Shown: positions 1 to 64,000 of the stretch, piece by piece
How the letters are laid out: each line of letters opens with the position of its first letter
Position numbering within the stretch: position 1 is the first letter of the stretch
NCBI GenBank assembly: GCA_002898315.1
Contig: BEHV01000010.1
Coordinates: 1 to 64,000 of the forward strand
Direction of reading: 5' to 3'
Length of the DNA: 64,000 nucleotides
Source of the DNA: a bacterium HR19
GTDB taxonomy: Bacteria; Calescibacteriota; Calescibacteriia; Calescibacteriales; Calescibacteriaceae
The notes under the pieces: model-generated
The model's input: the letters and a program-made list of their open reading frames with translations, nothing else
What the model was told of the DNA's origin: nothing
Databases searched by the model: none
Made by a program: the position numbers and the translations under genes

Positions 1-1
1 T

Positions 2-109
2 ATGGATGGGTTATGTGTTAGGGTGTTTGAGTTTGGAGAGGGGACAGGTTCAGGGAAGATATGGTGGAGATATTACAGGTTGAACGAAGGACAAAACGCA
101 GTAAAGTGA
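2..109 (+). CDS. possible C-terminal end of a gene cut by the window edge
   Basis: One reading frame is open from the second base to a TGA at 107-109 and would give the last 35 residues of a protein rich in Gly and aromatic residues. I do not recognise it. The evidence is only an open frame at the window edge, so it may be chance. Sequence to the left would settle it. Confidence 0.2.
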   Translation: MDGLCVRVFEFGEGTGSGKIWWRYYRLNEGQNAVK

Positions 110-176
110 GGGAACAGGAGAAAATTTTACTCACACAAAAATTTGAAAATACGATTTATCTTTTTTCTGTTATTCT

Positions 177-590
177 GTGAATAAGAAGAAGATTTTATTT
201 GTATGTGTGGGTAATGCGTGGCGGAGTATAATTGCAGAAGCATACGCGAAAGCTCTCTTTGATGAAGATATAGAAGTGGAAAGCGGGGGGATAAGACCGC
301 TTGGATATATACCGCAAGATGTAGTAGAGGTGCTTTTGGAAGAGCCGGTGATAAGGGAGAAAGTAGATATATCTTCTTTGCGTTCAAAACCAATCATCAC
401 CGATAAACTTTCAGATTACAGCTATATTGTTGTTTTGAGCAGGACTATATTTTTTGCTCCCGAAGGGGTAAAGGTTCTTTACTTTGATGTTGAGGATCCC
501 GCTTTTTCAGATAAGGAATTTTTAAGACAGATAAGAGATAAGATAAAGGAGATAGTCACTCAGGTCAAAAGAGTTGTAGAAGAGAATTAA
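177..590 (+). CDS. low-molecular-weight phosphotyrosine phosphatase / arsenate-reductase-like protein
   Basis: A protein of 137 residues in the low-molecular-weight protein tyrosine phosphatase family, which also includes thioredoxin-linked ArsC. The N-terminus carries the P-loop pattern Cys-x5-Arg-Ser, with Cys10 as nucleophile and Arg16 binding the phosphate or arsenate oxyanion. An Asp-Pro pair near residue 106 fits the general-acid loop. The start is GTG; no better start lies upstream in frame. It stands alone, about 100 bases before an Rrf2 regulator on the same strand. The sequence does not decide between protein dephosphorylation and arsenate reduction. No other ars gene is nearby, so the family is firm and the substrate is not. 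Confidence 0.8.
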   Translation: MNKKKILFVCVGNAWRSIIAEAYAKALFDEDIEVESGGIRPLGYIPQDVVEVLLEEPVIREKVDISSLRSKPIITDKLSDYSYIVVLSRTIFFAPEGVKVLYFDVEDPAFSDKEFLRQIRDKIKEIVTQVKRVVEEN

Positions 591-661
591 AAATAAGCTG
601 GAAAATGAGAAAAAAATGAAAAAATGATAAATTATAATATTCAATTTAGCTTATGGTATAG

Positions 662-677
662 ATTTTTAATTAAAAAT
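662..677. promoter_or_regulatory. 16-bp perfect palindrome before the Rrf2 gene, possible operator
   Basis: The sequence ATTTTTAATTAAAAAT reads the same on both strands and ends 21 bases before the Rrf2 start codon. A TATAAT box lies at 633-638. Rrf2 regulators often control their own promoter, so this could be an operator. AT-rich palindromes also arise by chance in this genome. Confidence 0.35.
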
Positions 678-698
678 ATTTTTCAGGGGTTTTGAGTT

Positions 699-1127
699 AT
701 GATAAGTAGAACATCAGCTTACGCGATTCAGCTTCTTTGTTATTTGGCAGAAAAAGAAGAGAAAGAGAGGGAGAAATCTAAGGGTGTTTTTGAACCGGTT
801 TTCGTTTATGATATTGCAGATAAGGTTGGAGTTCCGCGAAACTTTCTTTCAAAAATAGCGGTTGTCCTCGCCAAAAAGGGAATTTTGGGCTCACAAAAAG
901 GACCAAAAGGCGGAGTTTTTTTGAAGGTCTCCCCAGATAAAATAACTCTTTACGATATATGTGAGATTTTCGGAGAAAACATCCTCAAATCCGACTGTAT
1001 TCTTGGAAATCCTCAGTGTGGTGATTCTGTTGCCTGTCCTATGCATAACTTCTGGAAGAAAGAGAGAGAAAGGTTTTTAGATTACCTCAGAAAGACAACA
1101 ATATCTAAGCTGATAAGCAAAAAGTAA
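699..1127 (+). CDS. Rrf2-family transcriptional regulator with Fe-S ligand pattern (IscR/NsrR-like)
   Basis: A protein of 142 residues with an N-terminal winged helix that starts in the usual Rrf2 way and has the GxxGG wing near residues 68-72. The regulatory region has Cys100, Cys107 and Cys113, followed by His116. In IscR three cysteines and a following histidine hold a [2Fe-2S] cluster, and the Cys-Pro-Met-His end here matches that layout closely. NsrR uses the same three cysteines. The protein therefore probably senses iron-sulfur status, nitric oxide or redox stress. No isc or suf genes adjoin it, so its targets are unknown. A palindrome just upstream may be its own operator. Confidence 0.88.
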   Translation: MISRTSAYAIQLLCYLAEKEEKEREKSKGVFEPVFVYDIADKVGVPRNFLSKIAVVLAKKGILGSQKGPKGGVFLKVSPDKITLYDICEIFGENILKSDCILGNPQCGDSVACPMHNFWKKERERFLDYLRKTTISKLISKK

Positions 1128-1140
1128 TAATGTGAGTTCT

Positions 1141-2295
1141 TCATTCTTTTTTTGTGATTTTGTATATTTTCCCGCTTTTGTGATCAAGAACATAGATTTC
1201 TCCTGATTTATCTTCTGCAAAAGATGAGACCATAAGACCTGATTCAATAAGCACAGAGCTATCTGATAATTTGAGATTGTAGTATTTTTCAGCATCCAGA
1301 ACTCTTATTTTTCCGGAGCACCAATCTCCGTAAAGATATTTTCCATGCAGAAGTTTTATTTTCTCTCCTCTATAAACATATCCGCCTATTACAGCGCAAT
1401 CTTTTTGCTCATAAAGTTTATACACCGTTACGGGAAATGAAAAATTTGTTTTGGAGCAATTTCGGTCAAATATTTCAAAACCTTCATAGCATCGCCATCC
1501 ATAGTTTTTCCCTCTTTCAATTATGTTTATTTCTTCCCATCTGTTTTGACCGACATCTCCAGCCCAAAGAGCTCCTGTTTTTCTATCAAAGCTGAATCTC
1601 CATGGGTTTCTCAATCCGAAAGCGAACACTTCTGCACAGCCACGAACGGGTTTTTTGCTCTGATTTACTCCGCAGACCACATCATCAGAAAAAGGATTGT
1701 CTTTCGGTATAGCATACGGGAGTTCTGTCTCCGGGTCTATTCTCAATATTGAACCAAGAAGGTCTTTTGGATTTTGTCCTGTCTTCAATGGGTCTCCCGC
1801 TCCTCCTCCATCCCCCAAAGATATATATAGCAAACCATCTGGACCAAACTTTATATCTCCGCCCTTGTGATTCGGGAAAGGTGGTTGTCTCACTTTCAAA
1901 ATAATCGTTTCTCTATCACCAGCAGAAAATTTTCTATCTTTCACCGCAAAAAAGGAAATTATGCTGTAGCCATACTTTGATGTGTAAGATATGTAAATTC
2001 GCCCGTTTGATTTGAAGTTCGGAGAGAATGCTATGCCCAGCAGACCTTTTTCTCCTCCGAAATCAATTCTATCTCGTATGTCTAAAAAGTTTTTTACTTT
2101 CCAATTCCCATTTTCTTTGAAGACCACTTTTACTCTTCCAATCTGCTCTGCTATGTAAAATATTCCGTCTTCAATCGGATTTTCAACCATAGCGACCGGT
2201 TTTTCAAATTCAAAAGGTAAGAACTCCTCTAAACTGACTTCCTCTCTTTCGTTCATCTGGCAAATTATTCCAAGAATCAATAGAAAAACCATCAA
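1141..2295 (-). CDS. PQQ-dependent aldose sugar dehydrogenase family protein
   Basis: A 384-residue six-bladed beta-propeller of the glucose/sorbosone dehydrogenase family (soluble GDH, YliI, Asd). The short hydrophobic N-terminus suggests export to the periplasm. Family motifs are clear: a GEKGLLG-type segment early on, GPDGLLYISLGDGGGAGDP in the middle with the metal-binding Gly/Asp loop, then GLRNPWR, GDVGQNRWEE and GKNYGW near the PQQ pocket. These enzymes oxidise aldose sugars with PQQ and pass electrons to the respiratory chain. It lies 23 bases behind a peptide-type binding protein on the same strand, so the two may be co-transcribed. No PQQ synthesis genes are in view. The substrate cannot be told from sequence. 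Confidence 0.85.
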   Translation of the reverse strand: MMVFLLILGIICQMNEREEVSLEEFLPFEFEKPVAMVENPIEDGIFYIAEQIGRVKVVFKENGNWKVKNFLDIRDRIDFGGEKGLLGIAFSPNFKSNGRIYISYTSKYGYSIISFFAVKDRKFSAGDRETIILKVRQPPFPNHKGGDIKFGPDGLLYISLGDGGGAGDPLKTGQNPKDLLGSILRIDPETELPYAIPKDNPFSDDVVCGVNQSKKPVRGCAEVFAFGLRNPWRFSFDRKTGALWAGDVGQNRWEEINIIERGKNYGWRCYEGFEIFDRNCSKTNFSFPVTVYKLYEQKDCAVIGGYVYRGEKIKLLHGKYLYGDWCSGKIRVLDAEKYYNLKLSDSSVLIESGLMVSSFAEDKSGEIYVLDHKSGKIYKITKKE

Positions 2296-2318
2296 GAGAA
2301 ATTTATTGATTTTATCTG

Positions 2319-3863
2319 TTATTCTATTATTTTTGAGAGAAAAGTGAGAGAGCCACCGGGGATTATATCTGATTCATCTAAATGTTTTACTTTATCTTTC
2401 CTGAAAACTATTATATCTTTCACCTGCCACAGGGGTATGTATGGTAGTTCATCTTGAAGAATTTTCTGGGCTTGCTCTAAAAGTGTTTTTCTCTCTCTTT
2501 CGTTCATTTCTGCTGTTGCTCTTTCTACTATTGCGTCAAAGATTGGATTTGAGAACATAACCCTGTTTGCTCCATAAGGAGGAATCATTTTGCTATGCGC
2601 GATATATCTTAAAATTTCAGGGTCTTTCACTCCGACAAAGTTGAGCGAGTACATATCAAAGTTCCCATTTATCACCTCATAAAAGAAAGTTGAGAACTCA
2701 CGAGATTGAATATCTATTTTCATTCCTATTTTTTCAAGTCCGCTTGCTATTGCCTTCACATTTCTTATAGCATATTTTATGTTTGATGTTTTCCAGATAA
2801 ATACCGGAGCTTTCTGTTCTGAGAAAAATCCCGCTTCTTCAAGGAGTTTCTTTGCGGTTTCAGGAGAGTAAGGGTATTGATGGTATTCAAAGTAAAATTT
2901 TGAACTTTTAGGAAGCATAGAGTTTATCGGTTCAGCGTAATCTTCAAGAAGGTTTTTTATTATCTCTTCTTTTGGTATGGCGTATGCTATTGCTTTTCTT
3001 ACTCTTCTATCTGCAAGATATTTATTTCGCAAGTTTAATCCTATGTATGATATATTTATTCCAGAACTTTGAGTAATCTGGACATTTTTTAATTTTTTCA
3101 CATATTCTATCAGATTTGGTGGGACAGCGTTTACTATTATATCTACATCTCCTTTTTCAAGTTCAAGGATTCTTGTTATATCGTTCTCTATTCCTTTGAT
3201 AACGACTTTTTTTTTGCTGTTTCTTTTTTGCAGGACTGCTTTTTTTCCGGGTTCAAACTCAACGAGCTTGAAATCTCCTGTGCAGTCGGTGAAGTTATCT
3301 TCGGGGAATATAGGAGATGTAAGGTCGTACATTATTGAGGCGTATGGTTGAGATACGATTTCAATTTCGTTTTCACTCGTTTCTCTGATATTTTTTATAT
3401 ATCTGAATTTTCCTCTATCTATGTATTTTTTGAGTGATTTTACAACGAGCGATGAGTTTATTTTAAGTCCAGAGCATGTTTTTTCTCCTTCTCTTATTTT
3501 TATCTTCAATATTATTTCTTCACCATCATTTCCCCATCTTTTTTGTATATCTATTTTTTCTGCGAGGTCTGGTATTATGTTGAGGTTTCTATCAAATTTA
3601 AAAAGTGCTTTGTGAATAAGTTCAACAACTCTGAAAGAATAAGCGGAGTTCGCAAGTGGCGGATAGAGATTCGTTGGTCCATCTTCCATGGCTACAACTA
3701 TTGGCTTTCTATCTTCTGGTCGTTCTTCGTTTTTATCTTTGAACAGGCAGGAGTTTTGTGAGATAGAATTTATAAAGCCAAAAATCAATAAAGTTTGTAG
3801 AGAAGTGAAATAAAATTTTTGAGAATTTTTTCTGATTTTTATGTGTTGATTGATTGAGGGCAT
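2319..3863 (-). CDS. ABC transporter substrate-binding protein, family 5 (peptide/nickel type)
   Basis: A 514-residue extracytoplasmic solute-binding protein of the DppA/OppA/NikA family. The N-terminus is hydrophobic and a Cys near residue 40 could be lipidated, although the lipobox is poor. The mature part has family-5 signatures: a segment on feeble oligopeptide recognition, the RxVRKAIAYAI-type helix of the second lobe, and the C-terminal stretch around an IPLWQ motif. Such proteins deliver peptides, nickel or other small solutes to an inner-membrane ABC importer. No permease or ATPase gene lies next to it, so the partner is elsewhere. The downstream sugar dehydrogenase is close enough to share its transcript. 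Confidence 0.82.
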   Translation of the reverse strand: MPSINQHIKIRKNSQKFYFTSLQTLLIFGFINSISQNSCLFKDKNEERPEDRKPIVVAMEDGPTNLYPPLANSAYSFRVVELIHKALFKFDRNLNIIPDLAEKIDIQKRWGNDGEEIILKIKIREGEKTCSGLKINSSLVVKSLKKYIDRGKFRYIKNIRETSENEIEIVSQPYASIMYDLTSPIFPEDNFTDCTGDFKLVEFEPGKKAVLQKRNSKKKVVIKGIENDITRILELEKGDVDIIVNAVPPNLIEYVKKLKNVQITQSSGINISYIGLNLRNKYLADRRVRKAIAYAIPKEEIIKNLLEDYAEPINSMLPKSSKFYFEYHQYPYSPETAKKLLEEAGFFSEQKAPVFIWKTSNIKYAIRNVKAIASGLEKIGMKIDIQSREFSTFFYEVINGNFDMYSLNFVGVKDPEILRYIAHSKMIPPYGANRVMFSNPIFDAIVERATAEMNERERKTLLEQAQKILQDELPYIPLWQVKDIIVFRKDKVKHLDESDIIPGGSLTFLSKIIE

Positions 3864-3895
3864 TTTAAAAAGCGTTTTACTGTGGGCAAGATAGA

Positions 3896-4495
3896 TTATC
3901 CCTTATAGAATATAGCTAGAATTATGCTCACCCACATGGTTATCTGAATCCCGAGAATCCAGAGGAACATTTTCCTCATTTCTTTGACTTCTTCTTTCAT
4001 CGTTTTTTCAAGGTCTTCAACTTTCTTTTCAAGCTTATCTACTCTTTCCTCTAATTTTGAAACCCGCGCGTCAAGTTTTGCGATGTCTTCTTTCAACTCA
4101 GCTCTTACATTATTTATTTCTTCTTTTAGTTCAGCTCTCACACTATTTATCTCTTCTTTTAACCCGTTCCTTACATTGTTTGTTTCTTTTCTTACACCGT
4201 TTATCTCTTCTTTTAGTTCAACTCTTACACTGTTTATTTCTCTCCTTACGCTTTCTATCTCTTCTTTTAGCTCAGTTCTCACATTATTTATTTCCTCTTT
4301 CAGCTCGGCTCTTGCACTATTTATCTCTTCTTTCAGTTCGGCTTTTGCTAATGATACGGTATGCTCTACATCTTGTCTTGTAGCGGTTTCAGCTTTTTTA
4401 GATTGTATAAACTCAACAATTATTTTAGCTTCCCTTTCACCTAATTTTTGCTTGAATATCTCATATACTTCAATCTCTGTTGCTGTATCGCTCAC
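3896..4495 (-). CDS. coiled-coil protein with hendecad repeats and a C-terminal membrane anchor (DUF1640-like)
   Basis: A 199-residue protein. Residues 1-50 form a short mixed head. Residues 52-140 are built from about seven 11-residue units with the core ELKEEINxVR, two of them separated by 7-residue inserts. A leucine/valine heptad coil follows, and residues 175-196 form one transmembrane helix with only a few residues behind it. Hendecad repeats form long right-handed or straight coiled coils. The layout resembles DUF1640/CCDC90-type proteins, a tentative match. It is divergent from the thioredoxin-like gene. Function is unknown; a tail-anchored rod or scaffold is an inference. Confidence 0.75.
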   Translation of the reverse strand: MSDTATEIEVYEIFKQKLGEREAKIIVEFIQSKKAETATRQDVEHTVSLAKAELKEEINSARAELKEEINNVRTELKEEIESVRREINSVRVELKEEINGVRKETNNVRNGLKEEINSVRAELKEEINNVRAELKEDIAKLDARVSKLEERVDKLEKKVEDLEKTMKEEVKEMRKMFLWILGIQITMWVSIILAIFYKG

Positions 4496-4564
4496 GGAAT
4501 AAAATTTAAAAATTTCTTTTCATTTTTGTGTCTATTTTGTATTTTTCTGGCTAATCTATAATTT

Positions 4565-4900
4565 ATGAAGCACAAAATAGAGCTTCGGTATTGGAAGGAT
4601 TGCCCATCTTGGCCGATTGCTATTGAGAGGTTGAAAGAAATAATAAATGAACTCAAATCCCAAGGTCATGAAATAGAACTTACCCTTTACGAGGTCAGAA
4701 CAGATGAAGAAGCAGAGGAACTCAGATTCCCCGGGTCGCCTACAATATTAGTTGATGGGAAAGATATAGACGAAGAAGGAGCAAGGCAAAATCCCGTCGG
4801 TCTTACATGCAGAGTATATAATATCAACGGAAAGATTTTACCCGTTCCTCCGCTTGAATTCATCAGAGAAAGAATCATTTCACTTCTGAAAGGTAAGTGA
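4565..4900 (+). CDS. thioredoxin-fold protein with a single N-terminal Cys (alkylmercury-lyase-associated type)
   Basis: A 111-residue protein with a thioredoxin-like fold: beta strand, then Cys13-Pro-Ser-Trp at the start of helix 1, and later a PGSPTILVDG stretch holding the cis-proline. A second Cys lies in a GLTCRVY motif that recurs in small thioredoxin-like proteins annotated near mercury and redox genes. The usual CxxC is reduced to one Cys, so any disulfide would involve the distant Cys of the GLTCR motif. It is the first gene before the flagellar cluster, 45 bases ahead of flgF on the same strand, so read-through is possible, but a role in motility is not implied. Confidence 0.7.
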   Translation: MKHKIELRYWKDCPSWPIAIERLKEIINELKSQGHEIELTLYEVRTDEEAEELRFPGSPTILVDGKDIDEEGARQNPVGLTCRVYNINGKILPVPPLEFIRERIISLLKGK

Positions 4901-4945
4901 GGAAAAATTTTCCTATGGTATGGTCTTTGCATATTCTTGTGGAAG

Positions 4946-5752
4946 ATGGGACTTTCTCACCAACCGCTGTATATAGCTACTGCTGGTGCTTACGCTAACC
5001 AGAGAAAACTTGAAGTTATATCAAACAACCTTGCAAATGCATCAACTTATGGATACAAAAGAGATATAGTTGCTTTTGAGGGACTCTTTGAACCGGCTTC
5101 TCCTATTACTCCTCTTAATCCAAAGCTCTACTTTGATTTACATAATGAACAGGTTAGTCAGAGGATGGTTCTTTTTGATGAGACATATACCGACTTTTCA
5201 CAGGGAGCACTTATAGAAACAGGAAACCCTCTTGATATAGCTATATCAGGAGATGGTTTTTTTGCGGTCCAAACAGAGGACGGAATAAAATTCACAAGAG
5301 CCGGAAACTTCACCATATCTCCTGATGGATACATCATAACTCCGCAGGGGTATAAACTTTTGGGTAAGAAGGGGGAGCCGATAAGAATTCCGTTTGAAGA
5401 GTGGGCTCCACAAGATATAGTCATCACTCCCGATGGAGGAGTATTTTTAGGAGTAAGACAGGGTGAAGAGAGAAAGAGCATTTTCATAGACCAAATAGGC
5501 ATCTATTCAATACCTGAGGGATTGGCAAAAAAAGTTGGAGAAAATCTCTTTGACGTTGATGATATAAGTTATGTTCAAGATTCTGAGAACTTTAAAGTTC
5601 TGCAAGGTTTTTTAGAGTCATCTAATGTCAATCCGATAAACGAGATGGTATCTTTGATAGAAGTTCAGAGAGCTTATGAAGCGAATACAAGGGTTATAAC
5701 ATCTGTTGATTCCACGCTTTCTACATCAATAAGAGATTTGGGAAGAATTTAA
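4946..5752 (+). CDS. flgF: flagellar basal-body rod protein FlgF
   Basis: A flagellar rod/hook family protein of about 268 residues. The N-terminus has the family signature of an LYIAT-type segment followed by VISNNLANASTYGYK. The C-terminus has the matching coil with FLESSNVNPINEMVSLIEVQRAYEAN. Both ends form the coiled-coil core of the axial structure, and the middle is the outer beta domain. Paired directly with flgG and placed first, it is best called FlgF of the proximal rod rather than FlgG. I chose the ATG at 4946; a TTG three codons upstream at 4937 is possible. It is exported by the flagellar type III apparatus, which is not in this window. Confidence 0.85.
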   Translation: MGLSHQPLYIATAGAYANQRKLEVISNNLANASTYGYKRDIVAFEGLFEPASPITPLNPKLYFDLHNEQVSQRMVLFDETYTDFSQGALIETGNPLDIAISGDGFFAVQTEDGIKFTRAGNFTISPDGYIITPQGYKLLGKKGEPIRIPFEEWAPQDIVITPDGGVFLGVRQGEERKSIFIDQIGIYSIPEGLAKKVGENLFDVDDISYVQDSENFKVLQGFLESSNVNPINEMVSLIEVQRAYEANTRVITSVDSTLSTSIRDLGRI

Positions 5753-5772
5753 AGAGAGGAGGTGATTGAGCT

Positions 5773-6567
5773 ATGTTCAGGTCCTTATGGTCGTCAGCAA
5801 CAGGAATGATAGCTCAACAGCAGAACCTTGATGTGATATCTAACAATCTCGCAAACGTCTCTACTCCCGGATTCAAGAAATCAAGAGCAGAGTTTGAGGA
5901 CCTTGTTTATCAAGACCTTCTTCTGCCGGGAGTGGAAACATCTTTGCAGGCGACAAATCATCCTACCGGTGCGCAAATAGGAGCTGGAACCCGTCTTTCA
6001 GGAATAACAAAAATTATGTCCCCCGGTGAACTCCTTGAAACCAACAGAGAATTTGACCTTGCCATAGATAGTGAAGGGTTCTTTCAGGTACTTCTTCCAG
6101 ATGGGCAGATAGCTTATACCCGCGCTGGAAACTTTCAGAAATCCGCAGAGGGAGTTCTTGTGACTCCCGAAGGTTATCCTCTTTTCCCCGAGATAGTTGT
6201 TCCACAGGAGGTTGTGCAGATTCAGGTGAGCCCAGATGGTCTTGTCACGGGAATTATTCCAGGGCAGGAAGAATCTCCGATAGTTCTCGGTCAGATTGAG
6301 CTTGCACGTTTTATAAACCCATCTGGCCTCAAAGCAATAGGTAAGAACCTTTTTGTTCAGACATACGCATCTGGCGACCCGATAGTCGGAATTCCCGGAG
6401 AGGAGGGTTTTGGAAGAATTCTTCAGGGTTTTCTTGAGGTTTCAAATGTGAATGCTATTCAGGAGATGATAGCTATGCTCCTTGCTCAAAGGGTCTATGA
6501 GATGAACTCCCGAGCTGTTACCGCAACAGATAACATTATGGCAACCACCGTAAATATAGTCAGATAG
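5773..6567 (+). CDS. flgG: flagellar distal rod protein FlgG
   Basis: A 264-residue distal rod protein, matching the usual FlgG length of about 260. It starts MFRSLWSSATGM and continues into QNLDVISNNLANVSTPGFK, the classic FlgG N-terminus. It ends with FLEVSNVNAIQEMIAMLLAQRVYEMNSRAVTATDNI, the C-terminal half of the rod coil. A strong GAGGAGGTGA ribosome binding site precedes the ATG. It follows flgF by 20 bases in the rod and ring operon. The distal rod crosses the peptidoglycan and is enclosed by the P and L rings made by flgI and flgH downstream. Confidence 0.93.
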   Translation: MFRSLWSSATGMIAQQQNLDVISNNLANVSTPGFKKSRAEFEDLVYQDLLLPGVETSLQATNHPTGAQIGAGTRLSGITKIMSPGELLETNREFDLAIDSEGFFQVLLPDGQIAYTRAGNFQKSAEGVLVTPEGYPLFPEIVVPQEVVQIQVSPDGLVTGIIPGQEESPIVLGQIELARFINPSGLKAIGKNLFVQTYASGDPIVGIPGEEGFGRILQGFLEVSNVNAIQEMIAMLLAQRVYEMNSRAVTATDNIMATTVNIVR

Positions 6568-6610
6568 CCATAAAAAAATTTTTCTGCTTGAAGGAGGTTT
6601 TATCAGACTT

Positions 6611-7255
6611 ATGTTTTTTTTCATAACTACTTTGTTAATATCTTTGAGTAATTCTGATATTGAAAAGAAGATAAGAGATAACCTGAACTGTCCCGACTGT
6701 GAGATAAAGATTCTGTCTGTTCATGTTCCTTTTGGTATGAAGCTGGATAGTTTTGAATATGTTGAGATAGTTCCGAAGGACTCAAAAGTTTTTGGACGCA
6801 GGGTTTTTACAGCATACTTCAAAAAAGAGGGAAAAAATTTCATTGGAACAGTTTTTGCATTTATAGATAAAAAAGTGAAAATCATGAGAGCAAAAAGAAG
6901 ATTAGAAAGAGGAGAGACCTCAAAACCAGATGATTTTGAAACTCAGGATATTTTCTCAACACTCGCTCCGCAAGATTTTATCTCACCAGATGATATGGCA
7001 AATACAAACCTTATATTAAAAGTTCCTGTGGGTAAGGGTGAGATTCTGCGAAAGACACATCTTCAAGAGGAATTTGCCATAAGAAAAGGCGATATGGTCA
7101 AGCTCGTTCTGAACTCCGGTTCAATACATATTGAGTTCCCGGGATTAGCGCTTTCTGACGCAAAGGAAGGAGAAAAGGTTAAAGTCAGAAACCTATCTTC
7201 AAACAAAATAGTTTATGGTGAAGCAAAAGGAGGAAAAATTGTGGAAATAAAATAG
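6611..7255 (+). CDS. flgA: flagellar P-ring assembly chaperone FlgA
   Basis: A 214-residue FlgA-like protein. The short hydrophobic start suggests export to the periplasm, where FlgA helps FlgI assemble into the P ring. The C-terminal half is the SAF-type domain: a VGKGEILRKTHL segment, then IRKGDMVKLVLNSGSI and a GEKVKVRNLSSNKIVYG stretch typical of FlgA. Two cysteines near residues 28-31 (CPDC) are an extra feature. A GAAGGAGGT site sits well before the ATG. Its place between flgG and flgH supports the call. Confidence 0.85.
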   Translation: MFFFITTLLISLSNSDIEKKIRDNLNCPDCEIKILSVHVPFGMKLDSFEYVEIVPKDSKVFGRRVFTAYFKKEGKNFIGTVFAFIDKKVKIMRAKRRLERGETSKPDDFETQDIFSTLAPQDFISPDDMANTNLILKVPVGKGEILRKTHLQEEFAIRKGDMVKLVLNSGSIHIEFPGLALSDAKEGEKVKVRNLSSNKIVYGEAKGGKIVEIK

Positions 7256-7261
7256 TATGGG

Positions 7262-7996
7262 ATGATGATGGTTATGATGGAGAAAATCACAAGGAATTCA
7301 GAGAGTAAAGCAGAGCTTGAAATTCTAAAAGATTTCGGCAAACTTTTTACGTTTTTGCTTTTGTTTTCTTTTTCTTGTTCTGCGAAGAAAGAACCAGAAT
7401 TCCCGAAAGCGTCAGAAGATATTATGGAGACAAGAGATCTTGAAAAATCACCTGAGGAAGGTTCTCTCTTTTACGAAGGTAGCCCTCTTGCAAATCTATA
7501 TGCTGATATGAAAGCGAGGCGTGTTGGAGATGTGCTGGTTGTGAAAATAGTTGAGAATGTTAAGGCGAAAAATCAACAGACCAAAGATATGAGCAGAAAC
7601 TCTGAGATGAAGTATAACCTTGGAGCTGGAATAACAAAGTCAAAGTTAGATGGTTTCTCTCTTGATGCAGGTGCGGGAGGAAAAAACAATTTTTCTTCAA
7701 AAGGTTCGCAAAATAGCGAGAATCAATTTATAGCTACTGTTGGAGCAAGAGTCATAAAGGTTTTTCCATCGGGAAATCTCCTCATAGAAGGAGAAAAATA
7801 CATAAGACATAACGATGAGGTTCAGAAAATATATGTCAGAGGGATTGTGAGACCCGAAGATATAATGCACGATAACTCCGTCCTCTCAACCTCACTTGTT
7901 AATGCGAGAATTGAATATGTATCTGAGGGCGACTTTGCGAAAAAGCTGAGACAAGGATGGTTGCAAAAAATCCTTGATTTCATCTCACCTTTCTAA
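7262..7996 (+). CDS. flgH: flagellar L-ring lipoprotein FlgH
   Basis: A 244-residue L-ring protein. The N-terminus is long, and a hydrophobic stretch ends at a likely lipidated Cys39 (FSFSC), as expected for this outer-membrane lipoprotein. Family features follow: GSLFYEGSPLANLYADMKARRVGDVLVV, then a Gly/Ser-rich middle, and near the end YVRGIVRPEDI followed by a segment on NARIEY. FlgH forms the outer-membrane bushing around the rod, so its presence shows an outer membrane. The start is uncertain because several ATG codons cluster at 7262-7279; a start at 7274 or 7277 would be nearer to the usual leader length. Confidence 0.9.
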   Translation: MMMVMMEKITRNSESKAELEILKDFGKLFTFLLLFSFSCSAKKEPEFPKASEDIMETRDLEKSPEEGSLFYEGSPLANLYADMKARRVGDVLVVKIVENVKAKNQQTKDMSRNSEMKYNLGAGITKSKLDGFSLDAGAGGKNNFSSKGSQNSENQFIATVGARVIKVFPSGNLLIEGEKYIRHNDEVQKIYVRGIVRPEDIMHDNSVLSTSLVNARIEYVSEGDFAKKLRQGWLQKILDFISPF

Positions 7997-8014
7997 TGAA
8001 GGAGGTCTGATAAT

Positions 8015-9181
8015 ATGACGAAAGATAAAAAATTACAGATTTCTGCTTGTTTTATAGAGAAAAAACAAAAGGGAAACAAAATCAAACTCTTGATTTCGTT
8101 GATGATTTCTTTTCTTTTTACTCTGGCACTTTACTCTTACGCTTTTTCAGCGCGAATAAAAGACATAGCGAGTGTTGAAGGTGAGAGGTCAAACTTTCTT
8201 GTTGGATTCGGAATAGTCGTCGGTCTGCGTGGAACGGGAGATATAATATCTCCAAACCTGACTGTTCAGACGCTTGTGAACCTTTTGCAGAAGATGGGAG
8301 TAAGACCAGACCCAACGGCTCTGAAAAGTTTCGGAATCGTTGCTCCGAGAACCCTTCGCCCAAGAGATTCGGCTCTGTGCATGGTGACAGCTGAACTTCC
8401 CCCATACGCAAAACCCGGTATGAGAATTGATGTTCAGGTCTCAGCTATTGGAGATGCAAGAAGTTTAAGAGGAGGAGAGCTGATCTTAACTCCGCTTTTC
8501 GGTCCAGATGGAAAAATCTGGGCTCTTGCGCAGGGACAGGTTGTGACCGGTGGAAAGGAGATAACTCGCTCGCCTTCAACTCTTGTTGGTGGTTTCCCTA
8601 CCTCCGGAAGAATTCCCAAAGGTGGCATAGTGGAAGGTGAGATAAAAACAACAATTAACGAAAAGAGGTTTGTGCGTATTTTCCTTGATTCTGCTGATTT
8701 TTCTACTGCAAAGTCGGTCGCTGATGCTATAAATTCGTTTGCTGGAACAGGACTTGCTTATGTTCAAGATGCGAGAACCATTTTTGTTGCAATTCCAGAA
8801 GAGTTCACAGGAAGAGTTGCGGAGTTTATATCTGCCATAGAAAATATTGAGGTTCTGCCTGACGCTCCGGCAAGGGTTGTGATAAACGAGAGGACGGGAA
8901 CTGTGGTTGTGGGAAGGGATGTAGGAATTTCTGAGGTAGCGGTAGCGCATGGAGATATAGTTGTAAAGATAGGGAAAGAGCCTTCGCCCCTGCCCCCGGA
9001 GTTTGATGCCGCTACCTCAAAATTTGAGAAAAGAACAGTAAATATAGTCGGTCCAGCAACTACTGTTGATGAGCTTGTGAGAGAACTTAACAAGATCGGA
9101 GCTTCTCCACAAGATATAATAGCTATTTTGCAGGCGATAAAATCAGCAGGTGCCCTGCACGCACATATTTCAACCCAGTAG
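8015..9181 (+). CDS. flgI: flagellar P-ring protein FlgI
   Basis: A 388-residue P-ring protein with a signal peptide that has a long charged front and a hydrophobic core ending near residue 45 (Ala-Phe-Ser-Ala). The mature start ARIKDIASVEG, then NFLVGFGIVVGLRGTGD, and later TPLFGPDGKIWALAQG and the C-terminal INERTGTVVVG are hallmark FlgI motifs. The end KIGASPQDIIAILQAIKSAGALHA is equally typical. FlgI polymerises in the periplasm around the distal rod with help from FlgA. An AAGGAGGTCTGA ribosome binding site precedes the ATG. Position and sequence agree, so confidence is high. Confidence 0.95.
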   Translation: MTKDKKLQISACFIEKKQKGNKIKLLISLMISFLFTLALYSYAFSARIKDIASVEGERSNFLVGFGIVVGLRGTGDIISPNLTVQTLVNLLQKMGVRPDPTALKSFGIVAPRTLRPRDSALCMVTAELPPYAKPGMRIDVQVSAIGDARSLRGGELILTPLFGPDGKIWALAQGQVVTGGKEITRSPSTLVGGFPTSGRIPKGGIVEGEIKTTINEKRFVRIFLDSADFSTAKSVADAINSFAGTGLAYVQDARTIFVAIPEEFTGRVAEFISAIENIEVLPDAPARVVINERTGTVVVGRDVGISEVAVAHGDIVVKIGKEPSPLPPEFDAATSKFEKRTVNIVGPATTVDELVRELNKIGASPQDIIAILQAIKSAGALHAHISTQ

Positions 9182-9186
9182 AAAAA

Positions 9187-9516
9187 ATGAAAGAAATAGA
9201 ACAAGCAAAGTTGAAACCTTCTCCGCTCTGTGTGGATTGTCTGCCACGACCATCTGACAGGCAAAGAGTTATAGATGATGTTTGCTCTGAGTTTGAATCA
9301 TTTTTCGTAAAGGAGTTTCTGAAAGATGCTTTCGTTATGAGCGGAGAACTTGCAGAAAGCTACGGATATTTCTACAAAGAAATTGTCTTAGATACGCTCT
9401 CCAGAACTTCATCGTTTGGTATAAAGGACTTTCTGAAAAAGGCAATTGAAAATAACCTTGAGTTCATTCAAAACGGATATATAAGAAAAAAGAAAAACAG
9501 TATCGGGAGATTTTGA
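9187..9516 (+). CDS. flgJ: flagellar rod-binding protein, FlgJ N-terminal domain only
   Basis: A 109-residue protein matching only the rod-binding (FlgJ_N) domain. Key pattern: CSEFESFFVKEFLKDAF, then a GYFYKEIVLDTLSR segment ending near residue 80. In enteric bacteria FlgJ also has a muramidase domain that opens the peptidoglycan for the rod; it is absent here. A separate lytic enzyme would be needed, as in other lineages with short FlgJ. It starts six bases after flgI and closes the operon. The basic tail after residue 95 is lineage-specific. Confidence 0.82.
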   Translation: MKEIEQAKLKPSPLCVDCLPRPSDRQRVIDDVCSEFESFFVKEFLKDAFVMSGELAESYGYFYKEIVLDTLSRTSSFGIKDFLKKAIENNLEFIQNGYIRKKKNSIGRF

Positions 9517-9529
9517 TTTTTCTGAAATA

Positions 9530-11110
9530 TCACATTCTTTCCGGAGCGGAAACTCCAAGAAGAGAAAGCCCTTTTTTTGTTATCTCCTTTACAATCTCCG
9601 AGATAAACATGCGAGAAAAGCTTGTCTCCTCTTCATCGGTGAGAATTCTTTTTCTTTGGTAAAATGAATGAAAAGCAGATGCAAGAGATAAGAGGAAAGA
9701 TGTTATTCTGCTTGGTTCCCACAATTTGCATGAAACAATAACTTCATCGTAAAAAACTGAACAGAGAGCCAGGAGGTTTCTCTCTTCTTCTTCATCAAAT
9801 ATCTTTGTTGTCTTCTTTTCGGACTTTAATTTTTCCTTCCATTTTTGGTATTCTGGAAGCATTTTTCTGTTCTCCGCTTCTCTGAAAAGTGAGCATGCTC
9901 TTGCGTGTGTGTATTGGACATAGTACACAGGATTTTCAAAACTTTTCCTTTTTGCCATATCTATATCAAAGTCAAGAGGTGTATCGCAATTTCTTGTAAG
10001 ATAGATAAATTTCGCAGCGTCTTCTCCTACTTCATCTAAAAGCTCGTCAAGTGTTATGTATGTTCCTTCTCTTTTTGACATCTGAACAGATTTTCCGTCT
10101 TTTATGAGATTTACCATCTGGACGAGTTTGACGATGAACTCTCCTTGAAATCCCGCTATGCGAAGGAATGATTCTATTCTTTTTATGTATCCATGATGGT
10201 CTGCTCCCCAGACCTGAAACAATATGTCATATTTTCTTTTTATTTTGTCAAGGTGGTATGCGCAGTCATTTCCAAAGTATGTAGGTTTTTTATCGCTTTT
10301 TATCACAACTCTATCTTTTTCATCACCAAATTGTGTTGTTTTCAAAAATACAGCACCATCTTTTTCGTAAAGATAATCTTTCATAACTTCCAGAGCTTCT
10401 TTGAGAAGTTTTTGAGTTATCTCTCTTTCAGAGATAAATCTTCTGAATTTTATTCCGAATCTCTCTAATGTTTTTTTGATGTCTTCAAGTATTATGCGAG
10501 AGGCGTTGAAACCGAGTTCATAATCTGAAATTGAGCCGAAATCTTTTATCTCTTTCCTTAACTTCTCTCTCACATCTTCTATGTATTTTCCTTTGTATTC
10601 CTCTCCCTCTCCTTTTATTGCTTTTCCGAGTTTTTCTATTTGTTCTCCTGCGTCGTTGATGTAGAACTCTTTTTCAACTTCTGCTCCGCAGAACTCTGCT
10701 ATGCGAGAAAGAGCATTTCCAACTGCTGCTATTCTTCCGTGTCCTATGTGAAGGGGACCGGTCGGATTTGCTGAAACGAACTCCGCGAGAACTCTTTTAC
10801 CTTCAAGAATTTTCGGTCTCTCATAATTCATAATGAAGTTCAAGGATACGCTTGAGGGGATTTTGAAGTTTACGAAACCATTTACAATCTGCGGGTTGAA
10901 CTCTTTGAGGTGAGTTGATATTTCTTCGGCTATCTGATGAGGGGGTTTTTTCATCAGAGGTGAGAGCTTGAACGCTATATCTGTAAAAAGCTCTCCATAC
11001 TTTTCATTCTTTGGTCTTTCGGGATTGGGGACCTCAAGAGATATGTTTCTATCTTTTAAGAACTCCTCTATTTTCTCTTTTATTCTCTCTCCTATTGTTT
11101 TCTGATTCAC
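9530..11110 (-). CDS. argS: arginyl-tRNA synthetase
   Basis: A 526-residue class I aminoacyl-tRNA synthetase that charges tRNA-Arg. The ArgS HIGH signature is clear in the segment SANPTGPLHIGHGR near residue 120, and the KMSKS-like loop appears as VQMSKREGTY near residue 345. The C-terminal DALR-type anticodon-binding domain ends the protein. The N-terminal additional domain is shorter than in E. coli ArgS (577 residues). The start is GTG. The gene stands alone, convergent with flgJ and about 80 bases downstream of rplO on the same strand. Confidence 0.95.
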   Translation of the reverse strand: MNQKTIGERIKEKIEEFLKDRNISLEVPNPERPKNEKYGELFTDIAFKLSPLMKKPPHQIAEEISTHLKEFNPQIVNGFVNFKIPSSVSLNFIMNYERPKILEGKRVLAEFVSANPTGPLHIGHGRIAAVGNALSRIAEFCGAEVEKEFYINDAGEQIEKLGKAIKGEGEEYKGKYIEDVREKLRKEIKDFGSISDYELGFNASRIILEDIKKTLERFGIKFRRFISEREITQKLLKEALEVMKDYLYEKDGAVFLKTTQFGDEKDRVVIKSDKKPTYFGNDCAYHLDKIKRKYDILFQVWGADHHGYIKRIESFLRIAGFQGEFIVKLVQMVNLIKDGKSVQMSKREGTYITLDELLDEVGEDAAKFIYLTRNCDTPLDFDIDMAKRKSFENPVYYVQYTHARACSLFREAENRKMLPEYQKWKEKLKSEKKTTKIFDEEEERNLLALCSVFYDEVIVSCKLWEPSRITSFLLSLASAFHSFYQRKRILTDEEETSFSRMFISEIVKEITKKGLSLLGVSAPERM

Positions 11111-11188
11111 TTCAATTAAAATTTATCTCTTCTGCTTTTATATGATAAATTTTCTTGTATCGGTGTGTAGTGGGTGAAGTATTTGAGA

Positions 11189-11626
11189 TTATTTTTTGCT
11201 GATTATTTCTGCCTTTCCGCCCGCCTTTTCAATTTTTTCTTTTGCAGATTTTGAGAAAGCGTGCGCCTTCACAACGATTGCCCTTGAAATTTCTCCATCT
11301 CCTAAAATCTTGACTGGCTCTTTCAATGACTTTATCAGACCATTTTGGTAAAGAACTTCTGGTGTTATCTCATCTGCTTCAACCTTTGCCAAATCTTCTA
11401 GATTCACTACTTGATAGTATTCTGGAAACTTTGACCTAAAACCCCTTTTGGGAATCCTTCTTATAAAAGGTGTTTGTCCTCCTTCAAACCATGGTGGGGG
11501 AAGAGTGCCTCTTTGCCCTTGTCCTTTATGTCCTCTTCCAGATGTTTTGCCGTGAGTACCATAACCTCTTCCAACTCGCTTTTTCCTGTGCGTTGCTCCA
11601 TGCGGAGGTCTCAAAGCAAAAAGCAT
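11189..11626 (-). CDS. rplO: 50S ribosomal protein L15
   Basis: A 145-residue L15. The basic N-terminus contains the conserved [21 protein letters not shown] block, which binds 23S rRNA, and the centre has [18 protein letters not shown]15 usually sits in the spc operon between rpmD and secY; here it is a single gene between argS and a glycosyltransferase, with secY about 18 kb away. No good ribosome binding site is visible, so translation may be leaderless. Identity is certain; the isolation is the notable point. Confidence 0.95.
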
Positions 11627-11717
11627 AAATTGATTTTTTAATCAGAAAACTCCCGATTTTCTTTTTTTCCGTTATTTTACTTTATCATTACTTAATTTAT
11701 TTTCAAAATCTCTGTAT

Positions 11718-12833
11718 ATGAAGAAGTTAAAAATCGGAATAGTTTCACCTTATTTTTTCCCACATATAGGTGGTGTCTCAAATCATGTGTGGTGGCAATA
11801 CCTTATGCTGAAAAACCGGGGTTTTGATGTGAAAATCATCGCCCCAAATTTTGGGAAAAGTGAGTACGATTGTGAGGATGTGATAAAGTTAGGCAGACCA
11901 ATTCCTTTGATTTATAATGGTTCATTAACTTTCATCTCTTTTGCTTTCAAAGCGGGAAAAATTATAGAAAGTGAAAAATTTGATATAATTCATGTTCACG
12001 AGCCGTATAATCCTTTTTGCCTTTGGTTTCTGAAAAATTCTCAAAAAAGCGTAGGGACTTTTCATGTTTTCAGAGAGGAGCCGGGAAAGATAGTGATAGC
12101 TATGGGGGAACCATTCTTGAAGCTGATGAGGAAATCTTTATCTATTGCCGTTGCTGTTTCAAAAACCGCCTCCAGAGTTGTGAAAGATATTTTCAAGGTT
12201 CCGGAGCAAAAAATAAGGGTTGTTCCGAACGGGATAAATTACGAACTTTTTTATAGTGCTGAGCCACTTGAAAAACTGCGCGATGGCAAATTCAATATTC
12301 TGTTTGTTGGGCGACTTGAACCAAGAAAAGGCGTAAAACACCTCATAAGAGCTTACAGAATCTTCAAAAAAATCGTCCCTCAATCCCGACTCATAATAGT
12401 CGGAAAAGGAATGAAAACATACTACATGTCATTTGTAACAGAAGACATAGAACAAAATGTGATATTTATGGATAATGTATCTTATGAAATTCTTCCGAGA
12501 ATATACAAATCAGCAGATATATGCGTTTTTCCTTCAACTCGTGGAGAAAGTTTTGGAATAGTTATACTTGAAGCGCTTGCAGCAGGAAAACCTGTGATAG
12601 CAGGTAATGCCGAAGGATATGTTGAACTCCTGCAAAATGGCGAATACGGAATAGTTGTGGACCCGCAAGATGAAGATTCTCTTGCAAGAGCTATGGTTGA
12701 CCTCTATTACAGAGAAGATTTGAGACACTCTCTGGCACAAAAAGGAAAAAATTACGCTGCCGAATTTGACTGGAAAAAGGTTATAGAGAAAATCATCAGA
12801 ATTTATCTTTCAGATGTTATCAAAATAGATTGA
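11718..12833 (+). CDS. glycosyltransferase family 4 (PimA-like)
   Basis: A 371-residue GT-B fold glycosyltransferase. The N-terminal domain has the glycine-rich SPYFFPHIGGVSNHV loop and FDIIHVHEPYNPF; the C-terminal domain has ILFVGRLEPRKG and the nucleotide-sugar Glu pair in ESFGIVILEALAAGKPVIAG. This layout is closest to mannosyltransferases of the PimA type, which act on lipid acceptors at the inner face of the membrane. Acceptor and sugar are not predictable from the sequence. The gene is alone; no sugar-nucleotide genes adjoin it. Confidence 0.85.
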   Translation: MKKLKIGIVSPYFFPHIGGVSNHVWWQYLMLKNRGFDVKIIAPNFGKSEYDCEDVIKLGRPIPLIYNGSLTFISFAFKAGKIIESEKFDIIHVHEPYNPFCLWFLKNSQKSVGTFHVFREEPGKIVIAMGEPFLKLMRKSLSIAVAVSKTASRVVKDIFKVPEQKIRVVPNGINYELFYSAEPLEKLRDGKFNILFVGRLEPRKGVKHLIRAYRIFKKIVPQSRLIIVGKGMKTYYMSFVTEDIEQNVIFMDNVSYEILPRIYKSADICVFPSTRGESFGIVILEALAAGKPVIAGNAEGYVELLQNGEYGIVVDPQDEDSLARAMVDLYYREDLRHSLAQKGKNYAAEFDWKKVIEKIIRIYLSDVIKID

Positions 12834-12921
12834 TTTTTTTAAAATCAGTTGTAAGATAGTGAAATTCAATTTATTTACTTTTTGTTTAAGAATAATGTCA
12901 AAGGTATAATATTTTTTCAGT

Positions 12922-14280
12922 ATGCTGAAAGGAAAAAAGATTTCGCTTCCCCTTTTTTTATTTATTTCTTTTTACTTTTCCCTTACCCATTGCAGTAGTG
13001 ATAACAGCAGTAATAATAGTAATAGCAACAATTTAGAAATTGTCTGCTCAGAAGATAATCCGCAGATTTTCAAAGTTGTTGAGATACAGCCAAACAGACT
13101 CTGGACAGATACAGGAATAATCTTGAAGAAAGGTTATGATGTCGTTGTTGAGATAGACGATGATAGAACTTTTGGAAAAGATGAGGTCAGTTTTTCAAAT
13201 CCTGTGATATTTGCCGGTCAAGATGCGGTTATATTAAAAGTAGGAGAATCTGGGGTTCCTCAACCTGTGGGGAAAATTTATCGCTTCACCGCGGCGTCGG
13301 AACACGAGAACCAGAAAATATTTTTGGGATGGAACTCAATTGAACCTCTTGTGAGAAAAAAACAATCAGAAAGCGGAGAAGAGATCATAGAAAAACCATC
13401 TCCCATAACAGCCGTAATTAAAGTTTTTGTGCCAGAGACAACAAAGACTGTAAGGAGGACAGCCCTTTTAGCCCCTGTTAATAACTTCTGGACAGATGAG
13501 ACAAACCCGCGATTTTATTGGGATGCAGTTGACAACGCTATAAGATACATATTTCAAATATCTGATTATCCAGATTTCAGAAGAATAATTGAAACAGTTG
13601 AGATATCTGCTTCTGGTGGTCAAGCAAATCCTGTTTCTGTTGTAGGTGGTGGAACCCAACAGAATGTCCAATTTAACCTTCGCGAAGGAATATACTGGTG
13701 GAGGGTGAAAGTACAGGTTAATCTCGGAAGGTCTCTCAATCCTGTTCCCGTTTGGTCTTGCTGGTCTGAACCATTCAGGTTGGGAGTTGAACTCGGAACT
13801 CCCCCTCAACCCCCGCAGTTTTTATCTCCGACAACTCTTGATGTTTTCAAGCCTGGTGATACTATAAACTTTGAATTTACTACACAAGATGATCCTTCTT
13901 TTGTTTTCTGGAGAATGAGGCATGTTGTTTCTGAGTGCGACCAGCAACCTTCAATCAATCCGAACGACCCGAATTCTGGAAATCCTACTCCATGGCATAT
14001 TTTCAGGGTGAAATTGGGTGAAGGGAACATAAAAGAGATTCCCAAACTTATCGGATACTACAAATACGAAAACCTTGAAAGAGGAAACCATCTTTTCAGA
14101 GTTGAGGTCAAAGACGCAAACGATCAAACAGGAGTGGGAATAAGGAATTCAGATTTCAGAGTTTCTGTTGGATGTGAGGAAGAATCTCAGCAATCTGCAA
14201 CTCAACCTTCACAGGGACAGCAAAGCGGAGGAGGGCAGAATCAACCGGGAGGCGGTGGTCAATCTCAACCCAGCAGATAG
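12922..14280 (+). CDS. putative lipoprotein with fibronectin-like repeats and a Gly/Gln/Ser tail
   Basis: A 452-residue protein I cannot assign to a named family. The signal peptide ends at a likely lipidated Cys near residue 24 (THCSSD), followed by an Asn/Ser-rich linker. Two beta-rich segments, around residues 180-300 and 300-420, look like fibronectin type III or Ig-like domains: each opens with a Pro-Val-Asn or Phe-Leu-Ser-Pro motif and carries FYWD/FEF strands, as in surface adhesins. The last 35 residues are a low-complexity Gln/Gly/Ser/Pro tail. It is probably held at the outer membrane; the function is not evident. Confidence 0.65.
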   Translation: MLKGKKISLPLFLFISFYFSLTHCSSDNSSNNSNSNNLEIVCSEDNPQIFKVVEIQPNRLWTDTGIILKKGYDVVVEIDDDRTFGKDEVSFSNPVIFAGQDAVILKVGESGVPQPVGKIYRFTAASEHENQKIFLGWNSIEPLVRKKQSESGEEIIEKPSPITAVIKVFVPETTKTVRRTALLAPVNNFWTDETNPRFYWDAVDNAIRYIFQISDYPDFRRIIETVEISASGGQANPVSVVGGGTQQNVQFNLREGIYWWRVKVQVNLGRSLNPVPVWSCWSEPFRLGVELGTPPQPPQFLSPTTLDVFKPGDTINFEFTTQDDPSFVFWRMRHVVSECDQQPSINPNDPNSGNPTPWHIFRVKLGEGNIKEIPKLIGYYKYENLERGNHLFRVEVKDANDQTGVGIRNSDFRVSVGCEEESQQSATQPSQGQQSGGGQNQPGGGGQSQPSR

Positions 14281-14288
14281 AATTTTTT

Positions 14289-16244
14289 TCATTTGCCAAG
14301 TTCTTTTTTTAGCTCTCTGTAAGCTTTTTCTATTTCTTCAATACTTGCTTCGTCTTCAAGTGTAGTTATATCTCCGATTTTCGCTTCTGTGAAAACCGCT
14401 TTGAGCAATCTCCTCATAATTTTTCCGCTCCTTGTTTTGGGAAGTTTAGATATGAACACAATATCTTTTGGAACTGCTATTGGTCCTACAACTTTTCTTA
14501 CCTGTTCTTTGAGTTTTTCTTTGAGAGTATCAGAGGGAGAGACACCTTCTTTCAGTATAACAAAGGCGATTGGTATTTCTCCTTTTTCTTTGTCTTCTAT
14601 TCCAACGACTGCTGATTCTGCTACTCCTTCATATCCTGTGAGAGCTGACTCTATTTCATAAGTTCCGAGTCGGTGTCCTGCGGTTTTTATCACTTCGTCT
14701 GCTCTTCCAAGAACCCATATATAGCCATCTTGGTCTTGGACTGCGAAGTCGCCAGTGTAGAAAACACCTTCAAATCTTTTCCAGTATGTTTCCTCATATC
14801 TTCTGTCATCTTTCCATATTGTAAGGGGCATTCCTGGGAAAGGGTTATCTATTACTAAAAACCCTTTTTCTCCCGGTTCTGCATAAGAGCCATCTTGTCT
14901 TCTTACGCTCACAGATACTCCCGGAATCGGCATACCGTTAGTTCCGGGCTTCATAGGTATGAGTTCCCATCCCGGTGTGTGAGATATAATTATTCCTCCT
15001 GTTTCTGTCATCCACCAGGTTGAACCCGCGACGCATTTTCTTTTTCCGATTTTGTTGAAGAACCATCTCCACGCTTCTGGATTTATCGGCTCTCCGACCG
15101 AATGCAGAATCCTCAAAGAATCAAGGTTGTATTTTTCTACATTTTCTTCTGGATACTTCATAAGCAATCTTATTGCTGTTGGGGAAGTATAGAATATGCT
15201 AACCTTGTATTTTTCTATTATTTCCCACCATATTCCGGGGTGTGGATAATCAGGTGTTCCCTCATACATAACTTGTGTTGCACCAACCATCATGGGACCA
15301 AAGACAATGTATGAGTGTCCGGTTATCCATCCTATATCTGCTGTACACCAGAAGATATCTTCATCTTTTATATCAAATACCCATTTCACAGTAGCCCACA
15401 AAATAGTCATGTATCCTCCTGTATCTCTGACTATTCCTTTTGGTTTTCCTGTTGTTCCCGATGTGTAGAGAATGAAAAGTGGGTCATAGGAGTTCATCTC
15501 TTCGGGTTCAACAAAGACATCTGATGGAACATCTTTTATTAAATCATCTGCGAATATATCTTTTTTATCTTTTAACCATCCTTCCCCTAATCTTCTGAAA
15601 ACGACGGTTTTTTCTATGTTTGAGTTTGATGTGGCGGATTCAACATTTTTCTGCAAATAAATCTTTTTACCTCTTCTGAGGAATCCATCTGCTGTTATTA
15701 TTATTTTTGAGCCGGAGTCGTCAATTCTATCTTTTAGTGCTTGTGAGCCGAATCCAGAGAAAACGAAAGAGAATATAACACCTATGCGTGATAGAGCAAG
15801 CATTGTGGCAGGAAGTTCTGGAATCATGGGCATATATATTGTTGCTATGTCTCCTTTTTTCAGACCGAGCCTATTTTTGAAAGCAAAAGATAGAGAATTG
15901 ACGAGTTTGAAAAAATCATTATATGTCAAAGTTCTTTCTTTTTTGTCTTCTCCTATCCATAAGAGAGCGATTTTATCTTTTTTGCCTTTTTTGATCTGAA
16001 CATCAAGACAGAGGTATGATGCATTTATTTTTCCATCAGGAAACCATTTCAGGAACGGGAATTTACCTTCGTATGCTTTTTGCGGTTTTTTAAACCAATC
16101 TAACTCACTCGCTATGCTGAGCCAGAAACTTTCTTTGATTGTTTCTTTGTGTTTTGATTTGTATTCTTCGGGGGAGACGAATTTCCATTTTTCAACCGTT
16201 ATTTTTTCGTCAAAGGGTAATTTTTTTTCTTCTGTTTCCGGCAT
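14289..16244 (-). CDS. acs: acetyl-CoA synthetase-like acyl-CoA synthetase (AMP-forming)
   Basis: A 651-residue member of the AMP-forming acyl-CoA synthetase family, which activates a short acid with ATP and joins it to CoA. The length matches Acs (about 650). Motifs: LYTSGTTGKPKGIV (P-loop), STWWMTETGG around the acyl pocket, YTGDFAVQDQDGYIWVLGRADEVIK, and the C-terminal TRSGKIMRR with the catalytic Lys that is acetylated in bacterial Acs. Trp in the STWWMTETG motif favours acetate, but propionate cannot be excluded. A strong AAAGGAGGTC site precedes the ATG. The gene is alone, next to the CRISPR array. Confidence 0.87.
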   Translation of the reverse strand: MPETEEKKLPFDEKITVEKWKFVSPEEYKSKHKETIKESFWLSIASELDWFKKPQKAYEGKFPFLKWFPDGKINASYLCLDVQIKKGKKDKIALLWIGEDKKERTLTYNDFFKLVNSLSFAFKNRLGLKKGDIATIYMPMIPELPATMLALSRIGVIFSFVFSGFGSQALKDRIDDSGSKIIITADGFLRRGKKIYLQKNVESATSNSNIEKTVVFRRLGEGWLKDKKDIFADDLIKDVPSDVFVEPEEMNSYDPLFILYTSGTTGKPKGIVRDTGGYMTILWATVKWVFDIKDEDIFWCTADIGWITGHSYIVFGPMMVGATQVMYEGTPDYPHPGIWWEIIEKYKVSIFYTSPTAIRLLMKYPEENVEKYNLDSLRILHSVGEPINPEAWRWFFNKIGKRKCVAGSTWWMTETGGIIISHTPGWELIPMKPGTNGMPIPGVSVSVRRQDGSYAEPGEKGFLVIDNPFPGMPLTIWKDDRRYEETYWKRFEGVFYTGDFAVQDQDGYIWVLGRADEVIKTAGHRLGTYEIESALTGYEGVAESAVVGIEDKEKGEIPIAFVILKEGVSPSDTLKEKLKEQVRKVVGPIAVPKDIVFISKLPKTRSGKIMRRLLKAVFTEAKIGDITTLEDEASIEEIEKAYRELKKELGK

Positions 16245-16443
16245 TTTATAAGACCTCCTTTGATTTTATTTCACAGATTAAATTTAGTTCGTTAAGTTAT
16301 ATTTTGATTTTTGTTGTGAGGTATGGTGTTTATTCTTCTTCAATACCGAAATTGCGATTGACTTTGTATTTCTCATAGATTTTTTTAACATAAAAAAGAA
16401 AATTCATTCCCATGTCTAAACTCTCTCTGCGCCTAAAAATCTA

Positions 16444-16801
16444 GTTTAAATTCCACTTTGGTGCATTGCAACATGAGATATATCAATCCTGAGGGAGTTG
16501 ATTTATCAGTTTAAATTCCACTTTGGTGCATTGCAACAAGATTAAAACTTCTTTAAGTTATTTAACCCCCCTGCGTTTAAATTCCACTTTGGTGCATTGC
16601 AACATCAGGTGGTGCTCTTCTCGGAAACGCAGTGAAAGAGGTTTAAATTCCACTTTGGTGCATTGCAACGAAAAGTTAAAAGTGTTAATTAATTTGATGA
16701 AAATTTGTTTAAATTCCACTTTGGTGCATTGCAACTTTTCGTGTAAATGTAAATAGGGATATCAGGTAATTCGTTTAAATTCCACTTTGGTGCATTGCAA
16801 C
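16444..16801 (-). CRISPR. CRISPR array: six identical 29-bp repeats, five spacers of 36-37 bp
   Basis: Six perfect copies of a 29-base repeat start at 16444, 16509, 16575, 16641, 16707 and 16773. Read on the minus strand the repeat begins GTTGCAATGC and ends GGAATTTAAAC, like the ATTGAAAC-type end of many type I-B repeats. The five spacers are 36, 37, 37, 37 and 37 bases and do not resemble one another. Orientation on the minus strand is supported by a promoter in the AT-rich flank to the right and by a cas6-like remnant beyond it. The leader-proximal spacer is then 16736-16772. No spacer match was seen inside the window by eye. Confidence 0.97.
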
Positions 16802-16967
16802 TGCAAAAACTTCCTAATAAAATCAAGGGCTCCAAAACAATTCTTTCAAAATTTTGCGTCAAAGTTCCAGTATTGATTTTAATCACTTTTTGCAAAAAAG
16901 TCAAGTAAAACGAAAAACTTTTGGTTAAGATAAAAAGAAAAATTTGTTCTCTATCTATTTAATAATA
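16802..16967 (-). promoter_or_regulatory. CRISPR leader with a sigma70-like promoter
   Basis: The AT-rich flank on the right holds, on the minus strand, a TTGACT -35 box (16899-16904) and a TAAAAT -10 box (16876-16881) separated by exactly 17 bases. The predicted transcript starts near 16869 and reaches the first repeat about 68 bases later. This is the best-formed promoter seen in the window and fixes the direction of the array. Confidence 0.7.
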
Positions 16968-17380
16968 TTAAAAATGCTGTCTTTGTAGAATATCTATCAA
17001 GCCAAAGCCCTGACCTGTTTTCACTCCAAGCCCATAATCATAAACAAACTGCAACATCTCCGGCTCTCCTTCAAGATAAAAGACACCCTTAAAACCCCTC
17101 AGAACTCCACCATAAATGCCTCACATAAAATATGTTTTATGCTCTCCTGACCGAAAAACGGAGAAATAACCTCTTCTGAAATCAACTTCTCCTTTTCTCC
17201 ATTCACTTCAAGTGGTATCAACCTTACTCTTGCAGATATTCTTCTGCCCTTTATTATCTCGTATTTCTGATTCATTCTCTCCTCAAAAACCCTGTTGAAG
17301 CAAATTCCAGCTGTCTTGAACATACCATGCTCTGATTTTATCTCCACAGGTCAATATTTTTATCTCCTTTCCTTCCTCTC
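16968..17380 (-). pseudogene. cas6: truncated, frameshifted cas6-like RAMP endoribonuclease remnant
   Basis: Two open frames on the minus strand together look like the C-terminal half of a Cas6-type protein. The first (from about 17347 to a TGA at 17099-17101) gives an 82-residue piece. The second gives a 44-residue end with FKGVFYLEGEPEMLQFVYD and the glycine-rich GLGVKTGQGFGLIDI, the classic Cas6 C-terminal loop. A one-base shift near 17102-17113 separates them. About 110 N-terminal residues are missing because the stop codon of gcvPA lies only about 40 bases upstream. Cas6 cuts the CRISPR transcript at each repeat. No other cas gene is visible, so processing would need genes elsewhere. The Cas6 call rests on the C-terminal loop; another RAMP protein is possible. 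Confidence 0.6.
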
Positions 17381-17388
17381 CCATTATC

Positions 17389-18699
17389 TCATGAGTTTGT
17401 GAGCAAATCTCTTATATAAACCAGTTCGCTTTCTGAAAAAATCTCTGTTGTGCATATAAGATAGGCGGACTTCTTCACACCTGTCAAAATTTCATATTCC
17501 TTCTCGTCTAAAAACTTCGGTATAACTCTTTCTAATCTTATCGGCGGAAAAATTCCCTCTTCAATAAATTTGTTCTCATCTATATCAATATAAGCTGGGA
17601 ACTCCTTGGAATACTCTGCTTCAAAGACCGGCTTTATCTTTTGGCGCAGAAACAGAGAGTTTTTCAAACTTTCTTCTGCTATCTTTTTTAATCCATCAGC
17701 TCCGTAGTATTTTATAAAAGCTACTGCTCTTACCGCAAGCAATGTTGTAGATGTGCATATATTTGAAGTCGCTTTTTCTCTTCTTATGTGCTGTTCTCTT
17801 GTCTGCAATATCATTGCATAACATTTATTCCCCTCTATATCCTCTGTCTTACCTATTATTCTTCCCGGCATTTTTCTTATGTGTTCTTTTTTTGTGAGAA
17901 ATATTCCGAGACCTGAACCACCAAAAGACGGATAGTTCCCGAGTGGCTGTCCATCAGATACAACTATGTCTGCGGAGAAACTTCCCGGCGGTTTCAGAAA
18001 AGCCATATCAACAGGGTCTGGAACTGCGACAATTAGGATTCCATTGACACTCTCTCTTATTTTTTTCAGGTCTTCTATAACTCCAAAAAAATTCGGACTC
18101 TGGACGACAAATATATCATCTACTTCAAAAATTTTCGTTCTGCCGTTTTCAAGTGGTATAAGCTCAAGTTCAATTTCTGCTGTCTCAAGGTATGATTTCA
18201 CGACTTCAAGCCAGAATGGATTTACTCCTGCTGATATATAGACCTTTTTTTTGTTTGATATTCTGTGAGCCATAAGGCATGCTTCTGCGAGAGCGGAGCC
18301 ACCACCATACATCCCCGCATTAGAAACATCCATATCAAAAAGTTCTGTCATAAGTGATTGGAAGTCAAAGAGCATTTTCATTATTCCTTGGCTCATTTCA
18401 GCTTGGTATGGCGTATATGATGTGAAAAATCCCGGCAGAGATGACGCGAAATCACATACCGCAGGTACATAATGGAAATAAACTCCTCCGCCAGCGAGAG
18501 ATAAAATGCAGTACCTATTTTTTTCTGCTTTTTTCATAGCTAATTTGAAGACCTCTTTTTCGTCCATGCCTTTTCCGAGCCCAAGCTCTTTCACCTTGAA
18601 TTTATCAGGAATATCGTCAAAGAGTTCTTCTAAACTTTTTATGCCTAAAAATTCCATCATCTCTTTTATTTCCTCTTGTGTATGTGGTATGAAGTCCAT
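17389..18699 (-). CDS. gcvPA: glycine dehydrogenase (decarboxylating) subunit 1, GcvPA
   Basis: A 436-residue alpha subunit of split P-protein, the PLP enzyme of the glycine cleavage system that decarboxylates glycine and passes the aminomethyl group to the lipoyl H protein. The start MDFIPHTQEEIKEMMEFLG and the central YTPYQAEMSQG and MYGGGSALAEACLMAHR are strong subunit-1 motifs. The PLP lysine belongs to subunit 2 (GcvPB), which is not adjacent or anywhere in this window, nor are gcvT and gcvH. A lipoate ligase gene at about 58 kb could serve the H protein. The 3' end abuts the cas6-like remnant. Confidence 0.93.
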   Translation of the reverse strand: MDFIPHTQEEIKEMMEFLGIKSLEELFDDIPDKFKVKELGLGKGMDEKEVFKLAMKKAEKNRYCILSLAGGGVYFHYVPAVCDFASSLPGFFTSYTPYQAEMSQGIMKMLFDFQSLMTELFDMDVSNAGMYGGGSALAEACLMAHRISNKKKVYISAGVNPFWLEVVKSYLETAEIELELIPLENGRTKIFEVDDIFVVQSPNFFGVIEDLKKIRESVNGILIVAVPDPVDMAFLKPPGSFSADIVVSDGQPLGNYPSFGGSGLGIFLTKKEHIRKMPGRIIGKTEDIEGNKCYAMILQTREQHIRREKATSNICTSTTLLAVRAVAFIKYYGADGLKKIAEESLKNSLFLRQKIKPVFEAEYSKEFPAYIDIDENKFIEEGIFPPIRLERVIPKFLDEKEYEILTGVKKSAYLICTTEIFSESELVYIRDLLTNS

Positions 18700-18794
18700 T
18701 TCAAATCTAATTTATCTTTCTGACGCAAAATTTGAATTTTTATGATAAATTTTTTGGCTTTAATGTTCTTTCAAGATTTATCTGAACCGATGCC

Positions 18795-19970
18795 TTATGA
18801 TATTTTCTTTTCTATGATTTCAAAGATTTTTTCCTGAACTTTTTTCTCTTTGACGAGTGTTTTGAGTGTTTCTATTCTATCTTTGAAATTTTCTTTTATT
18901 TTCTGGGGCGGAATACTTGTTCTTTCCGAGAGTTCGTTGAGATAGTTTTCTATATCTTCGTCTGATATATCTATTTTATCTTGTTCAATGATGTTTTTTA
19001 TCAGGATTTCTTCTGCGGAGAGCAAGATTGCTTGTGATTCTGCCAGTTTTCTTTCAATCTGTGGGTAGCGAGAGACAACCTCGTTGAATTTTTGCATGAA
19101 AAGAGTTCTTGGTATTGATAACTGATTTTTCTCTGCGACTTTCCCGATAAACGAGAAGTAGAGAGAATTTTTGAGTTCATTTTTTTTCTGGTTCAGAATT
19201 CTTTTTTTTATGTCTTCGTACATTTCTTTTTCGTCATTGTATCCGAGAGTTTTGGCGAGGTCTTCTTCTTTTGGAATTACCTTTATCTTTATACCTTTGA
19301 GTGTCACTCTTACTTTTTCATCTCCTAATACTGCTTCTCTGACTTCATTTATTTTCATTCCATCAACGAGTTTTTTAAAAAATTCTTCTGAGTTCTGGAT
19401 ATTTACTATTTGCGATATTCTTTTTTGAGTTACTCTCCCTGTTTTTATGTTTTTTATTATTATATCAAAGACCGCGACATCGTCTTGTGATACCGTATCT
19501 TTTTCTTTTTCTTCTTCAAGAACTGCAAATCTCTCTTTGAGATTATCTATCTCTCTTTTCACCTCATCATCTGAAACATCTAATTTTTCCTGCGGTTTTT
19601 CTACATCAACATCAAGGTCTATTTTCTTTTTAGGTATCACTTCAAATTTGATTGAGAACTCAATTGTATCTCCTTTTTGACTCCACACAGGTGTTTCAAA
19701 AGATAGTACTTCTATCCATTTATCTTTCTTTTTTGTTTCCTGCTCAATTATGTCGGCGATTTTGCTTCTCACAGCGTTGTTTTTGGCTTCTTCTCCATAT
19801 TTTCTCTCAATTATCTCAATCGGAACCTTTCCGGGTCTGAATCCTGGAATTTTCACCGACTTTGCCAATCTTTCAAGTTCTCTTTGATATACTTCTTTTA
19901 TCTCCTCTTCTTTGAAACTGCCAGATATTTCAAATATAGTGGAACTTATATTTTTTATCTCAAAGTTCAT
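18795..19970 (-). CDS. tig: trigger factor (ribosome-associated chaperone), degenerate PPIase domain
   Basis: A 391-residue trigger factor. The N-terminal ribosome-binding domain ends in the signature GFRPGKVP near residues 44-51, and the C-terminal chaperone arms are all helical and charged. The FKBP-like middle domain (about residues 150-225) is weak: the usual IPGFEDGLVGM segment is replaced by a stretch with only VDGMK left, and the aromatic pocket is not visible. It probably works as a holdase at the ribosome exit without much prolyl isomerase activity. The family is usually about 430 residues, so it is short. It is downstream of rpmE, with only seven bases between. Confidence 0.9.
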   Translation of the reverse strand: MNFEIKNISSTIFEISGSFKEEEIKEVYQRELERLAKSVKIPGFRPGKVPIEIIERKYGEEAKNNAVRSKIADIIEQETKKKDKWIEVLSFETPVWSQKGDTIEFSIKFEVIPKKKIDLDVDVEKPQEKLDVSDDEVKREIDNLKERFAVLEEEKEKDTVSQDDVAVFDIIIKNIKTGRVTQKRISQIVNIQNSEEFFKKLVDGMKINEVREAVLGDEKVRVTLKGIKIKVIPKEEDLAKTLGYNDEKEMYEDIKKRILNQKKNELKNSLYFSFIGKVAEKNQLSIPRTLFMQKFNEVVSRYPQIERKLAESQAILLSAEEILIKNIIEQDKIDISDEDIENYLNELSERTSIPPQKIKENFKDRIETLKTLVKEKKVQEKIFEIIEKKIS

Positions 19971-19976
19971 AGCTTT

Positions 19977-20204
19977 TTATTTTTTCATTTTATCAATGAA
20001 ATCTCCGTATCTTCTTTTGAATTTTTCAATTGTTCCGAACTTATCTACAAGTTTTTCCTCTTCTGCTCCTTTGTAGAATGGATGGCAGGCGGAGCATATT
20101 TCAACTGCATAATCCTGTTTCCTCGTTGAACGCACTACGAAAGAGTTCCCACATGCGCATGTTATTCTGACAACCTTATACTCTGGATGAATTCCCTTTT
20201 TCAT
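19977..20204 (-). CDS. rpmE: 50S ribosomal protein L31, zinc type
   Basis: L31 of 75 residues when started at MKKGIHPEY, the universal start; a longer open frame upstream adds ten unlikely residues. The protein has a CxC pair near residues 16-18 and a CSxCHPF motif near residues 37-42, which hold zinc. Zinc-type L31 proteins are replaced by cysteine-free paralogues under zinc starvation in some bacteria; none is seen here. It is the gene just upstream of tig on the same strand. Confidence 0.95.
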
Positions 20205-20272
20205 AAGCTTTATAGTAGTGAAGCATGAATACAAAGTTCAAAAATTCAAACTTTTTGATCTCAGTTTTATTT

Positions 20273-21031
20273 TTATATTTCTATTTTAGCTGGCAGAAGA
20301 TATGAGTAGTAAGCTCTCAAAAGGGAGTCAATATACTTTACAGAAAGCAGATGTGAGGCGGGTTTTACCAATTTTACGGTGTGCTTCAGAAGAGGATAAG
20401 AAAAGTTTATGATTTTCGCAAGAGGAACATCAGGGTAAAACCTTATAAATCTTTTCTCTATATTGGTTTTTACCGCATCAAGAAACAGAATGAGGAACAA
20501 GGGAAGGTTTTTCCCTTCCGACGATTTCTCCCACGCATCTTTTATTGTCTTGAAAAACATTATGTTGGCGACTTTTATAGCTCCAATTGATTCAGCGATT
20601 TCATTTCTCTTTACCCAATCAGATAAGAACTCATAAGCGCCTTTGAGATTGTCTATAAAGAGCATCTCCGCAACTTTGTCTGCCCATTTTTGAGTTGGGT
20701 CAAGAACTTTTGCGGAAACAAAAACACCATCTTCCTCTCTCTCAACACATGCCCATATTACTCTATCTTCTTTTTTTGAAAGTATAATTGTGAAAAGATT
20801 TCCCGAGACAAATCTTGATATTTTCAGCATTTTCATGGTTTTATATATGAGTTCTGTATCTATGAGTATATCAATGAAAAACGGGTGGAAAAGTTTTTCT
20901 TCCTCGGAAAGTTTTTGACCGTTTTTGAGCTTTGCGCACCTTTCAACAAGTGTGAACCATGGCTCCCTGAAAGATTTTCCCGCCCACTCCTTTATCTCCT
21001 TCTCTTCTCTTGTCAAAATTACCTCTCCCAT
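20273..21031 (-). CDS. conserved-looking protein of unknown function
   Basis: I do not recognise this protein of 252 residues. It is mostly helical, with no signal peptide, no Cys-rich motif and no nucleotide-binding loop. Residues 1-20 are charged (MGEVILTREEKEIKEW), and the C-terminal part carries several amphipathic helices rich in Leu, Lys and Tyr. I chose the ATG at 21031 because a TAAAAT box lies seven bases upstream, as for other leaderless-type genes here; the frame extends to 21094 with a hydrophobic front. Codon use looks native. The gene is alone between rpmE and a DegT aminotransferase. Confidence 0.55.
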   Translation of the reverse strand: MGEVILTREEKEIKEWAGKSFREPWFTLVERCAKLKNGQKLSEEEKLFHPFFIDILIDTELIYKTMKMLKISRFVSGNLFTIILSKKEDRVIWACVEREEDGVFVSAKVLDPTQKWADKVAEMLFIDNLKGAYEFLSDWVKRNEIAESIGAIKVANIMFFKTIKDAWEKSSEGKNLPLFLILFLDAVKTNIEKRFIRFYPDVPLAKIINFSYPLLKHTVKLVKPASHLLSVKYIDSLLRAYYSYLLPAKIEI

Positions 21032-21128
21032 AAAATCAATTTTACTCTCCAAGACCCAAGAAAATAAAAAAACAACATTAAATAGAAATATCAAAATTAT
21101 CTTTTGTTTTTGCTTTTACATCTTTGCG

Positions 21129-22607
21129 TTATGTGTTTTGATGAAAAAACTCATTTATACACTCTGACACATACTTCACCTCGTTTTCTTTGAGAAAATG
21201 ATGACAAGGAATGCTCAAAATCTTTTTTGAAATCTCTCGCGCATTTTTCAGATTCCCAAAATTTATAGCCCTTTTCTCAAACACCTTCATATCGCAAAGA
21301 GGTTTAGGGTAATAAACTGCACTTTCAACTCCGTTCTCTTCAAGAAATTTTCTCAATTTATCTCTTTCAGATTCGTTTTCAAGCAACACTGAAAACTGAT
21401 GATAAACATGAAAGGAGTATTCTTTTTCTATGGGAAGTTTTACTCTATCTTTTACCTTTATATATTTTCTATACCACTCAGCTATGTTTCTCCTTTTTCT
21501 GTTGAATTCATCAAGCAGATTGAGTTTTTCAAGAAGCAGAGCTGACTGGATTGAGTCAAGTCGTGAGTTATAACCTATGAAATGAGCGTTGTATTTTTCT
21601 ATGCATCCGTGATTTCTCAGGATTTTTACAAGTTCTGCGATTTTATCGTCGTTGGTTGCGATTGCTCCTCCATCTCCGAATCCACCAAGGTTTTTTGAAG
21701 GGAAAAAACTGAATGCAGAAGCATCTCCTATTGAGCCGAGCTTTCTTCTTTCATCTTTTTTTATGAACTCTCCACCTCCCGCCTGCGCTACATCTTCAAC
21801 GACAAATAAACCATTTTTTTCCGCAATCTCCATTATGTCATCCATCTTTGCTGAATGTCCAAAAAGATGTACAGGAACTATTCCCACAATTTTCTTGCCG
21901 AACTTTTTTACGCAATTTTCAATTTCGTCTGGCGCTATACAGAAGTCGTTTTCATCTATATCAACAAAGATGGGAGTGGCTCCGGCTCTGATTATCGCTT
22001 CCCCTGTCGCAACGAAAGTAAAAGGAGTCGTTATTATAATGTCTTCCTTTGAGAAGAACTCTTCTTTTTTTGTTTTCAGAGCTATTGCGCAAAGAGATAG
22101 CAATAGCGCATCTGTTCCTGATGCGACTCCAATGACATACTTCACCCCAAGATATTTTGCGAACTCCTCTTCAAATTTTTTTACTTCTTCACCTAAAATG
22201 AACTTTCCAGAGGAGAAAACCTGATTTATTTTCTTTTCAAATTCACTACAGAAGAACGCGAACTCTCTTTTTGGATCAAGCATGGGAACTCTTCCTATTT
22301 TTCTTTCTGCCTTGTGGTATGTTTCAAGAGATTTTGTATCTTTTATGATTTTGCCTCTTTCACCAAAGAACTTGACAAAATCTGTTTCGTCATCTTCAAT
22401 AGAAGGGAAAATTCTCACTTTTCCTTCTCTTATCAGTTTATCTATTTTGATTTTTAGCTTTTCATCTTTGAGGAATTTGTAGGTAAATCTTCCGATGAAA
22501 ATAAATTTCTCATCTGAATTATTCATAAGGTTTTCAAATTTTGAGAGCGCTTCCTCTTTTGAAATCATCTCATGTGAGATAAGAAAAAACTCCTCTGACA
22601 TTTTCAA
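21129..22607 (-). CDS. DegT/DnrJ/EryC1/StrS-family aminotransferase with an N-terminal extension
   Basis: A 492-residue protein. From about residue 108 it is a PLP-dependent sugar aminotransferase of the DegT family: GKFILGEEVKKFEEEFA, GVASGTDALLLSL, a PVHLFGHSAKM segment, VVEDVAQAGG and the PLP lysine in FPSKNLGGFGDGGAI. These enzymes transfer an amino group to keto-sugar nucleotides for surface glycans. The first 107 residues are extra compared with the usual 370-390 and match nothing I know; they are charged, with a predicted alpha/beta pattern. No other sugar-modification gene adjoins it; a UDP-sugar epimerase lies at about 52 kb. Confidence 0.85.
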   Translation of the reverse strand: MKMSEEFFLISHEMISKEEALSKFENLMNNSDEKFIFIGRFTYKFLKDEKLKIKIDKLIREGKVRIFPSIEDDETDFVKFFGERGKIIKDTKSLETYHKAERKIGRVPMLDPKREFAFFCSEFEKKINQVFSSGKFILGEEVKKFEEEFAKYLGVKYVIGVASGTDALLLSLCAIALKTKKEEFFSKEDIIITTPFTFVATGEAIIRAGATPIFVDIDENDFCIAPDEIENCVKKFGKKIVGIVPVHLFGHSAKMDDIMEIAEKNGLFVVEDVAQAGGGEFIKKDERRKLGSIGDASAFSFFPSKNLGGFGDGGAIATNDDKIAELVKILRNHGCIEKYNAHFIGYNSRLDSIQSALLLEKLNLLDEFNRKRRNIAEWYRKYIKVKDRVKLPIEKEYSFHVYHQFSVLLENESERDKLRKFLEENGVESAVYYPKPLCDMKVFEKRAINFGNLKNAREISKKILSIPCHHFLKENEVKYVSECINEFFHQNT

Positions 22608-22658
22608 AAAATTAACGAAAATATCTTTTTATTTTTCTATTGCAAAGAATATTTTTCC

Positions 22659-23324
22659 ATGGAAAAGATTGTGATAATTTTGTTCGGTCCTCCGGGAGTA
22701 GGGAAGGGGACGCAGGGAAAGATTGTATCTCGTGAGCTAACCATACCTCATATAGCTACGGGAGATATAATGAGAGAAGAAGTAGAGCTCCGCTCTCCTC
22801 TGGGTTTGAAAGTCAAAGATTTTTTAGGCAGAGGTCTTCTTGTCCCCGACGAAATAGTAATAGACATAATCAGAGAGAGACTCAAAAAAGACGATACACA
22901 AAAAGGGTTTATATTAGATGGTTTTCCAAGAACAGTAAATCAAGCGGAATCTCTTGATAAACTCTTTTCCGAACTCAACATAAAAGATTATAAGGTTCTG
23001 TATATTGATGTGCCAGATGAAGAGATATTAAAGAGGTTGAGCGGGAGGAGGATTTGTAGAAATTGCCAGACCGCATATAACATATATTTCAATCCACCTA
23101 AAAAGGAGGGAGTGTGCGATGTGTGCGGAGGAGAGCTGATAAGACGAGAAGATGACTCAGAAGAAAAAGTGAAGAAAAGATTAGAAGTTTATAAAGAACA
23201 AACTCTTCCTGTTATTCAATACTATCAGAGGAAAAACAGAAAGGTCATAAAAATAGATGGTCTTGGAACAGTTGAGGAAGTGAAAAAGAGAATTCTCTCT
23301 GCTGTTTTTGATTCCGGTAGGTGA
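22659..23324 (+). CDS. adk: adenylate kinase, zinc-LID type
   Basis: A 221-residue adenylate kinase that interconverts AMP and ATP with ADP. The P-loop is GPPGVGKGTQ at the start, DGFPRT is near residue 90, and the LID domain around residues 130-155 has four cysteines (CRNC and CDVC) that bind structural zinc, as in many Gram-positive and thermophilic bacteria. In most bacteria adk follows secY in the spc operon; here it is a lone gene, divergent from the DegT aminotransferase and about 6 kb from secY. Confidence 0.96.
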   Translation: MEKIVIILFGPPGVGKGTQGKIVSRELTIPHIATGDIMREEVELRSPLGLKVKDFLGRGLLVPDEIVIDIIRERLKKDDTQKGFILDGFPRTVNQAESLDKLFSELNIKDYKVLYIDVPDEEILKRLSGRRICRNCQTAYNIYFNPPKKEGVCDVCGGELIRREDDSEEKVKKRLEVYKEQTLPVIQYYQRKNRKVIKIDGLGTVEEVKKRILSAVFDSGR

Positions 23325-23335
23325 AAGAAAATTTT

Positions 23336-24010
23336 TTACTTTCTATCTTTTTCCTTTGTCAGACCGTTTTTGAATTTTAAGTTCCAGTCATCAAGGAATT
23401 TTTGAAGCCCTGTATCTGTGAGAGGGTGCTTGAAGAGCTGCCAGAAAATTTTTGGAGGCAAAGTTACTATATCTACTCCTATTTTTGCTGATTCATAGAA
23501 ATGAACGGGGTGTCTTATTGATGCTGCGAGAATTTCTGTTTCAAACCCGTAATTTCTCTTTATCTCACATATATCTTTGATGAGTTTTAGTCCATCGTAA
23601 GATATGTCATCTACTCTGCCTATAAATGGTGAAATGTAATATGCTCCAGCTTTCATAGCAAGTAGTGCCTGTGAAGGTGAGAAGATGAGTGTTACATTCA
23701 CTTTTATGCCGTTTTTTGAAAGTTCTTTTGTTGCCTTTATTCCTTCTTCTGTCATGGGAATTTTTACTACTACATAAGGAGATATTTCGGAGAGAAGTTT
23801 TGCTTGTGTTATCATTTCGTCTGATTTTATGGCTGTGACTTCCGCACTTACAGGACCTTTGACTATTTCAGCTATTTCTTTTATGTGTTTTATTGGGTCA
23901 GATGCTTCCTGAGAGAGCAGAGATGGATTTGTTGTGACTCCATCTATCAGCCCTGTCTCGCATGCCTTCTTTATCTCTTCTATGTTCGCAGTATCAAGAA
24001 ATATTTTCAT
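23336..24010 (-). CDS. tal: transaldolase, small type (TalC/fructose-6-phosphate aldolase family)
   Basis: A 224-residue transaldolase of the short subfamily. The start MKIFLDTANIEEIKK, DGVTTNPSLL, and the Schiff-base lysine in YVVVKIPMTEEG are clear; NVTLIFSPSQALLAMKAGA and SPFIGRVDD follow. The small class includes true transaldolases of the pentose phosphate pathway and fructose-6-phosphate aldolases; a Phe at the position after NVTLI is usual for transaldolases, so that activity is more likely. It is convergent with adk, only 11 bases apart. Confidence 0.92.
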   Translation of the reverse strand: MKIFLDTANIEEIKKACETGLIDGVTTNPSLLSQEASDPIKHIKEIAEIVKGPVSAEVTAIKSDEMITQAKLLSEISPYVVVKIPMTEEGIKATKELSKNGIKVNVTLIFSPSQALLAMKAGAYYISPFIGRVDDISYDGLKLIKDICEIKRNYGFETEILAASIRHPVHFYESAKIGVDIVTLPPKIFWQLFKHPLTDTGLQKFLDDWNLKFKNGLTKEKDRK

Positions 24011-24168
24011 TCCATTTCTCTTTTATAACGATGAAAAATTTTTTTAATTTTTACAAAATTTTTTATTTCATCTTGATAATTTTAAAAATTTTCTGCTGAA
24101 TCTTTTCGCAAGATTCTTTAAAGTTGAAATTTCGCATAATTTTTTTGTCAGAGGAGGTTAGGTGATGT

Positions 24169-24579
24169 ATGAAGTTCCCATCAAAGGAATGGGTTGAAAG
24201 ATATAGAGAGGAGCTGAACAGAAGTCCTTGGACAGAGTCGGGAAAGGGTTGGGTGTACGGTCCGATTTCACTTGTCATAAAAAAAGACGAAAAGATAGGT
24301 ATAGATAACGATGTGTATATATATTTAGATATAGATAAGGGATTTTGTAAAGAAGCTAAGATAGTGAGCAAAGAGGAAGGTGAGAAAGCTCCTTTTGTTA
24401 TATACGGGGAATACGAGAGATGGAAGCAGATAATAAAAGGGGAGCTTGAGCCGATTAAAGCTCTCGCTCAGGGAAAGCTCCAGCTCAAAGGTAATCTCGC
24501 TACAATAGTGAGATTTGTAAAAGCGGCTGAAGATATGGTTAAAACCGCTCAAAAAGTTCCAACCGAATTTATAGCCTGA
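24169..24579 (+). CDS. SCP2 sterol-binding domain protein
   Basis: A 136-residue protein consisting of one SCP2-type lipid-binding fold. The pattern VYIYLDIDKGFCKEA, the YGEYERWKQIIKGELEPIKALAQGKLQLKGNLATIVRF segment and a final helix are typical of the small bacterial SCP2 proteins, which have a hydrophobic cavity for acyl-CoA or other lipids. A GAGGAGG site sits upstream of the ATG. The signal peptidase gene lepB starts five bases after its stop, so they are probably one operon; the functional link is unknown. Confidence 0.8.
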   Translation: MKFPSKEWVERYREELNRSPWTESGKGWVYGPISLVIKKDEKIGIDNDVYIYLDIDKGFCKEAKIVSKEEGEKAPFVIYGEYERWKQIIKGELEPIKALAQGKLQLKGNLATIVRFVKAAEDMVKTAQKVPTEFIA

Positions 24580-24584
24580 AAGCT

Positions 24585-25181
24585 ATGAAGATAGCAAAAA
24601 GCTCTTTCTTTTCTTTTTTTAAAGATATACTTATTGCGCTTCTTATTGCTCTTTTTGTCAGAACCTTTGCGGTTCAAGCTTACAAGATTCCATCTGGCTC
24701 AATGATACCTACTTTGCTCGTCGGCGACTACATTCTTGTCAACCGACTTGAATACGGAATCAGAATCCCATACAAAGGATATATAGTAAGATGGGGAGAG
24801 ATAAAAAGGGGTGATATTGTTGTATTTGTATATCCAGAAGACCCTTCAAAGGATTTCATAAAAAGAGTTATAGCTCTTCCCGGCGAAGAAATAGAGATAA
24901 GAAAAAAGAAGATTTATATAAACGGGAAAGAAATAGAGGACCCGTGGGGCTTTTTCTCCGATAATTATTTCGGTCCTCCGCGAGATGATTTCGGACCTTT
25001 CAAGGTCCCGGAAGGACATGTTTTTGTTATGGGTGATAACAGAGATGAGTCAAACGATTCAAGGTTCTGGGGACCTGTTCCAATAGAAAACATAAAAGGG
25101 AAAGCTTTTCTGATCTACTTTTCATGGGATAGTTCAGCTAAAACCATAAGAAAAGAAAGACTTTTCTCTCTTATAAGATAA
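24585..25181 (+). CDS. lepB: signal peptidase I
   Basis: A 198-residue type I signal peptidase. One N-terminal transmembrane helix (about residues 12-30) is followed by the serine box PSGSMIPTLLVGDYILV with the nucleophile Ser38 or so, and the lysine box RGDIVVFVYPEDPSKDFIKRVIALPGE with the general-base Lys. GHVFVMGDNRDESNDSRFWG closes the catalytic core. It removes signal peptides from exported proteins such as the lipid-free periplasmic ones in this window. It overlaps no gene and likely shares a transcript with the SCP2 gene. Confidence 0.95.
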   Translation: MKIAKSSFFSFFKDILIALLIALFVRTFAVQAYKIPSGSMIPTLLVGDYILVNRLEYGIRIPYKGYIVRWGEIKRGDIVVFVYPEDPSKDFIKRVIALPGEEIEIRKKKIYINGKEIEDPWGFFSDNYFGPPRDDFGPFKVPEGHVFVMGDNRDESNDSRFWGPVPIENIKGKAFLIYFSWDSSAKTIRKERLFSLIR

Positions 25182-25212
25182 TCTTCAAACGAATTAATAA
25201 GTTTTTATTGGT

Positions 25213-25699
25213 ATGGAGCTTCTCAAAGAGATTGAAAAGAATGAAAAATGGGAGATTATAGACATCGGAAAAATCTCTGAACTCGCGAAAAAAATTCAAC
25301 TCTCTTTTCCCTACAACAAAAGGGAAGTTCTTTCTCGGAGATTATCTCAATCTCAAAACTATGGATGTATCTATAAATGTTCTGAAACCCGGCTATGTGA
25401 ATCCTTACCTTCATGTTCACAGGTATCACGAGGAGGTTTATATTTTTCTTGAGGGTGAAGGAGAGATGATGATAGGTGATAAAGTGATTAAAGTGAAGGA
25501 AGGTCATATAGTCAGGGTTGACCCGGAGGTAAAAAGAGGAGTGAGAAATCCTGATAGCTCAAAGAGCAATTTGGTTTTTATATGTGTGAGAGCTCAGGGG
25601 CAGTTCAACCGTCTTGACGGAGAGGGTGCTGGTCCAGTGTTGGGTGTTGATGGTTGGTCATACGATAAGATAATTGAAAAAGCGAAAAAAGAAAAATAA
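25213..25699 (+). pseudogene. cupin-domain protein, broken by a one-base frameshift
   Basis: The first frame starts MELLKEIEKNEKWE and leads into a second frame with GKFFLGDYLNLKTMDVSINVLKPG, HVHRYHEEVYIFLEGEGEM and GHIVRVDPEVKRGVRNP. Together they form a complete cupin of about 161 residues with two His and a Glu for metal binding (HxH...E). The break is an extra A in the run AAAA at 25318-25321. It could be a true mutation, a sequencing or assembly error in a homopolymer, or a +1 slip. The small cupin would otherwise start at 25361 without its first strands. Function of this cupin type is unknown. Confidence 0.75.
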
Positions 25700-25702
25700 A
25701 TT

Positions 25703-26767
25703 TTAGTTTGCGGGAGAAATTTCAAATCCTTTTTCCTGAAGTTCTTTTCTTATCTCCTGTGTTGCTTTTACCATGTTCTGCAATTTTCCTTTTGCTTCTT
25801 CTTCTGTTCTCGTTTTAAGACCGCAGTCGGGGTCAATCCATAGCTGATTTACTGAAAGAACCTCAAGCGCTTTTCTTATTCTCTGCTTTATGAGCTCAAC
25901 GCTCTCAACAATATGAGAGTGAGAATCCACTACTCCAAAGGATATATCTTTTGTGAAAGGATGTTTTTTGAAGAGTTCAACAAGGTCAAGCTCCGAGTTT
26001 GACATTTCAAGGTCTATGTTATGTACTGGCAGAGAGAGTATATCGGGATAAACAAACTCAAAAGCGCCGTAGCATATATGGGTTATAAAGTAAGCCGGTA
26101 TTCCTTCTGTCATTATGTAAAGGGCTTCTTGGGCTATTTTGAATTCATACGGTCTTGTAGAAATTGCGGGTTCATCTATCTGTATTATTTTTGCTCCTGC
26201 TTCATATAGCGCTTCAACCTCTTTTCTCAACTCTTTTGCAAAGGCGAAGCAAACCTTTTCTCTGCTACCATAATGCTCATCAAATGACCAATCCATCATA
26301 GTGTATGGACCGGTTAGCATTCCCTTGACTGGTTTTTTCGTGAGAGATTGAGCAAATTTCCATCTATCAACTGTGATAGGTTTTTTCCATTTTATTTTTC
26401 CGACTATTCTTGGTTTTATGTAGTATCTGTTGCCGTAGGAACGAACGAGCCCGCTCATTTTGAAGCCGTCAAGATTTTCAGCAAAATATGTGACCATATC
26501 TCCTCTATAAACTTCTCCATCAACTATAACATCTATCCCTATTTCGTCTTGGAATGTGACCCAGTATTCTGTTGCCTTATCTTCAAGTTTTCTGAGTTCA
26601 GATGGAGATAGTTTTTTTCTTCTCGCTTCTTTTATGTAGTCGGGCTTTGGCAAACTCCCAACAGATGTCGTGGGCAGAATTGGAAGGTTCAATTCCTTCT
26701 TGATTTTTTCTCCTAAACCCTGGTCAAAAACTCTTTTTCCATTTCTCATCCTGCTTTCTACCCCCAT
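25703..26767 (-). CDS. core-type cobalamin-independent methionine synthase (MetE C-terminal domain only)
   Basis: A 354-residue protein with only the catalytic barrel of MetE. SVGSLPKP near residue 37 starts the domain; IDEPAISTRPYEF, the zinc ligands in THICYGAF, and DPDCGLKTR complete the metal and homocysteine site. Full-length MetE (about 750 residues) has an extra N-terminal barrel that binds folate. Core MetE proteins, known from archaea and some anaerobic bacteria, use methyl-corrinoid proteins or other donors instead. The gene is convergent with the cupin gene and divergent from the aminotransferase. Confidence 0.85.
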   Translation of the reverse strand: MGVESRMRNGKRVFDQGLGEKIKKELNLPILPTTSVGSLPKPDYIKEARRKKLSPSELRKLEDKATEYWVTFQDEIGIDVIVDGEVYRGDMVTYFAENLDGFKMSGLVRSYGNRYYIKPRIVGKIKWKKPITVDRWKFAQSLTKKPVKGMLTGPYTMMDWSFDEHYGSREKVCFAFAKELRKEVEALYEAGAKIIQIDEPAISTRPYEFKIAQEALYIMTEGIPAYFITHICYGAFEFVYPDILSLPVHNIDLEMSNSELDLVELFKKHPFTKDISFGVVDSHSHIVESVELIKQRIRKALEVLSVNQLWIDPDCGLKTRTEEEAKGKLQNMVKATQEIRKELQEKGFEISPAN

Positions 26768-26833
26768 ATCAAAATTTATTTATTTCTGATAATTATAAAA
26801 CTTTTCTGGATTTTTTGAAATTTCTTTTCTATT

Positions 26834-28006
26834 ATGAAGCTTTCAAGGAGGGTTGAGGAGATAAAGCCATCGCCGACTCTATCTCTTGATGCGAAGGCAA
26901 AAGAGCTTATATCAAGGGGTGAAGATATAATTTCTTTCGGCGCAGGTGAGCCGGATTTTCCTACGCCTTCATCTGCAAGCGAAGGAGGAAAAAAAGCAAT
27001 AGACCTCGGAAAAACAAAATACACCGCAGTGGACGGAATACCAGAACTCAAAAGGTCCGCAATAAAAAGATTTTACGATTTTTTCGGCGTAAAGTATGAA
27101 ATCGGAGAAGTTATAGTAACTCCGGGAGCGAAAATGGCTATTTATGAAGCGCTCTTTTCTCTCGTAGATGAAGGAGACGAAGTCATAGCCCTCTCTCCCT
27201 ACTGGGTCTCATACATTGATATGATAAAGATGGTGGGAGGCAAACCGAAAATTGTTGAAACGAAACCTGAAAACAACTTTGAACCAATACCAGATGACAT
27301 AGCAAAAAGTATAAGTGAAAAAACAAAGCTTATAATTTTAAATTTTCCTTGCAACCCTACCGGTTCTGTTGCTTCTCCTGAAACCTTTAAAGAAATAGCT
27401 CAAGCAATAAAAGACAAAGACATTTTCGTCATATCTGATGAAATATACGGCACTATGGTTTATGATGGAGTGTTTGAAAGTTTCGCAAGATTTCTTAAAG
27501 ATAGAACTGTTGTCATCTGGGGTATGTCAAAAACATATTCTATGACCGGGTGGCGAATAGGGTTCGCTTTCGGACCCGAAAAAATTATCTCCGCTATGAA
27601 AAAGGTTCAGAGCCAAACAACTTCTAATCCCACAACTATCTCGCAGTATGCTTCACTTTCAGCGCTTGAAGAAGAACCACAAAAATTCGTCAGAGAAACA
27701 ACAGAAGAGTTCAGAAAAAGAAGAGACCTTATCTACGCCTTACTTGTTGAGATGGGACTCAAAGTTGTGAAACCAAAAGGAGCTTTTTATATTTTCCCAG
27801 ATGTATCACGGTTTTTAGGGATGAAGGTCAAAAACACAGATGAGTTGAGCGACTTTCTGCTCAATAAAAAGAAAGTCCTTGTCATACCCGGATCAGGATT
27901 TGGTGCAGAAGGATTCATAAGATTATCTTTTGCCCTATCAGAATCAAAAATAATAGAAGGAATAAAAAGAATAAAAGAGGGACTAGATGAAATAAATCAA
28001 AGCTAA
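26834..28006 (+). CDS. class I aminotransferase (aspartate aminotransferase family, subgroup Ib)
   Basis: A 390-residue PLP aminotransferase. The start SRRVEEIKPSPTLSLDAKAKEL, GAGEPDFPTP, YTAVDGIPELKRS, NFPCNPTG, SDEIYGTMVYDG and the PLP lysine in GMSKTYSMTGWRIGF are classic for the thermophile-type AspC (Thermus group Ib). It should move an amino group between aspartate and 2-oxoglutarate, perhaps also with aromatic or prephenate substrates. Family membership is certain, the exact substrate less so. Confidence 0.92.
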   Translation: MKLSRRVEEIKPSPTLSLDAKAKELISRGEDIISFGAGEPDFPTPSSASEGGKKAIDLGKTKYTAVDGIPELKRSAIKRFYDFFGVKYEIGEVIVTPGAKMAIYEALFSLVDEGDEVIALSPYWVSYIDMIKMVGGKPKIVETKPENNFEPIPDDIAKSISEKTKLIILNFPCNPTGSVASPETFKEIAQAIKDKDIFVISDEIYGTMVYDGVFESFARFLKDRTVVIWGMSKTYSMTGWRIGFAFGPEKIISAMKKVQSQTTSNPTTISQYASLSALEEEPQKFVRETTEEFRKRRDLIYALLVEMGLKVVKPKGAFYIFPDVSRFLGMKVKNTDELSDFLLNKKKVLVIPGSGFGAEGFIRLSFALSESKIIEGIKRIKEGLDEINQS

Positions 28007-28036
28007 AAGTGATGAAAGTTAAAATCGCTTATTCCT

Positions 28037-28378
28037 TTATTTCTTTTGTTGTTTTGTTTGCTGATTTTTCAGAGAAATTATCCACGTGACGAGTTTTTTA
28101 GCTTCTTCTTCGGTAACTATACCTTTATTTGCTGGCATGGGGACTTGACCCCACTTACCCATTGACCCATTGAGAACAGAGTTTACAAGCTGAGGTATAT
28201 CTTTTTCAGTGTATTTTTTTGATACATCAAGCCACGCTGGACCTACGACTTTTTTATCTATCTGGTGACACGCAAGACAACCTTTCTGGTTTGCAAGCTG
28301 AAGCATATCTTCACCTAGCGCTTTACCCGCGAGAGCAAAAATAAACGCTAAAAACGCCGTATATTTCAAACCCTTCAT
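28037..28378 (-). CDS. class I cytochrome c (c-551/c-552 type)
   Basis: A 113-residue periplasmic monohaem cytochrome. A signal peptide ends near residue 22 (Leu-Ala-Gly-Lys-Ala-Leu-Gly). The haem site is CLACH and the distal Met is in VPMPAN; GKWGQVPMP before it and EAKKLVTWIISLK after it match c-552 of Hydrogenobacter and related cytochromes. It shuttles electrons to a terminal oxidase or other acceptor. An AAGGAGG site precedes the ATG. The Lys/Gln tail is lineage-specific. Oxidase genes are not in the window. Confidence 0.92.
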   Translation of the reverse strand: MKGLKYTAFLAFIFALAGKALGEDMLQLANQKGCLACHQIDKKVVGPAWLDVSKKYTEKDIPQLVNSVLNGSMGKWGQVPMPANKGIVTEEEAKKLVTWIISLKNQQTKQQKK

Positions 28379-28429
28379 TTTGGCAGACCTCCTTTTTCAA
28401 AAAAGAGGTAAAAACCAATTCATACTTAT

Positions 28430-29203
28430 TCATTTTTTCAGGAAAATTTCTTCAAAGTTTTCGGTTATCTTGCAGGAAATTTCTTTTATGTCTTTCTCTT
28501 TTATTTCAGATATTTTTTTGAACACGAATCTGACATAAGATGGTTCGTTCTCGTCTTTGCCCCTAAAAGGTTTCGGAGTCAAAAAAGGAGAATCAGTTTC
28601 TGTAAGAATTCTGCCTATATCTGCTTGCTTTATCACTTCGTCAAGTTTTCTGTCAAATGTTATATTCCCCGAAAAAGATATAAAAAATCTTCTCTCAAAT
28701 GCTTTGTTCATTTCTTCTTTTCCCCAGCTGAAACAGTGGAAAACAGCAGATACATTAAAATCTTTTAGCATCTCTTCAGCCACAGAGAAGGCAGATTTAC
28801 CATCTTTTTCTCCGCGAGTGTGAATGATAACAGGTTTTGAAATCTTCTCCGCAATTTCAAGATGCTTCCTGAAAAACTCTATCTGCTTTCTGGGATTTTT
28901 CCCTTTCCGAAAGTCAAGTCCTGTTTCCCCTATTGCTACAAGCTTTCTATCTTCTGCAAACCTCAAAATCTCTCTTTCCAATCTATTGAGGTCAGAATCT
29001 TCAAGGTTTTCAGCATATAGGGGATGAATTCCAATCGCTGAATAAACAATCTCATACCTTTGAGACAGCAAAGCAACTTCCTCAATATCTTCAAAAGATG
29101 TTGAGGGACACAAAATATATTTTACTCCTTCTTTTTTTGCTCTTTCTATGACTTCGTCGGTGTTTTTTGAAATCATGTGAAGGTGTGCGTGCGAATCTAC
29201 CAT
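28430..29203 (-). CDS. tatD: TatD-family metal-dependent hydrolase / deoxyribonuclease
   Basis: A 257-residue TatD protein. The metal ligands appear in order: DSHAHLH at the start, GETGLDF with the Glu ligand near residue 93, VIIHTRG, VFHCFSWG and TETDSPFLTPKPFRG with the last Asp. TatD enzymes are 3'-5' exonucleases acting on DNA or RNA ends in repair and decay. It follows secY by 17 bases on the same strand, so the two probably share a transcript. Confidence 0.93.
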   Translation of the reverse strand: MVDSHAHLHMISKNTDEVIERAKKEGVKYILCPSTSFEDIEEVALLSQRYEIVYSAIGIHPLYAENLEDSDLNRLEREILRFAEDRKLVAIGETGLDFRKGKNPRKQIEFFRKHLEIAEKISKPVIIHTRGEKDGKSAFSVAEEMLKDFNVSAVFHCFSWGKEEMNKAFERRFFISFSGNITFDRKLDEVIKQADIGRILTETDSPFLTPKPFRGKDENEPSYVRFVFKKISEIKEKDIKEISCKITENFEEIFLKK

Positions 29204-29220
29204 AAGTGAAAATTCTTATG

Positions 29221-30540
29221 TCAGTATGCCGTCCTCCCTCTTACCAGAGGTTCTTTGCCAAATATTCCCTCATAGCTTGACATAAAGAGTATTGATTCAA
29301 TTTGTCTTATTGTATCCATCGCCACCCCAATGACTATAAGGAGTGATGTTCCTCCGAATCTGAAAGGTAAGTTCATGGCTCCTATAAAGAATGTTGGCAG
29401 AACGCATATCAAACCGACATATATTCCACCGAAAAATGTCAATCTTGTGATGATTTTATCAAGGTGTTCAGCGGTTTGTTGTCCCGGTCTTACTCCGGGA
29501 ATAAAAGCACCGGCTTTTTGCAAATTTTCGGCAATGTCGTATGGATTGAAAATTATTCCCGTATAAAAGAAAGCGAAAAATATGATGAGAATGAAGTAAA
29601 TTATGTTGTAGCCCACAGATAGAGGATTAAGGAACATTGCCACTTTCTGCGCTATTTCATTTTGAGAAAATGTAGCAATCGTAAGCGGGAACATCAATAT
29701 TGAAGAAGCGAATATCGGGGGTATAACACCAGAGATGTTGAGTTTTATCGGGAGGTAAGATGATACTCCTCCTGCGATTTTCCTTCCCATTATGCGGGTT
29801 GCATATTGTATGGGAATTTTTCTGTAAGATGCCTCAATATAAACTATAAGACCGACGACAACAACCATTATAGAAAGCCCAATCATAAGGTTCATAGGTT
29901 CTATCTCACCAAGTTTAAGAAGTGTTATGATATTGCCGATTGAGCCGGGGATTCTGGCAATTATTCCTGTGAATATTATGAGGGAGACACCGTTGCCGAT
30001 TCCTTTTTTTGTTATCTGTTCTCCTACCCACAAGAGAGCCATCGTTCCGAAAGATAAGATTATTCCTGTTGAAATTCTGAAAAACATTCCTCCTTCAAGT
30101 GCGAGCGCGCCGGCACCGATAGTGCTTCTTTCAAGCGAAAGAGCCCAGAATGCTCCCTGAAAGAAACTCAACCCCACGGTGAGATAACGCGTGTACTGAT
30201 TTATTTTCTGCCTGCCGAGTTCCCCTTGCTTTTTCAGCTCCTGCAATCTTGGAAAAACAGAGCTCAGAACTTCCATAATGATTGATGATGTTATATATGG
30301 CATCACTCCGAGAGCAAATATAGATGCGTTTTCCATCGCTCCACCTGAAAAAAGATTGAACAAACCAAGAAGGGTTCCTTCCGCCCTTGCAAAAAATTCC
30401 TTCAACGCCTGAACATCTACCCCAGGTATAGGTATAAAAATCCCTATACGATATATGGCAAGCATAGCAAGAGTGAAAAGAAGTCTGTTTTTCAACTCCG
30501 GTATCTTCGGGATAGAAATTATTCCGGCTGGTCTTTGCAT
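29221..30540 (-). CDS. secY: protein translocase subunit SecY
   Basis: A 439-residue ten-helix membrane channel. SIPKIPELKNRLLFTLAMLAIYRIG at the start, GIMPYITSSIIMEV, QKINQYTRYLTVG, GNGVSLIIFTGI, IPIQYATR and the C-terminal ESILFMSSYEG all match SecY. It normally lies between rplO and adk; here it stands away from all ribosomal genes and is followed by tatD. It carries exported proteins across or into the inner membrane with SecE and SecA. Confidence 0.97.
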   Translation of the reverse strand: MQRPAGIISIPKIPELKNRLLFTLAMLAIYRIGIFIPIPGVDVQALKEFFARAEGTLLGLFNLFSGGAMENASIFALGVMPYITSSIIMEVLSSVFPRLQELKKQGELGRQKINQYTRYLTVGLSFFQGAFWALSLERSTIGAGALALEGGMFFRISTGIILSFGTMALLWVGEQITKKGIGNGVSLIIFTGIIARIPGSIGNIITLLKLGEIEPMNLMIGLSIMVVVVGLIVYIEASYRKIPIQYATRIMGRKIAGGVSSYLPIKLNISGVIPPIFASSILMFPLTIATFSQNEIAQKVAMFLNPLSVGYNIIYFILIIFFAFFYTGIIFNPYDIAENLQKAGAFIPGVRPGQQTAEHLDKIITRLTFFGGIYVGLICVLPTFFIGAMNLPFRFGGTSLLIVIGVAMDTIRQIESILFMSSYEGIFGKEPLVRGRTAY

Positions 30541-30614
30541 AAATCAAAAAGTAAGCAATAAACTTTCAGATTTGCAATATATAAAAAGTTTTTTTGATCT
30601 CCTCCCTAGCTCTT

Positions 30615-31655
30615 TCAGAACCTCCGGAAAAATAATATTTCTCCATCATCTTTTGAGATCACTGCTTGTATTCCGCTCTGGACTCCTCCTGATTCACAGA
30701 GTATTTTCACTGAAAATATATCTGACCCTATGTCAAAAATCATCTCTGGCTTCAAATTGAAAAAATTTTCAGGAGAAACTGGAACCAACTTAGATAAAAA
30801 AGCCATGAACTCCGAAAAACTTTTGAAAGGATTTCCTTTTCTTTCTTTGATTATTTTATCTGCTATGTCAAGGGCGTCGTCTTTATCTATGAATGATGCG
30901 ATGACTTCTTTTGGTGCGGTGTTTATATTTATTTTCATCGCTCCCGCATAAGGCCATAAGGTCATATACGGAGAACCCATAGCGTCTGGTCTCCCTTCAA
31001 AATATTCAAGCATAAGATTGCTTATATTTATGCCGACCGAGTTGCTTATCTGAACTATTTCTTCCGGGAATGGTATAAACCAGTTTCTCGGGATAATTTC
31101 GGCAAATCCACTTTCAAACATACCTTCTGAGTCAAAATCAATCCAATCAAGGATGTATCCTGCTAATCTTTCATCTACTTTCATTATTTTGAGGAACTTC
31201 TGAAATACTTTCAGGTAGCTCTGCCTTGCGGGAGCATCTGCCTTACCCTGACTATCTACAAGAGCATTTAAGTTTATTTTCGCGTTCTCATCTGTTATGA
31301 TGGCTCTTACCTTACCATAAATGACATCTACCGGCAGTATATATGTTTTTGACCAGAGTTCATCTTGTGAAGAGAAGTCCTCCGAGTAGTAATCAGCTTT
31401 TCCTTTTGCTCTGTCATCTTTGAGTATTTCTTTGACTATTTCAAGTGCGGAATCGCAGACCGAATCAGCTACCACAGTATTTTTTATATTACCTAAAATT
31501 ATTGCAGATTGCGAAATATTTGAGGTCATCTGAGTCAGAACGACGGTGAGCAGAGATACCGATGCCAAAGTTACGACGAGAAAAAACGACCTTCTGTTTT
31601 TCAGGGAAGGAGCTTTTTGCTCTTTATCAGTAGAATTTATCTCATTTTTTTTCAT
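30615..31655 (-). CDS. gspK: type II secretion minor pseudopilin GspK
   Basis: A 346-residue pseudopilin of the GspK type. An N-terminal positive stretch runs into one hydrophobic helix (about residues 24-45). The large periplasmic domain has the GspK hallmarks: DENAKINLNAL near residue 125, ILDWIDFDSE near 173, and ININTAPKEVI near 240 in its helix-hairpin-helix-like part. GspK caps the pseudopilus tip with GspI and GspJ. No other gsp gene adjoins; gspC lies about 30 kb away. It follows the mutase gene by three bases, an odd pairing. Confidence 0.87.
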   Translation of the reverse strand: MKKNEINSTDKEQKAPSLKNRRSFFLVVTLASVSLLTVVLTQMTSNISQSAIILGNIKNTVVADSVCDSALEIVKEILKDDRAKGKADYYSEDFSSQDELWSKTYILPVDVIYGKVRAIITDENAKINLNALVDSQGKADAPARQSYLKVFQKFLKIMKVDERLAGYILDWIDFDSEGMFESGFAEIIPRNWFIPFPEEIVQISNSVGINISNLMLEYFEGRPDAMGSPYMTLWPYAGAMKININTAPKEVIASFIDKDDALDIADKIIKERKGNPFKSFSEFMAFLSKLVPVSPENFFNLKPEMIFDIGSDIFSVKILCESGGVQSGIQAVISKDDGEILFFRRF

Positions 31656-31658
31656 TTA

Positions 31659-33317
31659 TCAGAAGGATTTAAGCTCCGTAAATTCACCCCACACTTCTTT
31701 CATCGTATTCATTATTTCCTCCTCTGTTGCATACTCCTTTACAGCATCTTTTATGTATGGTATTAGGTTTTTGCCTTTCTTCACTGCTGATTTTAGCTCA
31801 TCAAGATTTCTCAGAACCGCTCTTCCATCTCTTTTTGCTTTTATCTCTTTAAGGAACTTTTTCTGCTCTTCTTCACACGATGGGGGAATTCTGAATTTCG
31901 GGAACTCAAATTTTCCTCCTTCTTCTCCTTGAAATGCATTTACTCCAACTATTATTCTTTCTCCTCTTTCAACTTTGCTCTGGAACTCAAAAGATGCTCT
32001 TGCTATCTCTTTTCTGAAAAATCCTGACTTTATACCTTCTATAACTCCGTAGTAGAAAGAACCGTTGCCCGTTTCAAGTATTTTTTGCAGGTATTTTTCT
32101 GCTTCTTCTTCCATCTTATTGGTGAGTGATTCTACGAAAAATGAGCCACCGAGCGGGTCTGCGACATTTGCGACTCCTGTTTCATAAGCTATGACCTGTT
32201 GAGTTCTCACAGCTATTCTTGCGGAAAGCTCAGACGGAAGACATATAGCTTCGTCAAAAGAGTTTGTATGCAGTGATTGTGTCCCCCCTAAAACTGCTGC
32301 AAGCGCTTCAATGGTGGTTCTTATTATATTTACTTCGGGTTGCTGAGCTGTGAGAGAGCATCCTGCGGTTTGAGTATGAAAGCGTAGCATCATAGAGCGA
32401 GGATTTTTCGCTTTATACCTTTCTTTCATGTATCTTGCCCAGATTCTTCTCGCTGCTCTGAACTTCGCTATCTCCTCAAAAAAATCAATATGACAGTTGA
32501 AGAAAAAAGATATCATCGGAGCGAACTCATCTACATCAAGCCCTCTCTGGATTCCCGCCTCAACATACGCAAAACCATCAGCAAGTGTAAAGGCAAGTTC
32601 CTGAACGGCGTCTGAACCTGCCTCTCTTATGTGGTATCCGGAAACAGAAATTATGTTGAACCTCGGAGTGTGATCTTTTGAATACTCAAACATATCAACA
32701 ATAAGTTTTACCGATGGTTCGGGAGGAAAAATCCACTCGTTCTGTGCGTGATACTCTTTCAAAATATCGTTCTGGATTGTTCCTCTGAGCAACCTTGTAT
32801 CTACTCCTCTTTTTTCTGCCAGAAACACATACATTGAGTAAAGCCATATTGCGGGGGCGTTGATGGTGAAAGAAACAGAAATTTTTTCAAGCGGAATCCC
32901 GTCAAAAAGCTTTTCAAGGTCTGCAAGGGTATCTATTGCTACTCCCTCTACTCCTACTTCTCCTTCTGCAAGAGGAGAATCTGAATCAAGCCCCATCAGA
33001 GTCGGCATGTCAAATGCTGTTGAGAGACCTGTTTGCCCTTGTGAGAGAAGAAATTTCCATCTTCTGTTGGTATCTTCTGCTCTTCCAAATCCAGAAAACT
33101 GCCTTATTGTCCATATTTTACCCCTGTACATGTTTTTGTGTATCCCTCGGGTGAATGGATATTCCCCCGGGTCCCCAAGATTTTCTCTATAAAAATTTTC
33201 ATCTATTTTTATATCACTTATGTTGTATAACTCTTTGAGATTCAGCCCTGATAAACTTATTCCGTCTGCTTTTGATGGTGTGTTATCTGAAATTTTTTCG
33301 TCCTTTTTTCTCTCCAT
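31659..33317 (-). CDS. methylmalonyl-CoA mutase, large subunit (catalytic barrel)
   Basis: A 552-residue catalytic subunit of a B12-dependent acyl-CoA mutase. The pattern RGIHKNMYRGKIWTIRQFSGFG, QTGLSTAFDMPTLMG, GTIQNDILKEYHA, LRFHTQTAGCSLTAQQP and GGTQSLHTNSFDEA is the classic large-subunit signature; the HTQTAGCSLTAQQP version fits methylmalonyl-CoA rather than isobutyryl-CoA mutase. The B12-binding small subunit (about 140 residues) is not next to it. I chose the ATG at 33315-33317; a TAAAAT box is seven bases upstream, suggesting a leaderless mRNA. It interconverts succinyl-CoA and methylmalonyl-CoA. Confidence 0.9.
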   Translation of the reverse strand: MERKKDEKISDNTPSKADGISLSGLNLKELYNISDIKIDENFYRENLGDPGEYPFTRGIHKNMYRGKIWTIRQFSGFGRAEDTNRRWKFLLSQGQTGLSTAFDMPTLMGLDSDSPLAEGEVGVEGVAIDTLADLEKLFDGIPLEKISVSFTINAPAIWLYSMYVFLAEKRGVDTRLLRGTIQNDILKEYHAQNEWIFPPEPSVKLIVDMFEYSKDHTPRFNIISVSGYHIREAGSDAVQELAFTLADGFAYVEAGIQRGLDVDEFAPMISFFFNCHIDFFEEIAKFRAARRIWARYMKERYKAKNPRSMMLRFHTQTAGCSLTAQQPEVNIIRTTIEALAAVLGGTQSLHTNSFDEAICLPSELSARIAVRTQQVIAYETGVANVADPLGGSFFVESLTNKMEEEAEKYLQKILETGNGSFYYGVIEGIKSGFFRKEIARASFEFQSKVERGERIIVGVNAFQGEEGGKFEFPKFRIPPSCEEEQKKFLKEIKAKRDGRAVLRNLDELKSAVKKGKNLIPYIKDAVKEYATEEEIMNTMKEVWGEFTELKSF

Positions 33318-33393
33318 AACCAAAATTTTAATAGTAAATGGAATTTATAGACCTAAAACTGAATAAATTTTTCTCTATGCATAAAATTTGGGT

Positions 33394-33726
33394 ATGGACC
33401 TTACCAAAAGGCGTTGTGTCCCATGCGAGGGTGGAGTCCTTCCGCTGAGCGATGAAGAAGAAGAAAAATTCATAAAAGAAGTTGACGGCTGGGAGCTAAT
33501 AAGAGAGGAAGGAAAACCACATAGAATAAAAAAAAGATTTAAATTCAAGGACTTTAAAGAAGCTATCAGGTTTGTCAATAAAGTTGCAGAGATAGCAGAA
33601 CAAGAAGGACATCATCCAGATATCCATATATTTTATAATGTGGTTGAAGTAGAGCTGTGGACTCATGCAATAAAAGGTCTTCATGAAAATGATTTTATTT
33701 TAGCAGCAAAGATAGATAAGTTGTAG
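33394..33726 (+). CDS. phhB: pterin-4-alpha-carbinolamine dehydratase
   Basis: A 110-residue PCD/DCoH protein. The catalytic histidines lie in EGHHPDIHIFYNVVEVELWTHAIKGLHENDF, the family signature in its C-terminal half. It dehydrates 4a-hydroxy-tetrahydropterin, recycling the cofactor of aromatic amino acid hydroxylases, and in many bacteria without such enzymes it serves molybdopterin or another role. The ATG at 33394 has a TAAAAT box six bases before it. A Cys pair near residues 7-10 (CVPC) is an extra seen in many bacterial members. Confidence 0.92.
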   Translation: MDLTKRRCVPCEGGVLPLSDEEEEKFIKEVDGWELIREEGKPHRIKKRFKFKDFKEAIRFVNKVAEIAEQEGHHPDIHIFYNVVEVELWTHAIKGLHENDFILAAKIDKL

Positions 33727-33772
33727 TAGGGAAAATATAGCCGAGGAAATTCTGAAGTTTTATTTTGCCTGC

Positions 33773-34117
33773 TCATATATCTTTTAAAACCTCAATTAAA
33801 AAAGCGTTGTTATGTTCAACATCTCTTGCTGAAAAAAGAAAGGTTATTGTTCCATATTGCTTTTCTAATTTTTTGAGATATTTGAGGAGATCTTTTTTCT
33901 CTTCTAATTCTTCTTTATATCTCCTGTTAAATTCTTGCCATCTTTCTTTTTTATGACCAAACCATTTTCTCAATTCATCACTTGGAGCAATATCTTTCAT
34001 CCACAAGTCAATTTTTGCTTTTTGTTTTGAGACACCTCTTGGCCATAAGCGTTCAACTAATATTCTAAAACCATCGTCTTTTTCTGGCTTCTCGTAAATT
34101 CTTTTCAGCTTTATCAT
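33773..34117 (-). CDS. DUF488-family protein (YeaO type)
   Basis: A 114-residue protein of the DUF488 family. The signature RILVERLWPRGVSK near residues 18-31, then LWMKDIAPSDELRKWFGH, and near the end TFLFSARDVEHNNAF match well. The function of the family is not established; its fold and conserved Arg and Asp suggest an enzyme. It lies seven bases behind the aldehyde dehydrogenase gene on the same strand. Confidence 0.88.
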   Translation of the reverse strand: MIKLKRIYEKPEKDDGFRILVERLWPRGVSKQKAKIDLWMKDIAPSDELRKWFGHKKERWQEFNRRYKEELEEKKDLLKYLKKLEKQYGTITFLFSARDVEHNNAFLIEVLKDI

Positions 34118-34124
34118 ATTTGCT

Positions 34125-35501
34125 CTATTGATAGAGGATTGATACAGATTTTATATTTACGAATTCAAGAATTCCATACCTTCCGAGTTCCCGTCCTATT
34201 CCAGATTTTTTAACTCCGCCGAAGGGCAATCTCGGATCGCTCCTCACCATCTGATTTATAAAAACGTTCCCAGCTTCAATGAACTTTGCTATCTCTTTTG
34301 CTCTTTGAATGTTCTTTGTGAATACAGCAGCACCGAGACCGAATTCGGTTTTATTTGCAAGTTCAATTGCTTCTTCTTCTGTTCTGAACTTGAAGATCGG
34401 CATTATCGGAGCAAATGTTTCTTCTTTGAAAACAGGAGAACTCACATCTGCTCCCTCTATTATTGCAGGGGAGAGGAAAAATCCTACATCGGTTATTCTT
34501 CTGCCTCCCTCAACTTTTGCGCCGGATTTCTCTGTTTCTCTCACTATTCGCAGAGCATTTTCAAGAAGGTCCCTTCTTGCTATCGGACCTACATCTACAT
34601 TTTCCATCGGGTTCCCTATTTTTATTTTTCTTATTCTCTCTTTCACTCCTTTTACGAACTCGTTGTATATTTTTTCGTGGACTATAAATCTTTTTGCTGC
34701 TATACAGCTTTGTCCTGAGTTTATTATTCTTGCTCTCACACCTGTTTCTATTGCTTTCTCAATATCTGCATCTTCAAACACAATAAAAGGGTCGCTTCCG
34801 CCGAGTTCAAGAACAATCGGCTTTATGTTTTTGCCTGCTATCTCTCCTACCGCCTCCCCAGCTCTCACACTGCCAGTTAAAGATACCCCATCAACAAAAG
34901 TTATAATATCTTTCACATCTTTTTCCTTCAAGAAGATGCTTATAAGCATTCCATCTTCGTATCTTGAAAATATCTCTTGAATTTTTTTTGAGCATAAAAA
35001 GGTGTTCGGTGCGTGTTTCAGAACAACAACATTCCCAGCAGCTATTGCGGGAATTGCGCATCTTATCACCTGCCAGAAAGGAAAATTCCACGGCATTATA
35101 GCAAGTATTACTCCAAGAGGGTCAAACTCAACATAGCTTTCATCTGCTTCTGTTTTCACATATTCTGGTTCAAGAAATTTTTTTGCGTTTTGTGCGAAAA
35201 AATAGCACGCGGTAGCGCACTTTTCTACTTCACTCTCCGCCTGCGCTATGGGTTTCCCCATCTCATTTGTGATAAGCTCTGCATACTCCCTTTTGTTCTT
35301 CATCAGGTCATCTCCGATCTTTCTTATCACTTCGCATCTTTTCTCTATCGGCTTTTTTCTCCACTCCAGAAATTTCTCTCTCAAAAACTCTATCTTTTTT
35401 ATCGCTTCATCTTTTGTTTCGTATCTATGTTCTGCAATTATTTCTTCTGTTGCCGGATTTTGAGATATAGCTACTTCTGAACCATCTTTACCCGACATCA
35501 T
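34125..35501 (-). CDS. NAD(P)-dependent aldehyde dehydrogenase, succinate-semialdehyde type
   Basis: A 458-residue aldehyde dehydrogenase. The cofactor-binding segment is IMPWNFPFWQVIRCAIPAIAAGNVVVLKHAP; the catalytic Glu is in LELGGSDPF, and the nucleophile Cys in NSGQSCIAAKRF. The FPFW segment and the SGQSCIAAKR loop point to the succinate-semialdehyde dehydrogenase group (GabD/SSADH), which makes succinate from the semialdehyde. The ATG pair at 35496-35501 has no clear ribosome site; a palindrome starts three bases upstream. The substrate remains an inference. Confidence 0.85.
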   Translation of the reverse strand: MMSGKDGSEVAISQNPATEEIIAEHRYETKDEAIKKIEFLREKFLEWRKKPIEKRCEVIRKIGDDLMKNKREYAELITNEMGKPIAQAESEVEKCATACYFFAQNAKKFLEPEYVKTEADESYVEFDPLGVILAIMPWNFPFWQVIRCAIPAIAAGNVVVLKHAPNTFLCSKKIQEIFSRYEDGMLISIFLKEKDVKDIITFVDGVSLTGSVRAGEAVGEIAGKNIKPIVLELGGSDPFIVFEDADIEKAIETGVRARIINSGQSCIAAKRFIVHEKIYNEFVKGVKERIRKIKIGNPMENVDVGPIARRDLLENALRIVRETEKSGAKVEGGRRITDVGFFLSPAIIEGADVSSPVFKEETFAPIMPIFKFRTEEEAIELANKTEFGLGAAVFTKNIQRAKEIAKFIEAGNVFINQMVRSDPRLPFGGVKKSGIGRELGRYGILEFVNIKSVSILYQ

Positions 35502-35503
35502 AT

Positions 35504-35520
35504 TCAGTTATTTTAACTGA
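35504..35520. promoter_or_regulatory. inverted repeat touching the aldehyde dehydrogenase start, possible operator
   Basis: TCAGTTA and TAACTGA are perfect inverted arms seven bases long with a three-base centre. The repeat ends three bases before the first ATG of the aldehyde dehydrogenase. Its position where a ribosome site would be fits a repressor operator or an RNA hairpin that blocks initiation. There is no direct evidence. Confidence 0.4.
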
Positions 35521-35799
35521 TATTTTCAGATTTTATTTTATAGCACTTTTTTTGATTTAAAGTTGTCTTTGCTTAAATTTGCTTTTACTAACAATTTCAC
35601 AAAATTTTGACTTCGCACGCAAAAAGTATTAATATATATATGAAAAAGCTGGTTTTTCAGAATCTTTCCGGGGTCAAAACCTAATCAAATACGGGGTTCA
35701 AAAATCAAAACGGGGAAAAAAACGAGGTTTGATGTTTTCGGCTTGCTCAAATAACGGGAAAACTACGGGGTGATATTTTATAGGAAAGGAGGTGATGCT
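35521..35799 (+). promoter_or_regulatory. promoter and long leader with repeated ACGGGG motifs
   Basis: A promoter with TTGACT (35607-35612) and TAATAT (35630-35635), 17 bases apart, should start transcription near 35642. The start is followed at once by a hairpin, TGAAAAA and TTTTTCA with a five-base loop (35641-35659). The 140-base leader then carries ACGGGG or close variants at 35668, 35691, 35710, 35722, 35754 and 35765. Bases 35521-35600 are AT-rich and show nothing else. The leader ends in an AGGAAAGGAGGTGAT ribosome site. Confidence 0.5.
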
Positions 35800-36243
35800 A
35801 TGGTGAAAAACAGAACAAAAATAATGTTTGAATCCATAGTGCAGAGCTACGGGCTGATCCCACTTCTTATATCAATAGCGATCTTTGGTTTTATCTTCCC
35901 TTTTGCGGTGTGCGGATTAGGTAAAGTAGGGGAGTTTTTGTTCTTCATAATTTTCGGATACAAAAAAAACTTTGCTGTGGCATGTGAAATGAAAAACTTT
36001 GTTCTGTCTTTAAATCCACTACTTATTGTTCCGTTATCTATGGTGATCGGCTCTTTCTTTTTTGGTTTTCTGGTTATTCTTATAGATTCTATATCTCCGA
36101 GGTTCTTTGAATCAAAAATGCTTGATTCCCTCTACCAAAGATATGTTCTCGCCAAATTACAAGGCAACATGGAGCTTGCAAAAAAGATACACAGAAAAAT
36201 AAGCGAGATTTATTTCTATATGGCTACGAATAAAGTGAGATGA
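35800..36243 (+). CDS. small two-helix membrane protein of unknown function
   Basis: I do not recognise this 147-residue protein. Two hydrophobic helices, about residues 18-35 and 78-98, with a short loop between that has two cysteines (residues about 37 and 60) probably outside, would place both ends in the cytoplasm. The C-terminal 45 residues are charged and helical. I chose the ATG behind the perfect AAGGAGGTGAT site at 35786-35796; the frame extends ten residues further back. It has a long structured leader, which is unusual for this window. Confidence 0.6.
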   Translation: MVKNRTKIMFESIVQSYGLIPLLISIAIFGFIFPFAVCGLGKVGEFLFFIIFGYKKNFAVACEMKNFVLSLNPLLIVPLSMVIGSFFFGFLVILIDSISPRFFESKMLDSLYQRYVLAKLQGNMELAKKIHRKISEIYFYMATNKVR

Positions 36244-36388
36244 ACATGTTAGATATGCTCAAATCAGTCCAGTGTTGATTGAAAAATCTGAATGAATGAG
36301 GGAGGAATCAGAGGGATAACTATTATTTTACGGTTTTGAATTCTGAAAAAACGCTCAAATTCTATCCTTACGGTTAAAATAAAATTTT

Positions 36389-38023
36389 ATGGAAAAAAAA
36401 TCAAGCCCAGAAGATAAAAAGGGTGGTGAGAGAAGAAAAATTTTCATTTATGATACGACGCTGAGAGATGGCTCACAGGGTCTCGGTTACTCATGGACGC
36501 TTGAAGATAAATTGAAAATAGCAAAGGTTCTTGACGATTTTGGGGTTGACTATATTGAAGGGGGCTGGCCGGGGTCTAATCCAAAAGATGAAGAGTTCTT
36601 CAAACTGATGCGCGGGGAGAGTTTGAAAAAAGCGAAGCTTGTTGCCTTCGGCTCAACTTGTAGGCAGGGAAAAAAAGCAGAAAACGATGAGCAACTCAGA
36701 AAGCTCGTTTCCGCTGATACCCCAACTATAACCATATACGGAAAATCATGGACCCTACATGTTGAAAAAGTTCTCAGAACAACTCTTGAAGAAAATCTGA
36801 GAATGATAAAGGAATCTGTAAAGTTTTTGAAAAATGAGGGAAGAGAAGTTATATTTGATGCTGAACATTTTTTTGACGGCTTCAGATACGATAAAACCTA
36901 TGCAGTAAAATGTATTGAGAGCGCTATTGAAGGTGGAGCTGATTGGGTTGTTCTGTGTGATACCAACGGTGGTTCTCTCCCGTGGTTTGTAAGACAGACA
37001 GTTGAGGAGATTATCAGTCTTTTCCCCGAAACCAAATTCGGAATTCATGTACACAACGACCTTGACCTTGCTGTTATAAACTCTATTGAAGCTGTAAGGG
37101 CAGGAGTTGCACAAGTTCAAGGCACAATAAACGGACTCGGAGAAAGATGTGGGAATGCAAATTTGACATCAATAATTCCTATCTTGAAGTTCAAGATGGG
37201 ATTTGATATATCTCCGGATGTTTCAAAACTGAAAGAGGTATCAGATTTCATATGGGAGCTATCAAATGTCTCTCCTCCGAAAAATCAGCCATTTGTTGGA
37301 GAGTCAGCTTTTGCTCATAAAGGGGGCGTTCATATAGACGCTGTTTCAAAAGAGATTTCTTCTTATGAGCATATGAATCCGGAACTTGTTGGGAATAAGA
37401 GAAAGATTTTAGTTTCAGACCTTGCTGGAAAAACCGCCATAAAACTCAAACTTCAAGAGCTTGGTTTTGAACCAGATGATAAGGTTGCTAAAAAGATCCT
37501 TGAAAAGATAAAGCATCTTGAGAAGGAGGGATATGATTTTGAAATGGCTGATGCTTCTTTATATATCCTTATTCTTGAGGAGCTCGGAAAAAAACCGAAA
37601 TTTTTTGATTTTGAAAGCTTCACCGTCCTTATATACAGATCAGAAAACGAAGAAGGAAAAGAGTCGGGAAGCGATATACATTGTCAAGCAACGGTTAGAT
37701 TATCGGTAGACGGTATAAGAGAACACACTGCATCTGACGGAAATGGTCCTGTGAACGCTCTTGATAAAGCTCTGCGAAAAGCACTTGAAAAGTTCTTCCC
37801 GGAAATAAAAGAGATAGAGCTTACAGATTTCAGAGTAAGAGTTGTATCTGGAAGTCAAGGCACCGGAGCAAAAGTGAGGGTCTTTATAGAGTCAAGCGAT
37901 AAGAGAAGAAGATGGGGAACAGTAGGTGTTTCAGAGAACATAATTCAGGCATCATGGAAAGCTCTTATGGACTCAATAGAGTATAAGCTCATTCTTGAAA
38001 GAACAAATATACTGAGAAAGTGA
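36389..38023 (+). CDS. cimA: (R)-citramalate synthase
   Basis: A 544-residue enzyme of the isopropylmalate synthase family. YDTTLRDGSQGLGYSWTLEDKL near the start and DYIEGGWPGSNPKDEEFF are specific to citramalate synthase of the CimA type rather than LeuA. The metal ligands sit in the DTTLRDG and HVHNDLDLAV segments. A C-terminal regulatory domain of about 120 residues ends the protein and usually binds isoleucine. It condenses pyruvate and acetyl-CoA, the first step of a threonine-independent isoleucine pathway. A TAAAAT box lies eight bases before the ATG. No other leucine or isoleucine genes are adjacent. Confidence 0.92.
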   Translation: MEKKSSPEDKKGGERRKIFIYDTTLRDGSQGLGYSWTLEDKLKIAKVLDDFGVDYIEGGWPGSNPKDEEFFKLMRGESLKKAKLVAFGSTCRQGKKAENDEQLRKLVSADTPTITIYGKSWTLHVEKVLRTTLEENLRMIKESVKFLKNEGREVIFDAEHFFDGFRYDKTYAVKCIESAIEGGADWVVLCDTNGGSLPWFVRQTVEEIISLFPETKFGIHVHNDLDLAVINSIEAVRAGVAQVQGTINGLGERCGNANLTSIIPILKFKMGFDISPDVSKLKEVSDFIWELSNVSPPKNQPFVGESAFAHKGGVHIDAVSKEISSYEHMNPELVGNKRKILVSDLAGKTAIKLKLQELGFEPDDKVAKKILEKIKHLEKEGYDFEMADASLYILILEELGKKPKFFDFESFTVLIYRSENEEGKESGSDIHCQATVRLSVDGIREHTASDGNGPVNALDKALRKALEKFFPEIKEIELTDFRVRVVSGSQGTGAKVRVFIESSDKRRRWGTVGVSENIIQASWKALMDSIEYKLILERTNILRK

Positions 38024-38030
38024 GAAGATT

Positions 38031-38052
38031 AATTTCTCCGATAGCGGAAATT
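38031..38052. terminator. possible bidirectional terminator between cimA and folC
   Basis: The two genes converge here. AATTT and AAATT arms flank a CCG/CGG stem with a two-base bulge and a four-base loop. A TTTT tract follows on the plus strand. The hairpin is short and weak, so this is tentative. Confidence 0.35.
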
Positions 38053-38053
38053 T

Positions 38054-39322
38054 TCAATGGCTTCCCTTTTTTATTATGTTTTTCTTTATCGTTGCAAATA
38101 CGGGGTACAAATAAAATGTTCCTGTTATCACGAGAGGTTCTTTTTCAGAGACAGCAGTAGCAAAATCAACTATCTCTTCATACGGTATTTTGTGAGCGTT
38201 AATTCCTTTTGATTTTGCAAACTGGTATATTTTATCTTCTTCTTCCCATTCTTCGTCTGGGTAGCGAGTGATATAGAGATTTTTGATTTTTGGTGAGAGT
38301 ATATCTAAAAATTTTTCCCATTTCTTGTTTTTTTTGAATGAAACAAGGAAGTTGAACTTTTCATCTGGCAGAGATAAAAGTAAGCATTTTGCCGAAATAG
38401 GGTTATGACCTCCATCGTATATGATGTTTTGAAAAACTTCAAACCTTCCTTTGATTCTTCTTATATCGTATGAGAAAGTTCTTTTTTCTTTTCCGAAGAA
38501 GTTTTTGAGGACGAAGAAAGAGGTGAACGAAGATAAAACGGCGTTTTCAACAAAAGGTCTGACGCCAAAAAAATCAGTTAAAATCTCTCCATACTTCCTT
38601 TCCCTTATTTTTATTGAAATCTTCTCGTAGAAGTGATATTTTTTTATTTTGTCGAGCGAGAATGAGAAATCGTTTATTATTTCTCCTTTTGATACAGAGC
38701 TTATTGCTGAAAACTGCTCTTCGCCTTCTTTGTGTATTGTTATGCGCGTTGATTCTGGGGGTACGCAAAGAGCTTTTTCAAGTGCGATTGAGAAAAGTGA
38801 GTTCCCGAGAAGATCTTCGTGGTCAAAGTCAATCCTTGATATTACCGCAAGGGGGGAGCGAGCGAGAGAAACCGCATCAAGCCTTCCTCCAAGACCTATC
38901 TCAAGACAAGCGAAATCTACTCTCTTTTCAGCAAAATACAAAAAAGCTAACGCAGTAGCATGCTCAAAATATGTGAGTTCAACACCTAACTTTTTTTCCG
39001 CTTCTGATACAAGATAAGAAAAATCATATAAATCTTCATCTGAAATCTCTTCCTCTTTCATATCAGAAACAATTTTTATCCTTTCTGAGAACCTTTCAAG
39101 GTGTGGGGAAGTGTAAAGTCCGACTTTCAGAAAACGAGAAAGCTCAAACGCAATTTGGGTTGTGATCTGACCTTTGCCCACTGTTCCGGCAATCGTGAGA
39201 GATAAGAACCTTTTTTGAGGATTCCCAAAATATGAGAGAATCTTTTCCAGCCTTTCAAGTCCCAAAATTATTTTTCCTTCTTTTTTCAGGAAAATAGGTG
39301 GAACTATTTGGTTGGCAGTCAT
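38054..39322 (-). CDS. folC: bifunctional folylpolyglutamate / dihydrofolate synthase
   Basis: A 422-residue Mur-ligase-like enzyme that adds glutamate to folates. The P-loop is unusual, GTVGKGQIT instead of the common GTNGKGS. Other motifs are standard: TSPHLERFSERI, EIGLGGRLDAVS with the Glu/Gly pair, DFDHEDLLGNS, and FEVFQNIIYDGGHNP in the C-terminal domain. It ends in TGTFYLYP. It lies downstream of a cheY-like gene on the same strand, 68 bases apart. Confidence 0.9.
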   Translation of the reverse strand: MTANQIVPPIFLKKEGKIILGLERLEKILSYFGNPQKRFLSLTIAGTVGKGQITTQIAFELSRFLKVGLYTSPHLERFSERIKIVSDMKEEEISDEDLYDFSYLVSEAEKKLGVELTYFEHATALAFLYFAEKRVDFACLEIGLGGRLDAVSLARSPLAVISRIDFDHEDLLGNSLFSIALEKALCVPPESTRITIHKEGEEQFSAISSVSKGEIINDFSFSLDKIKKYHFYEKISIKIRERKYGEILTDFFGVRPFVENAVLSSFTSFFVLKNFFGKEKRTFSYDIRRIKGRFEVFQNIIYDGGHNPISAKCLLLSLPDEKFNFLVSFKKNKKWEKFLDILSPKIKNLYITRYPDEEWEEEDKIYQFAKSKGINAHKIPYEEIVDFATAVSEKEPLVITGTFYLYPVFATIKKNIIKKGSH

Positions 39323-39390
39323 ACCTGAAATATTTTAGATGTGGAATTTTATAAAATTGCCGGATCAGGAAAGATTGATGAGATGTTTTG

Positions 39391-39786
39391 CTATTCAGAT
39401 TTTTCTTTCCATGATTCTGCGAGTTTATCTTTAAGTGTGCCGGGTTTGAATGGTTTTACTATGTAATTTGTAACTCCTTCTTGTATTGCAGCTATGACTT
39501 TATCTTTTTCTGCCTCTGCGGTTACCATTATGACCGGGGTATCTTTATAAGCTGGTATTTTTCTTAACTCACGCAGAACATCTATTCCCTGCATAATGGG
39601 CATATTCCAATCTAAAAACACTATGTCAAATTTTTCTGCTTTCAGCTTTTCAAGAGCTTGAATCCCGTTTTCTGCATCTTTCACATTTGTGTATCCAAGC
39701 TTAGATAGTATGTCTTTTATTATGTTTCTTATCATGGGTTGGTCATCTACCACGAGTATTTTTACATCCTTTGGAGGCAGAGGCAT
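39391..39786 (-). CDS. single-domain response regulator, CheY-like
   Basis: A 131-residue receiver domain with no output domain. The acidic pair in VVDDQPMIRN, the phospho-acceptor Asp in VFLDWNMP, the Thr in MVTAEA and the Lys in IVKPF are all in place. The order and length fit CheY, which binds FliM at the flagellar motor. Flagellar genes are present in this window, but no chemotaxis kinase is adjacent, so another phosphorelay role is open. Confidence 0.9.
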   Translation of the reverse strand: MPLPPKDVKILVVDDQPMIRNIIKDILSKLGYTNVKDAENGIQALEKLKAEKFDIVFLDWNMPIMQGIDVLRELRKIPAYKDTPVIMVTAEAEKDKVIAAIQEGVTNYIVKPFKPGTLKDKLAESWKEKSE

Positions 39787-39924
39787 ACCTTATATAAATT
39801 TTACTTTTTTCGGATTTATTTTGACTTTTCTTGATTTATTTTCTTGTGTAGGGAGTATAAAGTTCGTTTAAGTTTGCTAAAAATCGGGTGAAAATTGGGT
39901 AAAAATTCAAGAAAATTTTGTAGA

Positions 39925-39940
39925 ATAAATTAATTTATTT
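39925..39940. promoter_or_regulatory. 16-bp perfect palindrome before the MarR gene, possible operator
   Basis: AATAAATTAATTTATT reads identically on both strands and ends 42 bases before the MarR start. Two copies of AATAGTTA follow it. MarR proteins usually bind such palindromes in their own promoter. The surrounding DNA is very AT-rich, so chance is not excluded. Confidence 0.4.
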
Positions 39941-39982
39941 AATAGTTAGAATAGTTAAATTTGTTAAAAGCTAATTTTTGCT

Positions 39983-40693
39983 ATGAGTGAAGAGAAAGTT
40001 CAAGTAAGGACGGGTGTTGATGAGAATCCTTTTAATCCCATTTTATATGAATATGAAGCTGAGAGCAAGATAATAACGCTTATAGATAAGATATCAAAGA
40101 TAATGAAGGCAAAACTATGGGAAAAGGCGAAAAAATACGGTATAACCGAAACTCAGGGGCAGATTATCCTTCACCTTCTTTTCTCACCCGAGGGAAGAAA
40201 AAACATAAGTTTCATTGCTGAGGAGCTCGGCGTATCAAAACCTACAATATCAAGAGCAGTTGATAACCTGATTGAAAAAGGTTTAGTAGAAAAGTCGGTG
40301 AATCCCTCAAACAGAAGGTCTCATATACTCTCTCTAACCCCAAAGGGAGTTGAAATGTCCATAGAGATTTCAGGATATGCAAAAGATATAAGAAAAGCCA
40401 TAGGGAAAATTGAAAAGGAAAAAAAGAACGAGATATTGCTTTCTTTGCTTCTTATCATATCAAAGATGGTAGAAAATAATTTAGCAAAGCCAATTGCTTC
40501 GTGTATTTTCTGCACCTTTATGGCAGAAGCAAAAGATGGTTCTATGTTCTGCTCAAAACTTAACACATTTATAAAGCCAGAAATAATAAAAATAGATTGC
40601 TCATACTTTGAAAGTAAAATTCCCAAGCAGGAGAAAGAGAGAAAAAAGAGAAAATCAAAAGCCGAAAGAAAAAGTCAGGTTAGCTACTCGTAA
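39983..40693 (+). CDS. MarR-family regulator with a C-terminal four-cysteine motif
   Basis: A 236-residue protein. Residues about 30-150 form a MarR winged helix: the recognition helix region SKPTISRAVDNLIEKGLVEK and the wing with PSNRRSHILSLTPKG are clear. After the dimerisation helices the C-terminus carries C-x2-C-x12-C-x15-C, then a very basic tail rich in Lys and Arg. The four cysteines could hold zinc or an iron-sulfur cluster, making the protein a redox or metal sensor. The gene is divergent from cheY. Confidence 0.85.
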   Translation: MSEEKVQVRTGVDENPFNPILYEYEAESKIITLIDKISKIMKAKLWEKAKKYGITETQGQIILHLLFSPEGRKNISFIAEELGVSKPTISRAVDNLIEKGLVEKSVNPSNRRSHILSLTPKGVEMSIEISGYAKDIRKAIGKIEKEKKNEILLSLLLIISKMVENNLAKPIASCIFCTFMAEAKDGSMFCSKLNTFIKPEIIKIDCSYFESKIPKQEKERKKRKSKAERKSQVSYS

Positions 40694-40707
40694 AATCGTA
40701 AAATTTA

Positions 40708-41865
40708 TCATTTTCTTTGAGAAAGTATAAGCTCTTTGAGTTTTTGAATTATCTCTTTTGTATCTTTTCCAGATTTGATCACGGGTTTCCCATCTACATA
40801 GAAAACCGCGGAAGTTCCTCCTCCTACGACTCCGAAATCTGCTATGTATGATTCTCCTGGTCCATTTACAACACATCCCATAACCGCAACTGAACTTTTT
40901 ATCTTAGACATGATGAGTTCTTTTTCTATCTCTTCTGCTATTGCTATTACATCTATTTGAGTTCTGGCACATGTTGGACAGGCTACGACTTTACCTTCTT
41001 CTTCTCTTATTCCGAGCGACTCTAATATTCTTTTTCCGACTATGACTTCATCAACAGCGGGAGCTGCGAGGGAGACCCGTATGGTATCTCCAACTCCGAG
41101 CCAGAGGAGAATTCCGAGCGCAACTGCGGACCTTGCTGTTCCGGAAAGGCGGGTCCCCGCCTCGGTGACTCCAACATGCAGAGGGTAATCGCTAACCTGT
41201 GAAAAAAGAAGGTAAGCTTTTATGGTATCGTATGGCGAAGAAGATTTGAGCGAAACCTTCATATTGTAGTATCCCATTTTTTCTATCAATTTGACATTAA
41301 AAAGAGCACTCTCGCATAGGGCTTCTGGGGTTGGCTTACCATACCTTTGCAATATTGGTTTTTCAAGTGAGCCAGCATTAACTCCCACACGAATAGGTAT
41401 ATTTTTTTCTTTTGCAAGTTCAACTATTTTTTCAAGATGCTCGAGCCCAGAAACCTTTATGTTTCCCGGATTTATCCTTATGCAATCTGCAAGTCCATCT
41501 TGAAGAACCAAAATGGCTGGGCGAGGACCAAAATGTATATCTGCTACAATAGGAATATTTACCTTATCTCTTACCTTCGCAAGTGATATAACAGATTTCT
41601 CATCAGGAACAGATATTCTGACTATGTCTGCTCCTACATCTTCTATTTCTTTAAGTTCTTTCAAAAGTGCTTCTACATCTTCTGTTGGAGTTTTTGTCAT
41701 GGTCTGAACAGATATTGGAGCATCACCTCCTACATATACATTTCCGACCTTTATTTTTTTCGTTTTTCTGCGTCTTAGCGGACTGAAATACTCGGGCAAA
41801 GATTTGCCATTTTTCAGTTCTTCTATTTTTTCATGGACTTCTTCAAATATTTCTTTTTCGTTCAT
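40708..41865 (-). CDS. ispG: 4-hydroxy-3-methylbut-2-enyl-diphosphate synthase (GcpE/IspG)
   Basis: A 385-residue iron-sulfur enzyme of the MEP isoprenoid pathway. The start RRKTKKIKVGNVYVGGDAPISVQTMTKTPTED is diagnostic. IRINPGNI and GVNAGSLE follow, and the three [4Fe-4S] cysteines lie in CPTCARTQ and GCVVNGPGE. It converts the cyclic diphosphate MEcPP to HMBPP. It is downstream of rplE on the same strand, 82 bases apart. The other MEP genes are not in the window. Confidence 0.96.
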   Translation of the reverse strand: MNEKEIFEEVHEKIEELKNGKSLPEYFSPLRRRKTKKIKVGNVYVGGDAPISVQTMTKTPTEDVEALLKELKEIEDVGADIVRISVPDEKSVISLAKVRDKVNIPIVADIHFGPRPAILVLQDGLADCIRINPGNIKVSGLEHLEKIVELAKEKNIPIRVGVNAGSLEKPILQRYGKPTPEALCESALFNVKLIEKMGYYNMKVSLKSSSPYDTIKAYLLFSQVSDYPLHVGVTEAGTRLSGTARSAVALGILLWLGVGDTIRVSLAAPAVDEVIVGKRILESLGIREEEGKVVACPTCARTQIDVIAIAEEIEKELIMSKIKSSVAVMGCVVNGPGESYIADFGVVGGGTSAVFYVDGKPVIKSGKDTKEIIQKLKELILSQRK

Positions 41866-41947
41866 CTCGGCTGTATCTATTAAAATGTTATCATAAAAAA
41901 GCGAGAACTGAAATTTGTAAGAAAAGTTGTATCTTTGGCTTTTGAGC

Positions 41948-42544
41948 TTAATCTCTAAAAGGCATACCCATAAGTTTCAGAAGTTCTTTTGCTTCTTGGT
42001 CATTATTGGCTGTTGTAACTATTGTTATATTCATACCTTTTACGTACTTTATTTTGGCGTAGGGGACTTCCGGGAAAATTGTGTGTTCCCTTATTCCTAT
42101 GTTGTAGTTTCCTCTCCCATCAAACCCACTTGAGTAGAAACCTTTGAAATCTTTTGCACGTGGCATAGCTACATTTATCAGACGGTCAAAAAAATCATAC
42201 ATCATATTATTTCGCAGTGTTACCACAAGACCTGAAACATCTCCTTTTTTGAGTTGAAACCCAGCTATTGACTTTCTCGCTCTTTTTATGGCGGGCTTTT
42301 GACCTGTTATAAGAGCAAGGTCTTGTATTGCCTCATCTATGTAGCCCGACTCGTTTCTCCATTTTCCAACTCCCATATTCACAACTATTTTGTAAATTCT
42401 CGGAACTTGTAGCGGATTTTCATACTTGAAAATCTCCATCATTTTTGGGACCACAAATTCAAAGTAGTGTTTTTTTAATCTCGGAATATATCTTCCGTTT
42501 TCGGCTTCTTTTTTCCCATGCGATAGTTCCATTTTCTCGTTCAT
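41948..42544 (-). CDS. rplE: 50S ribosomal protein L5
   Basis: A 198-residue L5, slightly longer than the usual 180 because of an N-terminal extension of about 25 residues. The L5 signature VPRIYKIVVNMGVG is near residue 50, and ITGQKPAIKRARKSIAGFQLKKG and MPRAKDFKGFYSSGFDGRGNYNIGIREHTIFPE follow. It contacts 5S rRNA and the P-site tRNA. It is the last gene of the cluster: rpsN, rpsH, rplF and others that normally follow are missing, and ispG comes next. Confidence 0.97.
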   Translation of the reverse strand: MNEKMELSHGKKEAENGRYIPRLKKHYFEFVVPKMMEIFKYENPLQVPRIYKIVVNMGVGKWRNESGYIDEAIQDLALITGQKPAIKRARKSIAGFQLKKGDVSGLVVTLRNNMMYDFFDRLINVAMPRAKDFKGFYSSGFDGRGNYNIGIREHTIFPEVPYAKIKYVKGMNITIVTTANNDQEAKELLKLMGMPFRD

Positions 42545-42591
42545 TATATTTTACCTCCACGGGTTTTTCAAATTAATTTCATTTTCATCTT

Positions 42592-42912
42592 CTAAATCTC
42601 ATCTACTATATCTTGGCACTTTTTACAATATCTTATTTTTTTGCCATTATCAAGCAGTTTGAATCCCACTCTTGCGGGTTTTTTGCATTTCGGGCAGATG
42701 AGCATAAGGTTTGAGATATGAATCTTTCCGTATATTTCTATTATACCGCCTTGGGGTGATTGTGGTGTTGGTCTTACATGCTTTTTCAATCTATTTATAC
42801 CTTCTACGATTGCTCTTTGCTCTTTTGGGAAAACGCGGATGACTCTTCCTGATTTTCCCTTATCTTTACCGGTAAGCACAAAGACCGTATCTCCTGCTTT
42901 TATCTTCTGCAT
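42592..42912 (-). CDS. rplX: 50S ribosomal protein L24, with zinc-ribbon-like end
   Basis: A 106-residue L24. The KOW motif is AGDTVFVLTGKDKGKSGRVIRVFPKEQR, then VEGINRLKKHVRPTPQSPQGGIIE. The C-terminus has two Cys pairs (CPKC and CKKC), a putative zinc ribbon found in some bacterial L24 proteins. L24 starts 50S assembly by binding the 5' end of 23S rRNA. Position between rplN and rplE follows the standard order. Confidence 0.96.
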   Translation of the reverse strand: MQKIKAGDTVFVLTGKDKGKSGRVIRVFPKEQRAIVEGINRLKKHVRPTPQSPQGGIIEIYGKIHISNLMLICPKCKKPARVGFKLLDNGKKIRYCKKCQDIVDEI

Positions 42913-42945
42913 CTTTACTTAACCTTCCTTTCTCTCTCAAAATTT

Positions 42946-43314
42946 TTATACTATTTCAGGGGCAAGAGAAGCTATTTTTACAAATCCCTTTTCTCTTATT
43001 TCTCTCGGTATAGGTCCGAACACTCTTGTTCCTTCTGGTTCTCCTTTATCGTTTATTATAACAACGGCATTATCGTCAAATCTTATGTATGAGCCATCTT
43101 TTCTTCTTGTCTCTTTCGTTGTTCTCACGACAACTGCTTTTTTCACATCACCTTTGGATATCTTTGAGTTAGGTATGGCGCTTTTTACTGCAATCACGAT
43201 TATATCTCCAATATATGCGTATTTTTTCCCGCTCCCTCCGAGAATCCCTATACATTTTCCCCACTTTGCCCCAGAGTTATCAGCAACTTCAACTTTTGTT
43301 TCTCTCTGTATCAT
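42946..43314 (-). CDS. rplN: 50S ribosomal protein L14
   Basis: A 122-residue L14, exactly the usual length. The start [17 protein letters not shown], then [37 protein letters not shown] and [13 protein letters not shown] are the classic blocks. L14 forms an intersubunit bridge. It follows rpsQ as in the standard spc order, with a GGAGGA ribosome site. Confidence 0.97.
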
Positions 43315-43350
43315 AAGAATAAATCCTCCTTTCTGTTTTTCTATTTAAAA

Positions 43351-43665
43351 TTATGTCGCGGACTGCAAGAGTTCGGTTTCCTTTTCTCTTTCCTCTTCTT
43401 TCTCCTTCTCTCTTATATATGATGTATGTCCTACTATTTTATAGACAAAAAATCTTTTCAGCTTTGAGAATGGTCTTCCTTCCTTTATTATAACTATATC
43501 TCCCTCTTTACATTTATTTTCTGGGTCGTGAACAAGGTATTTTTTTACTTTCTTGATGTATTTTCCATATTTGGGATGTTTGAACACTCTCTCAACTGCA
43601 ACCTTTACTGTTTTATCCATTTTTCCAGAAGAAATCACTACTCCTGTGAGTTCCTTTTTTGGCAT
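43351..43665 (-). CDS. rpsQ: 30S ribosomal protein S17
   Basis: A 104-residue S17. The core [32 protein letters not shown] and [22 protein letters not shown] are typical. A C-terminal tail of about 20 charged residues, mostly Glu and Lys, is longer than in E. coli. Here rpsQ follows rpsD; in most bacteria it follows rpmC at the end of the S10 operon. Confidence 0.96.
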
Positions 43666-43681
43666 AATTTCTTACACTCCT

Positions 43682-44290
43682 TCATCTTGAATAGAATTCT
43701 ACGATAAGGTTTTCGTCTATTTTCAAGTCAAGGTCTTTTCTTTCTGGCAACCTTATAATTTTTGCTTTGGCTTCATCGTAGCTAACTTCAATCCACGAAG
43801 GAGGTTTTATTATGGGCGACTGTGGCATCAGCTCTTTTTCTACAAGTTCTATCTCATCTCCGATATCAACCAAGTATGAAGGTATATCTACCTTTTTGCC
43901 GTTTACTTTTATTTTACCGTGAGATACAAGTTGTCTTGCGTTTCTTCTTGAGAGAGCGAATCCTGCTCTGAATACAACATTATCTAATCTTCTTTCAAGC
44001 AGTTCTATAAATTTATTACCTGTATTACCTGGGGCTCTCAGAGCCATCTCAAAGAACCTTCTGAACTGCTCCTCTCTCATAAAATAAAACTTTTTGAGTT
44101 TTTGTTTTTCAAATAATCTGACGCCGTAATTAGATAATCTCACAAACCTTTTTGTTCTTCCGTGTTGCCCTGGCGGGAACGGTCTTCTTTCAAAGGGGCA
44201 TTTTTCGGTATAGCATTTTTGTCCTTTTAGGTAGAGTTTCATTCCATATCTTCTGCAATATCTGCAAACCGCATTTTGTTTTATAGCCAT
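43682..44290 (-). CDS. rpsD: 30S ribosomal protein S4, zinc type
   Basis: A 202-residue S4. The N-terminus has four cysteines (CRYC and CYTEKC), a zinc site found in many bacteria. RPFPPGQHG, then [32 protein letters not shown] (the S4 RNA-binding domain) follow. S4 starts 30S assembly on 16S rRNA and can repress its own operon. rpoA and rplQ, which usually follow it, are absent; rpsQ comes instead. Confidence 0.97.
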
Positions 44291-44382
44291 CTGATGTCTA
44301 TCCTCCTATTATGAAAGAGAAAACAGATTTAAAAATTTGAAAGGTCTGCAAAAAGAAAGTAAATATTCAGAAAATTTTCCTT

Positions 44383-44760
44383 TTATACTCTTCTTCTTCC
44401 GGGAGCTCTACATCCGTTGTGCGGTATGGGGGTCACATCTCTTATAAGGACTATTTCTATTCCTTCGTTTTCTATTGCTCTTATTGCTGTTTCTCTGCCG
44501 GGACCTGCTCCTTTGACATAGACAGCGCATTTTTCAACTCCGTAGATAGTTTTTGCTTTTTTTGCCGCTTCAGATGCTGCTCTTCCAGCAGCGTAAGGTG
44601 TTCCTTTCTTTGTTCCTTTGAATCCAATTGAGCCGCCAGATGCCCAGCAGAGCACATTTCCATCAAGGTCTGTAAATGAGATAATAGTGTTGTTGAAAGT
44701 TGAGTTTATGTGAGCTATTGCGTATGGAACTTTTTTTATTTTCTTTTTCCTCTGCGCCAT
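44383..44760 (-). CDS. rpsK: 30S ribosomal protein S11
   Basis: A 125-residue S11. [54 protein letters not shown] and the [12 protein letters not shown] loop, ending in [18 protein letters not shown], are diagnostic. It lines the mRNA path of the 30S platform. A GGAGGG ribosome site precedes the ATG. Order rpsM-rpsK-rpsD is conserved. Confidence 0.97.
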
Positions 44761-44774
44761 ATTTTCCCTCCTTT

Positions 44775-45155
44775 TTATTTTTTCTTTTTCTTTCTCGCAA
44801 GTATTTTGTGTTTTCTTGGACCTTTTCTTGTTCTTGCGTTGGAGTGAGTTCTTTGCCCTCTCACAGGCAATCCCGCAATATGTCTCAATCCTCTATAACA
44901 TTTTATATCTTTTAACCTCTGGATGTTTTCTGATATTTCTCTTCGCAGGTCTCCTTCAAGTTTTATGCCCAACCTCTCAACTACTGAGTTTATCTTCGCA
45001 ATATCTTCTTCTGTTAGGTCTTTTATTCTTTTCTGATAATCTATTCCTGCCAGTGAAGCTATCTCAAAAGCCGTGTGATTTCCTATCCCGAATATATCAG
45101 ATAAACCGGGGATTATTTTTTTTCTATCAAGTATATCTCTTCCAAGTATTCTCAT
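44775..45155 (-). CDS. rpsM: 30S ribosomal protein S13
   Basis: A 126-residue S13. The start [14 protein letters not shown], a helix-two-turn-helix region, and the end [26 protein letters not shown] with a very basic tail are classic. It contacts the 50S subunit and the P-site tRNA at the top of the 30S head. It follows rpmJ by six bases. Confidence 0.97.
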
Positions 45156-45161
45156 ATCTTT

Positions 45162-45275
45162 TTACCCCTGTCTTTGCTTGTGTTTTGGATTATTGCAAAT
45201 TATATATACTCTGTTTTTTCTTCTTATGACTCTGCAATCCGCGCATCTTTTCTTTACAGATGCTCTTACTTTCAT
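45162..45275 (-). CDS. rpmJ: 50S ribosomal protein L36, zinc type
   Basis: A 37-residue L36, found by translating the gap between rpsM and infA. It starts [15 protein letters not shown] and ends near HKQRQG. Three cysteines (11, 14 and 27) and His32 form the zinc site. An AAAGGAGAT ribosome site lies just before the ATG. Order infA-rpmJ-rpsM is standard. Confidence 0.96.
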
Positions 45276-45378
45276 ATCTCCTTTACCCCAGAGATAAATG
45301 ATAAAAACCTTTTTTAATCAGCTTGCATATCAAAACTCAATTTTCAAAACTTTATGACTTCATATCTTCCATCAGAAG

Positions 45379-45618
45379 CTAATCTTCTTTCTTCGTCTGT
45401 TCGGAATATCTCCATACTATTCTGCCTTTTGTCAGGTCATACGGAGAAATCTCTACTTCAACTGTATCTCCGACTCCTATTTTTATATAATTTTTTTTCA
45501 TACTACCTGATGGATATGCTAAAATGATCTTCCCGTTTTCAAGTTCAACCCTGAAAAATCCTCTGCTCGCTTCAATGACTCTGCCTTTAAATTTCAATAT
45601 GTCCTTTTTGGAATCCAT
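45379..45618 (-). CDS. infA: translation initiation factor IF-1
   Basis: A 79-residue IF-1 with a single OB fold. The core GRVIEASRGFFRVELENGKIILAYPSGSMKKNYIKI and the end VEISPYDLTKGRIVWRYSE match. The usual length is 72; here both ends are a little longer. IF-1 binds the 30S A site during initiation. It is the first gene of the rearranged cluster, and a GGDEF-type gene reads away from it. Confidence 0.95.
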   Translation of the reverse strand: MDSKKDILKFKGRVIEASRGFFRVELENGKIILAYPSGSMKKNYIKIGVGDTVEVEISPYDLTKGRIVWRYSEQTKKED

Positions 45619-45679
45619 AAGAAGTTATTCATTTCATTTAAAACAAATTCTTTGATTTAACATTAAAGTATAATTTAAG

Positions 45680-47503
45680 ATGATATTCAAAATACTTGAA
45701 ATAAATCAGAATTTGTTTCTTTGGTCAGGTGTTGTTGTAATACTTTTCATAGCTCTTTTAAGCTGGTTGATATTCAAATATTCCCCTGTTGTGTTAAAAA
45801 CCACATTAGGTTTTTTCCTTTTTTCGCTTGCGATACTCGTCTCTTCACTTTTTATCGGTGTCATAGCTTTGAAGAACTTTATAAGAGATTGGGAAAAATA
45901 TGAAATAAGCCGACTTAAAGAAGGTGCTTTCGTAATAATTGAAAGAAGAAAAAGTTCCCACTCTACTATTTTAGAGAGGTTTTCTGAAAATCCAGAAGGA
46001 ATAATTAATGACCCCTTCGCAAAAACTATACTTGACTTTTTAGCGATAGGAGATAAAGACGGCAAAATAATCAGAGCAAATAAAGATATATTGGAAAAAG
46101 TAAATCTCCCATCAGAAAATCCTCAAACAGTTTTTGTTGATACGAAAGATGGTCCTTACATGATCACATTTCAACTATCAAAAGATAAAAGTAGCTCAAT
46201 CGTTGTCGGTGAAAAATTGGAGCTGAGGTTAATTCCAACTCTGATTGATATGCTTTCGGCAAAAGATGCTATCGTGTTGAAAAAAGAAGAGAAATCAGAA
46301 AGTAAAAAATCAATAATCTCCAACGCAGAAGTAGAACTCGGAGATTTCAAAATTGTCATATTCCCCCAAGATGAAAGCATAATTTCTCTCCTCCAGAAGA
46401 TAACTAAAAATGTTTCAAGAGGAATAATTTTTGTGATAGGGATTTCACTTGTGTTCTTTGCTGTACTTTCTCTATCTTACATAAGAAAACCACTTTTACA
46501 TCTTATAAATGGTTCGGAAGAGGTGGAAAGGGGCAACTTTGAGTATGAAATAAGATATGAAGCAAAGGGAGATATAGGTAAGCTTATTCAGACATTCAAC
46601 AACATGATAAAAGGATTGAGAAGAAGAGACGCTCAGATAAAATATAGAAACGACCTTCTCAGTGCCATAAGAGAGGTTGGAGGTTCAATACTGAACGAAT
46701 ACGATAAAGAAAAGATATTTCAGATATGTGTTGATATAGCAGGAACAAAAACAAACTCAAAATGTGCTATATTCTATGACGGGAAAGCAAAATTTTCTCA
46801 GGAGTTATCAGTTTCGGAAGATGATGTCAAAAAAATTCAAGATGGAGAAGTAATAGTAAAGGATGGGCATTACATAATCGCCTACGAAATATCTGCGGTC
46901 CGCGAAGGAGAGAAAATAGTATACGGAAAATTTGTTGCAGAAAGGGAAAGAGTTTTCATTCCAGAAGAAAAAGAGTTCTTCAATTCTCTCCTGAATTATA
47001 TCTCCTCTGCTTGTCAGAGAAGTGATTATGTTCTCAAACTCAAACTTATGCAGTCCCTTGACAGTTTGACAGGGCTTTTCAACTCGGGTTTCTTCAAATC
47101 TGCTGTAAAAAGAGAAACATCTATAATGAAGAGATTTCAAAGGCACTACGCTGTCGTTATAATTGAGATAGAAAATTCAAAAGAGATTATAGAGAAGTTC
47201 GGATATATCATATGGGAAGACATAATAAAATCGATCGCCATCATAATGAGAAAGTCGGTGAGAGCTTATGATGTTGCTGCGAGAATATCACAAGATAAGT
47301 TTGCTCTTTTACTTCCGAACACTGAATTCAAAAACGCAAAGGTTGTTGAAGAGAGAATAAGGACACAAATCATATCTGCTCCCGAAATCCCATCTTTGCC
47401 AGACCTTGAACTGAAAGTAAAAGTAGAATCATTTGCCACAGACAATCAAGACCCAGAAGAAATAATCAGAAAGGTTGAGGAAAAATCATCGGAGCAAGTG
47501 TAA
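45680..47503 (+). CDS. membrane HAMP-GAF protein with a degenerate GGDEF domain
   Basis: A 607-residue sensor. Two N-terminal transmembrane helices (about residues 12-34 and 43-64) are followed by an extracytoplasmic region, a third helix near residue 250, a HAMP domain (about 270-320), a GAF-like domain (330-455) and a GGDEF-like domain (460-600). The last opens with SLTGLFNSGFF, but where GGDEF should stand it reads SQDKF, so it should not make cyclic-di-GMP and may be a receptor or scaffold. A TATAAT box lies five bases before the ATG. mlaE follows closely. Confidence 0.8.
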   Translation: MIFKILEINQNLFLWSGVVVILFIALLSWLIFKYSPVVLKTTLGFFLFSLAILVSSLFIGVIALKNFIRDWEKYEISRLKEGAFVIIERRKSSHSTILERFSENPEGIINDPFAKTILDFLAIGDKDGKIIRANKDILEKVNLPSENPQTVFVDTKDGPYMITFQLSKDKSSSIVVGEKLELRLIPTLIDMLSAKDAIVLKKEEKSESKKSIISNAEVELGDFKIVIFPQDESIISLLQKITKNVSRGIIFVIGISLVFFAVLSLSYIRKPLLHLINGSEEVERGNFEYEIRYEAKGDIGKLIQTFNNMIKGLRRRDAQIKYRNDLLSAIREVGGSILNEYDKEKIFQICVDIAGTKTNSKCAIFYDGKAKFSQELSVSEDDVKKIQDGEVIVKDGHYIIAYEISAVREGEKIVYGKFVAERERVFIPEEKEFFNSLLNYISSACQRSDYVLKLKLMQSLDSLTGLFNSGFFKSAVKRETSIMKRFQRHYAVVIIEIENSKEIIEKFGYIIWEDIIKSIAIIMRKSVRAYDVAARISQDKFALLLPNTEFKNAKVVEERIRTQIISAPEIPSLPDLELKVKVESFATDNQDPEEIIRKVEEKSSEQV

Positions 47504-47513
47504 TCTATCAAAA

Positions 47514-48236
47514 ATGAAAACCGCAGGAGATATGTTTCTTTTTCTCATCAGAGTTATAAGAAAAACACCAAGAATTGATATTTTTCATTTTTTGGCGATA
47601 CTCTGTGGAATAATGATTGAATCTCTGCCAGTTATTTTAATTTTTGGTGTATCAATAGGAGCAAGCATAGGGCTTCAATTTGTCATATCTCTTAAAGTTG
47701 TTGGAGCAGAATCTATGTCTCCGTATTTTTCAGGTATGGCTATACTGCGTGAGATAGGACCTATGGTAGCTGGCTCACAGGTTCTTATAAGGTCGGGCAC
47801 AAGGATTGTTTCTCAGATAGCATCTATGAAAGATAGAGGGATTCTCACCGCAATAGAGGTTTTTCCGCTTGATTCATTTCTTTTCGTTGTTGTCCCGAGG
47901 TTCTGGGCTATTGTTATTGCGACATTTCTTTACCTTCCCATAGCGAATGCGGTGTGCATTCTTTCTTCTGCTTTTTTGACAGCGAATTTATTTGGTGTCT
48001 CTTGGGGTGAAATATGGAACGGTTTGGAAAAATCAGGAGATATCATAGATATACTCATTGGGTTTTTAAAGTGTGGTATAATAGGTATATCTAATGCTCT
48101 CTTCGTGACATATTATGGATGGACAGCAAAGGAAGGAGCGGAGGGAACATCAAAAGCCATGCAAAAAGCAATAAGCTATTCAGTAGTTTATGCTATCGCA
48201 ATAAATTATTCCATCTCTCTCATATTTTATGAATAG
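47514..48236 (+). CDS. mlaE: MlaE/YrbE-family lipid ABC transporter permease
   Basis: A 240-residue permease with about five membrane helices. The family signature is FSGMAILREIGPMVAGSQVLIRSGTRIVSQIASMKDRGILTAIEV near residues 75-115, where the coupling helix meets the ATPase MlaF. MlaE moves phospholipids between inner and outer membrane. The ATPase and the MCE-domain substrate protein are not adjacent. The ATG at 47514 is preferred over a TTG at 47475 that overlaps the sensor gene. Confidence 0.87.
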   Translation: MKTAGDMFLFLIRVIRKTPRIDIFHFLAILCGIMIESLPVILIFGVSIGASIGLQFVISLKVVGAESMSPYFSGMAILREIGPMVAGSQVLIRSGTRIVSQIASMKDRGILTAIEVFPLDSFLFVVVPRFWAIVIATFLYLPIANAVCILSSAFLTANLFGVSWGEIWNGLEKSGDIIDILIGFLKCGIIGISNALFVTYYGWTAKEGAEGTSKAMQKAISYSVVYAIAINYSISLIFYE

Positions 48237-48411
48237 AACCCTGAATTCTTTTTTCTTCCTTTTGTCTCAAAAAAGATAAAATTTACCACAAATGAGAAAT
48301 TAAGAAGCAAATTATAACCGGTAGATGTTTTTGGCACAGAATAACAGAAAGAAGCCATAAATTTTATAAATATGGAACATTTTTTGCATATTCCTAAGGG
48401 GGTGAGAAAAG

Positions 48412-49594
48412 ATGAAAAAGATAGTGATTCTTGGAGGAGGAACAGGAGGAGTAGTTGTCGCAACGCGATTGTCTAAATATCTTCATCAGGAGATAATTTC
48501 GGAAAAGGTAAAAATCTTCCTTGTTGATAAAAACAAAAATCACGAATTCAGACCTTCTTACCTCTGGGTTGCAACGGGAAATAAGAAATCCAGAAGATAT
48601 ATCAAGACCACTTGAATTTTTAAGAAATAAAAGAATAGAATTTATAAACTCAGGGGTAGTTGAAATTGATCCAGATAAGCAGAAGGTTTATCTTGAAGGA
48701 GAAAACAGAAAAGAGCTTGATTACGATTACCTTGTTATTTCTCTGGGAACAGAACTCAGACCTGAGAAGACATCGGGTATAGAAAGAACTTACCATGCTT
48801 GGGAACTTAAAGATTCAATACGGCTAAAAAGCGCACTGGCAAATTTTAAGGGTGGGAAGGTTGTTGTTGGTCCTGTTGAGCCATTTTACAGATGTTCTCC
48901 TGCTCCTTTTGAACTTGCCTTTATGATAAGATATATCAGTGAACAAAGAGGAATATCAGAAAAAACAGATATAACTGTGATTCATCCGTGGGCTGAACCT
49001 ATGCAACCTTTCGGACCTTTTATGGTATCTGCTTTTAAAGCTTTTCTTGAGCAGTTTAAAGTAAAATTTGAAGGGAACTTTTATACAAGTGAAATAAAAG
49101 ATGGTAGGATAGTTTCAAAAGATGGTAAAGAAATTCAGTATGACCTTGCTATTATTATTCCTGCGCATGAGCCAGCTAAACCGGTTTATACTAATCCAAA
49201 ACTCAGGAACCAAAACGCAGATGGATACATGCTCATTGATAAAAAAACTCTGAGACATCCCGAATATAGGAATGTATTTGGAATAGGTGATATAATTTCA
49301 AGAAGTTTAGGAATAGGTATGGCAGGAGTTTTTGCTCATTTTGAAGGAGATTTTGTAGCTTCTCAAATTGTAGATGAAATAAAAGGTTCTTTCCTTGGTA
49401 TGACATATAATAAGTCAGGATTATGTGTTATGGATGTCGGATATCTTGGGGCTGGAGTATTTTGTGATTTCTCAAAAGTTATAGATGGTCTTGCTCAGTA
49501 CCCTGATTGCTGGATGCTCGGCGGTATGAAAGCTTTCAGGGGACTAAAAGTTGCTTTTGAGAAAATGTGGTTTGCTCAGATATTTGGAAAGTAA
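48412..49594 (+). pseudogene. sulfide:quinone oxidoreductase-like flavoprotein, frameshifted
   Basis: Two frames join into one FAD enzyme of about 394 residues. The first gives MKKIVILGGGTGGVVVATRL (FAD-binding start) to YLWVATG; the second continues with IRNPEDISRPLEFLRNKRIEF, LDYDYLVISLGTELRP and the redox cysteines in YRCSPAPFE and GLCVMDVGY. These two cysteines fit sulfide:quinone reductases. The break is one extra base near 48577-48583, in a GGGAAA run. It may be a real mutation or an assembly error. A GGGGGTGAG ribosome site precedes the ATG, and DUF1641 follows, a common partner. Confidence 0.78.
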
Positions 49595-49630
49595 AAAATT
49601 TTGAAATTCTAAAAAAGGAGGGAAAAAACA

Positions 49631-50077
49631 ATGGAAATAAAAATAGAGGGGATTAGAGAAGAAGAGGCAAAGAAGATAAGTGAGCTATTCAAAAAAATAG
49701 CCGAAAATAAAGATAGTATTGAAACAGTCCTTGATGTTATTGAAAAACTCAGAGAAACAGGATTACTGGCTGCTATATCTGCTTTGGCGGAGGGAGCTGA
49801 AGAAGGGTTCAATTCGGTGGCAAAACCAGAACTTATGGCGTCAATAGCAAATGCAATGATAGTTTTTTGGATGTTAGGAAATATGAGCCATCCTATGCTT
49901 TTTGAAGTTGCTCAGAAACTTCCTTATGCTCTGAACAAATCATTTGAAGAAATCAAAAAAATCAAGGAAGAAGGAAAAGAAAAACCATCTTTATTCAAAA
50001 TCTTCAAGATGATAAAAAGCCAGGAATTCTACTATGCGCTGAAACTTATTCACTCTATATTAACTCACCTTCATTAA
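49631..50077 (+). CDS. DUF1641-family protein
   Basis: A 148-residue protein of the DUF1641 group. It is helical: a charged start, then VLDVIEKLRETGLLAAISALAEGAEEGFNSV, and later LYALNKSFEEIKKIKEE. Such proteins are often encoded next to FAD-dependent oxidoreductases or formate dehydrogenases and may help to attach them to the membrane or to a partner. Here the gene follows the SQR-like gene by 36 bases, with a GGAGGGAA ribosome site, so the pair is probably an operon. Confidence 0.78.
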   Translation: MEIKIEGIREEEAKKISELFKKIAENKDSIETVLDVIEKLRETGLLAAISALAEGAEEGFNSVAKPELMASIANAMIVFWMLGNMSHPMLFEVAQKLPYALNKSFEEIKKIKEEGKEKPSLFKIFKMIKSQEFYYALKLIHSILTHLH

Positions 50078-50168
50078 CTCATCCTCAAGATAGCAATACT
50101 GAAAAAGTGGAAACAAAATTCAAGATTCAAACAGAGAAAATTTGCTCCTTGTATGAGTAATATTTATT

Positions 50169-51155
50169 TTGGATACCTCTGTGGAGATAAAAGGTATAAA
50201 AGGTGTCTTTGTATACGGAGATAAAGTTCTGATAAAATGTGAAACTTCTGGTGGAGAGACCTCATTTTCAATACCTATAATAAACTTCCCGTATTTTGCG
50301 TATATCATTCAAGAAGCCAAAGAGAAGATAAAAGAACTCAACCCTCTCCCAAATCTGAAAATTCAAGATGAAATCTCTCTCCTCAACATATACCTTACCT
50401 ATGCGATACCTCATAAAATTTCGGGAGATGAAAGAACTTTCAGAAGGAAGATGAGAGAGATTTTTGAGTTCCAAAAAAATCAAGGTTTTATAAACAGAGT
50501 AATAGTGGTTCAATCTATTCTTGATAAGCTTTCAAAACCACGCACTTACCTTGAAATAGGGGTTGAGAGAGGATACACATTTTATCAGATTCAAGCCGAG
50601 AAAAAAATTGCAGTTGACCCGGAATTCAAAATACCGGGTGGATTTAAAAACACAGAAAGCGAGATTTTCTTTCAGGTCACAAGTGATGAGTTCTTTGAAA
50701 AGTACGCCGAAGATTTCAGGGAAAACCCCTTTGATGTTGTTCTTGTAGATGGACTTCACACTTTTGAGCAATCAATAAAAGATGTTGAAAATGCCCTGAA
50801 ATTCCTTTCCCCGCGCGGAGTAATTGTTATGCACGATTGCCTCCCGAAAAATTATCCATCATCTCTTAAATCTCTTGAAGATGCGGTGAAGCATCCCGAA
50901 TTTGATGGCTCATGGAGTGGTGATGTATACAAAACAATAATATACCTCAGAGCAAAAAGAAAAGACCTTTTTGTGGCTGTTGTAGATTCTGATCACGGAG
51001 TGGGAATTATAAGATACGGCGAACCAGAAAACATGATTGACATTGAAGAAAGTGAAATTGAGCAGATTGATTTCTTTGAGCTGATGAAAAGAAAGGAAGA
51101 ACTCCTTAACATCAAACCCCCTGATTGGTTTAAAACATGGATTGAAACATTATAG
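50169..51155 (+). CDS. class I SAM-dependent methyltransferase-like protein (Methyltransf_24)
   Basis: A 328-residue protein. The C-terminal half has a Rossmann methyltransferase core: YLEIGVERGYTF (motif I), AVDPEF, FDVVLVDGLHTFEQSIKDVENALKFLSPRGVIVMHDC with the Asp-His and Asp-Cys of the Methyltransf_24 group. That group includes sugar and cephalosporin-type O-methyltransferases. The first 130 residues are extra and unassigned. The start is TTG with a TAATAT box five bases upstream. Substrate unknown; surface glycan modification is a guess. Confidence 0.7.
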   Translation: MDTSVEIKGIKGVFVYGDKVLIKCETSGGETSFSIPIINFPYFAYIIQEAKEKIKELNPLPNLKIQDEISLLNIYLTYAIPHKISGDERTFRRKMREIFEFQKNQGFINRVIVVQSILDKLSKPRTYLEIGVERGYTFYQIQAEKKIAVDPEFKIPGGFKNTESEIFFQVTSDEFFEKYAEDFRENPFDVVLVDGLHTFEQSIKDVENALKFLSPRGVIVMHDCLPKNYPSSLKSLEDAVKHPEFDGSWSGDVYKTIIYLRAKRKDLFVAVVDSDHGVGIIRYGEPENMIDIEESEIEQIDFFELMKRKEELLNIKPPDWFKTWIETL

Positions 51156-51201
51156 TGTAAATTCAAAACAAAAATTTATTTGTAGATATTAAAATTTTCT
51201 T

Positions 51202-51924
51202 ATGGATCAGATTGATGAGTCAAAGATAAGGACTTTCTTCGCTTTGCTTTTTGTCTTTGCGGTTATCATAGTAATCCTATCAAACACAAAATATGATTTT
51301 TATTCGGCGGAAGAACTTTATTCAAAGGGAGTAGAACTATATAAAAGCGGAAAATATTTTGAAGCAATTCAGAAGATGAACGAGATAATAGAAAAAATTC
51401 CAAGCTATCAAAAAGCTTATATTTTGAAAGGTAAAGCATATACCAAACTTTACCTTGAACATAGATCAAGGAACTTTTCAGGCGCGTATAGAGGAGAAGA
51501 TTTTCTCGCACTGGCAAAATTCAACTTTGATATTGCAAATAAAATAAAAGATAACGCGGTAGCACATTACTATCTTGGACTCATTTATTACTGGATAAAC
51601 GATATTCAGAAATCTATTTTCCATGCCAGCAAATCTTTTGCTCTTGATCCCAAAATGGAAGAGAGTCAAAAGCTACTTGTAAACCTCCTGAAAATTTATG
51701 TTCAAAGAATTCAAAGTGAGAAAGCAATGAGAAGAATTAGAGAAAAAACAGAGAATCTGATATTTTCTGATGAAAGCGAATATTCCGAAGAACATGAAGA
51801 TTACCTTCTCCTTTACGATGGTTTTGATAAAACAATATTAGATGACGATGATGATGACGGCGACGATGACGATGAAATTGAAAAAGATGAATGGAATTAT
51901 GAATTGAATACATTTGACGAATGA
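51202..51924 (+). CDS. membrane-anchored TPR protein with an acidic tail
   Basis: A 240-residue protein. One transmembrane helix (about residues 10-27) is followed by two to three tetratricopeptide repeats, for example AEELYSKGVELYKSGKYFEAIQKMNEIIEK, then DNAVAHYYLGLIYYWINDIQKSIFHASKSFALDP. The end contains a run of Asp residues and further acidic residues. TPR proteins hold complexes together; the partner is unknown. The acidic tail may bind metal or a basic partner. Confidence 0.75.
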   Translation: MDQIDESKIRTFFALLFVFAVIIVILSNTKYDFYSAEELYSKGVELYKSGKYFEAIQKMNEIIEKIPSYQKAYILKGKAYTKLYLEHRSRNFSGAYRGEDFLALAKFNFDIANKIKDNAVAHYYLGLIYYWINDIQKSIFHASKSFALDPKMEESQKLLVNLLKIYVQRIQSEKAMRRIREKTENLIFSDESEYSEEHEDYLLLYDGFDKTILDDDDDDGDDDDEIEKDEWNYELNTFDE

Positions 51925-51930
51925 GAACAT

Positions 51931-52380
51931 TCAGAAATCCTGCCATAAACCATTTTTCAGTATGCACGAACTTACTCCTCCCGTGGGAGAAATCACAGAA
52001 AAAGCTAAAAAATCATCTCCACATCTTATGTATATAGCTCCAGATATATCTTTGAGACCTTTTGGAGAGAAATTGTATGATGTTTTTTGCGAAGGAATTC
52101 CCTTTTCATTTGAGCAAGCTTTATAATTTACCGCAGGAGTTTCCAACTTGAAATTATGTCTGAAAATTTTCTTCTTCTCGCCGTATTGAATTTCTATCTC
52201 TCTTTCTGAAAAATTTATTTTTGATTCTCCATATTTTAAAGACATAACTTTTGCTGATGAGATGAGTTTTTCAATAAAGCTTTTTGTGAATTTTGGAGAG
52301 CAGGAATCTTTTGTCTTTATAACTCCCAGAACCAAAAATGGAAGTATTACAAATGGTATCAGTAATCTTAAAATCACCAT
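51931..52380 (-). CDS. small exported or membrane-anchored protein, possible GspH/FimT-like pseudopilin
   Basis: A 149-residue protein with one N-terminal hydrophobic helix and a beta-rich rest. The C-terminal part (GAIYIRCGDDFLAFSVISPTGGVSSC) resembles the last strands of GspH/FimT pseudopilins, which end in a similar TG-type turn. The prepilin cleavage motif (Gly-Phe-Thr-Leu-Ile-Glu) is not present. Four or five cysteines suggest a disulfide. It is convergent with the TPR gene. The pseudopilin idea is weak. Confidence 0.5.
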   Translation of the reverse strand: MVILRLLIPFVILPFLVLGVIKTKDSCSPKFTKSFIEKLISSAKVMSLKYGESKINFSEREIEIQYGEKKKIFRHNFKLETPAVNYKACSNEKGIPSQKTSYNFSPKGLKDISGAIYIRCGDDFLAFSVISPTGGVSSCILKNGLWQDF

Positions 52381-52427
52381 AATTTATCTATATCTAAAAA
52401 CAAATTTAGGGAGGAATTTTTGATATT

Positions 52428-53411
52428 ATGGATGAGAAAAAAGTTCTTCTGACGGGATGTGCTGGTTTTATTGGTTTTTTCACCGCAAAAAAACTCATAG
52501 AGAACGGATACTATGTTGTAGGTGTTGATGATATGAACGATTACTACGATGTTAAGCTTAAAAACTGGCGCCTTGAAATACTAAGGTCTTTCCGAAACTT
52601 TGAATTTCTGAGGGCAGATATATCAAAAAGTGAAGAACTCAAAGAACTGAAAGGAGAGAGATTCTCTGTGATTTTCAATTTGGGAGCAAGGGCAGGTGTG
52701 AGAGGAAGTGTGAAAAACCCCAAAATATACATAGATGTGAATATAGTTGGAAATCTAAACCTGTTGAGCTTTTGTGTTCAGAACGGAATTGAGAAGTTCA
52801 TTTTGGCTTCAACTTCAAGCATATATGCTAATTTGGAACCACCTTTTTCTGAGGAACAAAAAACCGATAAAGTCCTCTCTACTTATGCTGCGACTAAAAA
52901 ATCTGCTGAACTCTTCTGCTACTCATACCACCATCTTTACGGAATAGATGTCACTATTTTTCGGTATTTTACGGTCTATGGTCCGGCAGGCAGACCAGAT
53001 ATGAGCATTTTCAGATTCATAAAAAACATAATGGAAGGGAAACCAATAGTGATATACGGAGACGGAAAACAAAAAAGGGACTTCACGTACATAGATGACA
53101 TAGTTGAGGGAACGATAAGAGGGAAAAAAAAAGTAGGTTATGATATAATAAATTTGGGGAATAGCAGACCTGTTGAACTTATTTACGTTGTGAAACTTAT
53201 TGAGGAGGAGCTTGGGAGAAAAGCTGAAATAATTTTTGAAAGACCAAACCCAGCAGACCTTCCCATAACATGCGCTGATATATCAAAAGCAAAAAAGATT
53301 TTAGGTTGGGAGCCGAAAATCTCAATAGAGGAGGGAATAAAAAGAACTTGCGACTGGTTCAAAGAAAATAAGGATTTTATAAAATCAATCAGTACAGAAG
53401 AAAATATATGA
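52428..53411 (+). CDS. NAD-dependent sugar-nucleotide epimerase (UDP-glucuronate 4-epimerase-like)
   Basis: A 327-residue short-chain dehydrogenase of the extended type. The NAD loop is GCAGFIGFFTAKKL, the catalytic Tyr-x3-Lys is in STYAATKKSAE, and DDMNDYYDVKLKNWRL after the second strand is typical of UDP-glucuronate and related 4-epimerases. FRYFTVYGPAGRPDM follows. It probably makes UDP-galacturonate or UDP-galactose for surface glycans. A GGGAGG ribosome site precedes the ATG. No glycosyltransferase is adjacent. Confidence 0.85.
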   Translation: MDEKKVLLTGCAGFIGFFTAKKLIENGYYVVGVDDMNDYYDVKLKNWRLEILRSFRNFEFLRADISKSEELKELKGERFSVIFNLGARAGVRGSVKNPKIYIDVNIVGNLNLLSFCVQNGIEKFILASTSSIYANLEPPFSEEQKTDKVLSTYAATKKSAELFCYSYHHLYGIDVTIFRYFTVYGPAGRPDMSIFRFIKNIMEGKPIVIYGDGKQKRDFTYIDDIVEGTIRGKKKVGYDIINLGNSRPVELIYVVKLIEEELGRKAEIIFERPNPADLPITCADISKAKKILGWEPKISIEEGIKRTCDWFKENKDFIKSISTEENI

Positions 53412-53471
53412 TTTTTTCGGAGTAATGAAAACGCTTTTTTAAAAAATGACCGCCTTGCTAAATTATCAGTA

Positions 53472-54041
53472 TCATTTTTCCTGAGCTTCTCTTTTCTTTT
53501 GAAGTTCTTTGTCAAGTGATTTTAAAGCTTCTTCTGCTCTCTCTTTAACTATGGCTCTGTGTTGCTCTCTTATTTTTCTCTTCATGTTCTCGTAGAGGTT
53601 TGAGAAAAATCTGCTGTCAATTCTCATAGTTGCTCTGCAATAGAAAATTTTATCGTCAGACCATGTCTCATCAATAGTAGCGAAGTTCAATGTTGCTTCT
53701 GAAACTTCTTTTGCTATTGAGGAAGTGAATTCGTCAAGACCTTCGGCATCTTCGTTGAAATAATCTCTGTGGTTTTCTATGAAGTCCTTCACAAGCGAAG
53801 CGGAGTATGTTTCTACTGCTTTTGCTATTTCTGCTCTTGCTCTTGCCCCGCATCTTACTCTGTTCATCTGCTCTGATTTCGTCTTATCTGCTACTCCTAC
53901 TCCGTATATTTTGTTCTCTTTTTCGTCAAACCAAGAGATTCTTTCTGTCCAGCTTGGTTTTCTCTTCGCACAAGAAAAAATGAATAAAAAGCTCATTCCT
54001 AAAAATAAGAACCCAAAAACCGATTTTCTTTTCAGTATCAT
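53472..54041 (-). CDS. LPP20-type lipoprotein
   Basis: A 189-residue lipoprotein. The signal peptide ends in FIFSC at about residue 24. The mature part has RISWFDEKENKIYGVGVADKTKSEQMNRVRCGARARAEIAKAVETYSA, the LPP20 fold known from Helicobacter outer-membrane lipoproteins and similar stress proteins. A charged helix of about 50 residues ends it. I chose the ATG at 54041 because AAAGGAGGAG lies just upstream; a longer frame starts at 54092. Its role is unknown. Confidence 0.82.
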   Translation of the reverse strand: MILKRKSVFGFLFLGMSFLFIFSCAKRKPSWTERISWFDEKENKIYGVGVADKTKSEQMNRVRCGARARAEIAKAVETYSASLVKDFIENHRDYFNEDAEGLDEFTSSIAKEVSEATLNFATIDETWSDDKIFYCRATMRIDSRFFSNLYENMKRKIREQHRAIVKERAEEALKSLDKELQKKREAQEK

Positions 54042-54131
54042 AATATATCTCCTCCTTTCAAATATTTTTTTCTCATTAATAAATTTAATCAAAATCGCAG
54101 AGAAATAGGGAGAGAATTTATATTTCGTCAG

Positions 54132-54680
54132 GTGGGAGAGATAAGAATAACGGGAGGAGAGTTCAGGGGAAGAATAATAAGGTTTCCAGATGAAATTTCT
54201 TTGAGACCGCTTACCTCATTCATAAGAAAAGCTGTTTTTGATTCTATTGATGTTGAGGGAGCAGAAATTTTAGACCTTTTTGCAGGTTCTGGTAGCTTCG
54301 GAATAGAAGCTCTATCTCGCGGAGCTAAAAGAGTCGTGTTCGTAGAAAAAAGCAAAAAATTATCTGATGCTATTTTAAAAAATCTTCACGCTCTCGGTAT
54401 AAAAAGCTGTAAAGTTGTGAACCAAGATGTAATGTCTTTTCTCAAAAGTAGAAGCGGTAGAGAAAAGTACGATATCGTTTTCTGCGACCCACCGTTTTCA
54501 ATGAACTTTGATAAAGATTTTTTCCCTCTCGTAAAAAACTTCACAAGAAAATATTTTATTTTGAGAAGACAAAAAGGAAAAGAGATAGGAGACGAAAAGA
54601 TGCTGTCCGAATTTTTCCCTTATTACAAAAAGAGAATCTACTCTGATTCAGTCATCTTTTTCGCATTTGAAAGAGAATGA
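54132..54680 (+). CDS. rsmD: 16S rRNA (guanine-966-N2)-methyltransferase RsmD
   Basis: A 182-residue methyltransferase. The start MGEIRITGGEFRGRIIRFPD, then RPLTSFIRKAVFDSI, motif I ILDLFAGSGSFGIEALSRGA and the catalytic DPPF are diagnostic. It methylates G966 of 16S rRNA late in 30S assembly. The start is GTG. In many bacteria coaD follows rsmD; here hemC does. Confidence 0.93.
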   Translation: MGEIRITGGEFRGRIIRFPDEISLRPLTSFIRKAVFDSIDVEGAEILDLFAGSGSFGIEALSRGAKRVVFVEKSKKLSDAILKNLHALGIKSCKVVNQDVMSFLKSRSGREKYDIVFCDPPFSMNFDKDFFPLVKNFTRKYFILRRQKGKEIGDEKMLSEFFPYYKKRIYSDSVIFFAFERE

Positions 54681-54728
54681 TATTGATAAAAAAGTCGTGA
54701 TAAAGTGATAATTTTATTATTTAGTTTG

Positions 54729-55676
54729 ATGATTATCAGAGTAGGAACGAGAGGGAGCAAGTTAGCGTTGAAGCAAACCGAAATTTTCATAGAAAAACTC
54801 AAAAACGAGCTGAAAAAATTAGGAGAAAAGGAGCCAGAGTTTGAAATAATAAAGATAAAAACAAAAGGAGATAAAATCCTTGAGTCACCTTTGAGCAAAA
54901 TACCCGGAAAAGGATTTTTTGTAAAAGAAATAGAAGAAGAACTCGCAGAAGGGAAAATTGATTTTGCGGTTCACTCCTTAAAAGATGTACCGACAGAAAT
55001 ACCGGAAAATCTTATAATTTCTGCATTTTTGAAAAGAGACCCACCGGGAGATGTTATAATAGGAATGACAAAACAGGAGATAGAGTTCCGCTCGGAAAAA
55101 TCAAAGGTGAAAATTGGAACTTCTTCTTTGAGAAGAGAGATTCAACTCAAAAACATGTTTGGCGAAAATATTCAATTGATACCAATAAGAGGAAATTTAG
55201 ATACAAGGATAAGAAAAGTTGAGAGGGGAGAATGCGATGCGATAGTTGTCGCTTATTGTGGAGTCATAAGGTTGGGTCTTGAAGATAAGATTTCAGATTA
55301 CCTTGACCCAAGAGGATTTCTCTACGCTCCGGGACAGGGAATAATAGCGGTTGAGACAAGAAAAGATAACAAACTTGCAGTTGAACTTTCAGAACTTGTT
55401 GATGATAAGGAATCAAGATTTTTAGGAACTCTTGAGAGAGAGATGGTCAGAAAAATCGGGGGTGGATGCAACTCACCTTTCGGTATATTTTCTGAAATAA
55501 AAAAAGAATTGCCACGAGATAAAGATGTTTTTTTGTTTTTGAAGTTCTGTGCGTTTGAGAAAAATATAAGTTATGAAAACCACTTCAAGCTCAATGATTT
55601 TGACCCGTCGGGAATATCAGAATATGTAAGAGAAATATGTGAGAAGGTTGAAAGAGATATAGGAAGAATTTCTTAA
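54729..55676 (+). CDS. hemC: hydroxymethylbilane synthase (porphobilinogen deaminase)
   Basis: A 315-residue haem-pathway enzyme. VGTRGSKLALKQT at the start, KDVPTEIPENL, GTSSLRREIQLK, IRGNLDTRIRKV and the cofactor-binding Cys in GGGCNSPFG are all present. The Cys holds the dipyrromethane cofactor on which the tetrapyrrole is built. I chose MIIRVGTRG at 54729; the frame opens eight residues earlier. It follows rsmD. Confidence 0.95.
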   Translation: MIIRVGTRGSKLALKQTEIFIEKLKNELKKLGEKEPEFEIIKIKTKGDKILESPLSKIPGKGFFVKEIEEELAEGKIDFAVHSLKDVPTEIPENLIISAFLKRDPPGDVIIGMTKQEIEFRSEKSKVKIGTSSLRREIQLKNMFGENIQLIPIRGNLDTRIRKVERGECDAIVVAYCGVIRLGLEDKISDYLDPRGFLYAPGQGIIAVETRKDNKLAVELSELVDDKESRFLGTLEREMVRKIGGGCNSPFGIFSEIKKELPRDKDVFLFLKFCAFEKNISYENHFKLNDFDPSGISEYVREICEKVERDIGRIS

Positions 55677-55728
55677 AATTTCAATCACTATATTTCACTA
55701 ATATATTAATATATATTTTGCTTTGTTT

Positions 55729-55800
55729 TGGGGTGTCGTCTAACTGGCAGGACACGGGACTTTGGATCCCGGCGTGGAGGTTCGAGTCCTCCCACCCCAA
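55729..55800 (+). tRNA. tRNA-Gln (anticodon TTG)
   Basis: A full cloverleaf is present. The acceptor arms TGGGGTG and CACCCCA pair, with discriminator A at 55800. The D arm, the anticodon stem CGGGA/TCCCG around the loop CTTTGGA (anticodon TTG, reading CAA), and the T arm GGAGG/CCTCC with TTCGAGT in the loop all fit. CCA is not encoded. The U1-A72 pair is usual for tRNA-Gln. The prs start codon lies nine bases after its end. Confidence 0.96.
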
Positions 55801-55809
55801 CAAAATCAA

Positions 55810-56772
55810 ATGGCAAAAGGTCAGAAGGGAGAAATAAAAATTTTCTCCGGAACAGCTAATCCTCAGCTTGCTCAAAAGATTTCAGAATACATAGAAATTC
55901 CTCTTGGAAAGTGTGAGATAAAAAGGTTTGCAGATGGAGAGATTTGGGTTGAGATAAAGGAGAACATAAGGAGAGCAGAAGTTTTCATAATACAGCCAAC
56001 CTGCCCTCCGACAAACGATAACCTTATGGAGCTTCTGATAATGATGGATGCACTCCGAAGAGCGTCAGCTGAAAAAATAACAAATGTTATTCCATATTAC
56101 GGATATGCAAGGCAAGATAGAAAAGTTGAACCAAGAACTCCGATTTCAGCCAAGCTCGTCGCAAATCTACTTCAGGTCACCGGTTCAAATAGAGTTGTGA
56201 CGGTTGACCTTCACGCGGGACAAATTCAGGGGTTTTTTGATATTCCAGTAGATAACCTTTACGCGATGCCAATACACATAGAATACATAAGGTCAAGGTG
56301 GGGTGAAGGTGATGATATAGTCATAGTTTCTCCCGATACCGGGGGTGCAGCTCGTGCGAGGTCATACGCAAAACATCTGAAATCTGGCTTTGCAATAATA
56401 GATAAAAGGAGACCAAAACCAAACGAGTCAGAAGTTGTTTTTGTGGTGGGTGAAGTGAAAGGAAAATACGCTATTATTGTAGATGATATAATTGATACCG
56501 CCGGAACTGCGATGAAGGCAGCAGAAGCATTAATAAATCACGGAGCAAAAGGAGTGTCTGTTGTTTGCACTCACCCGGTTCTATCTCAAAATGCTCCAGA
56601 AAGAATAAAGGAATCTGTGATTGAAGAAGTCATAGTCACAGATACAATACCTCTTAACGGAAAAGATGAGAGAGCGGGTGGGAAGATAAAGGTCGTCAGC
56701 GTTGCAAAACTTCTTGGAGAAGCCATAATGAGAATTTACGAAGGAAGAAGCGTTTCAGAACTTTTCTTGTGA
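55810..56772 (+). CDS. prs: ribose-phosphate pyrophosphokinase
   Basis: A 320-residue PRPP synthetase. IKIFSGTANPQLAQKISEYI, FADGEIWVEI, QPTCPPTNDNLMELLIM, YYGYARQDRK (ATP site), VTVDLHAGQIQGFFDIPVDNL and the PRPP loop VDDIIDTAGTAMKAAEAL are all clear. It makes PRPP for nucleotides, His and Trp. The ATG lies only nine bases after tRNA-Gln, with no room for a ribosome site, so the mRNA probably starts at a tRNA processing cut. A longer frame runs back into the tRNA and is not real. Confidence 0.96.
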   Translation: MAKGQKGEIKIFSGTANPQLAQKISEYIEIPLGKCEIKRFADGEIWVEIKENIRRAEVFIIQPTCPPTNDNLMELLIMMDALRRASAEKITNVIPYYGYARQDRKVEPRTPISAKLVANLLQVTGSNRVVTVDLHAGQIQGFFDIPVDNLYAMPIHIEYIRSRWGEGDDIVIVSPDTGGAARARSYAKHLKSGFAIIDKRRPKPNESEVVFVVGEVKGKYAIIVDDIIDTAGTAMKAAEALINHGAKGVSVVCTHPVLSQNAPERIKESVIEEVIVTDTIPLNGKDERAGGKIKVVSVAKLLGEAIMRIYEGRSVSELFL

Positions 56773-56778
56773 TTTCTT

Positions 56779-57939
56779 TCATTGCTGGAATGCATAGCGC
56801 GAGAGCGGAGGAGGTCCAAGCAGAATTTCTGTGAGCGCCTTCGGAGATGCTACCTTTATATCATCAGGAACTGATTGACCAACAGTGAAAAAAGCAAGAG
56901 GCACTTCAAGAAATGAACCTATGTTCAAAATAACCCCGGGATATGATGTCTCATCTATTTTCGTGAATATAAGATAATCTATTTTCATTTCTGAAAAACC
57001 TCTCATAACATTTATCATCTCTTCTTCTCTCTGCGAGCAAGATAGTAGCAAGATAACTTCTATCTTTCTCCTGCTTCCTATATCTTTTATCAAAGACGCT
57101 ATCTTTCTTATGTTTTTTATGTCGTACTGACTTTTCCCTATTGTATCTATAATGACAAGTTGAAATTTCTCAAGATTTTTCCATACACCTCCTATTTCCT
57201 CGGAGTTAGTGGCTACAAAAAGAGGTATTCCCATTATATCTGCGTATTTTTTAATCTGTTCTACCGAACCGATTCTGTATCTATCTGTTCCTAATAGTGC
57301 TACGCTTTTTATTCCGTTCATAATGCATATTGCAGATATTTTTGCTGCGGTTGTTGTTTTGCCTACTCCTGTTGGACCAACGAGGGCTAAAAATTTTCTT
57401 TCTCCTCTGAAAACATCGTTGAGAGGATTTCTGAAACTCACATAAGAAGTTATAACTTTTGAGAAGGAGGATTCATCTGGTTTCATGTTCTGTGAGATAA
57501 TATCTTCAACTATTGATAGAGCGATATTTCTCTCAACTCCTCTTGCGATAAGCTTTTTGAAGAGCGAAAGAGCGGGAGAAGGGAGTTTGAACTCATAAGG
57601 GAGAAAGTTTCTGCGCGAGATAAGTTCAATATGCATTTTTATACCTTCAAAATCTCTTTTCATCTCCTCAATCTTTCTTGAGATTTCTCTTATATAATCA
57701 AAGTTCTCTGCGGGGGGTTTGTCTTCTTTTTTTTGATTTTGGGTGTTTTGTTGGTAAGTTTGGTTTTGAGCCGGGGTGTTATGAAGGACGCCGACGACCA
57801 CCTCATAGTATCTTTCTCCCCCTATATCTTTTTCGTCATACCCGAGTATTACTGCATTGCTTCCGACATCTTCTTTTATTTTCTCAAAGATTTTGAGAAG
57901 GTTCTTTCCGGAAAATTTTTTTATCAGAGAGTATTTCAC
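56779..57939 (-). CDS. flhF: flagellar biosynthesis GTPase FlhF
   Basis: A 386-residue SRP-type GTPase of the FlhF group. The N-terminal start VKYSLIKKFSGKNLLKIFEKIKEDVGSNAVIL fits FlhF, followed by a variable Gln-rich linker. The G domain has GPTGVGKTTTAAKIS, LLGTDRYRIGSVEQIKKYADIMGIPL, IDTIGKSQ and LIFTKIDETSYPG. FlhF places flagella at the cell pole with FlhG. flhG is not adjacent. I chose a GTG start with a TATAAT box seven bases upstream; a longer frame to 57996 would overlap lplA. It is convergent with prs. Confidence 0.88.
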   Translation of the reverse strand: MKYSLIKKFSGKNLLKIFEKIKEDVGSNAVILGYDEKDIGGERYYEVVVGVLHNTPAQNQTYQQNTQNQKKEDKPPAENFDYIREISRKIEEMKRDFEGIKMHIELISRRNFLPYEFKLPSPALSLFKKLIARGVERNIALSIVEDIISQNMKPDESSFSKVITSYVSFRNPLNDVFRGERKFLALVGPTGVGKTTTAAKISAICIMNGIKSVALLGTDRYRIGSVEQIKKYADIMGIPLFVATNSEEIGGVWKNLEKFQLVIIDTIGKSQYDIKNIRKIASLIKDIGSRRKIEVILLLSCSQREEEMINVMRGFSEMKIDYLIFTKIDETSYPGVILNIGSFLEVPLAFFTVGQSVPDDIKVASPKALTEILLGPPPLSRYAFQQ

Positions 57940-57962
57940 AATATAAATTATACCATTTTCGT

Positions 57963-58562
57963 ATGGTTTTTTTGATGAGCATTTTTGAGGATGCACCTAT
58001 ACCTCTTGAGATCAACAGGATTTTATTTGAAAATGAAAAGTATTTTGTTCATGTTTTTTCTTTTTCATCAGATTGCATAAGTGTTGGGAAAAACACAAGG
58101 GTATTAGAAGGAGAAAATTTCGGTTGTGAGATTTTCAGGAGAAGAACTGGTGGGGGAGCGGTTTATCACAGGAGGGAAGTAGATGTTTGCTTTGCGTTTT
58201 CTTTTCGTTTCAAGGGTATTACGATAAGGGAGATTTTTTCTCGTGTAGCGGATATTTTAAGGCAATTTATCTTGAAGGAATATTCTTTGGGTGATGAGCG
58301 GTTGGTTATTAGAGATAATGGAGATATATTTTTTAACAACATTAAAATTTGTGGCATATCCTCTGCAAGAAAAAGAGATTTTTTTCTCTTTGAAGGTTGT
58401 CTGTTTCCCATCAATACCCAATATAGAACTTACGACCCAATCTTGAATTTTTCCGATGTTTGTTTCTATATGTTTCCACAAAAAGCAGAAAATTTCCTTA
58501 AATTATCCATTTCTCTCTTTGAATTTCTTACTGAGAAAATTCCAGAGGAATTTTACAAATAG
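57963..58562 (+). CDS. lipoate-protein ligase A-like protein
   Basis: A 199-residue member of the LplA/LipM family. RRRTGGGAVYHRR near residue 58 is the lipoate-binding motif and a Lys in NIKICGISSARKRD is the likely catalytic one. LplA attaches lipoate to E2 and GcvH proteins. It is shorter than E. coli LplA (337 residues) and lacks its accessory domain. gcvPA lies in this window, so a glycine-cleavage link is plausible but unproven. A second ATG at 57975 is possible. It is divergent from flhF. Confidence 0.82.
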   Translation: MVFLMSIFEDAPIPLEINRILFENEKYFVHVFSFSSDCISVGKNTRVLEGENFGCEIFRRRTGGGAVYHRREVDVCFAFSFRFKGITIREIFSRVADILRQFILKEYSLGDERLVIRDNGDIFFNNIKICGISSARKRDFFLFEGCLFPINTQYRTYDPILNFSDVCFYMFPQKAENFLKLSISLFEFLTEKIPEEFYK

Positions 58563-58704
58563 TAAAATCCAAAATTTCTTGAAAAAACCTTATTACTGCG
58601 AAAAAAAAATTAATATTTTTTTAAAGAAAAGTTTCAGGATTTTGACATATTATGCAAGAATTTATTATAATTTATAAATAAAGGGAGATTAAAATTTTAA
58701 GATT

Positions 58705-59784
58705 ATGAAAATAGATGAAAAAAGCGCCTTGATAGTGGTAGATATTCAAAAGGATTTCACCCCCGGAGGCGCTCTTGCGGTCCCCGACGGAGATAAAATA
58801 ATTCCAGTAGTCAACAAATACATAGAAGAGTTCAGAAAGCGGGGAGCCAAAATCTTTGCCACAAGGGATTGGCATCCCGAAAATCATATATCTTTCAGAG
58901 AAAGAGGGGGACCGTGGCCACCGCACTGCGTACAGAACACCGAAGGTGCTCAGTTCCATCCCGACCTCAAACTCCCAGATGATGCAGAAATAATATCAAA
59001 GGCGTTTGACCCAGATAAAGAAGCTTACTCTGGTTTTCAAGGAACAGAGCTTGACGAAAAGTTGAAAAGCTACGGTGTAGAGAAAGTTTTCGTCTGCGGA
59101 CTTGCAACAGATTACTGTGTAAAAAACACCGTCCTTGATGCGATAAAAAACGGATACAAAACTTTTCTCCTATTAGATGCGGTTAAGGGAATAGCCCAAG
59201 ATACCACAGAAAAGGCAATAGAAGAGATGAAGAGTGCGGGAGCCGAAATAATTACCATAGACCAGATTAAGTCCGAAGAAGAAACACTTCCTGAAAAATT
59301 AGAGAAAAAGGTTCAGGAGATAAAAGAAGTTGCAGAAGCCAAATTAGAGGAGGTTATATCAGAGACGGGGGAGAGGATTTCGGAAGCGGGAGAAAAACTG
59401 AAGAAAGAAGTTGAGAAGACAAGAAAGAAAGCCGAAAAAGTCATAAAGAGAGAGCAGAAAAAACTCAAAAAGAAAGTAGAGAAGACCAAAAAAGAGGTTT
59501 CAAAGAAGGTCAAAAAAGCGGTAGAAAGTGTTGCAAGTATGATAGGGCGGGTTGCTTCAAAGTTAAAAGATACTAAAAAACAAAAAATTTCAGAGCCGAA
59601 GAAAAAACCCCTACAGAAAAAGAAAGTTCAAGCAAAAAGGACTGCTCACAAAGGTAAAATTTCACCCGGGGGCGGGAAATCCCCCCGGGAAAGAAAAAAA
59701 GGAGGTGGAAAAACCATGCCGGCAAAGAAGTCAGCGGCAAAAGCAAAAAAAGGCAAAAAAACAGCAAAGAAAAGCAAAAAATAA
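58705..59784 (+). CDS. pncA: nicotinamidase fused to a lysine-rich histone-H1-like tail
   Basis: A 359-residue protein. Residues 1-190 are a complete nicotinamidase: catalytic Asp13, Lys99 and Cys138, and metal ligands Asp55, His57 and His74 (in RDWHPENH and PPHCVQ). The enzyme makes nicotinate from nicotinamide for NAD salvage. Residues 191-359 are a different kind of sequence: first a Glu/Lys coiled coil, then a Lys/Ala-rich stretch ending SAAKAKKGKKTAKKSKK, like bacterial H1-like or AlgP tails that bind DNA or RNA. An internal ribosome site and ATG at 59700-59716 could make the last 22 residues alone. I know no such fusion. Confidence 0.85.
   Translation: MKIDEKSALIVVDIQKDFTPGGALAVPDGDKIIPVVNKYIEEFRKRGAKIFATRDWHPENHISFRERGGPWPPHCVQNTEGAQFHPDLKLPDDAEIISKAFDPDKEAYSGFQGTELDEKLKSYGVEKVFVCGLATDYCVKNTVLDAIKNGYKTFLLLDAVKGIAQDTTEKAIEEMKSAGAEIITIDQIKSEEETLPEKLEKKVQEIKEVAEAKLEEVISETGERISEAGEKLKKEVEKTRKKAEKVIKREQKKLKKKVEKTKKEVSKKVKKAVESVASMIGRVASKLKDTKKQKISEPKKKPLQKKKVQAKRTAHKGKISPGGGKSPRERKKGGGKTMPAKKSAAKAKKGKKTAKKSKK
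59665..59689 (+). promoter_or_regulatory. perfect 8-bp GC hairpin within the nicotinamidase tail
   Basis: CCCGGGGG (59665-59672) and CCCCCGGG (59682-59689) pair perfectly around a nine-base loop. It stands 11 bases upstream of a GGAGGT ribosome site and internal ATG. It is far richer in GC than its surroundings. It may regulate the internal start or pause the ribosome; either is a guess. Confidence 0.5.
59716..59784 (+). CDS. possible nested 22-residue lysine/alanine peptide, internal start in frame
   Basis: The ATG at 59716 is in frame with the nicotinamidase. GGAGGT ends ten bases before it, one of the best ribosome sites in the region. The product MPAKKSAAKAKKGKKTAKKSKK would be a tiny basic peptide like an H1-type tail. 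It is in frame with a longer gene, so there is no independent coding evidence. Confidence 0.3.
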   Translation: MPAKKSAAKAKKGKKTAKKSKK

Positions 59785-59829
59785 AAAATAAGCATCCTTT
59801 CTGATAAAAAACAAAAAAACAGAAAACTA

Positions 59830-59854
59830 AGGGGGGAGGGTTTTTCTCCCCCCT
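59830..59854 (-). terminator. strong GC hairpin between nicotinamidase and murG; U-tract on the minus strand
   Basis: A nine-base-pair stem (AGGGGGGAG with CTCCCCCCT) has a seven-base loop. After the hairpin the plus strand lacks a U-tract, but read on the minus strand a T-rich run follows. No minus-strand gene ends here, so it could stop antisense RNA or simply be a stable 3' end for the nicotinamidase mRNA. Confidence 0.45.
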
Positions 59855-59938
59855 AAAACACAATTTTAAAAATTCCGCATAAGAAAAACCGAAATTGTGA
59901 TTTCAAATGTTTTTTATGAGTTTATTTATTTTTGAGCA

Positions 59939-61042
59939 ATGAGAGTTTGTATTGTAGCAGGTGGCACAGGTGGGCACATTGTTCCTGCGATAGCGGTTGC
60001 TGAAAAGATTCAAGGAGAAAAACTTTTCATCACCGGCAGGTCAAGAAAGGCAGAAGAAAAGTTTTCAAAACAAATTCCAGGTGAGGTCAAGTTTATTGAT
60101 GTAAAACCAGTGGTTGGGAGGGGATTATCTGCAATATCTGGTTTCATATCTGTTATACCGGCAATAAAGCAAGCTCTTGAAATTTTCAGAAACTTCAAGC
60201 CAGAAGTTGTTATAGGTTTTGGAGGATATGTTTCTGGTCCTGTTCTTCTTGCAGGTAAGCTACGAGGAGCAAAGGAGTTTGTTTTTGAGCAGAATTCTTT
60301 TATGGGATTTGCAAACAAAATTTCCTCACTCTTTGCAGATAAAGTCCTCCTTTCTTTTCCTGATGCCGAGATACCATCTTTTGCAAGAAAAAAGTCGGTA
60401 TATGTTGGGTTTCCAATACGTGATAAATTCAAAGCTGAATTATCATCTGCTATGAGGTCAGGAAAAGACGGAGAGCTGATAAATATTTTCATCACGGGAG
60501 GGAGTCAGGGAGCTTTATCTCTTAACCTTCTTTTTCTGGAAACATTAAAAAAAATAATCATCTCTTCAAAGGAAATACAGAAGATAAAGGTTTTTCATCA
60601 AACGGGAGATATATCTTATTCTCTGGTGAAAGAATTTTACGAAAGAGAGATTTTTCCTTTGGTGAATAAAAAGGGGTTTTCTTTTGATGTTGAGATTTTT
60701 CCTTTTACAGATAAAATAGGGTATTTTATGGGGATTGCGGATTTAGTCATATCTCGTGGTGGAGCTGGGACTGTTTTTGAGGTCGCCTATGCTAAAAAGC
60801 CGGCTGTTTTTATTCCCCTACCGAAATCAATAGGAGACCATCAGTTCAAAAATCCTCTCAAGCTTTTCAAAGATGCTTGTATAATAGTGAGGCAAGAAGA
60901 AAAAGGTAGGTTTGAAATAATCATGAGTGAAATTTTAAAAAACAGTGTGATGCTGGAAGAGATGAAAAAAAGAGTAGAGAGCGAAATGAGAAATATTCAA
61001 ATTGATGGGACAGAAAAAATAGTAGATATTCTGAAAAGCTGA
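59939..61042 (+). CDS. murG: MurG: UDP-GlcNAc-undecaprenyl-pyrophosphoryl-MurNAc-pentapeptide transferase
   Basis: A 367-residue GT28 glycosyltransferase that makes lipid II at the inner face of the membrane. AGGTGGHIVPAIAVAE at the start, FGGYVSGPVLLAGKLRGAKEFVFEQNSFMG, ITGGSQGALSLN and ISRGGAGTVFEVAYAKKPAVFIPLP with the UDP-GlcNAc loop are all diagnostic. murG is usually in the division cluster with ftsW and murC; here it is alone. Confidence 0.95.
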   Translation: MRVCIVAGGTGGHIVPAIAVAEKIQGEKLFITGRSRKAEEKFSKQIPGEVKFIDVKPVVGRGLSAISGFISVIPAIKQALEIFRNFKPEVVIGFGGYVSGPVLLAGKLRGAKEFVFEQNSFMGFANKISSLFADKVLLSFPDAEIPSFARKKSVYVGFPIRDKFKAELSSAMRSGKDGELINIFITGGSQGALSLNLLFLETLKKIIISSKEIQKIKVFHQTGDISYSLVKEFYEREIFPLVNKKGFSFDVEIFPFTDKIGYFMGIADLVISRGGAGTVFEVAYAKKPAVFIPLPKSIGDHQFKNPLKLFKDACIIVRQEEKGRFEIIMSEILKNSVMLEEMKKRVESEMRNIQIDGTEKIVDILKS

Positions 61043-61048
61043 TTTTTT

Positions 61049-61066
61049 CGCTCTGCTTATTGAGCG
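61049..61066 (+). terminator. possible weak terminator after murG
   Basis: CGCTC and GAGCG form a short stem with an eight-base loop just after murG, followed by TTCTTG. The stem is only five pairs, so this is uncertain. The gene on the other side, gspC, ends here from the opposite direction. Confidence 0.3.
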
Positions 61067-61080
61067 TTCTTGTGATACGG

Positions 61081-62070
61081 TTATCTTACGAAGTATCTTA
61101 GCTTTTGTTCCTTTCCTCCTCTTTCTATGACGATTTCAAAGTATGTTTCATTTTGTATATCTGATAGAATTTTGAGTATAGCTTCTGGGCTTGAGACCTG
61201 GACTCCGTTTATTGATTTCAGAACGTCTCCATCTTGTAGTCCGATGATTTTGTAAAAGCTTGAAGGTGAGATATTGAGGAGCCGGAATCCGTATATCTGC
61301 CCATCTTTTATGTATGGTATAGCTCTTGCTGATACGAGGAGGTTAGCCATGTTAGATAGGTTTGATACGACGAACTCTTTTTTTACTTCATAGGTGTTTT
61401 CTCCTATTTGTTTTAGGTCTGGTGATGGCATTTGTGGGAACGATGGTGATGCTCCTTCTATATTAACTCCTTCTGGGTTTTCTTGTTGTGGAGTAGGGGT
61501 AGGATTAGCTTGTGCTTGTGATTGAAACTTTTTTTCATCTTCCTCAAACAGGAATAAAATCTCTTTGTTGTTGCCTCTTATTATTTCTATGCTATCTGGC
61601 TTTATTGATACTATTTTTGCTCCTGGTTCTATTTCTTCTCCTTCTTTTTTCATCAGGGTAGTATTGGAGGGGGAATGGTATATGAAAGCCCAATTACTTC
61701 CTTTTTTACCTGAGACTATTGTTCCAACGAGTTTATATGAAGATGAAAGTGGTGAGAGAACGACAGGGATTGCTTCTTGCTCTTTTTTTTCTTCCTGTTT
61801 TGGTTTTTCTTTACCTAATATTCCTTTTTCCCAGAGGAAGCTCATCAGTTCTGGGGGAGGTATGTTTCCATCTTTGATATTTGGTGAGTTTTGATTATTA
61901 ATGTTGCTGTTGATAAATTTTGTTTTGATGTGAGATTTTGAATTTTTTTCAGAGTTTGAACTGATGAGGATTTTTGAAGATAGCAAATAGGTCAGAGATT
62001 TTCCGAATGATATTCCGAAGGCGAACACGAAAGCTAAATCCAAAAATAATTTTAAACTCTTTTTTAGCAC
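61081..62070 (-). CDS. gspC: type II secretion inner-membrane protein GspC with PDZ domain
   Basis: A 329-residue protein. A single N-terminal transmembrane helix (about residues 10-30) is followed by a linker, a homology region (SYKLVGTIVSG with the HR domain, about residues 110-180), a Pro/Gln-rich linker and a C-terminal PDZ domain with GFRLLNISPSSFYKIIGLQDGDVLKSINGVQVSSPEAILKIL. GspC joins the inner platform to the GspD secretin. No gspD is adjacent. gspK is about 30 kb away. Confidence 0.87.
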   Translation of the reverse strand: MLKKSLKLFLDLAFVFAFGISFGKSLTYLLSSKILISSNSEKNSKSHIKTKFINSNINNQNSPNIKDGNIPPPELMSFLWEKGILGKEKPKQEEKKEQEAIPVVLSPLSSSYKLVGTIVSGKKGSNWAFIYHSPSNTTLMKKEGEEIEPGAKIVSIKPDSIEIIRGNNKEILFLFEEDEKKFQSQAQANPTPTPQQENPEGVNIEGASPSFPQMPSPDLKQIGENTYEVKKEFVVSNLSNMANLLVSARAIPYIKDGQIYGFRLLNISPSSFYKIIGLQDGDVLKSINGVQVSSPEAILKILSDIQNETYFEIVIERGGKEQKLRYFVR

Positions 62071-62141
62071 TCTGAATATATTTTAGACATTCTGTTGATT
62101 CCGAGACGAATATTTTTGATTTTGTTGTCTTGTTTTTGGTA

Positions 62142-63626
62142 TTATTCAGGGATGATTATTTCCAGAAATTTTCTTTTTTTATCATTTTCCATCAGCCATT
62201 TTATTTCGCTCTTCCAGTTTGTTGTTTCAACGACCTCAAAACCATAAGCTTGGGCGACCTTATGGGGTGAAGTGATAGGGCTGAGGTAGTCCGCTTGATA
62301 ATTGGCTTTTGACCTTAGTGATTCATAACCTTTGTTGTTTAAAACCAGTATTTTAAGTTCTATGTCGTAGTTGCTGGCTGTCCATAGAGCTTGAGGTGAG
62401 TAGTGAAAGCTTCCATCTCCTATTATTGTCAGAGATTTTCCTCCCGCGATCGCATAACCTATTGAGGCAGGTAAAGCCCATCCCAAAAAGCCAGACCTAT
62501 TTGAGAAAAACAGTTTTTTTCTGTTGCCCAATATTTCCATAATGGTTTCTCTGTAAGCTGGTGTTTCTTCAAATACTGCTTCATCTTTTAAAAGTTTTTT
62601 CAGGTACTCTGTTATCTGAGAGACATTCTTATTTACTTCGTTTTTGGTGAAAGGTATCTTTTTATTGTTCTTTTTCTCTTTAACTCTTAGGAGTATTTCT
62701 TTGAGGAAATATTTGGGGTCGCACAGGAATGACTTCCAGAATCTTTTCACGTTTTCTTCATGGTCTGTGGTGATCTGTATTATATTTTCCCACATGTAAT
62801 CTTCATCCATGAAAATAACATTATGCAGGGTGCTTCCTATGAGCAAGACAAGGTCATATCTCATTAGTATCTTATTTATTTGACTGGCTTTTCTGGGTAA
62901 GATTGCGTCTATCTTCACAGAAGGAGACCTTGAGAAATACGGTTCGGCAAATATAGGAGAGCCAATTTTTTCAGAAAATTCTATCAATTCATCATGAGCA
63001 TCAAAGAGGTCAATTTCATATCCTGCTACTATTGCGATGCTTTTAGAATTATTTATTTCTTCGGCTATCTGATCAAGGATATCTGGCTTTAGAACCAGTT
63101 TTTCTTCTGTGTAGATTGATTCGGTTATATTGGTTTTTTCACATTCCTCTTCTGCAATATCAAATGGTAAGCTTACTATAACAGGTCCCGACGGATTAGA
63201 AAGGGCGGTTCTTATACCTACTGAAATAGCTTTTATTGCTTCTTTTTTATTCTTAACATCAATTACTTCTTTGACATAGGGTATTTTTCTCAGGTCAACG
63301 GTTAAAACTGGTTCATCTAACAGTTTTGTAGATTCCTGCTGTCCCACTATTACGAGTAGAGGGGTTCTGTCAAGTTTAGCTGAGTAAATATATCCGATGG
63401 AGTTCATCAATCCGGGGGCTGCGTGAAGGTTTACGATTCCTATTTTATTGTTATACAGGTAGCTTCCTGCGGACATTCCCACGGCAATACCATCGTGAAG
63501 GGCGAGGTAGTATTTTATTGAATTTGGTTTATATTTGAGGAATGGTAGTTCTGTTGTTCCGGGGTTGCCGAACATTAAGTTTGTGTATTTGGAGATGTAA
63601 TCAAAAATTTGCTCGGAGATATTCAT
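62142..63626 (-). CDS. ThDP-dependent decarboxylase, benzoylformate decarboxylase-like
   Basis: A 494-residue thiamine diphosphate enzyme, closest to benzoylformate decarboxylase (528 residues): GNPGTTELPFL near residue 20, NLHAAPGLMNSIG and VGQQES follow. The ThDP motif is IGDGSFHYSPQALWTASNYDIELKILVLNN. The key Glu that activates ThDP (Glu47 in the P. putida enzyme) is replaced by Asp45 in LALHDGIAVGM. The substrate could be an aromatic 2-oxo acid, but this is open. It is divergent from a radical SAM gene. Confidence 0.82.
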   Translation of the reverse strand: MNISEQIFDYISKYTNLMFGNPGTTELPFLKYKPNSIKYYLALHDGIAVGMSAGSYLYNNKIGIVNLHAAPGLMNSIGYIYSAKLDRTPLLVIVGQQESTKLLDEPVLTVDLRKIPYVKEVIDVKNKKEAIKAISVGIRTALSNPSGPVIVSLPFDIAEEECEKTNITESIYTEEKLVLKPDILDQIAEEINNSKSIAIVAGYEIDLFDAHDELIEFSEKIGSPIFAEPYFSRSPSVKIDAILPRKASQINKILMRYDLVLLIGSTLHNVIFMDEDYMWENIIQITTDHEENVKRFWKSFLCDPKYFLKEILLRVKEKKNNKKIPFTKNEVNKNVSQITEYLKKLLKDEAVFEETPAYRETIMEILGNRKKLFFSNRSGFLGWALPASIGYAIAGGKSLTIIGDGSFHYSPQALWTASNYDIELKILVLNNKGYESLRSKANYQADYLSPITSPHKVAQAYGFEVVETTNWKSEIKWLMENDKKRKFLEIIIPE

Positions 63627-63760
63627 ATTGAATTAATTTAAGATATGTTTGAAAATATTTAAAACGAGCAGTTTTAATTGACTTCTGATAGAATTAGAAT
63701 TTCTGAACTTTGTTGTGGAATAAAATGTTGAATATTTTTTGTTTGTATTATATTAAATTG

Positions 63761-64000
63761 ATGGCAAATTTTTTTCATATTGCTTTGTTCATAATTAGAA
63801 AATTATTTTTGATTGATTTTGAGAGAGCGTTGTTTATAGCATCTCAGATTTTTCCACCTTCTCAACCTGAGCTTTCTTTAAGGAGGATGAAAAATTTCTT
63901 TTTGACATATTTTGTGTGGAAATTTGGAGTAAAACTGCCTGTTAAACCCATAGTGCTTCAGATTGAATCTGTAAGAGGTTGTAATTTCAACTGTGTTATG
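63761..64000 (+). CDS. radical SAM protein, N-terminal part only (cut by the window end)
   Basis: An open frame of 80 codons runs off the window. It starts MANFFHIALFIIRKLFLIDF and ends IESVRGCNFNCVM, the beginning of the radical SAM signature Cys-x3-Cys-x2-Cys; the third Cys would lie just past the end. The hydrophobic front of about 60 residues before the motif is like B12-free radical SAM proteins of the PqqE/MoaA or SPASM type. A TATATT box is six bases before the ATG. Confidence 0.8.
   Translation, partial: MANFFHIALFIIRKLFLIDFERALFIASQIFPPSQPELSLRRMKNFFLTYFVWKFGVKLPVKPIVLQIESVRGCNFNCVM

Follow-up and report, generated by a model that had tools for sequence, protein, structure and literature searches.

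A single gene of an uncultured bacterium, spanning positions 58705 to 59784 of the 64,000 nucleotide stretch of DNA analysed here (the window), probably encodes two products by internal in-frame initiation, namely a nicotinamidase with a basic C-terminal tail and a free Lys/Ala-rich peptide. Initiation at 58705 would yield a 359-residue nicotinamidase whose C-terminal extension comprises a helical stalk followed by a strongly basic, disordered tail. Initiation at the in-frame ATG at 59716 would yield a peptide of 22 residues; this ATG follows a near-perfect Shine-Dalgarno sequence, and a hairpin further upstream in the mRNA would isolate the start. Both products would be expected to bind polyanions (DNA, RNA or polyphosphate); the tail would tether the enzyme to them and the free peptide would act as a small histone-like condensing protein. 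The comparisons below draw on a family sample of five genomes (G000 to G004, with G000 the source genome) from three genera, all uncultured assemblies, two of which are close relatives. The features of the locus are as follows.

58642-58671, plus strand: promoter TTGACA-18-TATAAT, 12 of 12 consensus positions, identified by consensus match only
58705-59784, plus strand: full-length open reading frame, 359 aa, nicotinamidase with basic tail, conserved in all five family genomes
58723-59265, plus strand: nicotinamidase (isochorismatase-fold) domain, residues 7-187, from profiles, solved-structure match, alignment and AlphaFold
59290-59589, plus strand: Lys/Glu-rich helical stalk, residues 196-295, from AlphaFold helices, with dN/dS 0.10 (residues 188-291)
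59590-59715, plus strand: disordered Lys-rich linker, residues 296-337, pLDDT below 50, fast-evolving to residue 318 (dN/dS 0.39, residues 292-318)
59660-59696, plus strand: GC-rich mRNA hairpin within the coding region, its core at 59665-59689, with four different stems across all five family genomes, assessed against a synonymous-codon null
59698-59707, plus strand: internal Shine-Dalgarno AAAGGAGGTG, matching the anti-Shine-Dalgarno GGATCACCTCCTTT of the organism's own 16S rRNA, strongest among 213 internal ATGs
59716-59784, plus strand: predicted nested in-frame ORF MPAKKSAAKAKKGKKTAKKSKK, 22 aa, H1-like peptide, with in-frame ATG at identical spacing in all five family genomes
59830-59854, plus strand: G-run/C-run hairpin 3′ of the stop codon, its arms present in all five family genomes, a possible terminator or 3′ stabiliser

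The Nicotinamidase Domain

The product of 58705-59784 is predicted to be a PncA-type nicotinamidase. Residues 7-187 match the Pfam Isochorismatase family (PF00857, E = 1.1e-42), the protein scores 177.2 bits against the NCBIfam nicotinamidase/pyrazinamidase equivalog NF008623, above the curated cut-off of 174, and the closest solved structure is the Pyrococcus horikoshii enzyme (1ilw/1im5, E = 1.7e-77). Residues D13, K99, C138, D55, H57, H61 and H74 are invariant in an alignment of 16 sequences; following the roles known for PncA, we take the first three to be the Asp-Lys-Cys triad and the remaining four to be the Asp/His metal ligands, so that the full set of a PncA-type nicotinamidase is present. 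The original prediction of a complete enzyme part, with its catalytic and metal residues, is borne out by the equivalog score and these invariant positions. AlphaFold models the domain as well folded except for a loop at approximately residues 65-72. No other PF00857 protein was found in the genome, which also encodes nicotinate phosphoribosyltransferase, the next enzyme of NAD salvage.

The perfect 12 of 12 sigma-70 consensus promoter closely precedes the gene, despite the weak Shine-Dalgarno at the full-length start. The adjoining upstream gene (57963-58562), presumably encoding a small lipoate-ligase-family protein as recognised by eye, neighbours the nicotinamidase gene in all five genomes, unlike the gene downstream, which is variously murG, a nucleotidyltransferase gene or a convergent gene. 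Because the downstream gene differs between genomes, the internal start signals and the hairpin are assigned to the nicotinamidase gene.

A Conserved C-Terminal Tail

The fusion of enzyme and tail is genuine: it is shared by three genera and evolves under purifying selection. The tail extends approximately 168 residues C-terminal of the nicotinamidase domain and is kept in all five family genomes with lengths of 158 to 194 residues; 211 to 247 residues follow the catalytic Cys inside the family, against none exceeding 100 outside it among the 85 nicotinamidase-like loci with a motif-readable frame, a count that leaves out 25 more divergent loci unreadable by motif. The nicotinamidases of the nearest kin beyond the family, which are placed as "same domain" only, share approximately 50-60% identity at best and end near the end of the domain. 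On this sampling, the tail is a lineage trait of the bacterial family. Between G000 and G002, dN/dS is 0.04 for the enzyme, 0.10 for the stalk, 0.39 for the linker (residues 292-318) and 0.18 for the whole tail, and this last, low value indicates that the tail is translated and selected as protein.

There is a vanishingly small chance that the fusion is an artefact in which a frame error or misassembly has run two genes together. No point in its favour was found; the identical fusion is open in five assemblies with tails of differing length, two of which recur in a second collection, and dN/dS is low on either side of the junction. The agreement of the five genomes led to its rejection. Both findings that had been named in advance as fatal to the fusion, close relatives without the tail and a missed frame error dividing two genes, are thereby absent, since every family genome searched for tail-bearing homologues keeps the tail and the frame is open in each.

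The tail was originally described as 169 residues of coiled coil and Lys/Ala-rich sequence; the length and the order of helix followed by Lys-rich sequence stand, but a Lys/Ala-rich composition is confined to the last 22 residues (50% K, 23% A), the stalk being Lys/Glu-rich and the linker Lys/Gly-rich. AlphaFold places helices at residues 196-220 and 226-295 with moderate confidence, and pLDDT falls below 50 across residues 290-359, indicating a disordered Lys-rich part of approximately 65 residues. The linker and nested part together (residues 292-359) carry a net charge of +27. A tail-query search for paralogous tails returned no further match in G000 or G002; its sensitivity was so low that even the tails known from G001, G003 and G004 escaped it, and the result therefore carries little weight.

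An Internal Start Signal within the Tail

The motif KGGGKxM near the C-terminus is encoded as AAA GGA GGT GGR AAA NCN ATG in all five family genomes, and AAAGGAGGTGGRAAANCNATG is accordingly found in frame in each, comprising an anti-Shine-Dalgarno match of approximately 10 nt followed at identical spacing by an in-frame ATG (59716 here). A conserved in-frame Met with its Shine-Dalgarno inside a longer gene, the pattern expected of an internal start, is thus present throughout the sample. The 16S rRNA of the genome ends in GGATCACCTCCTTT, and therefore AAAGGAGGTG pairs with it over approximately 10 nt. The Shine-Dalgarno energy at 59716 is -16.5 kcal/mol, first among the 213 in-frame internal ATGs in the window, with the runner-up at -12.3, and this signal outscores 65 of the 67 gene starts in the window; the full-length start at 58705 has a Shine-Dalgarno of only -2.8 kcal/mol. 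A genome search with AAAGGAGGTGGAAAANNNATG gave exactly two perfect matches, the tail site and the start of the gene encoding HU (C13:12474-12743, minus strand), whose ATG follows the second match of this 21-nt signal. A leader of the same kind precedes HU in G002 and G001. A looser search, run on five genomes of which four belong to the family, detected no second such site in those four.

When the protein was held fixed and synonymous codons were drawn at random (3000 draws per genome), the Shine-Dalgarno alone was matched or beaten in 173 to 351 draws per genome, making it only mildly better than the alternatives. Because GGAGG readily arises in codons for KGGGK, the Shine-Dalgarno taken by itself is no more than suggestive against this null; it gains weight from the invariant Met, the fixed spacing and the parallel with HU. 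These same observations bear on the possibility that the full-length fusion is the sole product. In that case the tail would be a disordered anchor that binds polyanions, and the hairpin and Shine-Dalgarno-like stretch would either slow the ribosome or be side effects of the conserved KGGGK peptide. The codon tendency, the weak significance of the Shine-Dalgarno by itself, and a frame that is open and under purifying selection throughout the tail all agree with a fusion made alone, however this explanation is unlikely, as it does not account for an invariant Met at fixed spacing, a start signal identical to that of HU, or a hairpin kept while its sequence changes. Programmed frameshifting at the A-runs near the Shine-Dalgarno was also considered and set aside; an ATG at fixed distance fits initiation, and the other frames downstream are not conserved.

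Hairpins Flanking the Nested Frame

Directly upstream of the internal Shine-Dalgarno, a GC-rich hairpin can form in all five family genomes, with stems CCCGGGGG/CCCCCGGG in G000 and G002, TTCCCC-GGAGA/TCTCC-GGGGAA in G001, TTTACCCCGAG/CTCGGGGTAAA in G004 and the 12-pair TTTCCCAGAGGG in G003. The predicted fold is retained while the stem sequence changes between lineages. Under the same synonymous-codon null, an equally stable hairpin arose in none of 3000 draws for G001, G004 and G003, in 41 of 3000 for G000 and in 28 of 3000 for G002. Between G000 and G002, dS falls from approximately 0.5 to approximately 0.2 across the hairpin, Shine-Dalgarno and nested ORF, estimates that for such short regions rest on two to three changes. 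A repeat or mobile element was rejected as the source of the hairpin, which is single copy in the window.

It is very improbable that the internal hairpin terminates transcription of the opposite strand. T-rich sequence does follow it on the minus strand in some relatives, however the terminator scan does not place it among minus-strand terminators, and in G000, G002, G004 and G003 the next downstream gene is a plus-strand gene, which leaves no minus-strand gene whose transcripts it could end; gene order led to the rejection of this candidate.

The second hairpin, 3′ of the stop codon, may be a terminator or 3′ stabiliser; the terminator scan scores it on the minus strand only, and its flanking sequence differs among the five genomes. 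Since hairpins flank the nested ORF in every family genome, the 3′ end could conceivably exist as a small mRNA, or small RNA, of approximately 150-200 nt that is transcribed on its own or released by processing and runs from the internal hairpin to the post-stop hairpin, with the fusion incidental. This is improbable; no plus-strand site resembling a promoter turned up close upstream, and the frame is open and in phase through the junction in five genomes whose tails differ in length. Such an RNA could nonetheless exist alongside a gene with two protein products.

The Predicted Nested Peptide

A conserved hairpin, ribosome-binding site and ATG lead into the most H1-like stretch of the tail, which is therefore probably translated as a small protein in its own right as well. 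Double coding of this segment is well supported by sequence. Among the five family genomes the nested ORF encodes 19 to 27 residues with a net charge of +9 to +12, the predicted peptides of relatives including MAAKKTAKKPAAKGKKPAAKKSASKKK, MATTKKGSAKPKQKAKSKKAKK and MATKKAAAGKKKTATKKKK, and G000 and G002 show zero amino-acid changes across it. The composition of the peptide leads one to expect binding to DNA, RNA or polyphosphate; in its low complexity and in having a small residue next to the initial Met, it appears to resemble short bacterial H1-like proteins. HU, an ordinary nucleoid protein, was found in all five family genomes, so the nested peptide would not be the sole nucleoid protein. 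A further reading, possible but doubtful, is that the enzyme gene also gives rise to an abundant histone-H1-like micro-protein, made from a start signal identical to that of HU on a structured mRNA, linking NAD salvage with nucleoid packing.

If the two-product reading is correct, a housekeeping enzyme gene can retain a DNA-condensing micro-protein that gene callers do not see, and in this uncultured lineage NAD metabolism is joined to the binding of the nucleoid or of polyanions. The signature of a conserved internal Shine-Dalgarno with a hairpin kept in fold but varying in sequence is searchable in other genomes with basic tails.

Comparison with Known Systems

Neither a nicotinamidase with an H1-like tail nor a nested H1-like micro-gene ending an enzyme gene was found in the literature searched, which lay mostly outside subscription journals; within that scope, the initial impression that no fusion of this kind had been described holds. 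The protein shares its domain, triad and metal ligands with PncA-type nicotinamidases (NF008623; P. horikoshii 1im5/1ilw, M. tuberculosis PncA 3pl1), but differs from them in the approximately 168 extra C-terminal residues and the predicted start site within these. A different C-terminal extension, of approximately 45 residues, occurs in nicotinamidases of Bathyarchaeota/Nitrososphaerota (L046:3001-3708, L071:3001-3708 and L070:3001-3705), where it ends in a common KKARMRPRG-like basic motif without a long stalk.

H1-like bacterial tails are already established. In the AlgP/PhaF proteins of Pseudomonas, a helical region is followed by a disordered Lys-rich H1-like tail that binds DNA and tethers granules, which shows that such an arrangement can hold a cargo at the nucleoid (PMC9239181). 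The nicotinamidase tail likewise passes from a helical part to a disordered, strongly basic Lys-rich C-terminus, but it is joined to an enzyme, its DNA binding is only putative, and KPAA-type tandem repeats are lacking; among the five family tails compared, there are none in that of G000 and a few related motifs in G001 only. Because these repeats are absent, the comparison is one of analogy and not of membership. Binding to nucleic acid or the nucleoid is predicted from the composition of the tail.

Internal initiation giving rise to a C-terminal small protein is likewise established, as for Cas11, whose synthesis starts in frame at a site inside cas8/cas10; in Haloferax a potential Shine-Dalgarno accompanies that start (PMC11899642). 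The likeness lies in one gene with two in-frame products, the short one C-terminal from an internal Met, as is predicted here; the proteins themselves are unrelated, and in this family the short product would be a Lys-rich peptide of 19-27 aa with a hairpin ahead of its start.
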